DNA of 64,000 bases from SAR86 cluster bacterium SAR86B (GTDB lineage Bacteria; Pseudomonadota; Gammaproteobacteria; Magnimaribacterales; D2472): NCBI GenBank assembly GCA_905181955.1, contig CAJJAC010000009.1, positions 124,001 through 188,000 of the forward strand, in the 5' to 3' direction. This document shows positions 1-64,000 of this stretch, piece by piece. The notes under the pieces were generated by a model. It saw nothing but the letters and a program-made list of their open reading frames with translations. It did no database searches and was not told the DNA's origin. How positions within the stretch are numbered: position 1 is the first letter of the stretch; every line of letters begins with the position of its first letter. The translations under genes were made by a program, and so were the position numbers.

Positions 1-263
1 AGCCTGTATCTGGGTAGTATTTTTTCTCCCAATAGACATTCTTTCATATATCTATAGTTATCTTCTAAGGTAAAGGATGAGAATCCTAAATCAAAATACT
101 CATCAGAAAACCCCATATCAATTGAATAAAAATTTCCAAAAGCAAAACCCAATAACTGGTTGTAATAAAGAACATTCATATGACCATTCAGATCACACAT
201 CTCTTCAGTTATTTTTATAGATTCAGCATTGTATGGAAATGTTTTTTTTAAATTGTCTGACAT
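1..263 (-). CDS. Acyl-CoA thioesterase-like protein (hotdog fold), 3' part cut by window edge
   Basis: The reverse strand reads open from an ATG at 263 to the window edge, giving 87 residues of an incomplete protein. Near residue 28 it has a D-x-NGHMN-x-x-YY segment. This is the conserved start of 4-hydroxybenzoyl-CoA/acyl-CoA thioesterases of the hotdog fold, where the Asp is catalytic and the helix binds the CoA thioester. The likely role is cytoplasmic hydrolysis of an acyl-CoA. It is divergent from aceE, with 83 bases between the two starts. The substrate cannot be inferred, and the C-terminal half lies outside the window. Confidence 0.65.
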   Translation of the reverse strand, partial: MSDNLKKTFPYNAESIKITEEMCDLNGHMNVLYYNQLLGFAFGNFYSIDMGFSDEYFDLGFSSFTLEDNYRYMKECLLGEKILPRYR

Positions 264-346
264 AATTTTTTAATATTAAATTTTAAAAGTATTATAATTA
301 ATGAGTTGTTAATTGCCATAACTTTGTATTTTAAAAAGGAGTACTT

Positions 347-2998
347 TTGAATAAAGATAATAAAGATAATAAAGATATAGATTCCATCGAAACGCAGGAA
401 TGGACTGAAGCAATTGATTCTGTTATTAAAAATGCCGGCCCAGAAAGAGCTTCTTATCTTCTTACAGAGCTTGCGAAGAAACTTACTGCAGCAGGCGAAG
501 TTCCTTCATATAACTTAACAACACCTTTTAGAAATACTATTCCCTCAAACGAAGAAGCTGCTATGCCTGGTGATCTTTTCATGGAAAGACGCATTAGGTC
601 TTTAATTAGATGGAATGCATTAGCGTTAGTCTTAAGAGCAAATAAGGGTGATGAAGAGTTAGGTGGGCATATTGCGACCTTTTCATCTTCTGCCACTTTG
701 TATGATGTCGGCTTTAATTATTTTTTTAGAGGCTCTGAAAATCAATTAGAGGACCTAATTTACTATCAAGGTCACTCTTCTCCAGGAATTTATGCAAGGA
801 GCTTTCTCGAAGGCTACTTTAGTGAACGTGATTTAGATAATTTTAGAAGAGAAGCTGGTAGCCCAGGACTTTCTTCTTATCCACATCCTTGGCTAATGCC
901 AGATTATTGGCAGTTTCCTGTAGTTTCGATGGGGCTAGGACCTATCATGGGCGTCTATCAAGCTCATATTATGAGATATTTATCGGCAAGAGGCCTTGTA
1001 CCGAGAAATGATAGAAAGGTATGGGTTTTTTGTGGTGATGGTGAGATGGATGAGCCTGAATCAAAGGGTTCAATAGGTTTGGCTGGCAGAGAGAAGCTTG
1101 AAAATCTAATTTTTGTAATTAATTGTAATCTTCAAAGACTAGATGGGCCTGTTCGCGGAAATGGAAAAATCATTCAAGAATTAGAAACAGAATTTAGAGG
1201 CTCTGGTTGGAATGTTATCAAGGTTGTATGGGGTAGAAAATGGGATGCATTATTTGCGAAAGATAAAGAAGGGAAGCTCCAAGAAATAATGGACCATGTG
1301 GTTGATGGAGAATTACAAAACTACAAAGCTAAAGGCGGCGCCTATACAAGAGAAAATTTCTTTGGAAAAAATCCAGATGTTTTGGAAATGGTAGATGATC
1401 TTACCGACGAAGATATATATAAATTAAATAGAGGCGGGCACGATCCTTATAAAGTTTATGCTGCATATCATAAAGCTGTTAATTCCTCAGGAGCACCAAC
1501 AGTTATTTTGGCTTTAACTACAAAAGGTTATGGCATAGGCTCAAGAGAGGCTGACAATACTACCCACCAAGTCAAAAAACTTTCTTTAGAAAATATAAAG
1601 GCATTTAGAGATAACTTTGATATTCCAGTTAATGATGATGAAATTGAATCATTGCCTTATGTTAGACCGCCAGAGAATTCACCTGAAATAGTTTATATGA
1701 AGAAAACTCGTGAAAAGCTGGGTGGCTTCATACCAAGACGAAGAAATAAAATAAAGAAACTCAAGATGCCTGATGAAAAGCATTTCGAACCCCTTATTAA
1801 AGGTATGGGTGACAGAAAAGTTTCCACGACCATGGCAACTGTAAGGCTTATGACAAGCTTATTAAAAGATTCAAATATAGGTGAAAGGATTGTTCCAATA
1901 GTGCCTGATGAGGCTCGAACGTTTGGAATGGAAGGTTTATTTAAACAAATAGGTATTTATTCCTCAGAAGGACAAAAATATGAGCCTGAAGATGTAGATA
2001 AGGTTATGTGGTACAAAGAATCAAAAGAAGGCGTAATGCTTGAAGAGGGAATTACAGAGGCGGGTTCATTTTCAGCCTGGCTCGCTTTAGCTACCGCTTA
2101 TTCGAATTATGATCTGCCTATGATTCCAATTTATCTTTTTTATTCAATGTTTGGGTTTCAGAGGATTCATGATCTAGCTTGGGCAGCTGGTGATGCACAA
2201 GCTAAAGGTTTTCTTATTGGTGCCACATCAGGAAGAACTACTTTAAATGGAGAGGGCTTGCAGCATCAAGATGGCCACAGCCATGTCTTGTCATCTACTA
2301 TTCCTAATTGTTTATCTTATGATCCAGCTTATGCATATGAGCTAGCCATCATCTTTAAAGATGGTATTGAGAAGATGTTTGTCCAGCAAAAAAATTATTA
2401 CTACTACATTACTGTTACCAATGAGAATTATGAACAACCTGAGCAACCTAAAGGCATAGAAGAAGATGTTATAAAAGGTTTATACAAAGTAAGTTCATGT
2501 AGCAACCCACAAATTCGCTTACTTGGATCAGGGGCCATTCTTAAAGAATCTATAGCAGCTCAAGAGGCGCTAAAAAAATATTCAATCAATGCTGAGGTAT
2601 GGAGTGCAACTAGTTTTAATTTATTACGAAAAGATGGAATGGAGGCTGAAAGATATAATCAATTAAACCCCCATAAAGAAAAGCAAAAAACTCATATAGA
2701 TAAGTGTTTTGGTGATCATGATATCCCTGTAATCGCCACTACTGATTACATGAGAGTTTATGCTGATCAGATTAGACCATATATATATTCATCATATGCA
2801 GTTCTTGGAACTGATGGTTTTGGTAGAAGCGATACAAGAGAAGAGCTTAGAGAATTTTTTGAAATCAATACAAATCATATCGTCAGGTTAACAGCATTTA
2901 CTTTGTTTAAAGAATCCAAGATTTCTAAAGAACTACTTGATGATATTTATAAAGATATAAAAGTTGATCCAGCTAAACCAAATCCATGGGAAGTTTAG
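347..2998 (+). CDS. aceE: Pyruvate dehydrogenase E1 component, homodimeric type
   Basis: 883 residues, the usual length of the homodimeric E1 of gammaproteobacterial pyruvate dehydrogenase. This thiamine-diphosphate enzyme decarboxylates pyruvate and transfers the acetyl group to the lipoyl arm of E2. The ThDP motif GDGEMDEPESKG lies near residue 230 and ends in the expected FVINCN. The start is a TTG preceded by a strong AAAAAGGAG ribosome site at 333-341; the first in-frame ATG is far inside the conserved region. The codons after the start form three tandem 9-bp repeats (Asn-Lys-Asp x3). The stop codon directly abuts the aceF ATG. No lpd (E3) gene follows, so E3 must be encoded elsewhere. 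Confidence 0.97.
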   Translation: MNKDNKDNKDIDSIETQEWTEAIDSVIKNAGPERASYLLTELAKKLTAAGEVPSYNLTTPFRNTIPSNEEAAMPGDLFMERRIRSLIRWNALALVLRANKGDEELGGHIATFSSSATLYDVGFNYFFRGSENQLEDLIYYQGHSSPGIYARSFLEGYFSERDLDNFRREAGSPGLSSYPHPWLMPDYWQFPVVSMGLGPIMGVYQAHIMRYLSARGLVPRNDRKVWVFCGDGEMDEPESKGSIGLAGREKLENLIFVINCNLQRLDGPVRGNGKIIQELETEFRGSGWNVIKVVWGRKWDALFAKDKEGKLQEIMDHVVDGELQNYKAKGGAYTRENFFGKNPDVLEMVDDLTDEDIYKLNRGGHDPYKVYAAYHKAVNSSGAPTVILALTTKGYGIGSREADNTTHQVKKLSLENIKAFRDNFDIPVNDDEIESLPYVRPPENSPEIVYMKKTREKLGGFIPRRRNKIKKLKMPDEKHFEPLIKGMGDRKVSTTMATVRLMTSLLKDSNIGERIVPIVPDEARTFGMEGLFKQIGIYSSEGQKYEPEDVDKVMWYKESKEGVMLEEGITEAGSFSAWLALATAYSNYDLPMIPIYLFYSMFGFQRIHDLAWAAGDAQAKGFLIGATSGRTTLNGEGLQHQDGHSHVLSSTIPNCLSYDPAYAYELAIIFKDGIEKMFVQQKNYYYYITVTNENYEQPEQPKGIEEDVIKGLYKVSSCSNPQIRLLGSGAILKESIAAQEALKKYSINAEVWSATSFNLLRKDGMEAERYNQLNPHKEKQKTHIDKCFGDHDIPVIATTDYMRVYADQIRPYIYSSYAVLGTDGFGRSDTREELREFFEINTNHIVRLTAFTLFKESKISKELLDDIYKDIKVDPAKPNPWEV

Positions 2999-4249
2999 AT
3001 GACTATTGAGAAGATAAAAATTCCAGATCTTGGAGATGCATTAGATGTAGAGGTTATAGAGATATGTGTAAAGCCAGGAGATATGGTAACTAAAGATGAC
3101 TCTATTATTGTCTTAGAGTCTGAAAAAGCAGCCATGGAAATTCCTGCTTCAGTTGCTGGAAAAGTTATCGATATAAAAGTTAGCAATGGCGATACAGTAA
3201 ATGAAGGAGTAATATTTCTTGAGATTGAAGCTGCAGAAGTTGTTGTTGAGGAAGTTGCTGAAAAAGAAACCCTAATTGAAAAAGAAGCCAAAAAGGCAAC
3301 ACCTACGATTGAAGAGCAAACTGTTGCAAGTAAGCCTAATGAGACCAATGCTAGTATTAATTATACCGGCAGTATCTACGCTGGTCCTGCAGTAAGAAAA
3401 TTAGCCAGAGAATTTGGAATCAATCTAAATGAAGTATTACCTTCAGGCCCTAGAGGAAGGATTTTAAAAGAGGACCTTCACCATTTCGTAAAACAACGAT
3501 TAGATCCTAAGGCTCAAACTTTTTCTAAGAATCCAAGTGTTGATTTTTCAAAATGGGGTGATATCAAGACGGAGCCCCTTACTAAGTTTCAGAAAACTTC
3601 AGCTGAAAACCTTCAACAGTCCTGGCGCAATATCCCTCATGTAACTCAGCATGATGAAGCTAATATTGATGAATTGATGTCACTTAGAACAGATTTAAAT
3701 AAAGCATCTGGTCTTAAAATATCACCCCTAGCTTTTTTTGTTAAAGCTGCGGCAAGTCTTTTAGAAGAATTCCCTCTAATGAACTCCTCTTTGGATGAAA
3801 ATACTGAAAATATTGTTTTTAAGGACTATATCAATGTAGGTATAGCAATTGATACACCCAAAGGACTCATTGTTCCTAATATAAAAGGAGCTAATAAGCT
3901 TTCTATAATAGAAATTTCAGAAGAAATTGGTCGTATGGCTAATGCTGCAAAGGATCGGAAGCTCAAAGTTGATGAATTAAAGGGTTCAACTTTTTCAATA
4001 TCATCCTTGGGAGCTATTGGTGGAAAATTCTTCACTCCCATTATCAATCCTCCTGAAGTTGGAATACTGGGTATTTCAAAAACATTTAAAGCTCTAGAAA
4101 TAATTAATGGTGACGTGAAGGAAATTAGCATACTTCCTATTTCCCTTTCATATGATCATAGAGTTATTAATGGTGTGGAGGCAGTAAAATTTACTACAAG
4201 ATTTTGTGAAATGATGACCGATCTAGAATTTTATAAACTAAACTATTAA
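2999..4249 (+). CDS. aceF: Dihydrolipoyllysine acetyltransferase (PDH E2)
   Basis: 416 residues. It begins on the base after the aceE stop, so the two are co-translated. The protein forms the core of pyruvate dehydrogenase and moves acetyl groups from lipoamide to CoA. Domains: one lipoyl domain at about 3-75 with the lipoylated Lys43 in ESEKAAME; an acidic/Ala-rich linker; the E1/E3-binding domain at about 122-160 (GPAVRKLAREFGI); and the catalytic domain from about 185. The active-site motif reads DHRVING, with Asn in place of the commoner Asp; Azotobacter E2p has the same Asn. Only one lipoyl domain is present, against three in E. coli, consistent with a reduced genome. Confidence 0.96.
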   Translation: MTIEKIKIPDLGDALDVEVIEICVKPGDMVTKDDSIIVLESEKAAMEIPASVAGKVIDIKVSNGDTVNEGVIFLEIEAAEVVVEEVAEKETLIEKEAKKATPTIEEQTVASKPNETNASINYTGSIYAGPAVRKLAREFGINLNEVLPSGPRGRILKEDLHHFVKQRLDPKAQTFSKNPSVDFSKWGDIKTEPLTKFQKTSAENLQQSWRNIPHVTQHDEANIDELMSLRTDLNKASGLKISPLAFFVKAAASLLEEFPLMNSSLDENTENIVFKDYINVGIAIDTPKGLIVPNIKGANKLSIIEISEEIGRMANAAKDRKLKVDELKGSTFSISSLGAIGGKFFTPIINPPEVGILGISKTFKALEIINGDVKEISILPISLSYDHRVINGVEAVKFTTRFCEMMTDLEFYKLNY

Positions 4250-4256
4250 ATACAGC

Positions 4257-5249
4257 ATGCATAAATATATATACTTAACTCTTCTTATTTTTTCAATTGT
4301 AAATCTTCAGGCTGATTCTTTTAGCGTCATGTCTTTTAATGTTGAGAATCTTTTTGATACCCAGGATGACTTTAAAAAAGATGATAAAGCTTTTTTGCCG
4401 CTATCAAAAAAACAGTTAAACAAGCACAAACAATCTTGTAAAAGAATTAGAGTGCAAGTATGGAAGAATGAGTGCTTATATTTAGACTGGAATGAGACAG
4501 TTAAAGATGCCAAATTAATTAATATATTAAACTTAATAATTGCATATGAAGACTCTGGTCCGGATGTAATAGTGTTCCAGGAAATAGAGAATAATAATGT
4601 TCTCCAGCAGTTGTTTAATCTATTAGAACCTTACGGTTATTCTGACTATAAATTATTAGAAGGTAATGATTACAGGGGTATTGATAACGCTGTTATATCT
4701 AAATATCCAATTAAAGATTCTAGGCTTCATTACATTAAGTTTAGCGGCGAATTTAGCAATAAAGATTCAAGACCTATTCTAGATGTATTGATAGACATAA
4801 ATGGTACAAATGTAAGATTTTACGGAGTTCATTTCCCCGCTCCATATCTTAATTTTCAAATGCGCGAATCAGCATTTATTGCTTTAAATCAATTACTTAT
4901 AGATAATAAAGAGCCCTCAGTTGCTCTTGGAGATTTCAACGTCATAAGAACAGAGGCAAAAAGCAGAAACACTTTTTATAATCAAGAAATATTTTGGGAA
5001 ATCTCGCATCATGTTGGATGTAATAGCTGTAAAGGTACTTACTATTATGCTCCTAATAATGACTGGTCATTTCTAGACGCAATCCTTGTTTCTAAGGGAA
5101 GAAATATTTCATTTATGCCTGAAAGTATTAAGCTTCATACGACATCTATTAACATGGATAAAGACAATATTAAGCCAGTAGGTTTTGATGTAGATACGTT
5201 AGAGGGAGTCTCTGATCACATTCCGCTAGTTGCCAAGATTAATTTTTAA
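4257..5249 (+). CDS. Secreted endonuclease/exonuclease/phosphatase-family protein
   Basis: 330 residues with an N-terminal signal peptide (hydrophobic stretch about 4-17, then QADS). The mature part has the metal-dependent phosphodiesterase fold of the EEP family. SFNVENLFDT supplies the metal-binding Asn, VFQEIEN the metal-ligand Glu, ALGDFN the catalytic Asp/Asn pair, and SDHIPL the terminal catalytic Asp-His. It probably cleaves nucleic acids or phosphoesters in the periplasm or outside the cell, perhaps for phosphate scavenging; the substrate is not readable from sequence. It starts 7 bases after aceF and may be read through from the PDH operon, but there is no functional link. Confidence 0.85.
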   Translation: MHKYIYLTLLIFSIVNLQADSFSVMSFNVENLFDTQDDFKKDDKAFLPLSKKQLNKHKQSCKRIRVQVWKNECLYLDWNETVKDAKLINILNLIIAYEDSGPDVIVFQEIENNNVLQQLFNLLEPYGYSDYKLLEGNDYRGIDNAVISKYPIKDSRLHYIKFSGEFSNKDSRPILDVLIDINGTNVRFYGVHFPAPYLNFQMRESAFIALNQLLIDNKEPSVALGDFNVIRTEAKSRNTFYNQEIFWEISHHVGCNSCKGTYYYAPNNDWSFLDAILVSKGRNISFMPESIKLHTTSINMDKDNIKPVGFDVDTLEGVSDHIPLVAKINF

Positions 5250-5261
5250 GGCAACTAAATT

Positions 5262-5609
5262 TTAGTGAGATAATTTGTAGTTCCAGAGGTGAGCATTTAT
5301 CAAAGCTACACCACCTATAATTGTGAAAAGTGTTTCAAAAATATCTGGAGAAAATAAAGCTATAAATAAAATAAAGGATCCACATACTCCAAGAATAATA
5401 GGATATTTATTTTCATGATTTTTATAAGCGCTAGGAAAACTAATCATCCCAATTAGAACTACGATAATTAGAAGAAGAGGGTGAATTAGATAATCAGTAG
5501 AAACTAAAAAATTAAAGTAATCTGCTCCTCCAAGTATAAGTATTAACGTCACAGCAATACAATGAACTACACAAAGTCCTGAAAAGAATATCCCTAGTTT
5601 ATCTTTCAC
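5262..5609 (-). CDS. MerC-domain membrane protein
   Basis: 115 residues with four hydrophobic segments. The N-terminus reads SGLCVVHCIAVTL; this Cys-x-x-His-Cys placement in the first membrane helix is typical of the MerC family. MerC itself takes up mercuric ions, but many marine bacteria carry MerC-domain proteins without any mer operon, as here, so the transported substrate is unknown. It is transcribed together with the upstream cupin gene (23-base gap) and runs convergent to the endonuclease-like gene. Confidence 0.75.
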   Translation of the reverse strand: MKDKLGIFFSGLCVVHCIAVTLILILGGADYFNFLVSTDYLIHPLLLIIVVLIGMISFPSAYKNHENKYPIILGVCGSFILFIALFSPDIFETLFTIIGGVALINAHLWNYKLSH

Positions 5610-5632
5610 TGTATTAAGTTATATTTAGAAAT

Positions 5633-6040
5633 TTAAGACTCGTCTTGTCTCCAACCTTCTCTATCAAATATTCTTATATAAGTTAATTGATCATGTTCAG
5701 AATCGTTAATGATTCTGCAATAGTCTCCAGACTCAACCAGAATGACATCTCCATTGGATAAAGCATATGAATCTTTGTGCTGTACGCCAAAAGATGGATT
5801 TGATCCGTGACCATCTTCATCATTCATATATTCAACTATTTCCATTGTTCCTCTGCCATTTGTTATGACATAAGCAACATCAGAGTTTATTAATTTATGC
5901 CCAGTGGTAGATTTTGCAGGCTGAATAACTGTCTTACTTGCAATAATTCTTTTTAAAAGATCATTAGTCCATACAGTATAGTCTTCTGTCTCTTTTTGGG
6001 GTGTTCCGCCAACACGGAAATTTACATATTTTTTAGCCAT
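5633..6040 (-). CDS. Cupin-like small protein
   Basis: 135 residues, no signal peptide. The pattern AYVITNGRGTMEIV...LSNGDVILVESGDYCRIIN is the two-motif layout of a single-domain cupin beta barrel. His residues that could bind metal (GHGSN, VQHKD) lie between the motifs rather than in the canonical HxH. It may be an enzyme or a small-molecule-binding protein; the substrate is unknown. It starts 205 bases from metY on the opposite strand, so the two share a divergent control region, and it probably forms an operon with the MerC-like gene downstream. Confidence 0.6.
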   Translation of the reverse strand: MAKKYVNFRVGGTPQKETEDYTVWTNDLLKRIIASKTVIQPAKSTTGHKLINSDVAYVITNGRGTMEIVEYMNDEDGHGSNPSFGVQHKDSYALSNGDVILVESGDYCRIINDSEHDQLTYIRIFDREGWRQDES

Positions 6041-6141
6041 TTTTATTTTTAAATATTAATTAACTTTATCATTATAAAGATTTGAAATTAAGTTGCTATT
6101 GTTAGTTCTAATAATAATTTTTTTAATGTTTTAAAATTGTA

Positions 6142-6147
6142 TATACT
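6142..6147 (+). promoter_or_regulatory. Putative -10 element for metY
   Basis: TATACT lies about 100 bases upstream of the metY ATG, with only a T-run at the -35 distance. Transcription would start near 6154, immediately before the structured leader. This is inferred from position and hexamer only. Confidence 0.35.
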
Positions 6148-6164
6148 TGGTCATCACAAATTTT

Positions 6165-6240
6165 AGCGTGCAGATTATTAAATCTTGCTAATTAATGTTT
6201 TAGCAAGCTGCATCTTTAATAAATTTATTATTTAGGAGAT
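6165..6240 (+). promoter_or_regulatory. Candidate SAM-II/SAM-V-like pseudoknot riboswitch leader of metY
   Basis: Three helices can be drawn. P1 pairs TGCAG (6169-6173) with CTGCA (6208-6212). An internal hairpin pairs TTGCTAA (6185-6191) with TTAGCAA (6200-6206). A pseudoknot pairs the 5' loop segment TTATTAAA (6175-6182) with TTTAATAA (6215-6222), 11 bases before the AGGAG ribosome site at 6234-6238. A loop pairing with the 3' tail next to the ribosome site is the topology of the SAM-II and SAM-V riboswitches, which control methionine and sulfur genes in Alphaproteobacteria and marine bacteria. The extra 7-bp internal hairpin does not match the consensus I remember, so the class assignment is tentative. 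The 22-base palindrome could instead be an operator. Confidence 0.45.
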
Positions 6241-6245
6241 AAGCA

Positions 6246-7538
6246 ATGAGTAAAACATATATACACCCAGAGACGATCGGACTTCATGCAGGTTGGAGAA
6301 AGGATGAAAATACTAATTCAGTAGCAGTCCCAATTCATCAAACCAGTAGTTTTCAATTTGATGATTGCGATCACGCAGCAAATCTTTTCTCTTTATCAGA
6401 GTTAGGTAATATTTATTCAAGAATCATGAATCCTACATGCGCAGTTCTAGAAGATAGAATTGCTGCTCTTGAAGGTGGAGTTGGCGCTCTAGCTGTTGCT
6501 TCTGGTCAAGCAGCATCAGCATATGCAATTCAGAATCTTGCAAAAAATGGCGATAATATCGTCGCATCATCACATTTATATGGAGGAACTTATAATCAAT
6601 TTAAAAATGTAATGTCTGATATGGGTATTGATGTGCGTTTTGTAGATCCTGCCGATCCTCAAAATTTTGCTAATGCTACTGATGATAAAACTAGAGCATA
6701 TTATGGTGAAGTTTTACCTAATCCAAGTTTTGAGGTATTTCCAATATCCGAAGTTGCTGAAATAGGAAGACCGCTAGGAATTCCATTAATTGTTGATAAT
6801 ACAGCTGCACCAGTTATCTGTAAGCCCTTTGAGCATGGTGCTGCTATTTTAATTCATTCAACTACTAAATTTATTGGAGGTCATGGAACTTCCATCGGTG
6901 GAATTATTGTAGATAGTGGTAATTTTGACTGGGAAGCTTTTCCTGAAAGACAGCCTGCTATGAATACACCTGATCCTTCTTATGGAGGAGCTATATGGTC
7001 AGAAGCTGTAAAGCCTTTAGGCCCTATTGCATATATTCTTAAAGCAAGAACAACTATTTTAAGAGATATGGGTGCAGCAATGAGTCCATTTAATGCTTTT
7101 ATGTTTATTCAGGGTTTAGAAACTCTAGCCTTAAGAATGCGCGAGCATTCAAGTAATGCAGAGAAAGTAGCTCAATACTTATCTAATCATGAGTCTGTTG
7201 AAAGAGTTATCTATCCTTCTGTAATGAGTGGTTATTCAAAAGAAAGAGCAGAAAAATATTTAACCCGTGGCAATGGCGGCTTGATGGGCTTTGAGATAAA
7301 AGGTGGAATTGAAGCTGGTAAGAAATTTATTAATGCATTAGAGATGGTTTACCACGTTGCAAATATTGGAGATGCAAGAAGTCTAGCAATCCATCCTGGA
7401 AGTACTACGCACAGTCAGCTCAATGAAGAAGAGCTATTATCAGCAGGTATCACACCTGGCTTTGTCAGGTTATCCATTGGTCTAGAACACATTGATGACA
7501 TTATTGCTGACTACGAGCAAGCTTTAGCTAAGATCTAA
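6246..7538 (+). CDS. metY: O-acetylhomoserine sulfhydrylase (aminocarboxypropyltransferase)
   Basis: 430 residues, a PLP enzyme of the Cys/Met metabolism family. It makes homocysteine (or methionine) directly from O-acetylhomoserine and sulfide (or methanethiol) in the cytoplasm. The Schiff-base Lys208 sits in HSTTKFIGGHG; VDNTAAP and the C-terminal IHPGSTTHSQL are family motifs. The length of about 430 fits MetY better than the shorter MetZ/MetB/MetC. The ATG is preceded by AGGAG with 7-base spacing. It probably has leader-mediated control (see the leader at 6165-6240). O-succinylhomoserine use cannot be ruled out. Confidence 0.9.
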   Translation: MSKTYIHPETIGLHAGWRKDENTNSVAVPIHQTSSFQFDDCDHAANLFSLSELGNIYSRIMNPTCAVLEDRIAALEGGVGALAVASGQAASAYAIQNLAKNGDNIVASSHLYGGTYNQFKNVMSDMGIDVRFVDPADPQNFANATDDKTRAYYGEVLPNPSFEVFPISEVAEIGRPLGIPLIVDNTAAPVICKPFEHGAAILIHSTTKFIGGHGTSIGGIIVDSGNFDWEAFPERQPAMNTPDPSYGGAIWSEAVKPLGPIAYILKARTTILRDMGAAMSPFNAFMFIQGLETLALRMREHSSNAEKVAQYLSNHESVERVIYPSVMSGYSKERAEKYLTRGNGGLMGFEIKGGIEAGKKFINALEMVYHVANIGDARSLAIHPGSTTHSQLNEEELLSAGITPGFVRLSIGLEHIDDIIADYEQALAKI

Positions 7539-7542
7539 AATC

Positions 7543-8058
7543 TTGAGCCAAGAATTAGTAACCTATATAGTTCTTGGCTCTCATTCGAGGCTTGCCAAGC
7601 TCAAAAAGTTTAAGGTCGACAAAGATGAGGAATGCATCTTTTTAAGCTTTAAGGAATACGCATCATTTGTAGAAACACTAGATAACGTTGTTGCTGATAG
7701 CCTTGGCTCGATAATTGTATTGTTACCACCAAGCTCCTCACCAAAGAAAAATAACAGAATGTCATTAAAAAAAATGGCTATGATTAACTATCCTGTTTGG
7801 GGTTGGTTTAACTTAACCCTTACAGAAGATAAAGTGTCATCCAATCTTAAAAAATTAAATACATTTATAAGAACAACCCCATCAATTGAGCAGGGAATTT
7901 ATTTTACCAAGGACCTATATTTCTCAATAGGTGGAATGGGTAAATTTAAACCAGACTACTTTACAGAAATATCCAAGAGACTCTATTCAAGACTTGATCC
8001 GCAAAAGCCTCTTGCTTCATTAACATCTAGAAGTTCATCTAAGGTATCATTGCTCTAA
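7543..8058 (+). CDS. Uncharacterised protein between metY and ccmA
   Basis: 171 residues from a TTG start 4 bases after the metY stop; its stop overlaps the ccmA start by one base, so it belongs to this operon. It has no signal peptide or membrane segment. I do not recognise the family with confidence. The C-terminal part (YFTKDLYFSIGGMGKF...LYSRL) loosely resembles the segment after the active site of small family-2 glycosyltransferases, and the N-terminal half looks like an alpha/beta nucleotide-sugar half-domain with no visible DxD. It may be a degenerate glycosyltransferase. Its codon use does not stand out from its neighbours. Confidence 0.6.
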   Translation: MSQELVTYIVLGSHSRLAKLKKFKVDKDEECIFLSFKEYASFVETLDNVVADSLGSIIVLLPPSSSPKKNNRMSLKKMAMINYPVWGWFNLTLTEDKVSSNLKKLNTFIRTTPSIEQGIYFTKDLYFSIGGMGKFKPDYFTEISKRLYSRLDPQKPLASLTSRSSSKVSLL

Positions 8059-8642
8059 TGTCAGGTAGCGCTATGTTAGAAGTAAAAAATATCTCTTTTT
8101 CTATTAATCAAAATAGGTTGTTTCAGAATCTTTCTTTCAATTTATCGAAAGGGCAAGCTATTCACGTAAAGGGCAGCAACGGTTCTGGAAAATCTTCATT
8201 ATTAAGAATTTTACTTGGAATATCCTCTGCCTCAAAAGGAGAAGTTATCTGGGATGAAGAGATTGGTAAAGTATTTTTAGGTCATAAAAATGTTCTTAAA
8301 AACCATCTATCAGTAGCAGATAATTTACATCTTCATGGATTAGACGTAGCACATCCTGAAGTCAGATCAATACTAAAAGACCTTAATCTTGACCAGAAGG
8401 CTGAACTTCTAGTGGGTAATTTATCTTATGGCCAGCAAAAAAAATTAGCGCTTGTAAGAATATTCCTTAATCAATCTAGTGTAATTATTCTAGATGAGCC
8501 TTGTGTAGGTCTAGATGATCAAACAAGGCGCCTGATTACTACTTTTTTAACAACAGAACTAGGTAAAAATAAATCAATTATTTACACATCCCATATACCA
8601 CTAGAACTCCCAAGCAGTGAAGTGATAATAGGAATCCTGTAA
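8058..8642 (+). CDS. ccmA: Heme exporter ATP-binding protein CcmA
   Basis: 194 residues, an ABC ATPase. The Walker A motif is GSNGSGKSS near residue 39, the signature is LSYGQQKK, and Walker B is VIILDEP. CcmA powers the CcmABCD complex, which releases heme-loaded CcmE from CcmC at the cytoplasmic membrane. It is the first ccm gene of a nine-gene run and overlaps the preceding stop by one base. An ATG at residue 6 (MLEVKN) is an equally plausible start. The ccmB start overlaps its end. Confidence 0.93.
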   Translation: MSGSAMLEVKNISFSINQNRLFQNLSFNLSKGQAIHVKGSNGSGKSSLLRILLGISSASKGEVIWDEEIGKVFLGHKNVLKNHLSVADNLHLHGLDVAHPEVRSILKDLNLDQKAELLVGNLSYGQQKKLALVRIFLNQSSVIILDEPCVGLDDQTRRLITTFLTTELGKNKSIIYTSHIPLELPSSEVIIGIL

Positions 8643-9292
8643 TGTTTGATTTATTTAAATTAGAACTATTTAAGTTACGTAAAAAATTAAGAGCATGGCT
8701 TGGTCCTATTTTAGTTTTTCTTCTAATTACAATCTCATTTCCATTAACCGTTGAGCTAGCAAGTGATGATTTAAAAAATGTTTTTTATTCTATTTTGTGG
8801 ATTGCAAGTCTTTTGACCGTAATGGTTTCAGTTGAAGGTATCTTTTTAGAGGATTATGAAGATGGCACTTTAGAAAACTTCAGCGTTGCAAATGATTCGC
8901 TATTTTCAATGGTACTAATCAAGATATTTATCTACTGGCTATTAATTGGTATCCCAATATCATTGTTAGGAACATTTTTTTCTGTAAGTATGACAGGGGA
9001 GATGTCATCTTTTTATATAGCTCTTCCATCTATGCTCATTTCCACATATATTTTTATTAACCTTTTTGCATTAGGTAATTCTCTAAGTCTTAACAAGGGC
9101 TCTGTATTGGGCGCACTAATAACAATGCCGCTTTTATTTCCAATTTTAATTTTATTAGGCAAGATTGTTTTAAATGCAAACTTTGGTTTTGAAATTTCTA
9201 ACCTTTTATTGTTAATGCTTGGAGTTTTATTGCTTATAATTGTATTTATTCCATTTATAATCTCATTCATTATTCGGACTCACTTGGAATAA
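8642..9292 (+). CDS. ccmB: Heme exporter membrane protein CcmB
   Basis: 216 residues, about six membrane helices and little soluble sequence, matching CcmB in length and position after ccmA. The motif FEDYEDGTLE-like (here LEDYEDGTLENF) in the first cytoplasmic loop is characteristic of CcmB. It is the membrane partner of the CcmA ATPase in the CcmE-release complex. It starts at the last base of ccmA, implying translational coupling. Confidence 0.92.
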   Translation: MFDLFKLELFKLRKKLRAWLGPILVFLLITISFPLTVELASDDLKNVFYSILWIASLLTVMVSVEGIFLEDYEDGTLENFSVANDSLFSMVLIKIFIYWLLIGIPISLLGTFFSVSMTGEMSSFYIALPSMLISTYIFINLFALGNSLSLNKGSVLGALITMPLLFPILILLGKIVLNANFGFEISNLLLLMLGVLLLIIVFIPFIISFIIRTHLE

Positions 9293-9312
9293 GATAAAAA
9301 TTTAAAAAAATT

Positions 9313-10044
9313 GTGTTAAAGAAACTCTATCATCAATTTGCATCTCCAAAAACTTACGTTGTTTTAGTTAACAAGATGTATCCCTATATTTTTTATTTCT
9401 CTCTTTGTATTTATACGATCGCTTTGGTGTGGGGCTTGGCATATGCACCAGCTGACTATATGCAGGGTAATTCTTTTAGGATTATGTACTTACATGTTCC
9501 CGCATCCTTTTTATCTCAGAGTCTATATCTTGTAATGGCTATAGCCGCAGCAGTCTTTTTGGTCTGGAAGGTCAAATTAGCAGCCTATATGATTAAATCA
9601 ATTGCTCCAATTGGAGCTCTTGTAACCTTTATTGCACTTGTTTCTGGATCTATATGGGGGATTCCAACTTGGGGAACTTGGTGGCAATGGGATGCAAGAA
9701 TTACCTCAACTTTAATTCTATTTATTATGTATTTAGGCTTAATTTCTCTACATGGGTCTTTTACTAACTTTGAAAAAGCAGATAAATTTATATCTGTACT
9801 AGTATTAGTTGGCTTTGTTAATATCCCAATTATAAAAAAATCTGTTGATTGGTGGAGTACGCTTCATCAGCCAGCTTCTATAACTCTTACCAATAAACCA
9901 TCAATTGATCCCTCTATGCTATATCCATTATTTTTTTCGATGATAGGTTTTAGCGGTTTAATAATCTGCTTAGTAATCTTATCTTCAAAAGTCCAGATTT
10001 TTAATCGTGAAGGAAATAAGTCCTGGGTCAAAGATCATGTTTAA
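9313..10044 (+). CDS. ccmC: Heme handling protein CcmC
   Basis: 243 residues, six membrane helices. The tryptophan-rich WWD domain is visible (GIPTWGTWWQWDARITS, near residues 117-133), as are flanking heme-ligand histidines in LHVPAS and LHQPAS. CcmC presents heme on the periplasmic side and drives its covalent attachment to CcmE. A GTG start at 9313 follows a 20-base gap after ccmB; a later ATG (MYPYIF) would cut the usual N-terminal segment. It overlaps ccmD by 8 bases. Confidence 0.95.
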   Translation: MLKKLYHQFASPKTYVVLVNKMYPYIFYFSLCIYTIALVWGLAYAPADYMQGNSFRIMYLHVPASFLSQSLYLVMAIAAAVFLVWKVKLAAYMIKSIAPIGALVTFIALVSGSIWGIPTWGTWWQWDARITSTLILFIMYLGLISLHGSFTNFEKADKFISVLVLVGFVNIPIIKKSVDWWSTLHQPASITLTNKPSIDPSMLYPLFFSMIGFSGLIICLVILSSKVQIFNREGNKSWVKDHV

Positions 10045-10201
10045 TTTTGCTTTTGATAGTTTTGATACTTTTATTTACATGGATGGTCATGGGATATATG
10101 TTTGGTCAGTTTTTTGTATTGTGATTATTTCGCTCTTATCTATGTTCATGTTTTATAAAAACCAACTGAAAAAATTGAAAAAAAAGCATATTAATGAATA
10201 A
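10037..10201 (+). CDS. ccmD: Heme exporter small subunit CcmD
   Basis: 54 residues from the ATG at 10037; the frame is open ten codons further upstream but lies inside ccmC there. It is a single-pass membrane peptide with the family pattern: an aromatic N-terminus, M-D-GHGIYVW at residues 16-23, one hydrophobic helix, then a Lys-rich cytoplasmic tail (KNQLKKLKKK). CcmD tethers CcmABC to CcmE. It overlaps both ccmC and ccmE by 8 bases. Confidence 0.88.
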   Translation: MFNFAFDSFDTFIYMDGHGIYVWSVFCIVIISLLSMFMFYKNQLKKLKKKHINE

Positions 10202-10601
10202 GATAAGAAAAAAAAGATTAGTCTCTGTGATGACCTTGATTGCAACTTCCTTTTTAGGAGTTTACTTAATACTTTCAGCACTTAATTCGAACTTGGATTA
10301 TTTTTATACACCTTCAGAAATTATCAATGCTGAAATACCTAATAATAAAAGAGTAAAGCTTGGTGGAATGGTTCAAATGCAGTCCGTAATTAGGGATGGT
10401 ACAAATATATCTTTTAATATCACTGATTTTAGTAATTCAATTAATGTCTCCTATAATGGGGTTGTGCCTGATTTATTTAAAGAGGGTAGTGGCATAGTTG
10501 CCTATGGAATGATTGTTGATAATAGGCTTATTGCAGAAAATATCTTTGCCAAGCATGACGAGAACTATATGCCACCTAATATAAAGATACCTAGCGAATG
10601 A
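10194..10601 (+). CDS. ccmE: Heme chaperone CcmE
   Basis: 135 residues: a short Lys/Arg-rich cytoplasmic N-terminus, one membrane anchor (about 11-30), and a periplasmic OB-fold domain. The covalent heme-binding His121 and the heme-iron-coordinating Tyr125 are both present in the motif HDENY. CcmE ferries heme from CcmC to CcmF. Four bases overlap the start of ccmF. Confidence 0.95.
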   Translation: MNKIRKKRLVSVMTLIATSFLGVYLILSALNSNLDYFYTPSEIINAEIPNNKRVKLGGMVQMQSVIRDGTNISFNITDFSNSINVSYNGVVPDLFKEGSGIVAYGMIVDNRLIAENIFAKHDENYMPPNIKIPSE

Positions 10602-12496
10602 TAGTCGAAATATCGCATTTTTTTTCAATTCTGAGCGCAGGATTATTCTTTCTCGCATTCATTTTTTCTACTCGAACCTATCAAGGGAATCACAATCTAG
10701 AATTGCTTGTAAACAGAATCTTTAGTTATGGATTTTATTTTATTTTTATCTCATTTCTTCTTTATGTCTGGTTAGCAATTCAAAGCGATTTCTCCATAAG
10801 ATACATAGCCGAACATTCCAATAAAGACTTACCAACTTTTTATAAAATTTCTTCTATCTGGTCTGCTCATGAGGGTTCAATGTTTTTATGGATACTATTC
10901 TTAGCTGGGTGGAGTCAATTATTTAATTATTTATTATCTAAAAATGATTTATTAAAAGCACCAGCTATAGGTGTTTTAGCTTTTATTATTTTTGGTTTTT
11001 TAATCTTCTTATTATTTACCTCAAATCCATTTGAAACAATTCTTCCAATAGCACCTATAAATGGAGCAGATATCAATCCAGTTCTTCAAGATCCAGCTCT
11101 TGTAATACATCCACCATTTTTGTATCTAGGCTATGTTGGTTTTGTTATAGCATTTGCCTACAACACAGCATTTCTTATTAAAGGAGATATGCAGATCAAT
11201 TGGGAGGATGTTATTCGACCATGGAGTTTAGCTGCTTGGATTCTTCTAACTATAGGAATTTCTCTTGGAAGCTGGTGGGCATATTATGAGCTTGGTTGGG
11301 GTGGTTACTGGTTTTGGGATCCTGTTGAAAATGTTGCACTCATGCCCTGGCTTGCTGGAACTGCATTAATCCATTCACTTTATGTATCTTCTAAATCCAA
11401 GGTTTTAAGAGGCTGGACTATCTTATTATCTATCTCAGTATTTTCTTTAAGTTTATTTGGAGCATTTATTGTACGTTCAGGAATAATAGATAGTGTTCAT
11501 GCCTTTGCTAATGATCCGCAAAGAGGTTTATACCTACTAGCCTTCTCTGCAGTATTAATAACAACTTCTTTGATATTTTATGTATATAGATTGCCTCAAC
11601 TAATCTCTAAAAACCTTGTTGTAGCTAAATCAAAAGAATCATTCCTTTCTATTAATAACATTCTCTTTGCTGCCGCAATTTTTGCAGTAATGCTTGGAGT
11701 TATGTACCCATTGATATTTGATTATCTATACGATAAACGAATAAGCGTGGGACCGCCTTACTACAACACTATTTTCGCACCATTAACATTTTTAGCAGCA
11801 ATTTTTTTAGTCTTCTCAGTAGGTAGCTTATGGCAGAGAACCTCAAAACTATTAAATTTTAAAAGCTTTTTATCAATGTCTATTTTATTTGCAGCAGCTG
11901 CATCGATTTGCATCTCATATATATATCAAGATTTCCAATGGTGGTTTGTAGGTGCTTTATTCTCTGGCCTATTAATTTTAATAAGATATTTCCTTCTTAT
12001 AGTTGATAGCATGATCAAAAAATCATATTTCAATAAACCAAGCGCAATAGCTCATATCGGATTCGGAGTTCTTATACTTGCAACTGCTCTAAATGCTTCT
12101 TTGAGTTATGAAAAAATTATAAATATAAAGCCTGGAGAAATCTATAAAGACAGCGATTATGAATTTTATTTAATAGATTTTGATTTAATAAATGAGCCCA
12201 ACTACGACTCAGTAAGAGCAAAGTTTTCTGTAAAAAATATTTACACTCCAAATAAAACTTTCTTCATGTTCCCTGAAAAAAGAAAATATTTTATAAGAGG
12301 ACAGATTACATCCGAATCAGCTATCAAAATAACACCTTATAAAGATATCTATATGACGCTTGGAGATCAGCTTGATAATGGTTATTGGGTAGTAAATATA
12401 CAATACAATTATCTAATTAGATGGATATGGATAGCAGCTGCAATCATGGGTATTGGTGGTTTTGCAGCCCTCATGGAGAGACTTAAAAGAAAATGA
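10598..12496 (+). CDS. ccmF: Cytochrome c heme lyase subunit CcmF
   Basis: 632 residues with about 14-15 membrane helices. The WWD domain (YYELGWGGYWFWDPVEN, near residue 230) and the periplasmic loop before the last helix match CcmF. It receives heme from CcmE and, with CcmH/CcmI, attaches it to the CXXCH motif of apocytochrome c. SAHEGS near residue 88 is the usual conserved motif before the WWD domain. It starts within the ccmE stop and overlaps ccmG by 4 bases. Confidence 0.96.
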   Translation: MIVEISHFFSILSAGLFFLAFIFSTRTYQGNHNLELLVNRIFSYGFYFIFISFLLYVWLAIQSDFSIRYIAEHSNKDLPTFYKISSIWSAHEGSMFLWILFLAGWSQLFNYLLSKNDLLKAPAIGVLAFIIFGFLIFLLFTSNPFETILPIAPINGADINPVLQDPALVIHPPFLYLGYVGFVIAFAYNTAFLIKGDMQINWEDVIRPWSLAAWILLTIGISLGSWWAYYELGWGGYWFWDPVENVALMPWLAGTALIHSLYVSSKSKVLRGWTILLSISVFSLSLFGAFIVRSGIIDSVHAFANDPQRGLYLLAFSAVLITTSLIFYVYRLPQLISKNLVVAKSKESFLSINNILFAAAIFAVMLGVMYPLIFDYLYDKRISVGPPYYNTIFAPLTFLAAIFLVFSVGSLWQRTSKLLNFKSFLSMSILFAAAASICISYIYQDFQWWFVGALFSGLLILIRYFLLIVDSMIKKSYFNKPSAIAHIGFGVLILATALNASLSYEKIINIKPGEIYKDSDYEFYLIDFDLINEPNYDSVRAKFSVKNIYTPNKTFFMFPEKRKYFIRGQITSESAIKITPYKDIYMTLGDQLDNGYWVVNIQYNYLIRWIWIAAAIMGIGGFAALMERLKRK

Positions 12497-13017
12497 ATAC
12501 CTTGTTAAGATTTTCTATTTTGATTATTCCAATTGTGGGTATTTTATTTTTTTATAATTTATTGACAGAAGATAAATTTTATCCAGGGGCTAATTTTAAA
12601 AATTTCAATGTTCCCAATTTCAAATTACAAAGTCTTGATTCGGCCTCATCTTTCAAAAAAGAAGACTTACAAAATGAGCTATTACTTAATGTTTGGGCTA
12701 GTTGGTGTATAACTTGCAGAATTGAACATGACTTTTTAATGAAATTAAATTCTGAAGGCGTCAGGGTAACAGGACTAAATTACAAAGATGAATCAATTGA
12801 TGCAATCAATTGGCTGAACTCCTATGGTAATCCTTATAATTTTAATCTCCATGATTTAAAAGGCTCATTGGCCTTAGACATGGGTGTAACAGGCGCTCCT
12901 GAAACCTTTTTAATTAAAGATGGAGTGGTGTTAGTTCACTATAGCGGTGAAGTAAACCAGGCTATCTGGGATAGCGTTTTTATTCCAATTATTCAAGAAA
13001 ATAAGATGTTTAAATGA
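12493..13017 (+). CDS. ccmG: Thiol:disulfide protein CcmG/DsbE
   Basis: 174 residues: an N-terminal membrane anchor (about 6-24) and a periplasmic thioredoxin fold with active site WCITC (Cys72, Cys75). The cis-Pro region GAPETF is also intact. It reduces apocytochrome c heme-binding cysteines and receives electrons from a DsbD-type transporter; a full DsbD is encoded later in this window (55426-57402). It overlaps ccmF and ccmH by 4 bases each. Confidence 0.94.
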   Translation: MNTLLRFSILIIPIVGILFFYNLLTEDKFYPGANFKNFNVPNFKLQSLDSASSFKKEDLQNELLLNVWASWCITCRIEHDFLMKLNSEGVRVTGLNYKDESIDAINWLNSYGNPYNFNLHDLKGSLALDMGVTGAPETFLIKDGVVLVHYSGEVNQAIWDSVFIPIIQENKMFK

Positions 13018-13391
13018 AAAAAATAATTCTATTAAGCTTTATATTTTTATCATTTATTGGTTTCACATCTGAAGTTTATACATTTAATTCAGAAGTTGAT
13101 GAGCAAAGATTTTATAAGTTAATTCATGAGGTTAGATGTCCTAAATGCACTAGTGGATCTATAGCAAGCTCAAATGCTCCTGTATCAGAAGATCTAAAAA
13201 ATAAGATTGCAGAACTTATTAATAATGGCTATTCAGATAAAGATATTAAGCAGTATGCAAAAGATAGATTTGGAAGTGGGGTTTTATATGACCCTGAAGT
13301 AAATACCTCAACTTATATATTATGGTTTGGACCCTTCATCTTTCTTGCAATTATTTTTATAGGTTTTGTTTTTAGAAGAAGGCTAGGATGA
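13014..13391 (+). CDS. ccmH: Cytochrome c maturation protein CcmH (CcmL type)
   Basis: 125 residues: a signal peptide, then the redox motif RCPKC near residues 41-45, a three-helix domain, and a C-terminal membrane anchor (about 102-120) with a basic end. It reduces or holds the CXXCH motif of apocytochrome for the CcmF lyase. This is the short form; the TPR-containing partner is the separate following gene, which it overlaps by 4 bases. Confidence 0.93.
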   Translation: MKKIILLSFIFLSFIGFTSEVYTFNSEVDEQRFYKLIHEVRCPKCTSGSIASSNAPVSEDLKNKIAELINNGYSDKDIKQYAKDRFGSGVLYDPEVNTSTYILWFGPFIFLAIIFIGFVFRRRLG

Positions 13392-14173
13392 TAATTTTTT
13401 ATCTAATAATGCTTTTAGCATTTTTTCCAGTAGCTGGCTTTTTGCTTGCAAGAGAATCCTCCAATAAAGCCTTTGTTTTTAGTTTTTCTTTCATGGTATT
13501 AGGCTTAGCTCTTTTTGGTTTTATCAGTAAGTTTTCCATCCTTGGGTCTGTTCATGAGCAAATGCTGTCAGATAAGTTAAAGGACGCTGTGTATGAAAAT
13601 ACCAAGCTTCAAGATAAATATTTTGATGATTTTAGTCTATCTATTGAGGATGATAAAAAGATTCTTTGGTTAGAAGAGATTATTTTATTTGCTATCAACA
13701 ACAATAGCTTAATTACAGCTGAGCAGCTTGTAGAATTTGCAGAGCCAATTTTTAAAGATGCAGACCTACAAATTCGTTTTTATGCTTTATACAGTATTCT
13801 TAGAGATAAAAAATTTCCAGACTTTGCCTTCTCATCAATAAATACTAGTTTCACCATTCCAAAGACATGCAATTTCGTATCCATAAGATTTACCGCTTTT
13901 ATTAAAAATGGCCCTGCTGTTCCAATTGCTCAACAATTATATAAAGATTCTAGTACATTGAATATTTTACTTACAAATGCAGATGCTCTTATACCTGGTT
14001 TTGATTTAGCTTCAGCTTTAATTAATGATGAAGATATCCTTCTAAATGGCCTAGTAAATTGTCAAAATAGTATGAGTTTTTCTTCATCTATATTCCCTAA
14101 AAAAATCTCTACGAATAAAGCGTTATTTAGTGCAAAAATTAGTGAAAAAGATTGGTTTGTAAACTCACAATAG
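13388..14173 (+). CDS. ccmI: Divergent CcmI-like cytochrome c biogenesis protein
   Basis: 261 residues: two N-terminal membrane helices (about 3-20, 29-48), an acidic helical middle region, and a C-terminal domain. In the C-terminal domain, NGPAVPIAQ followed by LTNADALIPGFDLASA matches the periplasmic CcmI domain pattern (N-G-P-x-x-P-L-A, then a D-A-x-x-P-G segment). CcmI is an apocytochrome c chaperone in the heme lyase complex. The position directly after ccmH with a 4-base overlap supports this. The middle TPR region is short and poorly conserved, so homology searches may report it as hypothetical. Confidence 0.72.
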   Translation: MIIFYLIMLLAFFPVAGFLLARESSNKAFVFSFSFMVLGLALFGFISKFSILGSVHEQMLSDKLKDAVYENTKLQDKYFDDFSLSIEDDKKILWLEEIILFAINNNSLITAEQLVEFAEPIFKDADLQIRFYALYSILRDKKFPDFAFSSINTSFTIPKTCNFVSIRFTAFIKNGPAVPIAQQLYKDSSTLNILLTNADALIPGFDLASALINDEDILLNGLVNCQNSMSFSSSIFPKKISTNKALFSAKISEKDWFVNSQ

Positions 14174-14206
14174 TTTAATATAAAGCTTAATAAATCTTTC
14201 ATATCA

Positions 14207-17197
14207 ATGCAGCTTAAACATATTAAACTGGCTGGTTTCAAAAGTTTCGTGGACCCCACGAGAATATCTTTTCCTACAAATTTAGTGGCAGTTGTTGGTC
14301 CAAATGGTTGTGGCAAATCTAATGTAATTGATGCTGTCAAATGGGTTCTAGGAGAGCTATCAGCTAAGAACCTTAGGGGCGACTCAATGTCTGATGTTAT
14401 TTTTAATGGTTCAGACTTAAGAAAACCATCTGGTCAATGTAGTATTGAGCTTCTATTTGATAACTCAAGTGGTAAATTAGGCGGTGAGTATGCTGCTTAT
14501 AATGAGATATCCATTAAGCGATTAATGACAAGAGATAGCCAGTCTACCTATTTTATTAATAGCACAAAATGTCGACGTAAAGATGTTCAAGATCTATTTC
14601 TAGGAACAGGGCTTGGTCCTAATAGCTATGCAATTATTGAACAAGGTATGGTTTCAAATTTAGTAAGCGCAAAGCCTGAAGAATTAAGAGTACATATTGA
14701 AGAGGCAGCAGGGGTATCTAAATATAGAGAAAGACGAAAAGAAACAGAGCAAAGAATCAAGAAGACAAAAGAAAACCTATCAAGAGTTAAGGATATTAAG
14801 GACGAAATCTCAAGACTAATTAGACGCCTTGAGGGCCAGGCTAATGCTGCAGAAAAATATAATCAACTTAAAGCTGAAGAAAAAGAAAATGAATTAAAAG
14901 TAGCTATATTATTTTCCCTTGAAGCTAAAAACAATAGAGATGCATTGCAGAAAAAATTAGATGTAACTCTTAGAGATCAAACTATTAAGGATGCAGAAGC
15001 TAATACCAAGCAATCACAGATAGATAAATATAGAACTGAACATGAGTCTGTAAGGGCATCTTATGACGAAGCTCAAAAGAACTTTTATGCAGTAGGAGCA
15101 GATATAGCTAGGCAAGAAGCCGACCTTCAAAATGAAACCAAGACACTTATTCAAAGCAAATCAGATATAGAAAGAGCTAAAGAGAGTTATGCAAAAGCTA
15201 TAGAAAAAGAATCAACTTTTGAAAATTTAACGCCTAAAGAAAAAGAATTAAAGTTAAATATATCTATTTTAAAAGCATTAGAAGCTTTAGATAAAAAAGC
15301 AGAACTTAATTTAAAAATATCACCACTAGAGTTAGGTATTGCAGAAAAAACCGCTGAGCTTGATTTGCAGCAATCAAGATTAACAGAAGTAAAAGAAAGC
15401 TATGCTTCAGTTGCATCCGGATTTGAGGCAGCCAGATCTTCCGCATCTTCAATTAGTTCAAATATAGCCATGCATGAAGCTGATCTTAGAAATATAAATA
15501 AGATTGAGGTTCAAAGCAAAATAGATCTTGAGAAGGCTAAAAAGAGTTATGCAAACGCACTAGAAGAAGAAGCTAATATTGATAATTTAAGTCCTAAAGA
15601 AAAAGCTATTAATTTATTAGATATGATTATTGATACGCTCAAAGCTATGGGTTCTGGAAGTGATGGAGTCTATCAAAAAGCTATTGAGTTAAAAGATCAA
15701 TTAACTCAAATATTAAATATTGCTTCAGCTCAATCTAAATCTCTAACTGATGAGTACCTTAATAGACAAAATAGCTTATCTGAACTTCTTAAAGATAATG
15801 CTGAGAAAAAGTCTATAACCGAAAGAGAGTTAGGTGAATTAGTTCAAAGCAAATCAACTATTGAGATTGAGTTAGAGGAATTTAGAGGCAAGCGAACACA
15901 AGCAGATGATCTTATAAGAGAAATGGAAAATAAGCGCTCTGTTGCAGCAGCTGACTTAAGGACTCTTGAAGCACAAATAAATGCATTAAAGCTAGAATTA
16001 AGGACTTTTGAAGTAAATCTAGAGAATGCCTCTCACGCCTTAACTAAAGAAGGAATTAATCCAGCTGAGCTTAACTCCTCTGAGTTTAAAGATATGAATT
16101 TATTAGAGCTAGAAGGTTCGTTAGAAAAAATTCAGGAAAGTATTTCAGCTCTAGGCTCTATTAACCTTGCTTCACCTGATGAATATTTAACAAGACAAAA
16201 TGATCTATCTAAAATAATTACTGAAACTGAAAGTAAAAAACAAAAATTAGAGCAAAGTATTGCTGAGCTTGTGCAAAAAAGCTCTTCTGCCGAAGGAGTG
16301 CTTGTAAATATTAGACAAGAGCAATCTAAAGTTGATCAAGAGCTTCGAGATCTTGAAAATAAAAGATCCATTGCTGAATTAGACCTAAGAGCTATTTCTG
16401 AAAAAGTTACCAATATAAAACTAGAACTTAAGACCTATGAGATTAATTTAGAAAATGCTAATGCAAGAATAAAGAAATCTGGAATCAATATAGAAGATAT
16501 AAATTATGAAGATTATGAAGATTTTGTTATTAAAGATATCGAAGATCAACTTACAGATATTCAGGCTAAAATTATTAGACTTGGCGCAATTAATCTTGCT
16601 GCTCCTGACGAGATTGCAGAAGAATCTATAAGAGGTAAGAAATTAGAAGAGCAATACAATGAACTTACCGAAGCATTGGATAAGCTAACTGGAGCTATTA
16701 AGAAAATTGATGTTGAAACAAAATCAAGATTTAAAGATAGCTTTGATGCAGTCAATAACAGATTAAAAGAAGTTTTTCCCATCCTCTTTGGAGGAGGATT
16801 TGCAGAGCTAACTTTACAGGATGATGATGCTTTAAATGGTGGCGTAGTATTAATGGCAAGACCTCCAGGTAAAAAGAATGCATCTATATCACAACTATCT
16901 GGAGGTGAGAAAGCTCTTACAGCATTATCCTTAGTATTTTCTATCTTTGAACTAAATCCAGCACCATTTTGTATGCTTGACGAGGTTGATGCTCCGCTAG
17001 ATGATTTAAATACACAAAGATTAATCAACATGGTTGAAGAGATGTCAAAAACTATCCAATTTATTTTTATTACCCATAATAAAGTTTCCATGGAGCGAAG
17101 TGATCATCTGATGGGTATTACTATGCAAGAAGCCGGGGTATCTAGATTAGTAACGGTAGATGTTAATCAAGCATTAGAGCTTGCTAACACTGATTAA
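14207..17197 (+). CDS. smc: SMC-family chromosome segregation ATPase lacking a recognisable hinge
   Basis: 996 residues, shorter than the roughly 1150-1200 usual for bacterial SMC. Both ATPase halves look intact: Walker A GPNGCGKS (31-38), Q-loop region, signature LSGGEKA (about 897), and Walker B LDEVDAP with Asp925/Glu926. Everything between is predicted coiled coil. I see no globular hinge with its conserved Gly residues. Instead the arms hold repeats: two copies starting at residues 304 and 424 (exactly 120 apart), and three starts at 515, 658 and 801 (exactly 143 apart). Each C-side unit ends in LGxINLA, a motif that occurs once in ordinary SMC. Downstream zipA and ligA confirm the gammaproteobacterial smc locus. 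It probably organises the chromosome with ScpA/B, which are not in this window. Confidence 0.9.
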   Translation: MQLKHIKLAGFKSFVDPTRISFPTNLVAVVGPNGCGKSNVIDAVKWVLGELSAKNLRGDSMSDVIFNGSDLRKPSGQCSIELLFDNSSGKLGGEYAAYNEISIKRLMTRDSQSTYFINSTKCRRKDVQDLFLGTGLGPNSYAIIEQGMVSNLVSAKPEELRVHIEEAAGVSKYRERRKETEQRIKKTKENLSRVKDIKDEISRLIRRLEGQANAAEKYNQLKAEEKENELKVAILFSLEAKNNRDALQKKLDVTLRDQTIKDAEANTKQSQIDKYRTEHESVRASYDEAQKNFYAVGADIARQEADLQNETKTLIQSKSDIERAKESYAKAIEKESTFENLTPKEKELKLNISILKALEALDKKAELNLKISPLELGIAEKTAELDLQQSRLTEVKESYASVASGFEAARSSASSISSNIAMHEADLRNINKIEVQSKIDLEKAKKSYANALEEEANIDNLSPKEKAINLLDMIIDTLKAMGSGSDGVYQKAIELKDQLTQILNIASAQSKSLTDEYLNRQNSLSELLKDNAEKKSITERELGELVQSKSTIEIELEEFRGKRTQADDLIREMENKRSVAAADLRTLEAQINALKLELRTFEVNLENASHALTKEGINPAELNSSEFKDMNLLELEGSLEKIQESISALGSINLASPDEYLTRQNDLSKIITETESKKQKLEQSIAELVQKSSSAEGVLVNIRQEQSKVDQELRDLENKRSIAELDLRAISEKVTNIKLELKTYEINLENANARIKKSGINIEDINYEDYEDFVIKDIEDQLTDIQAKIIRLGAINLAAPDEIAEESIRGKKLEEQYNELTEALDKLTGAIKKIDVETKSRFKDSFDAVNNRLKEVFPILFGGGFAELTLQDDDALNGGVVLMARPPGKKNASISQLSGGEKALTALSLVFSIFELNPAPFCMLDEVDAPLDDLNTQRLINMVEEMSKTIQFIFITHNKVSMERSDHLMGITMQEAGVSRLVTVDVNQALELANTD
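15116..15745 (+). repeat. 360-bp-period tandem repeat in the N-side SMC arm
   Basis: Two copies start at 15116 and 15476, exactly 360 bp (120 codons) apart. The first about 57 codons of each are clearly related at protein level: EADLQN/EADLRN, IQSKSDIE/VQSKIDLE, AKESYAKAIE/AKKSYANALE, and LTPKEKE/LSPKEKA. The second copy is incomplete, ending before 15749. The DNA has diverged at many synonymous sites, so the duplication is old and not an assembly artefact. Confidence 0.8.
15749..16640 (+). repeat. 429-bp-period tandem repeat in the C-side SMC arm
   Basis: Units start at 15749, 16178 and 16607, each exactly 429 bp (143 codons) after the last. Landmarks recur in order: DEYLNRQN/DEYLTRQN/DEIAEES; ENKRSVAAADLR/ENKRSIAELDLR; LKLELRTFEVNLENA/IKLELKTYEINLENA; and LGSINLAS/LGAINLAA. 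The third unit continues into the normal C-terminal ATPase half. Preservation of the exact period suggests that arm length and coiled-coil register are under selection. Confidence 0.85.
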
Positions 17198-20568
<3,371 letters not shown>

Positions 20569-23427
20569 TTAAATTACTTTAATTTCAAAGCCTTGATCTT
20601 CAAGAGCTTCTTGAAAACTCTCACCTGCTAATACAGCTCTTTTAGACTCAGAAATAAAATATTTGGCTGCCATTTCTTTTAAATCACTCAGTTTACAATC
20701 TTTAACTCTTGCTCTAAATTCTAGACGCTCATCTTGAGATTTACCTTGAATTAAATTCATGAAATCATTGCCTGCTTCTCCTGCAGGCGACATTGGTTTA
20801 TCTATACTAGAGATAACTCCTAAAATACCTTCCTCAAGCTGTGCAGATGAAATATTATCTAATGCCCACTGTCTTGAATTAGAGAACTCAGCAAAGGTTT
20901 CTTTACATTTTGGATCTCTATAAGAGTAAAAAAGAAAAACTTGAGCCTTGCTATCATGAGAAGCTCCAGCTCCATAAGCACCACCTTTTTCACGAATTGC
21001 AGAATGTAAGTATCCATTCCTTAAAACTGTTGCTAATACACTCAATATTGGAGCATCTGGATGAGAGCCATTTACGGTTGGAAATGCCTCTGCGCAGAAG
21101 CATACCTGTGATCCAGTTATCCACCCAAGCTCTCTTTGCTGAGTAGGGGCTAATACTTGATTATCAAACTGCATCTCTGACATAAAGCTTGGTATGCCTA
21201 AATTTAGCCCTTTTTGCTCCAAGGAGGAGGCTGTAAATGAATACATAGGAGTGCTTGAAATTTTATTTTGTATATCAATTAGGGAATCAATATATCTATT
21301 AAGATTAGCATCATCACTAACGGAATCCTTAAGTGATTTAAGACTATTTACGTAGGTAAGGCCTGATGTAAGCTCATTAGTAGCAGCTCTTTTGCTAATT
21401 TGAGCAGCAGCGCTGCTCATTGCTAAGCTATGACCACCTTGAGTTAGAGATTTTTCAGCGTCTGCAGAACTAAATTCGATAATTTCTTTTACTCTTTTTG
21501 GATTAGCAAAATTAGCATTACTTACAGTTTCCATCATAAGTTCCTGCATAGCTTCTGCATTTTTTTCCAGACTACTGCTTGTTATCTTTAGACCCATTTT
21601 TCTTGTTTCAGCTTCATTACCAGGAAGTAAAATAAATGATGCACCAATGCCACCAGTTATAGATGCCTGACATTTTTGAATTTCTTCAAATGACTTATTG
21701 CCTAATCCAAGATCCGTTAACAGGTCAGAGTAAGTGTGAGTAGCACTTAATTGATCCAGATTTAGATCTTCACACGGATATATTAGTGAATGATAAACAA
21801 TTCCATTTGTTCCAGTTTTGTAATAAAAGTCTCTATTCTTTTCAGTTACATCATTCTGGATAGCCGTTGGAAATTTTCTAGTTAAAGGTATATCTGCAAC
21901 GGTAACTTGCGGAAGAATTCCAGGATCATCTTTTGCATCCTGTCTGTTCTTGAGATCTTTTGCGAGTGTATTAATTTCATCTTTTTCAATAGCACTTAAA
22001 TTTTTTGTTTTTTCAGCAAGAAAATTTTTAATTTCTTCTTCCTTCTTTTCATTTAAACCAATTTCTGGCTTTAATTCATAATTTACTCTATGAGGATTAT
22101 TAATAAGATGTTTTTCAATTAAAGATTCAAGATATTTATCTGTTTTCAAATTTTCTTTTAATTGAGTAAAGCTTTTATCTAGGTCTAATATTTCGAGAGG
22201 ATTATCTCTATGAATGCATGCAGGAAGACAGCCAAGCATAAGCTCAAGCCCATAAGGCATCCCACTGCCAGAGACTTCTCTTTGTTTGATTTCTAATTGA
22301 TGAACTGAAGAATCAATAACATCCTTTGAAACCCCATTTTCCATGAGATCATTTAATGTATTGAGAATTAAATTCTCAACCTCAGTTTGATTGCCAGCAG
22401 ATACCCCTTCAAGACCAGCAGCAAATACAATTTCTTTATGGCTTGTCTCTAATCCAGTTAAAGGAGAGGGCGCTATGCCCAATTCAGAACTTTCTAGAGC
22501 TTTCCTTAATGGTGATGCTGAATTATCTAAGAGGATATTTGAAAGTAAGTAAGTTTCCAATAGCTCAACCGGGTCATGACTTTCACTTAAAAGCCAGCTC
22601 AGAACTACATGGTGATTTTCATCATCTCCTGGAAGTGGATTATATGTTTCAGATCTTTGAATTGGACTTTGTATTCTTGTTTCATTTTTAACCTCAATTT
22701 TTTCCAATGAAGGTTCAAAATTCTTTAAAACATTTTCAGCAACAACTTTTTGTATCTCAGATGGATCCATGTCACCAAATGTAAAAAAAGTAGCATTGGA
22801 CGGGTGGTAATGTTTTTTATGAAAATTAACTAATTCTTCATGACTGAGTTCAAGAATATTTTCTGGATTACCTCCACTATTATATTGATAGGTTGATTCA
22901 GGATATAGGTATTTTGAAAGACCATGCCATAACTGACTTGGTATAGAGCTCATAGCACCTTTCATTTCGTTATATACAACACCTTTAATTTCTAGATTGT
23001 CTTCCTCATTAATTTCCAAGCGATGACCTTCCTGAGCAAAATCAAGACTATCAAGATTGGGAAAGAAAGCTGAATCAAGATAAACATCAAGCAGATTAGC
23101 AAAATCTTTTTTATTCATTGTTGCAAAAGGATATGCCGTCCAATCACTTGAGGTAAAGGCATTCATAAATGTATTTAAAGACCTTCTTATCATCATGAAA
23201 AAAGGATCTCTCACGGGAAACTTTTTTGAACCGCACAAAGCGGTATGTTCTAAGATGTGAGCTATACCTTTAGAGTCTTGTGGAACAGTTCTAAATGCAA
23301 CCATAAAAACATTTTCAGTAGACTCAGAAGCTAGGTGAATATGTTGGCAATTGAACTCATTTTCGTTAAAAACTTGAGCTTCAAGATTTAATAAAGGTAT
23401 AAATTTCTTTTCTTTTAATATGAACAT
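20569..23427 (-). CDS. Insulinase-family (M16C, PreP-like) zinc metallopeptidase
   Basis: 952 residues. It carries the inverted zinc motif HILEH (57-61), with the third ligand Glu in YNEMKG about 75 residues on. The size and the M16C-associated middle domain place it with presequence protease PreP and its bacterial homologues, which fold as two halves around a closed chamber and degrade unfolded peptides. The C-terminal half includes the R/Y pair region (GGAYGAG) that binds the substrate C-terminus. No signal peptide is seen, so it is probably cytoplasmic. It converges with the lipoprotein gene upstream of it on the map. Confidence 0.9.
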   Translation of the reverse strand: MFILKEKKFIPLLNLEAQVFNENEFNCQHIHLASESTENVFMVAFRTVPQDSKGIAHILEHTALCGSKKFPVRDPFFMMIRRSLNTFMNAFTSSDWTAYPFATMNKKDFANLLDVYLDSAFFPNLDSLDFAQEGHRLEINEEDNLEIKGVVYNEMKGAMSSIPSQLWHGLSKYLYPESTYQYNSGGNPENILELSHEELVNFHKKHYHPSNATFFTFGDMDPSEIQKVVAENVLKNFEPSLEKIEVKNETRIQSPIQRSETYNPLPGDDENHHVVLSWLLSESHDPVELLETYLLSNILLDNSASPLRKALESSELGIAPSPLTGLETSHKEIVFAAGLEGVSAGNQTEVENLILNTLNDLMENGVSKDVIDSSVHQLEIKQREVSGSGMPYGLELMLGCLPACIHRDNPLEILDLDKSFTQLKENLKTDKYLESLIEKHLINNPHRVNYELKPEIGLNEKKEEEIKNFLAEKTKNLSAIEKDEINTLAKDLKNRQDAKDDPGILPQVTVADIPLTRKFPTAIQNDVTEKNRDFYYKTGTNGIVYHSLIYPCEDLNLDQLSATHTYSDLLTDLGLGNKSFEEIQKCQASITGGIGASFILLPGNEAETRKMGLKITSSSLEKNAEAMQELMMETVSNANFANPKRVKEIIEFSSADAEKSLTQGGHSLAMSSAAAQISKRAATNELTSGLTYVNSLKSLKDSVSDDANLNRYIDSLIDIQNKISSTPMYSFTASSLEQKGLNLGIPSFMSEMQFDNQVLAPTQQRELGWITGSQVCFCAEAFPTVNGSHPDAPILSVLATVLRNGYLHSAIREKGGAYGAGASHDSKAQVFLFYSYRDPKCKETFAEFSNSRQWALDNISSAQLEEGILGVISSIDKPMSPAGEAGNDFMNLIQGKSQDERLEFRARVKDCKLSDLKEMAAKYFISESKRAVLAGESFQEALEDQGFEIKVI

Positions 23428-23461
23428 TGGCTAAATATATTTTTTTCTTTAAAATAAAGAA

Positions 23462-23992
23462 ATGATTAATAAAAAATTAAAACAACTGTCCCTAATTATA
23501 AGCTTAGTTTTTATTCAAAGCTGCTCTTTGAATCTAAATAATTATAATTTTGAAACTGATTCTCTTGGTAGTTTTAACCTTGCAGATTATAACGAATTCT
23601 CATTAAATATGAACCAATCTGATTTAAGTGCAGAAGTTAATCCTATTAAGTTTGAAAAATTAAAAGATTCTTTAACTGAAGCTCTTGAAGATAGAGGTCT
23701 TACTCTAAATCCAGAAGCAAATATAAATATTGAATTAATACTTGAACCCAAAGAAAAACTTAAATTATCAAAATATCCTAGAAGGTCTCCCTACATATAT
23801 GGTTATGATACTTGGAATATGAATGAGCTTGAAACAACTCAGCAATTTATTTTAAGAGTAAATATAAAAGATATGAGTGCTGACAAAGTTGTATGGACTG
23901 GTTTAACAAAATGGAGAAAGAGTGCTTCTCAGGATCCTTTAACTGAAGAGTATCTTCAGTATATTGTAGATAGTATTTTACAATCTAATTAA
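23462..23992 (+). CDS. DUF4136-like lipoprotein
   Basis: 176 residues. A lipoprotein signal peptide ends in FIQSC-S. The mature domain shows DUF4136-type features: an opening YNFETDS...L..YNEFSL strand, a helix containing LKDSLTEALEDRGL, a later strand INIELILEPKEK, and a C-terminal DMSADKVVWTG strand followed by a helix. The function is unknown; it is presumably an outer-membrane lipoprotein. It is divergent from the M16 peptidase and its last 4 bases overlap the end of mnmC. Confidence 0.65.
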   Translation: MINKKLKQLSLIISLVFIQSCSLNLNNYNFETDSLGSFNLADYNEFSLNMNQSDLSAEVNPIKFEKLKDSLTEALEDRGLTLNPEANINIELILEPKEKLKLSKYPRRSPYIYGYDTWNMNELETTQQFILRVNIKDMSADKVVWTGLTKWRKSASQDPLTEEYLQYIVDSILQSN

Positions 23993-25788
23993 TCATTAAA
24001 TCTTAAGGGGCTTATAGCCTCTTTAACTTCTTGGCTTATAGGGCTTGGTATATTGCAAATCTCATTCATGATTGTTTCAGCTAATAGCGGCGCTAAACTC
24101 AAACCTCTTGAACCTAGTCCACCTAAAGCATAGACTTTTTCTTTTTCAATAGCGCCTGTTACAGGCAGATAATCTGGAAGAGAAGCTCTTGTTCCAATCC
24201 ATCTAGATTTAATATGAGAGATATCTTCATCAATTAAAAGATGATTATTTTTTTCAATTATATTTTGATAATTAATTGAATCCCCAGTATTCATCTCATC
24301 ATTGCTATATATGGAACCAGCCCAATTAATGCCATTACATTCTGGTAGCACATAGCCATTATTGTTAATTGGGTATTGAATATTTTTAAGAAGTTTATTG
24401 TCAAAGCCAGCTATAGCTCCATGCTTTAGACCAATTTTTGGTATTAATGATTGCAGAGAACCACCAGAACACAGAACTAAATGTGTGTAACCATTAAAAG
24501 TTTTACCATTATCAAACTCTAATTTAATTCCATCTTGTAATTTATAGCTCAAAAAATTCTGTTCAGATATGAAGTTTATATTTTCATGCTGCATAAGAGC
24601 TTTATTTAATTCTTCTATCGAAATACAGCCACCTATATTTATCTTGATCCCATCGTAATCTTGACTAACTTTATTTTGAGTATTTATTTCGTCTGCAGTT
24701 AATTTTACGAAAAGATCATCCCTATCAAGCTTTAAAATTCTTTTAATCCAAGAATCTCTATCCTCACCATTATTTAAAAATAAAATACCTGTATTTTTAT
24801 ATCCACTCAGTACTTTTGTATAAAATCTATGAGCGTAAAGGTAACCTTGAACCAATAAATCACTTCTAGGGTCTAGTCCTAGTGAAAACTTAGGATACAT
24901 AGCAGCCCATGGATTTAAATTTAAATCCTTTTTTTTATCAAAAATATCAACACTGATATCTTGATTTGCTAGCTTGTAAGCTAGGCAAGTTCCAGCTATA
25001 CCTGAGCCTATAATAGCTACTTTTTTAGGTGTGAGTTCTAATTGTGTTGTCTTGTCCTTTTTGGAAAAAACTCCTTGCAATCTATGCCTCTTATTACCAA
25101 AACCTTTAACTTTACTTACATTAAAGTTATTTTCTTCTAGACCTCTTCTTACAAAGCCAGCAGCAGTGTATGTTCCAAAAGTTGTATTTTCTTTGCTAAG
25201 TAAATTAATGTTACTAAATACATTTGGTGACCACATGGATATATTTTTACTAGGATCAAAACCATCAAAATACCAGGCATCAAATTTATTATTATCATTT
25301 CCGACTAATGAGACCAAGGCATCATCAACATTATTTATGATAAGAGTTAACCTAATTTTAAATTTAGGAAAATCTATTCTAGTAAAGCCATTACATTCAA
25401 TAGGAAAATTTAGGACCAACTCATCACCATACTCTTTAAGCAGCGGATAGTTTTTAACAATTTTTTTAAAGTCTTCAATATTTAATGAAAAGCAATCAAT
25501 GGAAACATAATCCAACCATTTTTTATTATTTAAATTATGCTCATGCCAAAATTTTGCTGTAATTAGAAAATTTAAGCCAAAGCCAAAGCCAAGTTCCGCT
25601 ATCTTAAAATTATCTTTTTCTAGGTTTTGCCATCTATCTTTAAGATTATTTGCTGTGATAAAGACCTCTTGAGTTTCATCTATAACATTTGCTTGAAAAA
25701 ACCTGTCATCGTAATCAAGACTATGCGGCTGATTATCTTCCCAGCTCAACTTTCTAGAATTTATTTTAAGAGGATGTAATTTATTCAT
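23989..25788 (-). CDS. mnmC: Bifunctional tRNA 5-methylaminomethyl-2-thiouridine biosynthesis protein MnmC
   Basis: 599 residues in two domains. The N-terminal SAM-dependent methyltransferase (about 1-245) has ELGFGFGLNFL and WYFDGFDPSKN. The C-terminal FAD-dependent oxidase (about 255-599) has the dinucleotide motif IIGSGIAGTC and GGLGSRGLSLAP near its end. It converts cmnm5s2U34 to nm5s2U34 and then to mnm5s2U34 in wobble-position tRNAs. The two-domain fusion is typical of Gammaproteobacteria. It is somewhat shorter than the 668 residues of E. coli, but both active regions are present. Confidence 0.93.
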   Translation of the reverse strand: MNKLHPLKINSRKLSWEDNQPHSLDYDDRFFQANVIDETQEVFITANNLKDRWQNLEKDNFKIAELGFGFGLNFLITAKFWHEHNLNNKKWLDYVSIDCFSLNIEDFKKIVKNYPLLKEYGDELVLNFPIECNGFTRIDFPKFKIRLTLIINNVDDALVSLVGNDNNKFDAWYFDGFDPSKNISMWSPNVFSNINLLSKENTTFGTYTAAGFVRRGLEENNFNVSKVKGFGNKRHRLQGVFSKKDKTTQLELTPKKVAIIGSGIAGTCLAYKLANQDISVDIFDKKKDLNLNPWAAMYPKFSLGLDPRSDLLVQGYLYAHRFYTKVLSGYKNTGILFLNNGEDRDSWIKRILKLDRDDLFVKLTADEINTQNKVSQDYDGIKINIGGCISIEELNKALMQHENINFISEQNFLSYKLQDGIKLEFDNGKTFNGYTHLVLCSGGSLQSLIPKIGLKHGAIAGFDNKLLKNIQYPINNNGYVLPECNGINWAGSIYSNDEMNTGDSINYQNIIEKNNHLLIDEDISHIKSRWIGTRASLPDYLPVTGAIEKEKVYALGGLGSRGLSLAPLLAETIMNEICNIPSPISQEVKEAISPLRFND

Positions 25789-25863
25789 TATTTATCTTTA
25801 GCATTCTACTATTAATTATTTTATACAATGTTCTATAATAATTTTTAACTCTTTTAAAAAAAT

Positions 25864-27576
25864 ATGAATACAAAACTCTATTATATTTCTATCCTGCCAT
25901 TAATATTTTTACTAAGCTCGTGCTCAGATGATGTCACTAGATCCCAGCCTGTTGAGTATACATCCTCAGTTGAAAAACTCGTTCAACATAGCGAAGAGTT
26001 TATTCCTACAGTTTACTCATACGATAATGGCATTCATATTGCTGTTGGCTTCGGCATAGCTAATTCAATCATGGTTGAAGGCGAGGGTGGCAATATAATA
26101 ATTGATGCTGCCGATAGTGTTGTTGAGGCAGAAAAAATATATAAATTTTTTAAGAATATAAATTCAAATCCAATTAAAGCAGTTATATATACTCATAATC
26201 ATGGCGATCATACATTTGGTGCAGCCTACTATGACAGCATTAGTGAAGAAAAACCGCAGATCATTGCGCATGAGACCACTGCATTTTATATAGAAAGAAT
26301 AATGGGGATATTAAACCCAATTATCAGCGCAAGAAGTTCTAGGATGTTTGGAACCTTTTTGCCAGAAGAGCAATTAATTAATGTTGGTATTGGGCCATTT
26401 TTAGGAGTTTCACAAAGCACTCCGGGTTATATGAAGCCTGATATCACATTTTCAGATGAACTTAAGTTAACCATCGCTGGCATAGATATAGAGCTATATC
26501 ATGCTGTTGGTGAAACGAATGATCAGTTGTTTGTTTGGTTGCCACAACAAAAAGCATTAATGCCTGGTGATAACCTTTATAAAACTTTTCCTAACCTATA
26601 TACGATTAGAGGAACGACTCATAGGGATGTTAAGGGTTGGGTAGATAGTTTAGATCACATGAGATCTTTTAATCCTGAGTATTTATTTCCAAGTCATACA
26701 AAGCCTATAGAAGGTGAAGAGGTCATGAAGACCTTAACTCTTTACAGAGATGCTATTCAGTATGTCCATGATCAAACCATTAGATTAATGAATCAGGGCT
26801 TATACCCTGACCAAATTATTGAAATGATAGAGTTGCCATCTGAGATTGCAGATTCCCCATTTCTTAATGAATTTTATGGAACTATCAGGTGGTCTGTAAA
26901 AAGTATTTTTAATGGATATTTGGGTTGGTTTAATGGCAATATCTCAGATCTTGATCCTTTATCAAGAAAAGAAGAAGCTTCAAGATTGGCTTTAATGGTT
27001 GGAGGTGTTGAGAATATCTACTTACAACTTGAAGCTGCAGTCACAGCAAAAGATATGCAGTGGGCGCTTCAACTCAGTGATCATCTGATAGCACTTAATC
27101 ATAAAGTTAATGACGTAAATAAATTAAGATCAATTGCTGCAGAGTATATTGGTCAGCGATCACCCAATCCCAATAAGAGAAATTATTTACTTAGTTCTGC
27201 TCTTGAACTAGAGCCAGGATTCGAATTGGAAAATATAATTAAGAGTGATGCATACCTATTAAAGCAATTATCAATGGATAACTTTTTTAATATCCTGTCT
27301 GTTACTTTAAATCCTGAAAAGGTTGAAACTGGTATATATAGAGCATGCTTTGCCTTTGATTCAGGTCTTAAGAAAACTATTACATTAAGAAACAAAATTG
27401 CTGAAATATCATCTGCATCAACTGATTGCGATTTAAATATCGAGACTAATGATAGTTTATTTAAAGAAACTTTAGCTGGAATTCATAACCCTATAAGCAA
27501 GGTTGCATCCGGAGAAATTAATACTAACGGTAAGTCAGCAGAGTTTCTTATGTTCTTATCAAAATTTAGAAATTAA
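25864..27576 (+). CDS. Alkyl sulfatase-like metallo-beta-lactamase lipoprotein
   Basis: 570 residues. A lipoprotein signal ends in LLSSC-S. The metallo-beta-lactamase core carries THNHGDH (His111, His113, Asp115, His116), and downstream histidines occur in YHAVGETND and PSHTKP. The central part (about 290-390), with YPDQIIEMIELP and GTIRWSVKSIFNGYLGWFNG, is the alkyl-sulfatase dimerisation region. The C-terminal part resembles an SCP2-type substrate-binding domain. The family (SdsA/BDS1) hydrolyses alkyl sulfates such as dodecyl sulfate. The tail is shorter than in SdsA. Lipid anchoring suggests it acts at the cell surface or in the periplasm. The substrate is inferred from the family only. 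Confidence 0.85.
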   Translation: MNTKLYYISILPLIFLLSSCSDDVTRSQPVEYTSSVEKLVQHSEEFIPTVYSYDNGIHIAVGFGIANSIMVEGEGGNIIIDAADSVVEAEKIYKFFKNINSNPIKAVIYTHNHGDHTFGAAYYDSISEEKPQIIAHETTAFYIERIMGILNPIISARSSRMFGTFLPEEQLINVGIGPFLGVSQSTPGYMKPDITFSDELKLTIAGIDIELYHAVGETNDQLFVWLPQQKALMPGDNLYKTFPNLYTIRGTTHRDVKGWVDSLDHMRSFNPEYLFPSHTKPIEGEEVMKTLTLYRDAIQYVHDQTIRLMNQGLYPDQIIEMIELPSEIADSPFLNEFYGTIRWSVKSIFNGYLGWFNGNISDLDPLSRKEEASRLALMVGGVENIYLQLEAAVTAKDMQWALQLSDHLIALNHKVNDVNKLRSIAAEYIGQRSPNPNKRNYLLSSALELEPGFELENIIKSDAYLLKQLSMDNFFNILSVTLNPEKVETGIYRACFAFDSGLKKTITLRNKIAEISSASTDCDLNIETNDSLFKETLAGIHNPISKVASGEINTNGKSAEFLMFLSKFRN

Positions 27577-28808
27577 TCTTTACTAGTGCCTGATGGTATA
27601 TCTTTATATGCCACGCCCTTATCCGCTCTTGGATCCTGAGGTAAGCCTAAAACCCTCTCAGCAATGATATTTCTAAGAATTTCATCAGTTCCACCAGCTA
27701 TTCTTAGTCCTGGTGATCCTAGCCAAGCTCCTTGAAAGCCATGAACATCTGAATTATCTGTTTTAAGCATTCCTGCCATATCAAGTGAGTCAATTCCAAA
27801 ATTACCAATTGCCTGAAGTTTATTAGCACTAACCACCTTAGTAATAGATGCCTCTGGTCCAGGGGTATCTCCTTTTGATAAAGCTGACATTGTTCTTAGT
27901 TTTGTATTTTTTAAACCATTTGCTTGGCAATACCAATCTGCAATTGATTCTCTTACAGCTCTACTTTGAATCAAAGGTTCTCCATGATCATCCTGCTTTT
28001 TAGCCCATTCAAACGCCTCATTAGCATCTGCACCATTAGCATCTCCAACAGCCAATCTTTCATTCATTAATGTTGTAATGGCAACTTTCCAGCCATCACC
28101 AATTTCACCCAGTCTTTGTGAATCAGGAATCCTAACGTCATTGAAATATACCTCATTGAAAGATGAGCCTCCGGTAATTTGTTTAATTGGCTTAATGTCT
28201 ATGCCAGGAGATTTCATGTCTACAAAAAAGAAAGTCATGCCTTTATGCTTTTCTAGATTAGGATCATGTCTAACAACCAATATCCCATAATCACAAAAAT
28301 GAGCGCCAGATGTCCAAACTTTTTGACCATTTATTATCCAGTCATCACCATCCTTAACAGCTTTACTTCTTAGTCCAGCAACGTCAGAACCAGCAGAAGG
28401 TTCTGAGAATAATTGACACCAAATCTCTTTACCTTCTGCCATTGGTGGTAAATATCTAGCTTTTTGTTCTTCAGATGCATATTGCATCATTACAGGCCCA
28501 GCCATTCCTAGACCAATCTCATAGATTCCTCTAGGTACACTAAATTTAGACTCTTCTTGGCCCCAGATAATTCTTTCAATTGCTGATGCAGCTAATCCGC
28601 CATACTCTTTAGGCCAATGAAGCATTGCCCAGCCAGCATCAAACTTTTTTCTTTGCCATTCTTTAGCAGAGTCTAAAAAAGCTTCCTCGCCTACCATACC
28701 CTCTCTTTTATCTTTAGGCGCTGCGGTTTTAAGTTCAGCATTTTGCTCTAACCAACTTCTACATTCAGCCCTAAATTCTGCTTGCTCTTTCGAATCATTA
28801 AAATCCAT
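27573..28808 (-). CDS. Acyl-CoA dehydrogenase (larger subunit of a tandem pair)
   Basis: 411 residues of the FAD acyl-CoA dehydrogenase fold. Visible motifs are WCQLFSEPSAGSDVAG, VNGQKVWTSGAH (here INGQKVWTSGAH), and the C-terminal GGTDEILRNIIAERVLGLP. It introduces the alpha-beta double bond of an acyl-CoA and passes electrons to ETF. It lies 11 bases downstream of a second acyl-CoA dehydrogenase on the same strand. Tandem pairs of about 400 and 370 residues occur as heteromeric enzymes for bulky substrates (steroid or terpenoid side chains) in actinobacteria and marine proteobacteria. The substrate is not known here. Confidence 0.9.
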   Translation of the reverse strand: MDFNDSKEQAEFRAECRSWLEQNAELKTAAPKDKREGMVGEEAFLDSAKEWQRKKFDAGWAMLHWPKEYGGLAASAIERIIWGQEESKFSVPRGIYEIGLGMAGPVMMQYASEEQKARYLPPMAEGKEIWCQLFSEPSAGSDVAGLRSKAVKDGDDWIINGQKVWTSGAHFCDYGILVVRHDPNLEKHKGMTFFFVDMKSPGIDIKPIKQITGGSSFNEVYFNDVRIPDSQRLGEIGDGWKVAITTLMNERLAVGDANGADANEAFEWAKKQDDHGEPLIQSRAVRESIADWYCQANGLKNTKLRTMSALSKGDTPGPEASITKVVSANKLQAIGNFGIDSLDMAGMLKTDNSDVHGFQGAWLGSPGLRIAGGTDEILRNIIAERVLGLPQDPRADKGVAYKDIPSGTSKD

Positions 28809-28819
28809 TGAATACCCCT

Positions 28820-29941
28820 TTAATTTGAATTAACTAAGTTTGATTTCTCTAAACCGCTGACTAGCTTTTCTTTCCATGTGGATAATGATCCTATATTTAA
28901 AGATAGCAATTTAGATCTTCTGTAAAAAAGATGGCAGTCATATTCCCATGTAAAACCATTACCACCATGTGTTTGAATATTTTCTTTTGAGCAAAATTGA
29001 AATGCTTCAGTAGAGCTAACTCTAGCAGTAGCTGCTGCAACAGCAAGCTCTGATGAATCCGTTAAAAGCGCCCATGCTCCATAATAAGAATTGGATTTAG
29101 CAAGAGTTATTGATATATACATATCTGCAAGCTTATGTTTAATGGCTTGATAAGATCCAATAGCTCTTCCAAAGGCAAACCTTTCTTTAGCGTAATTATT
29201 AGCCATATCAAGTGAAGCTTGAGCTCCTCCAATTTGTTCAAAACTAAATAGAACCGCAGCTTGATTTAAAATACTTTGTAATAATTCCCAACCATTTCCG
29301 GCTTCACCAACTATTTGACTCTTGGTATTTGTAAAATCAATAGAGAAATGACCTCTACTTTCGTCAATATTTTCTTGGTTATCAATATTACAACTTGATT
29401 GATTGAGATCAACAAGCCTTAACTCAATCCCGCTATCACCTCTGCAAACAACGATTGCATGAGTTGCAATTCCAGCATCTGGAACAGCAATCTTTTTACC
29501 ATTAATCTCTTCATTTAAAGATGTAACGCTTATATTATTTTCAGTAGGAGCAAGTAAATCTTCAGTCACCGCAAGGGTTCCAACACATTCCCCTGAAACA
29601 AGCTTGGGTAATATCTCTTGTTTGATTTCTTCACTTGCATATTTAATGATTGCCTCGGTAAAGAGGTATACAGATGACGAGAAGGGCACTGGAGCTAGAG
29701 ATCTACCAAGCTCCTCAGCAACCACGCAAAGCTCTAAATGTCCCAAACCTAATCCTTCATACTCTTCTGGAATTCTGATACCAGTCCATCCCATAGCAAC
29801 AATCTTTTCCCACAACTCTTTATCTAGACTATTTTTATCATCCAGTACCGATCTATTTCTTTTAAGAGAACCCTCTTTTTCTAAAAACTTTCTTGCTTCA
29901 GATTGAATTTCCTTTTGTTCATTTGAAAAATCTAAATTCAT
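28820..29941 (-). CDS. Acyl-CoA dehydrogenase (smaller subunit of a tandem pair)
   Basis: 373 residues. The N-terminal helical domain and GIRIPEEYEGLGLGHLE identify the acyl-CoA dehydrogenase fold, and FAFGRAIGSYQAIKHKLADMY plus IQTHGGNGFTWEYD mark the C-terminal domain. The middle beta domain is diverged: the usual T-E-P-x-x-G-S motif is replaced by a weak AVTEDLLAP. This fits the partner-type subunit of heteromeric enzymes. It is the first gene of the two-gene minus-strand operon, and its promoter must lie in the 91-base gap shared with the divergent gene at 30033. Confidence 0.87.
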   Translation of the reverse strand: MNLDFSNEQKEIQSEARKFLEKEGSLKRNRSVLDDKNSLDKELWEKIVAMGWTGIRIPEEYEGLGLGHLELCVVAEELGRSLAPVPFSSSVYLFTEAIIKYASEEIKQEILPKLVSGECVGTLAVTEDLLAPTENNISVTSLNEEINGKKIAVPDAGIATHAIVVCRGDSGIELRLVDLNQSSCNIDNQENIDESRGHFSIDFTNTKSQIVGEAGNGWELLQSILNQAAVLFSFEQIGGAQASLDMANNYAKERFAFGRAIGSYQAIKHKLADMYISITLAKSNSYYGAWALLTDSSELAVAAATARVSSTEAFQFCSKENIQTHGGNGFTWEYDCHLFYRRSKLLSLNIGSLSTWKEKLVSGLEKSNLVNSN

Positions 29942-30032
29942 AATTTTTTATAGTAATATAATGTTAATAAATGGTAATAGAATATAATTACAATTACTAT
30001 AATTTCATTAAAGTAATATTCATTAAATAAAG

Positions 30033-30740
30033 ATGTCGACTCAAGATTCACAAATAAAAGTAAACAAGGAAGATAGTAATTATTTAGATAAACGTCAGCA
30101 AACTGGTGGCTTATTTTTAGGTTTTGTATTTGTTCTTATGCTTTCAAGCATTATGGCCCTGGCTTTATGGGTCAATCAAATCTCAACCAGTAGTCAAGAG
30201 CTTGTAAATAGTTACGAAGATAGAATTGCTTTACTAGAGGAACAATTAAGCATTGTTGATTCAGTCAATGCTGACTCTATGACTGGTGTTGCATCGCAAC
30301 TACAGTTCTTAGATAAAGAGATAAGGAAGCTTTGGGACCTAAGTAATAAAAGAAACAAAGTTAAAATTGAGGAAACTGAAAGTTTAGTTAAAGATTTAAA
30401 AAATAAGCTTAAATCTCTTCAAGATTCATCAATAAAGCTAAATAAATTAGCAATATCAAATCAATCTAAAATTAAAGATCACATTAAACAATTAGAATTA
30501 GTAGCGTCCACACTTAAATCACTTCCTCAACTACAAAAAGATATTAAATCATTAAATACCGATATATTACTAATGGAAGAGTCTATTCAAGCCTTTAATA
30601 ACTATAGAAAACAAAATAATGCAGTCATACTTCAGTTACAAAATGAAATTAGATTGCTGAAAGCATCAATTATTACCTCAAATAACCCATCTACAAATAA
30701 TAATAATAGTTTGGTCGATTTAGAGATAATTGAAGAATAA
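30033..30740 (+). CDS. Membrane-anchored coiled-coil protein of unknown function
   Basis: 235 residues: a hydrophilic N-terminus of about 25, one membrane helix (about 27-47, LFLGFVFVLMLSSIMALAL), then a long predicted coiled coil with regular Leu/Ile and many Lys/Glu, and an Asn-rich end. The layout (cytoplasmic tail, anchor, periplasmic coiled coil) is like that of small envelope-spanning or division-associated proteins, but I do not recognise a family. It is divergent from the acyl-CoA dehydrogenase pair. Confidence 0.7.
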   Translation: MSTQDSQIKVNKEDSNYLDKRQQTGGLFLGFVFVLMLSSIMALALWVNQISTSSQELVNSYEDRIALLEEQLSIVDSVNADSMTGVASQLQFLDKEIRKLWDLSNKRNKVKIEETESLVKDLKNKLKSLQDSSIKLNKLAISNQSKIKDHIKQLELVASTLKSLPQLQKDIKSLNTDILLMEESIQAFNNYRKQNNAVILQLQNEIRLLKASIITSNNPSTNNNNSLVDLEIIEE

Positions 30741-30785
30741 TATTTTGGATTATGTGCACTCTTAAATCATATCATTTTCTTAAAA

Positions 30786-30814
30786 TTGACTTTATTATAA
30801 ATTCATAGTCTTAT
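30786..30814 (+). promoter_or_regulatory. Putative sigma-70 promoter for the small membrane genes
   Basis: TTGACT at 30786-30791 lies 17 bases before TCTTAT at 30809-30814, in the gap ahead of the 70-residue membrane protein gene. The -35 is good, the -10 weak. Confidence 0.3.
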
Positions 30815-30826
30815 AGAATTACTTGA

Positions 30827-31039
30827 ATGAATAAATGGATATTACAGCTTTTTCTCTTTTTAGCTTTTATACCCTTAGCTATATTAATAGGCTATGGGGT
30901 GATAGTTTTTGCACCTATTTTTTGTTGTATTAAAGCTATAAATTCTTATAGATTTCAGAATCCCAAAGAAATGTATTTCTGGATTGCTCTTGGCTTTGTT
31001 TCATTTCTTCTTGCACTCAAGATGCTGGGAGCTATTTAA
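30827..31039 (+). CDS. Small hydrophobic membrane protein
   Basis: 70 residues with two membrane helices (about 5-35 and 47-68) around a short basic loop containing KAINSYRFQNPKEMY. I do not recognise the family. The stop codon overlaps the start of the following DUF4345-like gene by one base, so the two are translated together. Confidence 0.6.
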   Translation: MNKWILQLFLFLAFIPLAILIGYGVIVFAPIFCCIKAINSYRFQNPKEMYFWIALGFVSFLLALKMLGAI

Positions 31040-31434
31040 TGGAAAAAATAGTTAAATTCTTATTAGGTTTATTTACTTGTTTTTTTCTACTTATGGGTTG
31101 TTACATAATGTTAAAAAGCGACCTATCTTCAACTGTATTTCCCTTCACTATTAACAATCTGGAGACTGCAGGTGAGCTAAGGGCTGTTTTTGGCGGATCT
31201 TTGCTAGCATTTGGCTATTTATTACTTAGATTTCTTACTTCATCATCAAACGTAACGGTTTCATCAGTAATCATATATATCCTGGTTTGCATCAATATTG
31301 GAAGAATTATTAGTCTTTTTTATGAAGGTTATCTTACTTTTACTTTTTACTCTTGGATGCTTGAATTATGTCTCCTTATTTTGGTATGTTTTGCACACAA
31401 AAACCGAAAAAATAAGATAGACTACTATTTATAA
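31039..31434 (+). CDS. DUF4345-like membrane protein
   Basis: 131 residues with four hydrophobic segments. TAGELRAVFGGSLLAFGYLLL fits the conserved E-x-R-A-x-(Y/F)-G-G motif of DUF4345 proteins. The function is unknown. It is coupled to the preceding 70-residue gene and lies 37 bases before the giant subtilase gene; a second protein of this general type is at 42411-42836. Confidence 0.6.
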   Translation: MEKIVKFLLGLFTCFFLLMGCYIMLKSDLSSTVFPFTINNLETAGELRAVFGGSLLAFGYLLLRFLTSSSNVTVSSVIIYILVCINIGRIISLFYEGYLTFTFYSWMLELCLLILVCFAHKNRKNKIDYYL

Positions 31435-31471
31435 AAATTTACAAGATATCAGGCTTACAGGAGTCTTTTTT

Positions 31472-34400
31472 ATGTTTAAAAATAATTTAATAGCAATTGT
31501 TGTTTCTTTAGTATTTATAGCTTCATGTGGCGGTGGCGGGGGTGGTGGATCACCAACTCCTCCAGAACCAAGTCCAACTGCAAGCCTTTCCGCATCATCT
31601 TCTTCTGTTATTCTTGATACGGTTATTACCTTAACTTGGTCTTCTACTAATGCGACTTCATGTTCTGCTTCTGGAACCTGGACAGGTACTAAAGCTATTA
31701 GTGGAACTGAGGATGTAACTATCTCGACTCCAGGTGATAATACTTTTGGAATTAATTGTACTGGTGCTGGCGGCTCTGCATCTGCTTCAGCTATCGTTGA
31801 AGGTTATAGAAATACTGATGGTGTTTCTGTTGATGGTTATATTCGTCAAGCTGATATTTTTATTGATACCAATGATTCCTATACTGCTGATGGTGATGAA
31901 GATTCAACGACATCGGATAATGATGGTAAATTTACTATCAAATATTCAGATGGGAACCTTATTAGTTTAGGTGGTACCGATCTCGATTCTGGTAATGCTT
32001 TAGATAATCTTTTAATTGTTCATAAACTGACTGGTCACTCAGATTTTAAAGCTGTTACTCCAGTTACCTCAGTTGCAGCATTTATGACTGATGCCAGTCT
32101 AGTTAATGCAGCTCTTGGTATAGATTCAAGTCTTGATATTAGTGTTGTTGATCCGGTTGTAGGAAAGGGTGATGGCGGCATCAATGATTATCTATATGAA
32201 AAAGGTAACCAGCTCACAATTCTTGCTTACGCACTGCAAAATATTACGAATAATCTGAATACCACAACTGAGACTACTCAGGATTATTTTAAAGCTATAG
32301 CCGAAGAGCTTGATACAGAATATACAGCTACTGAAACCAGAGTTAATATTGAAACGGAAGCTTTTATAACTAAAGTTCTAAATAATGTTGTTGAATCTAA
32401 ATCTTTAACCTTAGATGCCACAAATAAAGCTAATACTATAAGTGCTCTAGCTGCTGTGCTTCCTGTAGTTCAAGTCAAAGCAAATAATGAGAATACGACT
32501 GCTATATTTGATTTTGCAACTAGTACCCTACAAACAGATGCTCAAGCAATAGCCAATGGAACAGCTACCACTGCAACTCTTACTAGTTATCAAACAGATA
32601 TTTTGAATTATGTTGCTGCTGATCAAAATGTAGATGTTAACGATCTAGTTCCAGATATCACCGCTCTTTCAGATAAAGTTATTATTAATGAAGATACCTC
32701 AATTGATATTAATGTTCTAGCAAATGATTCCTTCAATACGACCGCAACATTATCTGTTGCTATTGATGCACCAAGCAATGGATCCGCATCAATATCCAAT
32801 AATATAGTTTCTTATACGCCAGATAGTGATTTCTTTGGAAATGATGAAATTACTTATACACTAAGCCAGGCTGGACAAACTTCTGTATCAAGCATATCAA
32901 TTACTGTTACTTCAGTGAATGATATTCCAAAATTTACCAATCTACTTACAAATTACACAGTTGATGAAAATCAGACAGCAGTTACCAGTATCGATGTAAG
33001 TGATGTAGAGAGTGAGCCTCTAACTGTTTCAATCAATGGAGCAGATGCTACAAGTTTCAATTTATCTTCTGAAAATGTTTTAAGTTTTGCATCATCACCA
33101 GACTATGAAGAGCAAAATTCATATGCCATAACTGTCTCTGTTACAGATGGAATAGATACATTAAGTAAAGATGTAATAGTTAACTTAAATAATCTTAATG
33201 ATAATAATCCTGTCATTGCGTCATTAGCTTTTGATGCACCTGAAAACCAAACTGCTATTGGTAACGTTAATGCTTCAGATGCAGATCTAGATGCCCTTAT
33301 ATACTCCAATACCGGCTCCGAAGTATCTATTTCAAGCAGCGGGTTATTAACATTTGTAGTAGCTCCAGATTATGAAACAAAATCATCATATACAACTGCG
33401 GTAACGGTATCCGATGGTCTAAATCAGTTAACTGAAAATATAACTATTGATATAACTAACTTAAATGATAATCCAACTAATTTCTCTTCTTCAGCAGCTT
33501 TTAGTGCAAACGAAAATCAATCTTCAATTGGGACTGTTGTAGCGACAGATGCTGATACTGAATCACTGACATATAGCATTTCTGGTTCTGAGTTATCTAT
33601 TACCTCTGTTGGAGTTTTATCATTTGTAGATATACCAGATTATGAAGCTAAAACTTCATATTCAGCAACGGTTACTGCATCTGATGGAGTAAATTCAGGT
33701 TCTCAGGATATTTCTGTAAGCGTTATCGATGTTAATGATAATGCTCCTGTATTTACATCTGAGACAACATTCAATATAGCTGAAAACCAACTTGATATTG
33801 GTTCAGTTACTACGACTGATGCTGATGATGGGAATACAATTACCTATTCTGTAGATAACTCTGTTACTCAAAAAATAGAAGTATCTGTAGCTGCTAATGC
33901 TAGTGGCTCAGGCAATGTTTATGTGATCAGTGGAGCTCAAAAGAAACCACTTTTCCTTGAAGTTGGTAAAACTTATAGACTCGAACATCCAACAGCTCAC
34001 CCATTTAGATTCTCAACAACTTCTGATGGAACGCATGCTGGTGGGGAGGCTTATACGGCTGGTGTTGATACTTCAACAGACGGAGTTACTCTTATCACAG
34101 TATCTGCTGATACGCCTGCAGCTTTATATTATTACTGTAGCGTTCATCCTGGAATGGGTAGCGATGTAAGCTCAAGTTCTAACAGCTTTCCTGCAATAAG
34201 TGCCGCTAACTCAGGAGCTTTAACATTTAGCCAAAGACCAGATTTTGAAACTTTAGCTTCATTCTCAGCAAAAGTAACTGCCTCTGATGGAGTAAATACA
34301 ACTGATCAAGATATTCAAGTAAACATTTCTGATGTTGATGTTGAGGGCCCAGTTTTCTCTACACCAGCAACTCTAAATGCTGATGAGAATCAAACTGAAA

Positions 34401-37400
34401 TTGGTACAGTATTAGCAGTCGATCCGTTCGATGCAGTTGTCAGCTACGCGCTTTCAGGAACTGACGCTAGTGTAATGACTCTTGATTCTAGTTCTGGAGT
34501 ATTGGTATTTAATTCATCAACTGACTATGAAACAAAATCTTCTTACTCTGTAATAGTTTCAGCGGCAGGTGAAATTGCTACAACTGATCAGAATCTAACA
34601 GTAAGTATCAACAACTTAAACGATAACCCTCCAGTATTTACTTCTTTAGCCAGTTTTAGTGCTGCTGAAAATCAGACAACCATTGGGACTGTTACAGCTT
34701 CTGATGCTGATAATCTTTCATTAACATTCTCAATTACTGGTTCTGAGCTAGCTATAACCTCATCAGGAACCCTAACTTTTGTAACAGCACCTGATTATGA
34801 AACAACAACAAGCTATTCTGCGACTGTAACAGTAACTGATGGAGCAACCACTATTACTCAAGCTATATCAGTAGCAATTACAGATGTGGATGATGTCGCT
34901 CCTGTGATTACATCTTCTGCAACCTTTAGTGGAGCAGAAAATCAAACAACTATTGGAACTGCTACCGCTACAGATGTTGATAGCTCATCTATAACATTCA
35001 GTATTTCAGGGGCAGATCTAGCGGCAACTTCAGGAGGTGTTATAACTTTTGCAACAGCACCTGATTTTGAAACAACTCCTTCATACACAGCAACTCTCAC
35101 AGCAACAGATGGAATTAATTCATCTACTCAAAGTATTACTGTAAATGTTACCGATGTTAATGAGATGCCAACCTTTACTTCTTTAGCGAGTTTTGATGCA
35201 GATGAAAATCAAACAACTATTGGTTCAGTTACAGCAGATGATGTTGATAGCTCATCTATAACATTTAGTGTTTCAGGATCAGATTTAGCCTTAACCTCAG
35301 ATGGAACTTTGTCTTTTATAACAGCTCCTGACTATGAAACAAAATCTTCATATTCAGCAACAGTTACTGCATCTGATGGTGATCTGTCGGCTACACAAGC
35401 TATAACTGTTAATGTAAATAACTTAAATGACAATGCACCAGTATTCACATCTTCTGCAAGCTTTAGTGCAGATGAAAATCAAACTTCCATAACTATAGTT
35501 TCAGCAAGTGATGCTGATGATAGCTCATTAAGCTTTAGCGTATCGGGATCAGAACTGCTGATTACAGATGGTGGCGTCTTATCCTTTGCATCAGCACCTG
35601 ACTATGAAACTAAATCTTCATATACAGCAACTATTACTGTGAGTGATGGTGTAGCTTCAGCTACACAAAATATTACAGTAAGTATTAATAACTTAAATGA
35701 TAACGCTCCAGTATTTACTTCATCTGCTTCATTTAGTGCTGCGGAAAACCAAACAGCTATTGGAACAGTTACAGCAACTGATGCAGATGGAAACTCAATG
35801 AGTTTCTCTGTCTCGGGATCTGAATTATCTATAAGCGCAGCAGGACAATTATCTTTTATAGCCGCGCCTGATTATGAGACAAAAACAACTTATACGGCAA
35901 CAGTAACAGTTTCTGATGGTAATTTATCAGCAACACAAACTATTACTATTAATGTTTCAAATGCTAACGATAATGCTCCTGTTATTGCAGATTTTGCTGC
36001 AAATACAGAAGTTTCTAACGGACAAACTTCAGTCTTAACAGTAACAGTTACAGATGCTGACGGGGACACTCCAACGCTTTCACTTATTGGTGCAGATGCT
36101 GCTGCGTTATCTATTTCTTCAGAAGGAGTCATAGTATTTAATTCAAGTCCTTCCTTTGCATCACCAACTGATACTGATGGTGATAACGTATATGAATTTA
36201 CTGTAAAAGCAGATGATTCAGTTAATACCTCAACAAAATCAGGAACTGTTACTGTTCTTGAAACAAATGATCCTCCAACATTCACTGATTTAGAGTCTTC
36301 TTATACTCTAGAAGAAAATACTGTTGATGTTGTTACTGTTAGCGCTTCAGATCCTGATGGTAATGCAATAACATTCTCACTATCTGGCGATGATGCGGAT
36401 GACTTTACTCTATCAACAAGTGGAGTTTTAGCTTTTGCAGCTATCTCTAATTATGAGGTTCCAACAGATGCTAATACAAATAATACATATGAAATTAATG
36501 TTGTTATTTCTGATGGAAGTAATGAAGTTGCCCAAGCAGTTAGCATAATTATTACTGATGTTTCAGAGGCACCTGAGTTTGTAGGCCTTCCTGCTATTTT
36601 CTTAATAGAGGAAAATGATAATACTGTTCTAACTTTAGAAGTTGCCGATCCTGAGGGTGATGACTTTGGAAGTGTAACCATGACTGGTGTTGATGCAGCT
36701 GAATTTTTACTTGGCTCTAACGGCTTCTTAAGATTTAATGCTCTGGAAGGCGCCAATTATGAAGGTCCAACAGATGCTGATGCTGATAATAACTACGAAC
36801 TTACTTTTTCAGTAACAGACACCACCAATAGCTTAACAAGAGAACAAAATCTTACAGTTCAGGTTACAGATTTAAAAGATACCTTCTCGTTAACACAAAC
36901 CATTCTTACCTCTAATACAACAGTCTTAGATGGGGATGTGCCAACACCAATGAATAATGGAGTGGGTTACACAAAAACACCTAATGACGTAATTGAGGAT
37001 GCTAAAGCATTAATAACCCCTAGTGAGGTTACTGGTTTTATTGGAGACAAGCTTATAGATGTTTATAGTAGAGACGAAGATGGTAATGTTATTTTTGATG
37101 CAGAGGGGAATGCTGTTATCACAGCTCTTCAGACAATTGATCCAGAAGATTGGTATAAATTAAATACAGTTCCAGGACTTCAAATTGAATTAGCAATTGA
37201 AGATTATCAAGAAGAGGTTACTGATGCTGATGGAAATGTTTCAACAGTTACTAACAAAGCCACACTTCTTTTATATAACTCAAATGGAGTTTTAACTGAT
37301 TTCTCATATACAGTAGGCTCATCAGAGCAATACCAAAAAATTAACCTTCCTGATACAGGTATTTTTTATGCAGTAGTTGCTAAAGATCAAGGCGCTAGTA

Positions 37401-39478
37401 AATATACTTTACTGCTAGCTCCAGGTGGCTCTGCATCCAGTACAAGCTTTACTCCTTCCAAAGACGCCTTTGTTAAAGGAGAGTTTATATCTTACAGATC
37501 CTTCTCAGGTAAACTTGATACCTATGAGGATATATATCCTGAATTTAATCAGAATGAAGATTTAAATCAAAAACTTTCTTATATCGATAATTCAGATTTC
37601 ATGGGATTGAGAGTTATTGAATTCAATCTTGAGAATGAATATTCAACTATATTTGGAAGTGAAACATATTTAGATTCTAAAGATTTAATAGCCAATAATT
37701 CTGAACAAGTTTTATATTTAAAACAATGGAAAATTCTACAGCATTATAAAAATATTAATCCTAAATTAAATCTCGAGTTTAATAAGATTTACCAAAAACT
37801 TGGTTTTACTAAAGATACATACTGGGATTATCAGTGGGGTCTTCAATTAATGGGCTTGGAGAAAGTTCTAAATGCATCAGGTCAAGAGGTTAAAGATGTT
37901 GCTGTTGCAGTAATTGATTCTGGCTCTCCACTGATAACATCTTCTGCATGGACAACTTCTCATTTCCTAGATGGCGGGTTTGATTTTATTGATAATGATT
38001 TTGATCCTACTGATGCTGTTGATGTTGCAAGTAACTCTCATGGAACCCATGTAGCTACAACTATTTCTGCGGCAAATGATGGAAATAATATAAACGGATT
38101 TGGAATTCATACAGTTCCATTTAGGGTTTTTGGTCCTAGTGGAGGAGCTTCACAGTCAGATGTTACAAACTCTATGTTATTTGCCGCTGGACTTCCTAAT
38201 ATTACTGGCCAAGTTTATGGAGGCTCAGTACCTATAAAAGTAGTAAATATGAGCTTAGGAAGTATAGGTGGTGGCTGTAGCACAGCTTATAGAAATGCAA
38301 TTCTAGATGTTACTAATAGTGGTGTAACTGTTGTTGCTTCATCTGGTAATAGTGCTGAAGAATCTCCTGGAATTAAGGGTTATCCTGCATCATGCGATAA
38401 TGTTATTTCAGTTGCAGCAGTTAATCCTCTTTCACAAAGAGCATATTATTCAACTTACAATGATGCGGTAGATGTAGCAGCTCCAGGTGGAACTACAGGT
38501 ACTGATTTAAATGGTGATGGTCAGTCTGATGGTATTTTAGCTTTTGATGGAAGTGAAAATCTTACTTATTATCAAGGAACATCTATGGCAGCCCCTCATG
38601 CTTCTGCAGCTATTGCTTTAATATACGCATTAAAACCTGAATGGGATGCTATTCAAATGGAAGCATTTATTAAATCTGGTTTCTTTACTGATGACATAGG
38701 AACAGAAGGCAAGGATGATGAGTTCGGTTATGGGTTAATAAACCTTGATAAAGCCTTTACCAATCTAATTGATGGCGGGCTTGATTTTACATATGCAACC
38801 ATCACTCCTGGTTCTTTTGTGTTTGGTTATACAGACACTGAAAAGATAATAACTGTAAGTAAAGTGGGAACTGGCGATCTTACTGTTACTCAATTAGTTT
38901 CATCAAATTCTTCATTAACATCAATTTCAACAATCGATGTTGATAGCGATGGTTATGGAACTTATAAAGTTACTCTTACAAGAGGAGAAGTTCCTGATGG
39001 CACTTATACTGGAAGCATTATTGCTGAATTAAGTGACGGTACTAAATCGAATGTTACCTTCACATATTCATCTGGTGCAGAAAGAACTAGTCCGGAGATT
39101 GGATATGTACTAGCATATCTTTATGATGAAAATGGTGATTATTATAGGGGTTGGAGAGTTCAACTAGGTGCTGGTGGCTTAACATTTAACGTTAGTGATA
39201 TTGATATAGGAAGTTATTATTGGCTTTTCTCTACCAATATTGATAGCGATGGCTATATTAGAGGCACAGGAGAGATTTGGGAGCAGTATCCTGAGGTTAC
39301 ATCACAATATGAATTCTTTACTCTAATTGATAGTGATGTTGAGGCTACGAGTGTATATCTTAAGACTCGATCAAGCGGAGGAGGTCTAAGTGCATCTTCT
39401 ATGCTCTCTAAATTAAAAGTACAGAATGAAGCTGAGGCAAAAAATACCAAATCTAAATTAACGATAATAAAAAATTAA
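31472..39478 (+). CDS. Giant cadherin-repeat subtilisin-family lipoprotein
   Basis: 2668 residues. The lipobox is FIASC followed by seven Gly. Order: Ig-like domain (about 35-110); a carboxypeptidase-regulatory-like segment and helical region (about 110-395); an Ig-like domain (about 397-485); 13 cadherin-like repeats of about 90 residues (about 486-1805), most with ENQT, PDYETKSSY and NDNAPVF; a linker; a subtilisin domain with Asp2149 (VIDSG), His2193 (SHGTH) and Ser2371 (GTSMAAPH); then C-terminal beta domains. It is probably exported, lipid-anchored, and displays a serine protease on a long calcium-rigidified stalk, for particle attachment or protein degradation. Repeat 4 contains an inserted cupredoxin-like domain. 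The ATG follows AGGAG. Confidence 0.88.
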   Translation: MFKNNLIAIVVSLVFIASCGGGGGGGSPTPPEPSPTASLSASSSSVILDTVITLTWSSTNATSCSASGTWTGTKAISGTEDVTISTPGDNTFGINCTGAGGSASASAIVEGYRNTDGVSVDGYIRQADIFIDTNDSYTADGDEDSTTSDNDGKFTIKYSDGNLISLGGTDLDSGNALDNLLIVHKLTGHSDFKAVTPVTSVAAFMTDASLVNAALGIDSSLDISVVDPVVGKGDGGINDYLYEKGNQLTILAYALQNITNNLNTTTETTQDYFKAIAEELDTEYTATETRVNIETEAFITKVLNNVVESKSLTLDATNKANTISALAAVLPVVQVKANNENTTAIFDFATSTLQTDAQAIANGTATTATLTSYQTDILNYVAADQNVDVNDLVPDITALSDKVIINEDTSIDINVLANDSFNTTATLSVAIDAPSNGSASISNNIVSYTPDSDFFGNDEITYTLSQAGQTSVSSISITVTSVNDIPKFTNLLTNYTVDENQTAVTSIDVSDVESEPLTVSINGADATSFNLSSENVLSFASSPDYEEQNSYAITVSVTDGIDTLSKDVIVNLNNLNDNNPVIASLAFDAPENQTAIGNVNASDADLDALIYSNTGSEVSISSSGLLTFVVAPDYETKSSYTTAVTVSDGLNQLTENITIDITNLNDNPTNFSSSAAFSANENQSSIGTVVATDADTESLTYSISGSELSITSVGVLSFVDIPDYEAKTSYSATVTASDGVNSGSQDISVSVIDVNDNAPVFTSETTFNIAENQLDIGSVTTTDADDGNTITYSVDNSVTQKIEVSVAANASGSGNVYVISGAQKKPLFLEVGKTYRLEHPTAHPFRFSTTSDGTHAGGEAYTAGVDTSTDGVTLITVSADTPAALYYYCSVHPGMGSDVSSSSNSFPAISAANSGALTFSQRPDFETLASFSAKVTASDGVNTTDQDIQVNISDVDVEGPVFSTPATLNADENQTEIGTVLAVDPFDAVVSYALSGTDASVMTLDSSSGVLVFNSSTDYETKSSYSVIVSAAGEIATTDQNLTVSINNLNDNPPVFTSLASFSAAENQTTIGTVTASDADNLSLTFSITGSELAITSSGTLTFVTAPDYETTTSYSATVTVTDGATTITQAISVAITDVDDVAPVITSSATFSGAENQTTIGTATATDVDSSSITFSISGADLAATSGGVITFATAPDFETTPSYTATLTATDGINSSTQSITVNVTDVNEMPTFTSLASFDADENQTTIGSVTADDVDSSSITFSVSGSDLALTSDGTLSFITAPDYETKSSYSATVTASDGDLSATQAITVNVNNLNDNAPVFTSSASFSADENQTSITIVSASDADDSSLSFSVSGSELLITDGGVLSFASAPDYETKSSYTATITVSDGVASATQNITVSINNLNDNAPVFTSSASFSAAENQTAIGTVTATDADGNSMSFSVSGSELSISAAGQLSFIAAPDYETKTTYTATVTVSDGNLSATQTITINVSNANDNAPVIADFAANTEVSNGQTSVLTVTVTDADGDTPTLSLIGADAAALSISSEGVIVFNSSPSFASPTDTDGDNVYEFTVKADDSVNTSTKSGTVTVLETNDPPTFTDLESSYTLEENTVDVVTVSASDPDGNAITFSLSGDDADDFTLSTSGVLAFAAISNYEVPTDANTNNTYEINVVISDGSNEVAQAVSIIITDVSEAPEFVGLPAIFLIEENDNTVLTLEVADPEGDDFGSVTMTGVDAAEFLLGSNGFLRFNALEGANYEGPTDADADNNYELTFSVTDTTNSLTREQNLTVQVTDLKDTFSLTQTILTSNTTVLDGDVPTPMNNGVGYTKTPNDVIEDAKALITPSEVTGFIGDKLIDVYSRDEDGNVIFDAEGNAVITALQTIDPEDWYKLNTVPGLQIELAIEDYQEEVTDADGNVSTVTNKATLLLYNSNGVLTDFSYTVGSSEQYQKINLPDTGIFYAVVAKDQGASKYTLLLAPGGSASSTSFTPSKDAFVKGEFISYRSFSGKLDTYEDIYPEFNQNEDLNQKLSYIDNSDFMGLRVIEFNLENEYSTIFGSETYLDSKDLIANNSEQVLYLKQWKILQHYKNINPKLNLEFNKIYQKLGFTKDTYWDYQWGLQLMGLEKVLNASGQEVKDVAVAVIDSGSPLITSSAWTTSHFLDGGFDFIDNDFDPTDAVDVASNSHGTHVATTISAANDGNNINGFGIHTVPFRVFGPSGGASQSDVTNSMLFAAGLPNITGQVYGGSVPIKVVNMSLGSIGGGCSTAYRNAILDVTNSGVTVVASSGNSAEESPGIKGYPASCDNVISVAAVNPLSQRAYYSTYNDAVDVAAPGGTTGTDLNGDGQSDGILAFDGSENLTYYQGTSMAAPHASAAIALIYALKPEWDAIQMEAFIKSGFFTDDIGTEGKDDEFGYGLINLDKAFTNLIDGGLDFTYATITPGSFVFGYTDTEKIITVSKVGTGDLTVTQLVSSNSSLTSISTIDVDSDGYGTYKVTLTRGEVPDGTYTGSIIAELSDGTKSNVTFTYSSGAERTSPEIGYVLAYLYDENGDYYRGWRVQLGAGGLTFNVSDIDIGSYYWLFSTNIDSDGYIRGTGEIWEQYPEVTSQYEFFTLIDSDVEATSVYLKTRSSGGGLSASSMLSKLKVQNEAEAKNTKSKLTIIKN
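32928..36885 (+). repeat. Thirteen tandem cadherin-like repeats (about 270 bp each)
   Basis: Protein repeats of about 88-100 residues run without a break. Each has an ENQ(T) turn near the start, a D-A-D calcium-type motif, GSEL...G-L-F, P-D-Y-E-T, then S-D-G and N-D-N-x-P. Repeats 6-10 are the most alike, with shared DNA stretches that make recombination or misassembly plausible. Repeat 4 is interrupted by about 100 residues; repeats 11-13 are longer and more diverged. Confidence 0.85.
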
Positions 39479-39500
39479 ATTTATATATTAAAAATATTAT

Positions 39501-39529
39501 TTAATTTTTCATACTTATTGGATTATAAT
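39501..39529 (+). promoter_or_regulatory. Putative promoter of tRNA-Leu
   Basis: TATAAT at 39524-39529 is a perfect -10, 17 bases after TTAATT at 39501-39506, and ends 33 bases before the tRNA. Confidence 0.4.
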
Positions 39530-39562
39530 TCTTAATCTTTTTTTTGAAGATAACAAGTTTTT

Positions 39563-39647
39563 GGGGATGTGGTGGAACTGGTAGACACGCTAGGTTTAGA
39601 ACCTAGTGCCGCAAGGCGTGGGGGTTCGATCCCCTCCATCCCTACCA
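39563..39647 (+). tRNA. tRNA-Leu (anticodon UAG)
   Basis: An 85-base cloverleaf. The acceptor GGGGATG pairs with CATCCCT (one G-U), the anticodon stem CTAGG/CCTAG encloses loop TTTAGAA with anticodon TAG, the long variable arm (TGCCGCAAGGCGT) marks a class II tRNA, the T loop is TTCGATC, and CCA is encoded. It reads CUA and other CUN codons. Confidence 0.96.
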
Positions 39648-39729
39648 TCTAACTTTTCATATAATTTTTATTAACATATTAATTATGTGATTCAGGTAAG
39701 ATGTTTGAGAAATTAATAAATAAACTTGA

Positions 39730-40998
39730 ATGAATTTTCCATATCGCTTTAGATTAATCTCACTTTCAACACTAGCAGTTTTCATCTGCTATATAGATAG
39801 AATCAATATTTCAGTTGCTGCTGTAGAAATACAAGACCAGTTTGGTTGGGATAATACTCAGCTTGGATTAGTGCTTTCTTCTTTTTTTGTAGGTTATATA
39901 TTTACTCAATATTTGGGTGGGTTCTTGGCTGATAGGTATGGTGGCAAAAGAGTTCTTGGATATGGTGTTTTACTATGGTCTCTTTTTACAATTCTGACTC
40001 CGGCTGCTGCTCATCATAGCTTCTTCTTATTATTAACTACCAGAGTCCTTATGGGACTAGGTGAAGGTATTACTTTTCCAGCTTGGCATAGCCTTTATGC
40101 TAGATGGGTTCCATATCAAGAAAGAACTCGAGCTATAGCTTTTACTAATAGTGGGATACCTCTTGGAAGTATTTTTGCGTATGTTGCAACACCAATCATA
40201 ATGATTATGTTTGGATGGGAGTGGGCCTTTTATTCATTTGGAGCTCTTGGCGTCGTATGGTTCTTTTTTTGGCATAGAAATATTACCTCTTTACCAACCG
40301 ATCACCCTGATATCTCTATAGACGAGCTTGATTATATTATTAGAGAAGCTCCAGCTAAAGAGAAAGCTCCAAAACTTCCTCCATTCAAAACATTGGTAAA
40401 AAATAAACCATTATGGGCAATTATTGTTGCTCATTTTTGTGCAAGTTGGCCTTTATTTGTTCTTATATCTTGGCTACCTATTTTTATTAGAGACGGGCTT
40501 GGAATTAGTTATCAGGAGGATACTGCTACATTTATTTTACTCATATTAGTCCCATCAATTGTATCTGTTGTCTTTGTTAACCTAGGTGGCTACTTGTCAG
40601 ATCTTTTTATTAAAAAAGGGCACCGCATCTTAACTGTCAGAAGAACCTGTACAGTTATTGGGTTTGGCGGGTCTTCACTTGCGTTAGGTCTTCTTCCATC
40701 TACTGATTCTATTATTGGCGTAATGATAATGCTCTCTATTACTAATATCTGTGCAGGTCTTGGTACTGGAGGTTACTCTGTAAATCATGCTGATATAGGT
40801 CCTAAGCATACAGGCTCTATAATGGGGATCAGCGCAACTATAGCAACGATTCCTGGGATAGTGGGTGTTGCTCTATCAGGGTTTTTAGTGGATTTTACTG
40901 GCTCTTTTGATAGTGTATTTTATCTTTCATCTGCTATTTTATTATTTGGCGGTATCTTTTATTTAACTTTCGCGAGTACAACTAAGCAATTTGATTAA
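39730..40998 (+). CDS. MFS transporter, anion:cation symporter type
   Basis: 422 residues, 12 membrane helices. The N-terminus has YIDRINISVA, the loop 2-3 motif is GGFLADRYGGKRV, and RVLMGLGEGITFPAWHSL matches the fourth-helix motif of the ACS/SLC17 family (hexuronate, phthalate, sialate and phosphate-type anion symporters). It probably takes up an organic anion with H+ or Na+. The substrate cannot be assigned. It is a single gene, 82 bases after tRNA-Leu. Confidence 0.85.
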   Translation: MNFPYRFRLISLSTLAVFICYIDRINISVAAVEIQDQFGWDNTQLGLVLSSFFVGYIFTQYLGGFLADRYGGKRVLGYGVLLWSLFTILTPAAAHHSFFLLLTTRVLMGLGEGITFPAWHSLYARWVPYQERTRAIAFTNSGIPLGSIFAYVATPIIMIMFGWEWAFYSFGALGVVWFFFWHRNITSLPTDHPDISIDELDYIIREAPAKEKAPKLPPFKTLVKNKPLWAIIVAHFCASWPLFVLISWLPIFIRDGLGISYQEDTATFILLILVPSIVSVVFVNLGGYLSDLFIKKGHRILTVRRTCTVIGFGGSSLALGLLPSTDSIIGVMIMLSITNICAGLGTGGYSVNHADIGPKHTGSIMGISATIATIPGIVGVALSGFLVDFTGSFDSVFYLSSAILLFGGIFYLTFASTTKQFD

Positions 40999-41082
40999 AG
41001 ATTTTTAGTAATAATATTTCTTATAAATACATTAACTTAATTCACTAATTTTTAAAAAGATTCGAATAAGTTATAATGATTG

Positions 41083-41856
41083 ATGGAAACAAAATTAGAA
41101 ATAGCAAAAAACTGGCTTCCGCGCTACACAGGAATGCCTCTCGAGAAATTTGGGGACTACATCCTCGTTACCAATTTTAAAAATTATGTAGAGAAATTCT
41201 CTGAGAGATTTTCCGTTGAAATTCATGGTGAAGGTCGCGCTATGCAAGCAGCAACTAATTCAGAAGGTCTAACTATCATTAATTTTGGAATGGGATCTCC
41301 AAATGCTGCAACCATTATGGATCTTTTAGTAGCTGTTAACCCAAAAGGTGTTTTATTTTTAGGTAAATGTGGAGGTTTAAAAGATTCTTCTGAGATAGGC
41401 AATTTTATCCTACCTATAGGAGCCATTAGGGGTGACGGAACTTCAAATGATTACTTTCCACCCGAAGTACCAGCGCTACCATCATTCAAACTTCATAAGT
41501 TTGTTTCAGATATTATTATTGAAAAACAAAGTGACTACAGAACAGGAGTTATTTTTACTACCAACAGAAGAGTCTGGGAGCATGATAAGAAATTTCTTAA
41601 GCGTTTAAAGCAGACTACATCGATTGGAGTAGATATGGAAACCGCAACTATATTTTCTGTTGGTCATTTCAATGAAATAGCTAGAGGAGCCTTATTGTTA
41701 GTATCAGATGTTCCTCTTACTCTAGATGGAGTAAAAACCGAAGAATCAGATAAAGCAGTTACTCAGGAATGGGTAGATCTTCATCTGGAAATAGGCATTA
41801 AAGCTATGACTGAAATTGGGAAAAGTGGAGAATTGATCAAACACTTTAAATACTAA
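41083..41856 (+). CDS. amn: AMP nucleosidase, short form
   Basis: 257 residues from the ATG at 41083, one codon after an in-frame TTG. The nucleoside-phosphorylase fold is visible: HGEGRAMQAAT, INFGMGSPNAA, FLGKCGGLK, and GVDMETATIF. It matches the short AMP nucleosidase known from Bacteroidetes, which splits AMP to adenine and ribose 5-phosphate. The E. coli Amn is about 480 residues with an extra N-terminal domain that is absent here. Its role is purine salvage or adenylate balance. It stands alone between a transporter and a convergent thioredoxin-like gene. Confidence 0.82.
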   Translation: METKLEIAKNWLPRYTGMPLEKFGDYILVTNFKNYVEKFSERFSVEIHGEGRAMQAATNSEGLTIINFGMGSPNAATIMDLLVAVNPKGVLFLGKCGGLKDSSEIGNFILPIGAIRGDGTSNDYFPPEVPALPSFKLHKFVSDIIIEKQSDYRTGVIFTTNRRVWEHDKKFLKRLKQTTSIGVDMETATIFSVGHFNEIARGALLLVSDVPLTLDGVKTEESDKAVTQEWVDLHLEIGIKAMTEIGKSGELIKHFKY

Positions 41857-42350
41857 TTTGTAACAACAAACCTCTGAAAGTAGTCATAAATTTCTTGCTG
41901 CTTTCTATCTCTAGCTGTTGTCCATTCACTGCTTGTTGCTGTATTCAAAATATTCTTTTCAAGGTCTAATATAACTACTCTTGGGACACCTTTCTTAGAC
42001 TCTATATTCAGATGATCCATTAATTCCATATTTTTATCATATCTACCAATATCTATATGCATTACTTGATAATACTGTTGCATAAATTTTTTAATAGTGG
42101 GTATATCTAAAGTGCCATCAAGTATTCTGCAATCAGGGCACCAATTACCACCAAATATAATTACTGGCTGCTTACCTTTTTGAATAGATGTATCAATAAA
42201 GTTATCAAGCTCAGAAGTCTTAACTACTTTTTCGTTATACGGCAAGGGCAGAGGCGTTGTTAAGACATCATCAGGTCCTAGATTTTTAAAGTCTGTATAT
42301 CCATTCATGCTTATAATCAGTATTAATAAATAAGTTAAATATTTATACAT
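41853..42350 (-). CDS. Periplasmic thioredoxin-like protein
   Basis: 165 residues with an N-terminal signal peptide. The thioredoxin fold carries active site WCPDC in FGGNWCPDCRILDGTL, followed by IDIGRYDKN and the cis-Pro element GVPRVVILD. It probably acts as a periplasmic thiol-disulfide oxidoreductase. Its 3' end overlaps amn by 4 bases; it is divergent from the DUF4345-like gene. Confidence 0.8.
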   Translation of the reverse strand: MYKYLTYLLILIISMNGYTDFKNLGPDDVLTTPLPLPYNEKVVKTSELDNFIDTSIQKGKQPVIIFGGNWCPDCRILDGTLDIPTIKKFMQQYYQVMHIDIGRYDKNMELMDHLNIESKKGVPRVVILDLEKNILNTATSSEWTTARDRKQQEIYDYFQRFVVTN

Positions 42351-42410
42351 CTATATTAGAATAATTCATAAGCATGTAATATAGCTTATTGCTTATAAAA
42401 TAGGGAGCTT

Positions 42411-42836
42411 GTGATGATTTGGATTATTAGGTTATTTCTTCTATCAATGACACTTATGTATTTTGGTATTGGTGTATGGGCAATACTATCGCCACTATTT
42501 GCTGCAGTAGATGCAGATTACCCTTCAATAACTGAATATATTGGTCTAAGTATCTCTAGCCAGATTGGCTACTCTGAGATTGCTGGGATATATGGTGGTT
42601 TAAATCTAGGGGTTGGAGTCTTATGTTTTATTGGTATTTTTTCATTAAATTATATGAAAATCTCTCTCCAACTTTTAATGTTTCTTACAGGAAGTATTGC
42701 TGCAGGAAGAATAATATTTGCTGCAATACCCTCAACACCACCTCTGGTTAATACCTTTTTTCTATTTGAAATTTTAACTTTTACTTTTTGCTTAGTTGCT
42801 TTATTGCTCTTTAAGCCGCTAAAGAAGTCCGCTTAG
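42411..42836 (+). CDS. DUF4345-like membrane protein
   Basis: 141 residues, four membrane segments. EIAGIYGGLNLGVGVLCFIG matches the E-x-x-x-x-Y-G-G-L pattern of DUF4345-type proteins. The function is unknown. The start GTG/ATG region has GGGAG just upstream. The last 18 bases overlap the convergent exchanger gene. Confidence 0.6.
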   Translation: MMIWIIRLFLLSMTLMYFGIGVWAILSPLFAAVDADYPSITEYIGLSISSQIGYSEIAGIYGGLNLGVGVLCFIGIFSLNYMKISLQLLMFLTGSIAAGRIIFAAIPSTPPLVNTFFLFEILTFTFCLVALLLFKPLKKSA

Positions 42837-43766
42837 AACTGCAATATAAATAACATAGCCAGTTACAAGAGCAACTCCTATGAATCGATACACATTGGTA
42901 GATATATTTTTATAGTTAAAGCTTAAAGCTATTAGCACAAATACCAGAGTTGTAAAAGACATTACAATCATGTCTCTTGTCATTATAGAGGCATCATAAG
43001 TTTGATCTGAGAATAGACCCAAAATAGGCATTACAACTGCAATATTTAAAACATTTGAACCAATTATATTTCCAAGCACCATTTGATTCTTCTTCTTAAC
43101 TAGAGCGCTTATCGTTACAGCAAGCTCAGGCAAGCTTGTTCCTATAGCTAGAACCGTAAGACCCACTATTAATTTCGGTATTCCCATCAATAAGGCAATT
43201 TTTTCTCCATGAATAACTGCATAATTTGAACCAATAACTAAAGCAATTAATCCAATTGTAAGAAAACTAATAAGACTCAACCAAGCTGAATTATCTACTT
43301 CTATAACCTCATCTTTATTATTGGGTTGTGTTGCCATGACGTAAATAAAATATACAAGAACTAAAAGAAGCAATAAAGAATCAAGCTGACTAATATTTAG
43401 GTCGCTAAGGGCATAAATAGCAATAATGACACTTAAACCAAGGGCTAAAAAAGTTCTCTTTGATGAGGGATTGATAGCAGTCGAATAACCTATACATGAA
43501 ACACCAAAAATTAATGCAACATTAGAAATATTGGATCCAACAATAGCACCAAGTGCAAGCTCTTCATTATTGTTAACAATAGATGATATTCCAACAAATA
43601 TTTCTGGAAAAGAAGTTCCCAAGGCGATAACACTCAATCCGATAATAAAATCACTTATACCCAATTTCCCTGCAATAGAGGAGGCACTATCAATAAATTT
43701 ATTAGCTCCCCATATCAGAAGAGTCAGAGATAAGGTGAGCCACGCAGCACTTGTAAATAAATCCAT
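42819..43766 (-). CDS. Calcium/sodium antiporter, CaxA/YrbG type
   Basis: 315 residues with about ten membrane helices in two inverted alpha repeats. Each repeat contains the ion-binding motif: ALGTSFPEIFVGISS...GSNISN in the first and AIGTSLPELAVTISAL...GSNVLN in the second. It is a K+-independent Na+/Ca2+ exchanger-family inner-membrane protein, probably extruding Ca2+. Single gene. Confidence 0.9.
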   Translation of the reverse strand: MDLFTSAAWLTLSLTLLIWGANKFIDSASSIAGKLGISDFIIGLSVIALGTSFPEIFVGISSIVNNNEELALGAIVGSNISNVALIFGVSCIGYSTAINPSSKRTFLALGLSVIIAIYALSDLNISQLDSLLLLLVLVYFIYVMATQPNNKDEVIEVDNSAWLSLISFLTIGLIALVIGSNYAVIHGEKIALLMGIPKLIVGLTVLAIGTSLPELAVTISALVKKKNQMVLGNIIGSNVLNIAVVMPILGLFSDQTYDASIMTRDMIVMSFTTLVFVLIALSFNYKNISTNVYRFIGVALVTGYVIYIAVLSGLL

Positions 43767-43904
43767 TTTAACATTTTACATTGGATTGTAATATCAAACA
43801 CTTATCTAGATATTTTTCTTTATTTGCTTCAATCAATCGATTTTTTTATTTATATAAAAAGGATATATAATTATTTAAATTTATTATTTCTTAGGAGTTT
43901 TCAA

Positions 43905-44702
43905 ATGAAAATAAATGATCTTTTTGGTATTGAGGGTAAGGTTGCAGTTATATCTGGTGGTTCTAGAGGTATAGGGGAGATGATTGCAGCAGGTTTTCTT
44001 GCTAATGGTGTAAAAGTTTATATAACAGCTAGAAAAGAAAGAGAACTTCATTTAAAAGCTGAAGAACTATCAAGCACTTATGGTGGCGAATGTATTTCAA
44101 TTGCTAGCGACCTTAGTACTGTAGATGGCATAAAAGACTTTGCTAATCAAATTAAAGAAAAAGAAGAGCATATTGATTTTTTAATTAACAATGCTGGTGC
44201 AGCTTGGGCAGAACCTTTTGGAGCTTTTTCTGAAGGCGGTTGGGATAAGGTAATGGATTTAAATGTTAAAAGTATCTTCTTCTTAACTCAAGAGCTAGCT
44301 CCATTATTAAGAATAAATGGAACACCAGATGACCCATCAAGAATTATTAATATTGGATCTATAGATGGAATGAATGTTGCTGCATTTGAAACTTATTCAT
44401 ATGGCGCATCTAAAGCAGCTGTCCATCATTTAACAAGGCATCTTGCTGCAAGATTAATTGACGAAAATATTCTAGTAAATGGAATAGCCCCAGGACCATT
44501 TCCAAGCAATATGCTAGGTGCTGCTGTTGCTCATGACTACAGCGAGATTGCTAAAAGAAACCCTAGAAAAAGAATTGGTACTCCTCAGGATATGGCAGGT
44601 TTAGCAATATTTTTATGCTCAAGAGCCGGCGCGTTTACTGTAGGAGAGACTATTACCTGTGATGGCGGTGTAGTTAAGTTAGGTGGTCATAACTTAGGCT
44701 AG
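43905..44702 (+). CDS. Short-chain dehydrogenase/reductase
   Basis: 265 residues from the ATG at 43905, which has AGGAG 7 bases upstream; the longer reading frame from 43824 has no such site and no conserved extension. The NAD(P) motif is GGSRGIG (residues 18-24), then NNAGAAW, catalytic Ser in NIGSIDG, and Y-x-x-x-K in YSYGASK. C-terminal GETITCDGG is typical of FabG-like oxidoreductases. The substrate is unknown. Confidence 0.88.
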   Translation: MKINDLFGIEGKVAVISGGSRGIGEMIAAGFLANGVKVYITARKERELHLKAEELSSTYGGECISIASDLSTVDGIKDFANQIKEKEEHIDFLINNAGAAWAEPFGAFSEGGWDKVMDLNVKSIFFLTQELAPLLRINGTPDDPSRIINIGSIDGMNVAAFETYSYGASKAAVHHLTRHLAARLIDENILVNGIAPGPFPSNMLGAAVAHDYSEIAKRNPRKRIGTPQDMAGLAIFLCSRAGAFTVGETITCDGGVVKLGGHNLG

Positions 44703-44704
44703 AA

Positions 44705-45610
44705 TTAGATCTTTATAGCATTCTTGTAAGCTTCAATTAAAAGATTACGCATCCAAATATGAGCACCATCCATATCATCACTTGCGTGCCATATTAAAAA
44801 GTATTCCATTGTTGGAAGTTCTGCAGGTATATCAACATACTCAAGCTGATGCCTCATAGCAAAGCTATGTGTGCAGAAGAGAACAATATCAGTATTCCTA
44901 ACAACCTCTGGAGCGATTAAGAAGTGCTGAGCCCTAAGAGCAATATCTCTTTCAAGACCAAGTTTCGCTAACTCTACATCAATAATATGTGGACCCTTTC
45001 TTCTTTGTGAAATATTTAAATGTCTTTGAGAGAGAAGGTCTTCTAATGTGATGTTATCAATTTTAGTTAGAGGATGATTCTTTCGGTGCGCAACAACATA
45101 GTGATCTTCAAAAACTTTATGAGACTTAACTTCATTTGATCTTGGTATAACAGGATCTACAACAAAATCTAATTGGTTGGTAGCAAGAGCATGCACCTGA
45201 TCACGTCTTGCATAATGAAAGCTTCCCACTGATATATTAGGTGCAATTTTATCAATCTCTTCCATTAAGTAGGGTAGGATTCTTCCTTCAGAAACATCAG
45301 CTAAAGATATTTTAAAATTTCTAATACTTGTTGAAGAGTCAAACTCATCAGGCTCATCAACACTTTGCTGCATAAGCATGAGAGCATTTTGAATATCTGC
45401 AATCATATTTTCAGTTTTTTGCGTTGGAATCATTCCTGATCCAGTTCTTAGAAATAATTCATCGTTAAATTTTGCTCTTAATCTTGATAAGGCGTTGCTT
45501 ACTGCTGGCTGTGTAATACCAACCACATCTGCGGCTTTGGTTAGGCTTCCTTGGGTATAAATAGCATTTAATATTACAAATAGATTAAGGTCAAAAGTGC
45601 TTATTTTCAT
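44705..45610 (-). CDS. LysR-family transcriptional regulator
   Basis: 301 residues: an N-terminal winged helix (LNLFVILNAIYTQGSLTKAADVVGITQPAVSNALSRL region, about 6-42) and a periplasmic-binding-like effector domain, NodD/SyrM-like in the DLNLF start. Divergently placed next to the acyl-CoA dehydrogenase gene at 45733, it probably controls that gene and itself. The effector is unknown. Confidence 0.9.
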   Translation of the reverse strand: MKISTFDLNLFVILNAIYTQGSLTKAADVVGITQPAVSNALSRLRAKFNDELFLRTGSGMIPTQKTENMIADIQNALMLMQQSVDEPDEFDSSTSIRNFKISLADVSEGRILPYLMEEIDKIAPNISVGSFHYARRDQVHALATNQLDFVVDPVIPRSNEVKSHKVFEDHYVVAHRKNHPLTKIDNITLEDLLSQRHLNISQRRKGPHIIDVELAKLGLERDIALRAQHFLIAPEVVRNTDIVLFCTHSFAMRHQLEYVDIPAELPTMEYFLIWHASDDMDGAHIWMRNLLIEAYKNAIKI

Positions 45611-45691
45611 AGTTTTTTTAATTCCTAACTAGTATTGAAAGTAATGTGAAGTTATCATTGTATTAACTATAAACAAGACATTCACGAAACT

Positions 45692-45697
45692 TATAAT
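45692..45697 (+). promoter_or_regulatory. Putative -10 of the acyl-CoA dehydrogenase gene
   Basis: A perfect TATAAT lies 36 bases before the ATG and ends on the first base of the neighbouring dyad, but no clear -35 is seen. An activator-dependent promoter would look like this. Confidence 0.35.
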
Positions 45698-45709
45698 ACC
45701 ATATTGGTA
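45697..45709 (+). promoter_or_regulatory. Candidate LysR-type operator (T-N11-A dyad)
   Basis: TACCA-TAT-TGGTA is a perfect 5-bp inverted repeat that fits the T-N11-A consensus of LysR regulators. It lies in the 122-base gap between the lysR gene and its divergent neighbour. Confidence 0.45.
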
Positions 45710-45732
45710 GCAGTTTAGAAGGGAGAGTAAAG

Positions 45733-46983
45733 ATGGAATATGAAATTAGTCAAAAAGCACAAGATCTTATAAATAGAGTTCAAGATTTTATTAATAAGGA
45801 AGTTGCACATAACGAAACTTTATACCATGAGCAATCTAAGGATGCTGATGGCACATGGGTAGTTCCGCCGATAATGGAAGAGATGAAAGTTAAAGCTAGA
45901 GCTGCTGGATTATGGAATATGTTTCTTCCAGAAAGTGAAAATGGCGCTGGATTAACCAATCTTGAATATGCTCACTTAGCAGAAGTTATGGGAGCTCATG
46001 GAATTTCATCAGAAGTATTTAATTGCTCAGCACCTGATACTGGAAATATGGAAGTTCTTGAAAGATATGGTTCAGATGAACATAAAGAGATGTATCTCAA
46101 GCCATTGCTAAATGGTGAAATTCGTTCAGCTTTTGGTATGACTGAGCCAGGTGTAGCATCTTCAGATGCAACAAATATAGCTTCATCAGCTGTATTAGAT
46201 GGGGATGAGTATGTCATCAATGGAGAAAAGTGGTGGACATCGGGTGCTGGCGATCCTAGATGTAAATTTATCATTTTTATGTGTGTAACTAATCCTGAAA
46301 ATCAAAGACATCAAAGACAGTCTCAAATACTTGTTCCAATGGATGCTGAGGGTGTTGAAATTATTAAAATGATGCATGTTTTTGGTTACGACGATGCACC
46401 GCATGGCCATGCTCATATGAAATTTACTAACGTTAGAGTGCCAAAAGAAAATTTATTACTTGGTGAAGGCAGAGGTTTTGAAATTGCTCAAGGTAGATTA
46501 GGACCAGGAAGAATCCATCATTGCATGAGAGCCATTGGATTAGGTGAAAGAGCTTTAGCTATGATGTGTAAACAAAGTTTATCTAGAGTTGCATTTGGGA
46601 AGCCGTTAGCAAGACTGGGTGGAAATATGGATATTATTGCCAATTCAAGGATTGAGCTAGACCAGGCAAGACTATTAACTTTAAGAGCTGCTCGAATGAT
46701 GGATACGGTTGGAAATAAAGTTGCAGCTAGTGAGATAGCTCAAATTAAGGTTGTAGCTCCAAATATCGTATGCGACATAATAGATAGAGCTATTCAAATG
46801 CATGGTGGCGCAGGTGTTTCGCAGGTTTATCCGCTAGCAAGTATGTATGCTCATATGAGAACATTAAGGCTTGCAGACGGTCCTGATGAAGTGCACAGAC
46901 GAGCAGTTGCAAGGCATGAGCTAGGAAAATATACAGTCAACGAGGCTGGTGAAGTTGAGTCTTCTAACATTGCTAGAACTTAA
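45733..46983 (+). CDS. Acyl-CoA dehydrogenase, ACAD10/11 type
   Basis: 416 residues. [16 protein letters not shown] and [17 protein letters not shown] are the FAD/substrate motifs; [29 protein letters not shown] and [11 protein letters not shown] are typical of the ACAD10/11-like and bacterial long-chain branch. It probably starts oxidation of an acyl-CoA, perhaps 4-hydroxyacyl or long-chain. The ATG follows a GGGAG site. It lies next to, and is probably controlled by, the LysR gene. Confidence 0.9.
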
Positions 46984-46990
46984 AATTTAG

Positions 46991-48406
46991 GTGCCAGATA
47001 ACAATAATCTGATTTTTTATGACACTGAGACGACTGGAATCCAGCGAGATTTCAGTCAGATTCTTCAGTGCGGGTCTGTTTTAACAGATAAAGCATTTAA
47101 TTCTTTAGGCGAACAAGATATTGGTTGCGCTCCCTTGCCTTGGGTTATTCCTAATCCAAGAGCCATGCTAACTAACAAAAAAACTAATCTCTTTAATTCA
47201 AATGTATCTCATTATGAGATGATTTTAGATTTACAAAGACAATGGAAGCAGTGGACGCTAGATAATCCAGGTATATTTATTTCATATAATGGCCATTCTT
47301 TTGATGAAGAGTTAGTTAGACGACAATTTTTTTGGAATTTACTTGAACCTTATACTACTAATACAAATGGTAATGGTAGATTAGATTTAATGTTAATGAT
47401 GCACAATGTTGTGTGTTTTTTCCCTGAAGCAATCAACATCCCATTATTTGAAGATGGTCCTAAAATTAGCCTTAGGTTGGAAGATATTGCTAGAGCTAAT
47501 AATATTAGTGCTGATAGTGCGCATGATGCAATCGCAGATTGTAATTTAATGATAGATGTAACAAAAAAGATAAATGCAGTTGTCCCAGACGTATTTACAT
47601 CATTTTTAAATATTTCAACCAAGCCTGGTGTTATGAATTTACTCAACACAGATGGATTTTTAGCTTTAGGTGAAGTATTTAGACGCCAAATGTTTAAATA
47701 TCCAGTTGTATTTTGCGGAGGTGATCCATCTAGGCCAAATGAAATTGTTTTCTTTGATTTAAGTTTCGATGATCCTGAGGAAATTTTGGAATTAGAGCTT
47801 TCAGAAATATTTAAACTAATTAATGCTGGCGGAAGGGATGGACCATTAAAGAAATATAAAATAAATAAGACTATTCCTATATGCCATAGTGATCTCCTGA
47901 CTGATAGAAGTGTCTTTGATGTTAATTTTGATGAATTAAATAGAAGAGCTCAATTAGTTAAAAATCATAAAGACTTTCAAACCAAGGTATCTCAAGCCAT
48001 GTCTGACAGAATGATGAGCTTTCCAGAACCAGAGCATATAGAACAAACAATATACTCAGGTGGCTTTCCTTCATATAAAGATAAAGATCTCATGCAAGAA
48101 TTCCATATTACAGATGATGCAGAGCACAGAATTAAAATTGCTAGAAATTTTGAAGACGAAAGAACCCGTATTTTTGCTGAACGTATTATTTGCCAAATGC
48201 ATTTTGAGCAGGCTCCAGATGACTTTAAAAATAGATACAAAGAGTTATTTGATGAACGCATTGCTACAAAGGGTGTATGGGGTCATGTTGAATCTTCAGT
48301 TGAGGAAACTTCAAAATTGCTTGATGAGTCTGATGATCAGGAAACATCTAATATCTTAGAAGATACTTTGGAGCATCTTAAAAAAATGCAAACTTTGGTT
48401 GATTAA
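46991..48406 (+). CDS. sbcB: Exodeoxyribonuclease I
   Basis: 471 residues from a GTG 7 bases after the preceding gene. DEDDh exonuclease motifs: FYDTETTGI (Asp/Glu), SYNGHSFDEELVRRQFF, and SAHDAIADCNLM (His/Asp). The length and the central SH3-like and C-terminal helical domains match ExoI, which digests single-stranded DNA 3' to 5' and works in mismatch repair and recombination. It probably shares a transcript with the acyl-CoA dehydrogenase by read-through only. Confidence 0.93.
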   Translation: MPDNNNLIFYDTETTGIQRDFSQILQCGSVLTDKAFNSLGEQDIGCAPLPWVIPNPRAMLTNKKTNLFNSNVSHYEMILDLQRQWKQWTLDNPGIFISYNGHSFDEELVRRQFFWNLLEPYTTNTNGNGRLDLMLMMHNVVCFFPEAINIPLFEDGPKISLRLEDIARANNISADSAHDAIADCNLMIDVTKKINAVVPDVFTSFLNISTKPGVMNLLNTDGFLALGEVFRRQMFKYPVVFCGGDPSRPNEIVFFDLSFDDPEEILELELSEIFKLINAGGRDGPLKKYKINKTIPICHSDLLTDRSVFDVNFDELNRRAQLVKNHKDFQTKVSQAMSDRMMSFPEPEHIEQTIYSGGFPSYKDKDLMQEFHITDDAEHRIKIARNFEDERTRIFAERIICQMHFEQAPDDFKNRYKELFDERIATKGVWGHVESSVEETSKLLDESDDQETSNILEDTLEHLKKMQTLVD

Positions 48407-48433
48407 TTCTAATATTAACTATTAAATAAAAGA

Positions 48434-49378
48434 ATGAATAATGTCAAAGTATGTTCATCTCTCTTAATAATCATTTTTTTATCAGCATGTGGCGGCGGCG
48501 GTGGCTCGTCTGCATCAATAGCACCTTCACCCGATACTCAAAATCCTTCAGATCTAGCATGCGCAAGCTATCAAACCAATACTAGAAAATGTAGTTTTAC
48601 TCATAACGGAGTCTTTAGAGAATACTACGTATACACACCGTCATCTTATTCGCCATCATCTAATGCACCCTTGTTGTTTGTATTTCATGGTTATGGAGGT
48701 TCGGCAACCAATATATTGTATTACTCAGACTTTAAAAATAGTGCAGATCAAGATGGGTATATCTTAGTTTATCCGCAAGGGTCTTTATTAAATGGAGTAA
48801 CGCATTGGAATGTAGGCGGCTGGACTGTTGGAAGTACTGTTGATGATGTCAGTTTTACTGAAGATATTATAGATATTATGACTAATGAATATTATATTAA
48901 TACAGATCGAATCTATTCTACTGGAATGTCTAATGGTGGCTATATGAGTTTTGGGCTGGCATGCAACTCGAGCAAGTTTGCTGCTATTGCATCTGTTACT
49001 GGATCAATGACTCCTGAAATAGATAATAATTGTGCTCCAGATCATCCTATATCTATCTTGCAAATCCATGGTTTAGCAGATAATACTGTACCTTATGATG
49101 GAGCATCATGGTCGTTGAGTATTCCTGCGGTCATGGAGTATTGGTTGACATCAAACTCATGTGATCCAGAGCCATTGTCTGTAATTGCTGATTTAGAAGA
49201 TGGGAGTTATATACTCTTTGATTCGTATCAAAATTGCTCAAATAATGTTGGTGTTGAGCTTATTCTCCACAGCACTATGGGACATACTTGGCCATCTATA
49301 GATAATCATAGTTTAAGTGCGACTGAACAGATTTGGGCTTTCTTTGCTAAGTACGATATTAATGGAGCAATTAATTAA
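48434..49378 (+). CDS. PHB depolymerase-family esterase lipoprotein
   Basis: 314 residues. The lipobox is LSAC followed by five Gly. The alpha/beta hydrolase has an oxyanion HG motif in FVFHGYGG, nucleophile Ser in GMSNGG, Asp in HGLADNTVPYDG, and His in GHTWP. The family (poly(3-hydroxybutyrate) depolymerase/LpqC/feruloyl esterase) cleaves extracellular polyesters or ester-linked aromatics. It is probably surface anchored. The Gly-rich linker after the lipid Cys resembles that of the giant subtilase, suggesting the same sorting route. Confidence 0.85.
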   Translation: MNNVKVCSSLLIIIFLSACGGGGGSSASIAPSPDTQNPSDLACASYQTNTRKCSFTHNGVFREYYVYTPSSYSPSSNAPLLFVFHGYGGSATNILYYSDFKNSADQDGYILVYPQGSLLNGVTHWNVGGWTVGSTVDDVSFTEDIIDIMTNEYYINTDRIYSTGMSNGGYMSFGLACNSSKFAAIASVTGSMTPEIDNNCAPDHPISILQIHGLADNTVPYDGASWSLSIPAVMEYWLTSNSCDPEPLSVIADLEDGSYILFDSYQNCSNNVGVELILHSTMGHTWPSIDNHSLSATEQIWAFFAKYDINGAIN

Positions 49379-49396
49379 AAATTCCTATTTATTAGA

Positions 49397-49591
49397 CTAG
49401 AAGTGACTAATTTCATTATTAAGCTTTTTAATTCCTTTAGTTACCGTTTCTAAAAAAATTACAGGCATTAAGGCATGAATCAAGCCTGCTATACCAATTA
49501 GTATTAATTTAAAACTTACAAGAGAAACTCTTAAAGCGTGGGGAATATAACCAATTTTTGCTTTACTCAGATGTTTAAAATCTATCCACAT
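49397..49591 (-). CDS. DUF6356-like small membrane protein
   Basis: 64 residues. The pattern matches small DUF6356 proteins: an H-x-x-x-A-x-x-G-Y-x-x-H-A-L-R start, one membrane helix with GLIHALMP, then a T-x-x-x-I-x-x-L-N end. The function is unknown. It sits alone between an esterase gene and tRNA-Val. Confidence 0.65.
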   Translation of the reverse strand: MWIDFKHLSKAKIGYIPHALRVSLVSFKLILIGIAGLIHALMPVIFLETVTKGIKKLNNEISHF

Positions 49592-49677
49592 TCTTAGATT
49601 CTATACTATTCAAAATAATTTAAAAACTCTAAATAAGAAAGGTTAGAAAATGTCTGTATAATGCAAAAACTATTTAT

Positions 49678-49756
49678 AGACCCGTAGCTCAGTTTTGGTT
49701 AGAGCGCCGCATTGACATTGCGGAGGTCGATGGTTCGAGTCCATTCGGGTCTACCA
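49678..49756 (+). tRNA. tRNA-Val (anticodon GAC)
   Basis: A 79-base cloverleaf. The acceptor AGACCCG pairs with CGGGTCT, anticodon stem CCGCA/TGCGG encloses loop TTGACAT (anticodon GAC), the T arm GATGG-TTCGAGT-CCATT is intact, and CCA is encoded. TATAAT at 49657-49662 is a likely -10. It reads GUC and GUU. Confidence 0.95.
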
Positions 49757-49769
49757 ATTTTTTAAAGAT

Positions 49770-50207
49770 CTATAGTTGCGAAATGTAGTCAATTAATCTT
49801 TCTTTATTCATTACAAACATAGCTTTCATACTTTCAGCTTGAGACAAGACTTCATTTAGATTAGTTGGGTTTTCTCCAACTTGAATCACCCCAACCATTG
49901 CCATAACAGAATGAGGAGTGCATTGATAAGCATAAAGACCCTCTATATTAAAAGTAACACTTATATCCTTACTAAGTTCGCTAGTCCATGTTTCTGCTCC
50001 AGCTGGAATCATGCCTGGAAGAGAGGCTGAGTTATGAGCTGCATCAGTTGCAACAAAATTAACTGTATCACCCTTATTAATTTTTAATATAGCTGGCTCA
50101 AAAATCATAACGCCACCAGTACCTTGATTTAACATCTTGACTGTATAGTCAGCAGCGAAAGCATTAAAGTTAATGGAGAGTAATATTAATAGTAGCAATT
50201 TTTTCAT
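49770..50207 (-). CDS. Pseudoazurin-type blue copper protein
   Basis: 145 residues from the ATG at 50207, which begins a clear signal peptide (MKKLLLLILL...AFAADY); an in-frame start further upstream lies inside the preceding small gene. The cupredoxin fold has all four type-1 copper ligands: His in DAAHNSAS, Cys and His in YQCTPH, and Met in VMAMVG. It is a periplasmic electron carrier. No nitrite or nitrous oxide reductase is nearby, so it may feed a terminal oxidase in place of, or beside, cytochrome c. The ATG overlaps the stop of the 51-residue gene. Confidence 0.9.
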   Translation of the reverse strand: MKKLLLLILLSINFNAFAADYTVKMLNQGTGGVMIFEPAILKINKGDTVNFVATDAAHNSASLPGMIPAGAETWTSELSKDISVTFNIEGLYAYQCTPHSVMAMVGVIQVGENPTNLNEVLSQAESMKAMFVMNKERLIDYISQL

Positions 50208-50359
50208 AGTAATAATCCTGTAATAATAATTAAGGTTGTAACGATTGCAAGAAAACAAAACCCTAATAGAATTGCAATCGCAAGAATTCTAAGAGGAGAG
50301 GGGGTAAAGTCAGTTTCAGCGCCACCTAGACCCAAAAGTAATTTAAATAATCTAACCAA
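50204..50359 (-). CDS. Hidden 51-residue single-pass membrane protein
   Basis: A TTG-started frame whose start overlaps the stop of the 60-residue gene and whose TGA overlaps the pseudoazurin ATG (ATGA). It is Arg/Lys-poor except at the N-terminus (VRLFKLLLG), then GGAETDFTPSP, then one membrane helix (about 24-50). I do not recognise the family. The overlapping starts and stops on both sides argue that it is translated in a coupled three-gene operon. Confidence 0.6.
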   Translation of the reverse strand: MVRLFKLLLGLGGAETDFTPSPLRILAIAILLGFCFLAIVTTLIIITGLLL

Positions 50360-50534
50360 AAAAGATGCCGTTTACATACATAGAAATAAGCATGAATGCC
50401 ATAACTACTATCTGTATAACAGCAGGAATAACAACAAATAAAACCAATGGATCAAATTTCATAGCCATAAAATAATCATTTTCTAACCATTCACGAGTTT
50501 CTTCTGCGGTTGCTTCTTGAACATTTGTAATCAT
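50352..50534 (-). CDS. 60-residue single-pass membrane protein
   Basis: 60 residues. An acidic soluble N-terminus (about 1-28) contains ATAEETREWLENDYF, then one membrane helix (about 31-58). The AGGAG-like site lies upstream (gagcacc). I do not recognise the family. It is the first gene of the operon that continues through the 51-residue gene to pseudoazurin, so a role in electron transfer, perhaps as a small subunit of a membrane complex, is possible by context only. Confidence 0.6.
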   Translation of the reverse strand: MITNVQEATAEETREWLENDYFMAMKFDPLVLFVVIPAVIQIVVMAFMLISMYVNGIFFG

Positions 50535-50694
50535 TAGGTGCTCCTGATATCAATAATTGGCTTTATTATAGATACTTATAATCAATTATCAATAGATATT
50601 ATAATAACTGTATACAAATATTAACTATATATATTAAGAAGTTAGCCGAGGATGGTATTTATATACCTGAATTTATGAAATGGAGGTCTAGGGA

Positions 50695-52464
50695 TTAAGT
50701 CCAGACAAATAGGATCATAGGTATCGATACTGTAATTATAAGTAAATCCAGAGGAAGACCTAATCTCCAGTAATCAGTAAATTTATAGTTTCCTGGGCCC
50801 ATGACAACAGTATTACATTGATGCCCTATTGGCGTTAGGAATGCGCAACTAGCGCCAACAGCTACAACCATTAAGAAGGCTTCTATTGGATAACCAAGCT
50901 CTATAGCTATTCCAGCTGATATAGGTGCCATTATTACAGCAGTAGCGGCATTATTAATTATATCTGTCGTTGCCATTGTTACGATTAATATCGTAAAGAG
51001 CAGCCAGAATTGACTTAAATCACCAGCTAATCCAGATATACTAGAAGATATAACATCAGTTAAGCCTGTTGTTTGAAGAGCAGTCCCAACTGGAATCATT
51101 GCTGCCAACATTATCACTATAGGCCAATCTATATCTCTATAAAAATTACTATCAATTATTTTTATACGAGCAAAGCCTAGAACACATAAAAGAAATGCTG
51201 CTGCCGTCGGGAGAATATTAAAGGCAACCAAGCATATTGCTGCGGTAAAGAAAATGAGGCCTTTTAGTAGTCTACTTCTACTAGGTATAGTCTGAAGCTC
51301 TCTTTGACGCAAAGGCATAAGACCGAGATGTTTTATTTTATTTGTAACATCTTCTTCATCTAAATCTCTTACGCCCAGCAAAAGGACATCTCCTGATTTA
51401 AATGTTTCTCTTGTTAGTCTTGTTCTATATTTAGCTCCCTTTCTCCATAAGCCTAATAAGTTTAATTCTTCATATGCTAGTTTTAAAAAGAAATCATATT
51501 TTCTTCCAATTAATCTTGAGCCTGGCACGATCATGGCTTCAATTTCTTCCAAATCATCATCATCAAAAGAATGTAGTTCTTTCGGGATTGTTAGATTAAA
51601 CCTATCCAATAAAACCCCTATCTCATCAGGAGGACTTTTGATAACTAAAATCTGCCCTGATTTAATCTGAGTATTATTTTTAACCTTACTAACTGCACCT
51701 CTTTCATTAACCACACCTATGATTTCCACATCCTCACCAGCTAATTTTTTGAACGCAGATAAGGTTTTACCAATAAGCTCACTTGTATCACAAATACAGA
51801 CTTCAAACAGATAACCTTTTAGATTAATAAGACTTGAACCTGACCCTTTAAGATCTCTTAACTGAATAAGTTTAGTTCCAAGTATGCATAAGAAGACAAG
51901 ACTTAATAAAGTAATAACTAAACCTACATAAGAAAAATCAAAGAAGTTAAATCCCATTGAACTAATGGATGCTTTGTACTCTGAAATTATTATATTTGGT
52001 GGTGTACCAATAGCTGTATTCATGCCACCTAAAATACATGCAAAAGATAGTGGCATTAAAAATTTAGCAGGATGCCATTCAAGACGCTGACAAATATTTA
52101 AGGTTATAGGAAGAAGGATAGCTAAAGCACCAATATTATTAATAAATGATGATAAGAATGCAGCTATAAATAGAAGTGAGACAAGAAATTGAAATTCAGT
52201 AAATTTTCTTCCCCCAATAAGCTTACCTACCAAACCAGTTAATCCTGAATTTTTTAAACCTTGGCTTATGATTAATACTAATGCAACCGTAACCACTGCT
52301 GGATGCGCAAACCCCAGAAATGCTTCAGAAGACGGTATTACCCCAAGCACAACAAGAACAACCAAGGCTCCCATGGAGATAGCATCATATCTAAATTTAC
52401 CCCAAATAAAGAATCCTAAAAGGGTAACAAGAGTTAGAGAAAGTATAAGTTGATCGTTCATCAA
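50695..52464 (-). CDS. SLC13-family permease with central RCK_C domains
   Basis: 589 residues. Two membrane blocks of the ArsB/NhaD/DASS ion-transporter fold (about 1-185 and 400-589) flank two cytoplasmic TrkA-C (RCK_C) domains (about 205-380). IDNIGALAILLP-like (here INNIGALAILLP) and TPIGHQCNTVVMGPGNY mark the two ion-coupling sites. It probably takes up sulfate, a dicarboxylate or another anion with Na+. It follows the MscS gene by 3 bases in the same direction. Confidence 0.88.
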   Translation of the reverse strand: MMNDQLILSLTLVTLLGFFIWGKFRYDAISMGALVVLVVLGVIPSSEAFLGFAHPAVVTVALVLIISQGLKNSGLTGLVGKLIGGRKFTEFQFLVSLLFIAAFLSSFINNIGALAILLPITLNICQRLEWHPAKFLMPLSFACILGGMNTAIGTPPNIIISEYKASISSMGFNFFDFSYVGLVITLLSLVFLCILGTKLIQLRDLKGSGSSLINLKGYLFEVCICDTSELIGKTLSAFKKLAGEDVEIIGVVNERGAVSKVKNNTQIKSGQILVIKSPPDEIGVLLDRFNLTIPKELHSFDDDDLEEIEAMIVPGSRLIGRKYDFFLKLAYEELNLLGLWRKGAKYRTRLTRETFKSGDVLLLGVRDLDEEDVTNKIKHLGLMPLRQRELQTIPSRSRLLKGLIFFTAAICLVAFNILPTAAAFLLCVLGFARIKIIDSNFYRDIDWPIVIMLAAMIPVGTALQTTGLTDVISSSISGLAGDLSQFWLLFTILIVTMATTDIINNAATAVIMAPISAGIAIELGYPIEAFLMVVAVGASCAFLTPIGHQCNTVVMGPGNYKFTDYWRLGLPLDLLIITVSIPMILFVWT

Positions 52465-52467
52465 ATA

Positions 52468-53565
52468 TTATGAATTTTCCGGCATGCTCTCAAGATAAAG
52501 TGATGTTGAAGGGAAGGCGAATTCAGAATGATTTCTTTTAACTATTTTCATAATATTAAAAATTAACGATTCCTTTGTATTGCAAAAGTCTGCAAAGCTG
52601 CAAGGGTCAGAATAACAAACAATCATCATATCAATTGAGCTTGATCCAAGTTCAATGACTCTTACGACAGGGTCCAGATCTCCATCTGAAGCAAAATCAT
52701 CACTTTTAATAATATGATCTTTAATTTCAGATCTAATAGCTTCTAATTGTTCAACGCTTGTTGAGTAGACTAAATTAATTTTCCAATCTAATCTTCTGTT
52801 GGTTATGCCTGCATGATTAATTACTATTACATCTGATAAATCTTTATTAGGAATAATCATAGGAGATGTATCAAACTGTCTTATTACTGTAGAGCGGAAG
52901 CCAATAGTATCGACCATGCCATGTAATTTACCACTGACTTGAATTCTATCCCCGGGTTGAAATCTATTTTCTCCAATAATTAAAATACCAGCTATTAAAT
53001 TTTTAAAGAAATCTTGTGCACCAAGCGCAACGGCAACAGAGAATAATCCTAGACCAGCTACTAAAGGACCAATCTGAATTCCAAAGATATCTAAAATAAC
53101 ACCAAGACCTATAATCCAGACTATAGCTCTTGAAGCTCTTTCAAGCCACATCTGCATAGAAGCTGTAAGCCATGAGCTAGTAGACAAGGCTTCAAAGATT
53201 GGTTTGATGCTATTGGCTAAGACGCTAAAAATTGTATACACAACAAAAGCTTTTACAATATTTGTTGCAGAATCTCCAACAACGCCAGATATCGGAATAA
53301 TAAGTGTAATAATATAAAGAGCAATAGTCACAGGGACTAGGCCGAGTGGCTTCTCTAAAGCAGATAAAATTTTATCATCAACTTTTGACTCAGTCTTAGC
53401 GGCAAGACGGCCAATAGCATTAAGCACCGTGGCTATAATAAAGCCTCTTAATAAGAATGCTGTCAGTAAAACTATAAATGAAATAATAATATCTGAGAGG
53501 TTTACTCCATAGAATCCCCTGTTCCAAACATCACTTAATAAATTAATAAAACTATCCATAATCAT
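52468..53565 (-). CDS. MscS-family mechanosensitive channel
   Basis: 365 residues: four to five membrane helices (about 20-170) and the MscS beta domain starting FKNLIAGILIIGENRFQPGDRIQV (about 185-208), with GFRSTVIRQFD and MIIPNKDLSD. It vents solutes on osmotic downshock. It is in tandem with the SLC13 permease gene, probably one transcript. Helix 3 has the Gly/Ala-rich packing (VAGLGLFSVAVALGAQ) of the pore-lining helix. Confidence 0.9.
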   Translation of the reverse strand: MIMDSFINLLSDVWNRGFYGVNLSDIIISFIVLLTAFLLRGFIIATVLNAIGRLAAKTESKVDDKILSALEKPLGLVPVTIALYIITLIIPISGVVGDSATNIVKAFVVYTIFSVLANSIKPIFEALSTSSWLTASMQMWLERASRAIVWIIGLGVILDIFGIQIGPLVAGLGLFSVAVALGAQDFFKNLIAGILIIGENRFQPGDRIQVSGKLHGMVDTIGFRSTVIRQFDTSPMIIPNKDLSDVIVINHAGITNRRLDWKINLVYSTSVEQLEAIRSEIKDHIIKSDDFASDGDLDPVVRVIELGSSSIDMMIVCYSDPCSFADFCNTKESLIFNIMKIVKRNHSEFAFPSTSLYLESMPENS

Positions 53566-53629
53566 TTTTCAATAAATTGATATGCCATTTTAAGGCTATT
53601 TAGGGCTATATAGCAAAGTTAGAGACCTA

Positions 53630-54607
53630 TTAAGTCGATATATATTCTTGAAATTTCTTATTAGAAATATTACCACCAGAAAGCAAAATTAAGACTTTTT
53701 TACCTTCAAAAGTTGCTCTTGAGCTCATAAGGCATGCTAATGCGATAGCTCCAGATGGCTCAAGAATATAATTAAATTCTTGATATGCAAATTTCATTGC
53801 TGCAATAATCGCCTCATCATCAACTGATAGACCTTTTACGTTATTGTTATTATTAATCTCAAAAGTTATCTCCCCAGGGAAGGGAGACTCTAGAGCATCA
53901 CAGATTCCATGTTGACCATTTTTTATAAATATTCTTTTATTTGCCTGAAAAGATAATTCATGGTCATTCCAGGCCGATGGCTCAGCTGTATATAAGTCAC
54001 AATTAGGATTATGATCCTTTAAAACAATACTAGTTCCAGCAGTTAATCCGCCCCCACTTGCACACACTATAGCCGCATCGAAATGCTTATCTTGTAACTC
54101 AATAGATTTTACCGCTTCCAGTGCAGCGGTACCTTGTCCAGCAATAACTTGAGATGAATCAAATGGCTTTATTAATGTCCTATTTTCTTTTAAAGCTATA
54201 GTTTCTCCAATCTTTTCTCTACTATCTTTTTGACGATCATAAAAAATGACTTTTGCACCATAAGATTTAGTATTTTTAATTTTTATGTCAGGCGCATCAC
54301 TTGGCATAACGATGACAGAGGATGTTTTTAATATTTTTGCAGCACAAGCAACACCTTGCGCATGATTACCTGATGAGAAAGCTATAACGCCATTTTTTAA
54401 TTGATCTTTGCTAAGCAAGGTCATTGCTGACATAGCTCCTCGAAACTTAAAAGAGCCTGTTCTTTGAAGCTGCTCAGGTTTGAAATATATCTCAGCATTC
54501 ATTGCATTATCTAAAGATTCGCTTGAGACTATTTCTGTGTCAGCAAGATATGTTTTAATCCTTGAATGAGCGCTTCTAACATCATCAAGATTAACTTGTG
54601 ACATCAA
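53630..54607 (-). CDS. Threonine/serine dehydratase, catabolic type
   Basis: 325 residues, PLP fold type II. The Schiff-base Lys54 is in GSFKFRG; the phosphate-binding loop is SGNHAQGVA-like and the later SGGGLTAG is present. The enzyme deaminates Thr (and Ser) to 2-oxobutyrate (pyruvate). There is no C-terminal ACT regulatory domain, so it is the short TdcB-like form; a serine racemase activity is also possible. The next gene downstream shares the promoter, since the two are almost adjacent (54607/54608). Confidence 0.88.
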   Translation of the reverse strand: MMSQVNLDDVRSAHSRIKTYLADTEIVSSESLDNAMNAEIYFKPEQLQRTGSFKFRGAMSAMTLLSKDQLKNGVIAFSSGNHAQGVACAAKILKTSSVIVMPSDAPDIKIKNTKSYGAKVIFYDRQKDSREKIGETIALKENRTLIKPFDSSQVIAGQGTAALEAVKSIELQDKHFDAAIVCASGGGLTAGTSIVLKDHNPNCDLYTAEPSAWNDHELSFQANKRIFIKNGQHGICDALESPFPGEITFEINNNNNVKGLSVDDEAIIAAMKFAYQEFNYILEPSGAIALACLMSSRATFEGKKVLILLSGGNISNKKFQEYIST

Positions 54608-55345
54608 CTACCTATTATTTAATTTATTCTTAATTCCAATTGGAAGATAGATTAAATAAAATATACATACTGTTATCATTAATGACGGCAGTATATGACC
54701 AGGAGGAGGGGGAAATAGATTTAAAAGACTATCTCCATCTGGTTTAGCCATTAGGTACCAATAGTTAGTTACTCCACCTGGATCAATTCCATAGGGCGCA
54801 AAGTCACCTAATATCAAATTAATGACATATATTATTGGAAGTAGAGCAAATATGGTTATTAGAATAACTTGATGTGCATCCTTAAGAGTCGGTAGATTAC
54901 CCAAAGCAAGGATGGCATAAAAAACTCCAATAACAATCATTCCATGGCCTGCAAAGAATAAAATATAATCTAGATCTCCTCCAACAGTAACATCAGGTGT
55001 AAGCAGAGCCATAACTCCTCCAGCAATACCCCAGAAGTAGGCTATGTTAAAAAGTATCTTTGGGCCACCCAGTAAGAACCAGGCAAGAATAATCTCTGAG
55101 AAATCACACATATGAAAAGGCAGAACCTCTTTCCAATGATATGGATTTTCTAAAATAAATAATTGTTGGTAGGGGCTAGCAACTGCATGAAGCAGAAGAA
55201 GAAATGCTATAGCCTTCGTTATAAAATCTTTTTTAGCATCACTTGACCTATTGGCAGCGTAAGGGAGGCCAATAACTATTAAAAAAATAAGAGCAAGTGA
55301 AAATAAATGAATGGTTCCAAATAAAACAAATGGTGCATTTCCCAT
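54608..55345 (-). CDS. TIGR02206-family (YwaF-like) membrane protein
   Basis: 245 residues with about six membrane helices. LPFHMCDFSEIILAW and the HGMIVIGVFYA and GDFAPYGIDPG segments match the YwaF/TIGR02206 family. The function is unknown. It directly precedes the threonine dehydratase gene with no spacer. Confidence 0.75.
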   Translation of the reverse strand: MGNAPFVLFGTIHLFSLALIFLIVIGLPYAANRSSDAKKDFITKAIAFLLLLHAVASPYQQLFILENPYHWKEVLPFHMCDFSEIILAWFLLGGPKILFNIAYFWGIAGGVMALLTPDVTVGGDLDYILFFAGHGMIVIGVFYAILALGNLPTLKDAHQVILITIFALLPIIYVINLILGDFAPYGIDPGGVTNYWYLMAKPDGDSLLNLFPPPPGHILPSLMITVCIFYLIYLPIGIKNKLNNR

Positions 55346-55425
55346 AACTAATTACCTCTGAAAGTACTAATTTAGATCAATTATATTAATTTATGCTGAT
55401 TAAAAATGCTACTTTATTTAAAAAA

Positions 55426-57402
55426 TTATAGTGAGCTGATTAACAGGTCTTCAGTTAAAACTGCAGGCAAAATTATTGTTTTATCCAGACCAGGCTTCCA
55501 GTATAGGTATAAGGGCACCCCAGTTCTTCCATAGCTTGTAAGCACTTGTAAAATATCATTGTCTCGATTAGTCCAATCAGCCTTAATATATTTAATATTA
55601 TTATCTTCAAGATACTGCTTAACTGCTGGTCTTGAAAGTGCTAGCTTGTCATTTGCCTGACAGGTAATACACCATGCTGCAGTAAAATTAATTAAATAAG
55701 CTTGATCTAAATCTTTAAGCTCATTTTCAATATCAATATTCCATAATTCAGAACTAGTGCTAGAATTTTCGATTAAATTACTTTGTTCAGCATTAGCCTC
55801 TAATGCTTTAATTGCTCCTAATTGCAGCATTATAATAATCAAAGCACCTAATAAGCTTATAACCTTTATATTTCTTGAAGAGCTTTTGGTAGATATCCAA
55901 AATACAACAGATACTAATAAGATAGTTATTAAAAGAGATATCAAACTATCTGCACTTGTTTGAAAACTAAACACCCATAAAAGCCATAAAGAGGTAGCAA
56001 ACATTGGGAATGCAAAAAATTCTTTTAATGTATTCATCCATTCACCAGGCCTAGGCATTTTAGTTATAAGGCTAGGAAATATAGCTAGAAGTAAATAAGG
56101 TGCAGAAAATCCAATTCCTAGTGATAGAAATATAGGTAGAGTGATTCCAGATGGCTGAATTAAGGCATATCCAATAGCTGCACCCATAAAAGGAGCAGTG
56201 CAAGGAGATGCAACTATTACAGCTAAAACACCAGTCATAAATGACCCTAGGTAAGACGTGTCATTATGCCCAACAGCACCAAGTCTAGTTAATGAAGTAC
56301 CGATATTTATATCCATTAATAACACTAGGCCTATAACAAACATAAGGATAGCCAAGAAAGCCACAATTAAAGGAGACTGGAGCTGAAATCCCCAACCAAC
56401 CATAGTTCCACCTTTTTGTAATAAAAGAATGGCCGTAGCAATAGTTAGAAATGAAATTATTACTCCAAAGCAGAAATTTAAAGCATGCAATCTTACTTTT
56501 TTAGATGAACCCCCACCCATAGAAACGAAGCTTAGGGCTTTCAAAGATATGATTGGGAAGACGCAAGGCATTATATTTAAAATTAACCCGCCTATAAATG
56601 CAAAGATTAGTGCCTGCCATACAGAAATAGATTCTAAAGTTGAAAGGGATGATTCCTGTAGTGCAGCTTTAATAATAAAAGATTCATTATTTATAACCAA
56701 AATACCATCCACATTATCGGGTACATCTCCAATAAGAGGAATTTTTAAAAGCCAATTATTCTCTTCTTTTACGAACTCTTGATCAGAATTGTAGATAAAA
56801 ATATTCTCATCTGTTGGAAAGAAATAAATATCTGTAATAATTTCATTAAAAGAAAATCTTAATTCAAGGTTGGTTCCATTAATCGAAGCTATATTTGGTA
56901 AAAGAACTGAAGGAACTTTATCCATCCATTCATCTAATTCATTATTATTATTAATCGTATTCAGTGAAGTTTGAATTAAAGCTGTTTCTGGAATACAAAC
57001 ATCGGCACAAATAAGAAAATCAATTTTTGCTGTTATGGAAATATCTTGATCTGGATTGTTTACAGATAAAGTTACTGGAAAAATTACATGATCTTCATAA
57101 CCAAATGTCATCAATGGTGGATACGGAATTTTATGAGGTGTTGGATAAGAAACTTCACTTACAGTATTACCCTTTGGCAGAGTCCATTCAATATCAATGG
57201 CGCCACCAGAATCACCTGGGTTTATCCAGTAGGTATGCCACCCAGCTTGCATATCCATTTTAATACCTAGATGTACCATCGAAGTATCAGCTGATTGCTC
57301 ACTTTTAATAATAGAAACTTCAGCGTGACCAGTTTCTATAGGTGCAGCAAAAACTATACTGCTTAGGAAAAAACTCGTAATGAATAAGGTCTTTAATTTC
57401 AT
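55426..57402 (-). CDS. Thiol:disulfide interchange protein DsbD-like
   Basis: 658 residues. Signal peptide, then an N-terminal periplasmic domain with the Cys pair in ICADVCIPE; eight membrane helices (about 265-530) carrying the redox cysteines in MPCVFP and ASPCTAP; and a C-terminal thioredoxin domain with WCITC. It moves electrons from cytoplasmic thioredoxin to periplasmic thiols, for example CcmG (encoded at 12493). The N-terminal domain is of the ScsB/DsbD-N type. Minus-strand single gene, 70 bases from Hsp20's terminator. Confidence 0.9.
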   Translation of the reverse strand: MKLKTLFITSFFLSSIVFAAPIETGHAEVSIIKSEQSADTSMVHLGIKMDMQAGWHTYWINPGDSGGAIDIEWTLPKGNTVSEVSYPTPHKIPYPPLMTFGYEDHVIFPVTLSVNNPDQDISITAKIDFLICADVCIPETALIQTSLNTINNNNELDEWMDKVPSVLLPNIASINGTNLELRFSFNEIITDIYFFPTDENIFIYNSDQEFVKEENNWLLKIPLIGDVPDNVDGILVINNESFIIKAALQESSLSTLESISVWQALIFAFIGGLILNIMPCVFPIISLKALSFVSMGGGSSKKVRLHALNFCFGVIISFLTIATAILLLQKGGTMVGWGFQLQSPLIVAFLAILMFVIGLVLLMDINIGTSLTRLGAVGHNDTSYLGSFMTGVLAVIVASPCTAPFMGAAIGYALIQPSGITLPIFLSLGIGFSAPYLLLAIFPSLITKMPRPGEWMNTLKEFFAFPMFATSLWLLWVFSFQTSADSLISLLITILLVSVVFWISTKSSSRNIKVISLLGALIIIMLQLGAIKALEANAEQSNLIENSSTSSELWNIDIENELKDLDQAYLINFTAAWCITCQANDKLALSRPAVKQYLEDNNIKYIKADWTNRDNDILQVLTSYGRTGVPLYLYWKPGLDKTIILPAVLTEDLLISSL

Positions 57403-57425
57403 AAATACATGTTACCTGAGTCTAT

Positions 57426-57450
57426 AAAAAAAGGGGTGCATACACACCCC
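57426..57450 (-). terminator. Rho-independent terminator of hsp20
   Basis: On the minus strand, GGGGTG and CACCCC form a perfect 6-bp GC stem (57433-57438 with 57445-57450) followed by seven T. Confidence 0.85.
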
Positions 57451-57472
57451 ATACTAATATTTTTAATTAAAA

Positions 57473-57928
57473 CTATTTACTACCAAGAATTTTTTTTGGT
57501 GTTTTTATTTCAATAGTTCTTGGTTTTTTCTCATCAGGAATAATTTTTTCTAAATTGATAGTTAGTAAACCATTAATAAGATCAGCTCCATTTACAGCTA
57601 TATCTTCAGCTAATGTAAATTGTTGTTTAAACGCTCTTTGAGCTATTCCCTGATAAACAACCTTACTATTATCATTGACCACTTCGGCTTTAGGGCCTTC
57701 ATGGCTTACAGATAAAGTTCCATCTGATAATTCAATTATTAGCTCATCTTTAGAGAGACCAGCAACTGCAATTTCAATGGTTATATTATTCCCATCCCTG
57801 TGGATGTTATATGGTGGATAGTTGGTTGATCTTTCAGAAGATTCTGAAATCCTTTGCAATCTATTCAGTAGTGGTTCAAAACCCAATGCACGATTTGTGA
57901 AAAATGGATCTGTTAATTTAAGTATCAT
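57473..57928 (-). CDS. Small heat shock protein Hsp20/IbpA
   Basis: 151 residues. The alpha-crystallin domain spans about 45-140, with ITIEIAVAGLSKDELIIEL, YQGIAQRAFKQQFTLAEDI, and NGLLTINL; the end is IEIKTPK, close to the I-x-I/V tail that bridges subunits. It binds unfolded proteins. The N-terminus (LKLTDPFFTNRALGFEPLLNRL-like) matches IbpA. A heat-shock promoter and an RNA thermometer lie upstream, and a strong terminator lies downstream. Confidence 0.93.
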   Translation of the reverse strand: MILKLTDPFFTNRALGFEPLLNRLQRISESSERSTNYPPYNIHRDGNNITIEIAVAGLSKDELIIELSDGTLSVSHEGPKAEVVNDNSKVVYQGIAQRAFKQQFTLAEDIAVNGADLINGLLTINLEKIIPDEKKPRTIEIKTPKKILGSK

Positions 57929-58010
57929 AATTAGTCCTCCTTTAAGCGACTATTCTTGCACCCCGAAGGCATGCTTTCATTTATATATGTAGACCCAAAT
58001 GGCATCTACA
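57929..58010 (-). promoter_or_regulatory. ROSE-like RNA thermometer in the hsp20 leader
   Basis: Three hairpins lie in the 5' leader: TGTAGA/TCTACA at 57988-58010, GCATGCC-TTCG-GGGTGC at 57958-57974, and a final hairpin TAGTC/GACTA at 57932-57952 that holds the ribosome site AGGAGG. The sequence 5' of that site reads UCGCU, matching the conserved U(U/C)GCU of ROSE elements, which pairs with the ribosome site and melts at high temperature. Pairing assignment is by eye. Confidence 0.6.
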
Positions 58011-58016
58011 CTACTT

Positions 58017-58044
58017 ATTTATGGTATTTTTATTGAATTTCAAG
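58017..58044 (-). promoter_or_regulatory. Sigma-32-type heat-shock promoter of hsp20
   Basis: On the minus strand, CTTGAAA (58038-58044) is followed after 13 bases by CCATAAAT (58017-58024). This fits CTTGAAA-N13-CCCCATnT well, and would start the transcript at about 58010, just at the first leader hairpin. Confidence 0.65.
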
Positions 58045-58119
58045 GTTAAGTTAAAAAAATACACAGAAGTTATAAATTTTAAAAAGGAACTAAACAAACT
58101 TATGTTAGTCTATACAAAT

Positions 58120-58572
58120 ATGAAACACATACTATTAACAAGCCTTATTGTTTTTTCAACAATGAATTTTTCAACTGAAATAGAAGAAAAATTAGTAAAT
58201 TCTGGAGACATTTGGACCTTAGGTTCCGGAACTGGAAATAACATGTCCATTGGTGGAGAAGTTCTCTATCTTATGCCTAATAGTGCATACGAAACTTATA
58301 GAAGTAGAAAGTTTAGTGATTGGAATCAATTTTCTATGGTGGATACAAGAAACTTAGTAAAATTAAGAAGAGGCTATCAGGTTGAAATAATAGAAGGTCT
58401 CTATCAAGACAATATTTTTAAAGTTAAACTTTTAAGTGGAAATTCTAAGGGAAGAAATTACTATGTGATCGCTGAAGACCTTCTTAAAAAATACACACTA
58501 AATAAAAAGCTAGCTACAAATAATACAATTGAGAGTACTAGTGAGTATCTAGATTATGAGGAAGAAAAATAA
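58120..58572 (+). CDS. Secreted protein of unknown function
   Basis: 150 residues from the ATG at 58120, which begins a signal peptide (MKHILLTSLIVFSTMNF). The longer frame from 58021 runs over the hsp20 heat-shock promoter and lacks conserved features. The mature part has an SH3-like feel (VKLRRGYQVEIIEGLYQDNIFKVKLL) and ends with acidic residues. It overlaps the next gene by one base. I do not recognise the family. Confidence 0.55.
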   Translation: MKHILLTSLIVFSTMNFSTEIEEKLVNSGDIWTLGSGTGNNMSIGGEVLYLMPNSAYETYRSRKFSDWNQFSMVDTRNLVKLRRGYQVEIIEGLYQDNIFKVKLLSGNSKGRNYYVIAEDLLKKYTLNKKLATNNTIESTSEYLDYEEEK

Positions 58573-59039
58573 TGAAAAAATATATCTTATCTTTATTTAT
58601 AGCAATTACAGTAATTAGTGGATGCTCAACAACCTCTTTAAGACCAGATGTTGTTGATAAATCAGTAACACAAAGAGCTCAATCGGTTGTATTTGGAGTT
58701 ATAGAAGAAGTTACGAAGGTTACAATTGAAGGCAATAGAGAGCTTGGAGCTCTTACTGGAGGAGTTATTGGAGGAGCGGTTGGTTCTGCTAATAGCGATG
58801 AGGAAATTGAATCTGGAGTTGGAGCAATCTTAGGATCCTTAATTGGAAGCAGGCTTGGAGCTGAGATCGGGAGTGCTGCTACTAAAATGGAAGGCGTAGA
58901 ACTTTTAATTCTTAAGGATTCAGGTAGGTACATATCTATCATTCAAGAGGCTGGTAATTTTAATTTTGAATCAGGACAAGCTGTAAAAATTGTAAAATCT
59001 GGAGGCAAGTCAAGAGTGCTGCCTCGTAAAAGTAATTAA
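58572..59039 (+). CDS. Glycine-zipper lipoprotein
   Basis: 155 residues. The lipobox is VISGC-S. The centre has two glycine-zipper stretches (GALTGGVIGGAVG and GVGAILGSLIGSRLGAEIGS) typical of SlyB/Pcp-type 2TM outer-membrane lipoproteins. The C-terminal part (VELLILKDSGRYISIIQEA) is a small beta domain. It probably acts in envelope integrity. Confidence 0.8.
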   Translation: MKKYILSLFIAITVISGCSTTSLRPDVVDKSVTQRAQSVVFGVIEEVTKVTIEGNRELGALTGGVIGGAVGSANSDEEIESGVGAILGSLIGSRLGAEIGSAATKMEGVELLILKDSGRYISIIQEAGNFNFESGQAVKIVKSGGKSRVLPRKSN

Positions 59040-59080
59040 ATAATTTAGGTATTTATTGTTACATTTGATCATTTAAATAT

Positions 59081-59521
59081 ATGAGCGAAAACCTCTATTC
59101 AGACATATACAATAAAGCTCTTGATCTTATTTCAAGAAGAGAACACTCAGTTAAAGAAGTTCAAGATAAATTATCAAGAAAATTTGATTCAGATGAGACT
59201 ATAGAATCTGTTATAGAAAAATTAACTCTTAATAACTTAATCAATGACTCTAGGTTTGCAGAAATGTATACCCGCAGCAGGAAGAGAAAAGGATTTGGCC
59301 CTAAAAGAATTGCTTATGAATTAAGTATTAAAGGGGTAAAAGAATATATTGCTAGCGAAGCAATTGATGAAGAGGGTGGCTGGATTGAATCGGCTCTAAA
59401 TGTCTTCAAAAAAAAATACAAAAATGGCCCAGCTGCTGATTTTAAAGAATCTATGAAGCAAAAAACATTTATGCAAAATAGAGGCTTTACTTTTAAAGAA
59501 ATTGAATCAGTTATGCGATAG
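59081..59521 (+). CDS. recX: Regulatory protein RecX
   Basis: 146 residues of three-helix repeats: ISRREHSVKEVQDKL, then LINDSRFAEMYTRSRKRKGFGPKRIAYEL, the RecX signature. RecX inhibits or modulates RecA filaments. recA, its usual upstream partner, is not here. It is followed 21 bases later by dnaX. Confidence 0.9.
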   Translation: MSENLYSDIYNKALDLISRREHSVKEVQDKLSRKFDSDETIESVIEKLTLNNLINDSRFAEMYTRSRKRKGFGPKRIAYELSIKGVKEYIASEAIDEEGGWIESALNVFKKKYKNGPAADFKESMKQKTFMQNRGFTFKEIESVMR

Positions 59522-59542
59522 GACATGTTATGATTTATCGCT

Positions 59543-61177
59543 ATGTCCTATCAGGTTTTAGCTCGAAAATATCGTCCAACTAACTTCGAAGAGGTTGTTG
59601 GTCAAGACCATGTTGTTCAAGCATTAAGTAACAGCATATCCCAAGACAGAATCCATCAAGCGTATCTTTTGGCTGGCACAAGAGGTGTTGGAAAAACAAC
59701 AATTGCTAGAATCTTGGCTAAGTGCTTAAATTGCCAATCTGAAGAAAACCCCGTCACTATCCCATGTGATAAGTGCAATGTTTGCGAAGAGATAAAGGTA
59801 GGAAGGCATTTAGAGTTTCTAGAAATAGACGCAGCATCAAGAACTGGTGTTGATGATATGAGAGAGCTTATTGATAATGTTCAATACAAACCCGCTAATG
59901 GGCTTTACAAAATTTATTTAATTGATGAAGTTCATATGCTTTCAAGAGCAAGTTTTAATGCCTTATTAAAAACTCTTGAAGAGCCACCAGAGCATGTAGT
60001 CTTTATTTTTGCTACAACAGATCCAGATAAGATTCCTAAGACAGTTTTATCAAGATGTCTTCAATTAAACCTAAAAACAGTAGCTCATAACATCCTTCAG
60101 GATCATTTAGCTTCCATAGTAAAAAATGAAGAAGTTCCTAATGATAATGAGGCCTTGGGACTTATAGCAGATAGTGCGAATGGTTCAGTTAGAGACGCTC
60201 TTACATTGCTTGATCAGGCTATTGCTCATGGCGCAGGATCTATTAATTTAGATGAGGTTAAATCTTTATTAGGAACTATAGATCATTCATATTTATATGG
60301 AATGATGCATTCAGTTATAAATGGGGATGGTAAAAATGCTTTTCATCATCTTGATTCTATAGCTGAACTTAATCCAGAGTACGATCATATTTTACAAAGT
60401 ATTATTTCCATTCTTCATAAAGTTTCTTTGGAGCAAGTTCTCAATAATAGTGATACAGATGAGATTAAAGAATTAGCTTCAATAATTGATCCTGAGTTTT
60501 GCCAGTTGCTATATGAAATCACCGTAAACGCTTATTCAATGTTTCATGTTCACCCAAACCCAAAAGAAGCCTTAGAGATATGCCTTCTTCGAATGTTGGC
60601 TTTTAATCCCTTAAAGCAACCTTTAGAGACTAGTATTGAAGCCTCAGGAATTGAAAAAAAAAATAATAAAATAGAATCACCTCCGCCAATAAAAATAAAT
60701 AAACCTATAGAAGAAAAAGCTCAAACTATTGAGCAGCCACCCATAGCCCCATTAATCGAAGAAGCTAAGGTTGAACAAGAAGAGCCCTCTATATCAGTTC
60801 AGTCCTATGAAGACTGGAATAAGGCTTATCTCTCAATGGATTTAAGTGCATTTTCAGAAGCTTTATTTGGCAATCTTGAATTTTCATCTCATGAGAGATC
60901 ATCAATAACATTAAAGGGAGATATAGATAAATCTTCAATTCCTCAAAGTGTTTTAACTGAATTTCAAGATGAATGTTCTAGTTTTTTTAAAGTTAAAATT
61001 ACTCTTAAATTTGAACAAGGATCATGCGAAAATAGTCCATCAAGTATTAAGCTTAAAGCGAATAACGTGAAACAATCATCAGCTCAATCGTCTATTACTA
61101 ACGATGCTGGCATTCAGGATATTATGAAGAAATTTAACGGCAAGATTCAAGATGGATCAATCAAACCCCTAGATTAA
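59543..61177 (+). CDS. dnaX: DNA polymerase III tau subunit (and possible gamma) DnaX
   Basis: 544 residues. AAA+ clamp-loader ATPase with Walker A GTRGVGKT (45-52), the four-Cys zinc module (CLNCQ...CDKCNVC), Walker B LIDEVH, and SRC (arginine finger). Domain III ends near residue 365, then a Pro/Glu/Lys linker and the tau-specific C-terminus. At codons 371-374 lies an A10 tract (60654-60663) where slippage would give a gamma-like short form. Typical tau is about 640, so this C-terminus is compact. The recR start is one base after its stop. Confidence 0.95.
   Translation: MSYQVLARKYRPTNFEEVVGQDHVVQALSNSISQDRIHQAYLLAGTRGVGKTTIARILAKCLNCQSEENPVTIPCDKCNVCEEIKVGRHLEFLEIDAASRTGVDDMRELIDNVQYKPANGLYKIYLIDEVHMLSRASFNALLKTLEEPPEHVVFIFATTDPDKIPKTVLSRCLQLNLKTVAHNILQDHLASIVKNEEVPNDNEALGLIADSANGSVRDALTLLDQAIAHGAGSINLDEVKSLLGTIDHSYLYGMMHSVINGDGKNAFHHLDSIAELNPEYDHILQSIISILHKVSLEQVLNNSDTDEIKELASIIDPEFCQLLYEITVNAYSMFHVHPNPKEALEICLLRMLAFNPLKQPLETSIEASGIEKKNNKIESPPPIKINKPIEEKAQTIEQPPIAPLIEEAKVEQEEPSISVQSYEDWNKAYLSMDLSAFSEALFGNLEFSSHERSSITLKGDIDKSSIPQSVLTEFQDECSSFFKVKITLKFEQGSCENSPSSIKLKANNVKQSSAQSSITNDAGIQDIMKKFNGKIQDGSIKPLD
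60654..60663 (+). promoter_or_regulatory. A10 slippery tract in dnaX
   Basis: Ten consecutive A follow codon 371. With eleven A the frame stops at once (TAA after codon 374); with nine A it stops at TAG after codon 376. Both lie just past domain III. Confidence 0.55.
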
Positions 61178-61178
61178 A

Positions 61179-61766
61179 ATGACTAAAGATCTCTTAAATG
61201 ATTTAATCCAAGCTTTAACAATACTTCCAGGTGTTGGAAAAAAATCTGCTCAACGTATGGCTCTTTACTTATTGGATAAAAATAAACAAGGTGCAAAAAT
61301 AATGGCTTCTACCTTGCTTGAAGCTGTTGAAGATATTTCTCGATGTAAACGTTGCAGAATGCTGACATCCAATGATTTATGTAGAGTTTGTTCTGATCTA
61401 TCAAGAGATGATAAAAGTATATGTATAGTTGAATCGCCATCAGATGTTTTAGCAATTGAGTCTACCGGAGGCTATAAGGGTAAATATTTTGTTTTACTTG
61501 GGAGACTATCTCCTATTGAGGGAGTAGGACCAGAAGAGCTAGGTATAGATGAACTTCTTATTATTATAGAATCAGAAGGTATTGAAGAATTAATTCTTGC
61601 TACAAGCTCTACAGTCGAAGGTGACGCTACAGGTATGTATATTAAAGACCATATTCCTGATATTAAGGTATCTAGAATATCTTATGGCATTCCTATTGGC
61701 GGTGAATTAGAGTATGTCGATAGCAATACAATTGCTCAAGCAATTCAAGGAAGGACAGAGGTATAA
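61179..61766 (+). CDS. recR: Recombination protein RecR
   Basis: 195 residues. N-terminal HhH ([17 protein letters not shown]), a C4 zinc finger (CKRCRML...CRVC), the Toprim domain ([13 protein letters not shown]...[16 protein letters not shown]), and a C-terminal Walker-like tail. It works with RecF/RecO in gap repair. The gene usually between dnaX and recR in Gammaproteobacteria (ybaB) is absent; there is only one spacer base. Confidence 0.95.
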
Positions 61767-61767
61767 A

Positions 61768-62337
61768 ATGAGTATCAAATCAGATAAGTGGATAAAAAAG
61801 ATGTCATTAAACGAAAAGATGATAGAACCTTTTTCTGATAATCAGGTGAGGGTAGATGAAAAAGGTAATAAGCTTATCTCCTATGGAGTATCTAGTTATG
61901 GATACGACGTAAGGTGCTCTGATGAATTTAAAGTATTTACAAATATACATTCTGTAACAGTTGATCCAAAGAATTTTGATGATAATAGTTTTATAGATAT
62001 TCAATCAGATGTTTGCGTAATACCACCTAATTCATTTGCTTTAGCAAGAACTGTTGAGTATTTTAAGATTCCAAGAAATGTACTAACAATTTGTTTAGGT
62101 AAGTCAACTTATGCTAGATGTGGAATCATAGTTAATGTGACACCACTCGAGCCTGAGTGGGAGGGGCATGTCACCTTGGAGTTCTCAAATACAACTAATC
62201 TACCTGCAAAAATTTATGCTGGCGAAGGTGTAGCGCAAATGATTTTCTTTGAGTCAGATGAGGATTGTGAAACTAGTTATAAGGATAGAGGCGGTAAATA
62301 CCAAGGACAGCTCGGAGTAACTTTACCCAAGACTTAG
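61768..62337 (+). CDS. dcd: dCTP deaminase
   Basis: 189 residues from the ATG at 61768, one base after the recR stop; a longer frame reads back into recR. Motifs [48 protein letters not shown] (active site) and AQMIFF are characteristic. It makes dUTP from dCTP for dTMP synthesis. The length matches E. coli (193). Confidence 0.95.
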
Positions 62338-63024
62338 TATTTTTTGCAATTTAAGTCTTTCAGTAGCAGCTTCTTTTTTATCAATAACTTCTAAAATAAG
62401 AAAGCCTAATTCTGGAACTAAATAATACTCAGTAACTCTTGAGTCTTGTTCTCTAATCCTTTCAATGACGACAGATTTATAGGATTCACCATCAAATTCA
62501 TATATATCATTTCTTGCAAATTTATAGGTATTTACCTCTATGTCACCATCTCTAATATTCTGAAGTGCTATTTTAAAAGGGCTGTAATCTTTTGAATCAA
62601 TCATTTTTTTAACATTTATTCGCATTTGGACTTGAGCATTTAATGGATCTAGAATTTTTAGATCTTTTTGATATGAAATTTCCCATTTATTTTGACCTGA
62701 AGATTCAATAACTCCATTACCTTTTCCATATTTAATTAAATATTTTCTTTTTATTAAAAATGCTTTTATTGTCACTAAGTATTTTTCTGAAAATACCTGA
62801 TTGTTTATAACGTCAAAAGTTGATTCAAAAAATAATTTTATAATTTTTGTTTTAGCATCAAAGGTAATAGAGGCTTTGTTATCATCTGTCTTAAATTCTC
62901 TAATTCCAGTTACTGAAAATTGTTCAGTCTCAAAAAGATACTCAGCTTTATAATCTTGAACCTCATTAGCTTTAACTAATAATGGAAGTATTAATATTAG
63001 AACTAGAATTTTTTTAAATTTCAT
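62323..63024 (-). CDS. DUF3108 periplasmic protein
   Basis: 233 residues with a signal peptide ([15 protein letters not shown]). The DUF3108 pattern is seen in YKAEYLF...[14 protein letters not shown] and the end [20 protein letters not shown]. It follows purN, as in many Gammaproteobacteria. The function is unknown. It overlaps purN by 11 bases and dcd (convergent) by 15. Confidence 0.8.
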
Positions 63025-63640
63025 AATTTTTATATATCACTTCTTGGTCTAAGCCTGTTTTTTTAAGATTAATTTCGCCTGAGGCTATCATACCTATAAC
63101 TTTCGGAAACAAAAGATGCTCAGCTTTATGAATTCTTTCAATCAGATCATCAAGCTTCTGATCCACATTAACTGATATCCTTGCCTGAGCTACTATGGGG
63201 CCAGCATCAAGCTCTTCTGAAACAGAATGAACTGTTACACCATGCTGAGTATCTTTATTTGCTATAACCTGCCCATGAGTATTAAGTCCTGGGTATTTTG
63301 GTAACAGTGAGGGATGAATATTAATCATCATACCCTGAAAAGCTGATGTCATAACAGGCGACAATATTCTCATAAAGCCAGCTAAGACAATAAGATTAGG
63401 TTCAAATCTGTTTATAGATGATACCAATGCAGCATCAAAGCTTTCACGTGAATCATAGTCATTATGATTAATTACTTTTGAGGGAATATTAAACTTTTTA
63501 GCTCTCTCAAGACCAAAAGCATCTGCATTATTACTAATAACGCCTACGACATTTCCATCAATTGCTCTAGCTTCACAAGCCTGCATAATTGCCTCTAGGT
63601 TTGAACCACTTCCAGAGATTAATACAATTATTTTAAACAC
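63014..63640 (-). CDS. purN: Phosphoribosylglycinamide formyltransferase (GART)
   Basis: 208 residues. LISGSGSNLEAI (phosphate loop), GFMRILSP, NIHPSLLPKYPG (catalytic Asn-His) and GVTVHSVSEELDAGPIVAQ with catalytic Asp are all present. It uses 10-formyl-THF in the third step of purine synthesis. It lies 2 bases after purM on the same strand. Confidence 0.95.
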   Translation of the reverse strand: MFKIIVLISGSGSNLEAIMQACEARAIDGNVVGVISNNADAFGLERAKKFNIPSKVINHNDYDSRESFDAALVSSINRFEPNLIVLAGFMRILSPVMTSAFQGMMINIHPSLLPKYPGLNTHGQVIANKDTQHGVTVHSVSEELDAGPIVAQARISVNVDQKLDDLIERIHKAEHLLFPKVIGMIASGEINLKKTGLDQEVIYKNYEI

Positions 63641-63642
63641 TA

Positions 63643-64000
63643 TTATAAATATGTAACTGGCGTGTCTGTGTCTCTATCATGAACATTACCTAGATAAAAC
63701 GCTTCATAGCCAGATTTTTTAACACAGTCCATAGCTTCTTGTTTTAGCGATTGATCTACAATTAACGTCATCCCAATGCCGCAATTAAATATCCTATACA
63801 TATCACCATCAGAAATACTTCCTTGAGCTTGAAGCCATTTAAAAACCTCAGGCATTTCCCATGAATCTTTAAAGATATCAATATTTAATCCAGTAGGAAT
63901 TATTCTTGGTATATTTTCAGTAATCCCGCCACCAGTAATATGGGCCATACCGTTAACTTTTATAGTTTGTAGAATTTCTTTTATAAGTTCTGGGTATAAA
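63643..64000 (-). CDS. purM: Phosphoribosylformylglycinamidine cyclo-ligase, 5' end outside the window
   Basis: The frame remains open to the window edge past an internal ATG at 63948, so the gene begins beyond 64000. The visible 118 residues are the C-terminal AIR synthetase domain: NGMAHITGGGITENIPRI, then FNCGIGM, and a glycine-poor end. Upstream residues LYPELIKEIL fit. It forms AIR in purine synthesis. Confidence 0.93.
   Translation of the reverse strand, partial: LYPELIKEILQTIKVNGMAHITGGGITENIPRIIPTGLNIDIFKDSWEMPEVFKWLQAQGSISDGDMYRIFNCGIGMTLIVDQSLKQEAMDCVKKSGYEAFYLGNVHDRDTDTPVTYL

Follow-up and report, generated by a model that had tools for sequence, protein, structure and literature searches.

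Bacterial SMC–ScpAB complexes (B. subtilis, Pseudomonas; TIGR02168) combine a split ATPase head, antiparallel coiled-coil arms and an SMC joint with the partners ScpA and ScpB. How far does such a complex depend on its hinge? The original prediction for the gene described here took the hinge to be needed for dimerisation and DNA entry in known SMC complexes. It is less essential than that, since the zinc hook of Rad50, though unrelated, can stand in for it in B. subtilis Smc; the arm lengths of the same protein work in steps close to one superhelical turn (PMC5344682). In hinge-less Smc, contacts between the arms aid dimerisation (PMC5526789). Core-only Wadjet, from which everything from elbow to hinge has been removed, still cleaves plasmid DNA, which serves as the readout for loop extrusion, as long as its ring stays closed, but obstacle bypass is abolished; the authors also remark that arms tend to be longer in SMCs that lack a hinge channel (PMC12647877). 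Sussfeld et al. (2025) reported a naturally hinge-less SMC from a clade of marine Actinobacteria (PMC12153180).

The smc gene examined here (table 1) lies in the window, by which we mean the whole 64,000-nucleotide stretch of SAR86 DNA that was analysed. The window belongs to a 1.29-Mb draft genome in 13 contigs, estimated to be 88.8% complete. Cytochrome-c-maturation genes precede smc, and a zipA-like gene and ligA follow it, so that the order of the reading frames bears out the smc-zipA-ligA locus that had been proposed and that is shared with other bacterial SMC–ScpAB systems. The two ATPase halves are intact, as had also been claimed: the Walker A motif reads GPNGCGKSN, the signature LSGGEKAL and the Walker B FCMLDEVDAPLDD. 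The protein scores 828 bits against the NCBIfam model TIGR02168 (SMC_prok_B), passing its equivalog cutoff of 567. The Rad50 models remain far under cutoff, the archaea-specific SMC-related model NF045487 reaches 68.6 bits against a cutoff of 300, and no MukB model appears among the 25 NCBIfam matches listed or among the Pfam matches; TIGR02168 leads widely. Like Rad50 and SbcC the protein has a head and a long coiled coil but no SMC hinge. Unlike them it has an SMC joint, belongs to the SMC equivalog family and carries no zinc hook at its apex, there being no CXXC anywhere in the 996 residues. Judged by its sequence, it is an SMC of the SMC–ScpAB type. Among named relatives the closest is AG-349-N21, a single-cell genome of an uncultured SAR86 bacterium with an SMC of 727 residues, which assigns the window to SAR86.

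Table 1. Positions in the window of the smc gene, its parts and the two genes downstream.
Feature	Position	Strand	Details
smc, hinge-less SMC ATPase, long-arm (nested-duplication) allele	14207..17197	+	996 aa; Pfam and NCBIfam profiles
N-terminal ATPase half-head	14207..14713	+	residues 1-169; Walker A, residues 31-39
Outer N-arm helix	14714..15199	+	residues 170-331; collinear with canonical SMC to position 332; heptad periodicity z = 4.8
Mid-arm linker FENLTPKEK..	15200..15238	+	residues 332-344; relic of apex sequence NLSPKEK
Inner (duplicated) N-arm helix	15239..15574	+	residues 345-456; second copy of canonical positions 217-335
Helical apex in place of hinge	15575..15742	+	residues 457-512; helices 463-480 and 487-507
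Inner (duplicated) C-arm helix	15743..16048	+	residues 513-614
Second, mid-arm SMC joint copy	16049..16174	+	residues 615-656; LGSINLASPDE
Outer C-arm helix	16175..16477	+	residues 657-757
Canonical SMC joint	16478..16600	+	residues 758-798; LGAINLAAPDE
Head-proximal C-arm helix and C-terminal ATPase half-head	16601..17197	+	residues 799-996; signature 897-904, Walker B 921-933
Nested insert (own N-arm-apex-C-arm-joint copied into apex)	15239..16180	+	approximate extent
zipA-like gene	17198..17821	+	207 aa
ligA, NAD-dependent DNA ligase	17808..19985	+

Is the hinge truly missing? Pfam matches SMC_N in this protein and gives no SMC_hinge match even at E = 10, neither within residues 380–560 nor elsewhere. 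The hinge model, PF06470, finds nothing anywhere in the source genome (88.8% complete), nor in any of 203 genomes of the order (SAR86); in the class it is present in 110 of 143 genomes. Because the Pfam model misses some genuine hinges, we built a hinge HMM of our own from an alignment of 69 full-length gammaproteobacterial SMCs. It gives the Pfam-missed hinges of full-length SMCs 95–185 bits and every SAR86 SMC at most 1.6 bits. Those Pfam-negative class genomes that we followed up were traced to a full-length SMC with an HMM-detected hinge, to the lack of a close SMC match, to a partial match, or to two further families, f42 and f145, that we consider below. The gap between the two arms is only 49–56 residues, almost entirely predicted helical, which is too small for a hinge of about 170 residues. 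A real hinge diverged past recognition could appeal to the full-length SMCs of some genomes that PF06470 overlooks, but the class-specific HMM recovers those and the arm spacing leaves no room; we regard a divergent hinge unseen by Pfam as ruled out on these two counts, and as highly improbable in any form. Nor is the gene an artefact or in decay. The genome is a draft, incomplete and in several contigs, which might raise that suspicion, yet the same architecture recurs with conserved catalytic motifs in tens of independent assemblies, including single-contig genomes, and alleles of 995–996 residues occur in four genera. The probability left to this explanation is negligible.

The absence of a hinge, claimed at first for one protein, thus holds for its relatives, and the partners of the complex are still in place. 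In the source genome scpA and scpB, which the original prediction had proposed looking for, lie side by side on another contig. Among 28 genomes tested, 27 have scpA, and they include both hinge-less families outside SAR86. Retention of the two partners means that the complex is SMC–ScpAB and not a lone relic. A second SMC, full-length or otherwise, is not evident among the PF02463 matches of the 88.8%-complete source genome, and there is no parS-like site within the window. The hinge-less SMC is fixed throughout the order. Two genomes of SAR86 family f4 depart from the usual ScpA: at L182 (G042) the ScpA frame is only 160 residues long, runs into scpB and seems to be without the C-terminal winged-helix part, through true loss or assembly error, while G045 has no ScpA match.

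To locate what has been removed, we used as reference a full-length gammaproteobacterial SMC HMM of 1167 positions, in which the hinge occupies about 490–665. SAR86 SMCs are 727–843 residues long and collinear with the canonical gammaproteobacterial protein save for one central deletion. The short form from the window's genus (733 residues) matches positions 1–336 and 821–1166, collinearly, linked by 49 residues; canonical 337–820, that is, the hinge and about 155 residues of each arm, has been exchanged for 49 residues of helix. The deletion is thus nearly symmetric, taking almost equal lengths from both arms. Its end points differ in the other SAR86 families, at 353/809 in f4, 367/749 in f3 and 413/783 in f2. 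The catalytic motifs and the SMC joint are conserved across all four families.

Families f42 and f145, which came from a survey of 240 genomes of the class, are gammaproteobacterial, with genomes of 1.0–1.1 Mb and hinge-less SMCs of 927–944 residues encoded upstream of ligA (loci L150, G098:C1:1-9000; L153, G201:C1:714000-722500; L152, G443:C9:6000-13000). Their deletions end at 451/731 (f145) and 465/700 (f42). The latter removes almost nothing but the hinge and leaves about 10 residues, and the families as a whole present graded deletions, from almost hinge-only (f42) to the hinge together with half of the arms (f1). Most other uninterrupted SMC frames among those listed in that survey measure 1127–1441 residues and some are shorter. 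The two shorter ones that we examined keep the hinge, namely L154, cut by a contig end, and the complete frame of L155 (G063:C43:102500-109500), a natural mini-SMC of 1003 residues with short arms and a hinge of 108 bits; contig ends are the likely cause of the rest. At L156 (G374:C1:452000-458000), in a 1.0-Mb single-contig genome, smc is split into frames of 156, 263 and 656 residues and is apparently decaying. A phylum-wide scan for other short SMCs, in which few small genomes were sampled, returned the source genome and one frame of 903 residues (G521).

If most SMCs in the window's SAR86 family have 727–733 residues, why does the window's own protein have 996? Alleles of 995–996 residues occur in four genera: in the window genome and one relative of its genus, in g4, in g6 and in part of g9. 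Their surplus amounts to about 120 residues in the N-arm and 143 in the C-arm, and it is a second copy of canonical 217–335 and 818–978 lying inside the outer copy. The order is therefore outer N-arm, inner N-arm, apex, inner C-arm with joint, outer C-arm with joint. We conclude that the 996-residue form arose by nested self-insertion: a copy of the gene's centre went into its own apex, so that both arms and the SMC joint are now double. The first description of the centre, as coiled coil with short linkers, overlooked the internal duplication and the second joint. Self-BLAST of the 996-residue protein returned the whole-length match and no internal one; identities between repeats come from global alignment of the units. 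For the N-copy and the C-copy of each long protein they are 36/42, 29/34, 34/34, 33/32, 50/51, 31/29, 27/27 and 43/44%. Within every long protein the two copies have diverged to a similar degree, which fits a single event.

All inner copies group in a single clade (100% support), and independent origins of the long allele are rejected by the AU test (p about 1e-70). The long alleles share one origin. In the tree the inner copies adjoin genus g9, and the outer copies track their own lineages, which suggests that the long allele arose near g9 and then spread by recombination. An origin at the base of the family followed by many losses is not rejected when set against one near g9 (AU test, p = 0.066). 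The predicted gain of helix is about 105 residues in the N-arm and 95 in the C-arm, roughly one coiled-coil superhelical turn. A long-arm smc 97% identical to that of the window is found in the same genus at L010 (G001), where it is broken near residue 908; that assembly has an estimated completeness of 59%.

What takes the place of the hinge? AlphaFold predicts for the short form (mean pLDDT 74.6) an uninterrupted helix at 171–339, a short helix at 344–359 and a helix at 362–494, followed by joint and head. This monomer model has no alpha/beta hinge fold between the arms; its closest fold in the PDB is 5xei, an Smc head with coil and joint. The 996-residue form (mean pLDDT 69.3) is predicted to have outer and inner arm helices, a two-helix apex and two copies of the joint with matching patterns of secondary structure (615–656 and 758–798). 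Confidence is moderate in both cases, on shallow alignments, and in the long model the heads are poorly predicted. The arms have a hydrophobic periodicity of 3.5 residues (z 2.9 to 5.4). Conservation of the apex is not clearly above that of the arms, and a conservation hotspot there is not supported overall; only a local motif, NLSPKEKA, is conserved. Since the apex also differs between families, a single conserved dimerisation module is not favoured.

We consider it probable that this is a genuine SMC of SMC–ScpAB whose hinge and adjoining arms were deleted in SAR86 ancestry in favour of a short helical cap, and which would dimerise through arm and apex contacts, have its ring closed by ScpA and extrude loops. 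Each protomer would double back to form an antiparallel coiled coil, and contacts between arms and between amphipathic apex helices would join two protomers. ScpA would then close the ring, and ATP-driven engagement of the heads would extrude loops, as in hinge-deleted core Wadjet. The activity of core-only Wadjet and the longer arms of SMCs without a channel lead us to see the SAR86 protein as a natural counterpart: the 996-residue SMC is, on our analysis, most likely a natural core-only loop extruder without a hinge gate. For an obstacle the only way past would be to thread through the lumen, and the long-arm allele would make that lumen larger.

Might the SMC subunits form no stable dimer at all, meeting only when ATP engages their heads and being linked otherwise through ScpA? 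The failure to detect a dimerisation domain and the variable apex sequences of the families speak for such an arrangement, but we think it unlikely: coiled-coil periodicity is kept in both arms, the nested duplication extended both together, and core Wadjet required a closed SMC ring (PMC12647877). A domain-swapped dimer, in which each N-arm helix packs against the C-arm of the partner protomer and the coiled coil is itself the interface, would suit long, near-uninterrupted helices whose short connectors permit swaps. AlphaFold, however, shows a helical turn at the apex, and the doubled arms are compatible with both arrangements; the swap is thus not favoured and seems to us rather doubtful. 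The conserved apex motif could instead mark the place at which a hinge is provided in trans by a second, small protein. This is very unlikely, given that neither the source genome nor any of the 203 genomes of the order has an SMC_hinge match and that the apex motifs are not common to the families. Dimerisation through arms and apex, together with ScpA, remains our preferred reading.

The protein departs from its SMC–ScpAB relatives in having a short helical cap in place of hinge and distal arms and, in the window allele, a nested arm duplication with a second joint. With the SMC of marine Actinobacteria (PMC12153180) it shares a head with coil, the lack of both hinge and zinc-hook CXXC, and abundance in the ocean. 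It differs in phylum and in its gammaproteobacterial heads: among the best 80 matches of a cross-bacterial scan the named relatives are Gammaproteobacteria or burkholderia-type, none of them actinobacterial, and a tree of heads, built without actinobacterial sequences, places the SAR86 SMC among Gammaproteobacteria. The SMC section of PMC12153180 makes no mention of SAR86, ScpAB, arm deletion boundaries or arm duplication. The engineered core-only Wadjet ecJET (Liu et al. 2025, PMC12647877) likewise has a short linker where the elbow-to-hinge segment was; it is a JetABCD and not an SMC–ScpAB system, and its dimerisation requires a disulfide. The B. subtilis Mini-Smc and Smc–Rad50 zinc-hook proteins can also remain functional with shortened arms or a replaced dimerisation domain, but they were made in the laboratory and still possess a domain dedicated to dimerisation (PMC5344682).

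Was the hinge lost once or several times? In the head tree SAR86 stands together (support 99), and f42 and f145 fall elsewhere among Gammaproteobacteria with weak support. The tree thus sets the three hinge-less groups apart, although forcing all of them together is not rejected (p = 0.12). Profile–profile comparison of the apex caps between families gave no support for common ancestry (probability below 8%). On the strength of the differing deletion end points and the unrelated caps we favour repeated loss, or repeated trimming, of the hinge in Gammaproteobacteria. The proposal of a lineage-specific redesign of condensin accordingly stands in so far as the change is lineage-wide, with ScpA and ScpB kept, and fails in so far as f42, f145 and the marine Actinobacteria (PMC12153180) have come to the same state.

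A full-text search confined to open-licence papers found none on the SAR86 SMC and none on nested arm duplication. A hinge-less SMC was already known from marine Actinobacteria; new here are the other phylum, the order-wide fixation, the retention of ScpAB, the mapped deletions and the nested duplication. As a broader and more speculative picture, which we hold to be possible rather than probable, small-genome planktonic bacteria may have repeatedly lost the SMC periphery, hinge and distal arms, and retained a minimal core condensin. In SAR86 one allele may then have returned to near-canonical arm length in a single step, by inserting a copy of its own centre into its apex, and recombination may afterwards have carried the cassette across genera. 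Both halves of the core/periphery model of 2025 would in that case have been played out in nature, first the removal of the hinge gate and then an enlargement of the lumen.

SMC proteins have hitherto been defined in part by their hinge, which was held to be nearly universal, and a whole order of abundant ocean bacteria does without it and still has ScpA and ScpB. By the obstacle-bypass model of 2025, such hinge-less motors should extrude loops but fail to get past tethered obstacles. One genus has both short and long alleles, which offers a ready comparison of arm length, and, with the hinge lost throughout an order and the deletions graded in other families, the purpose of the hinge becomes directly testable with natural proteins.
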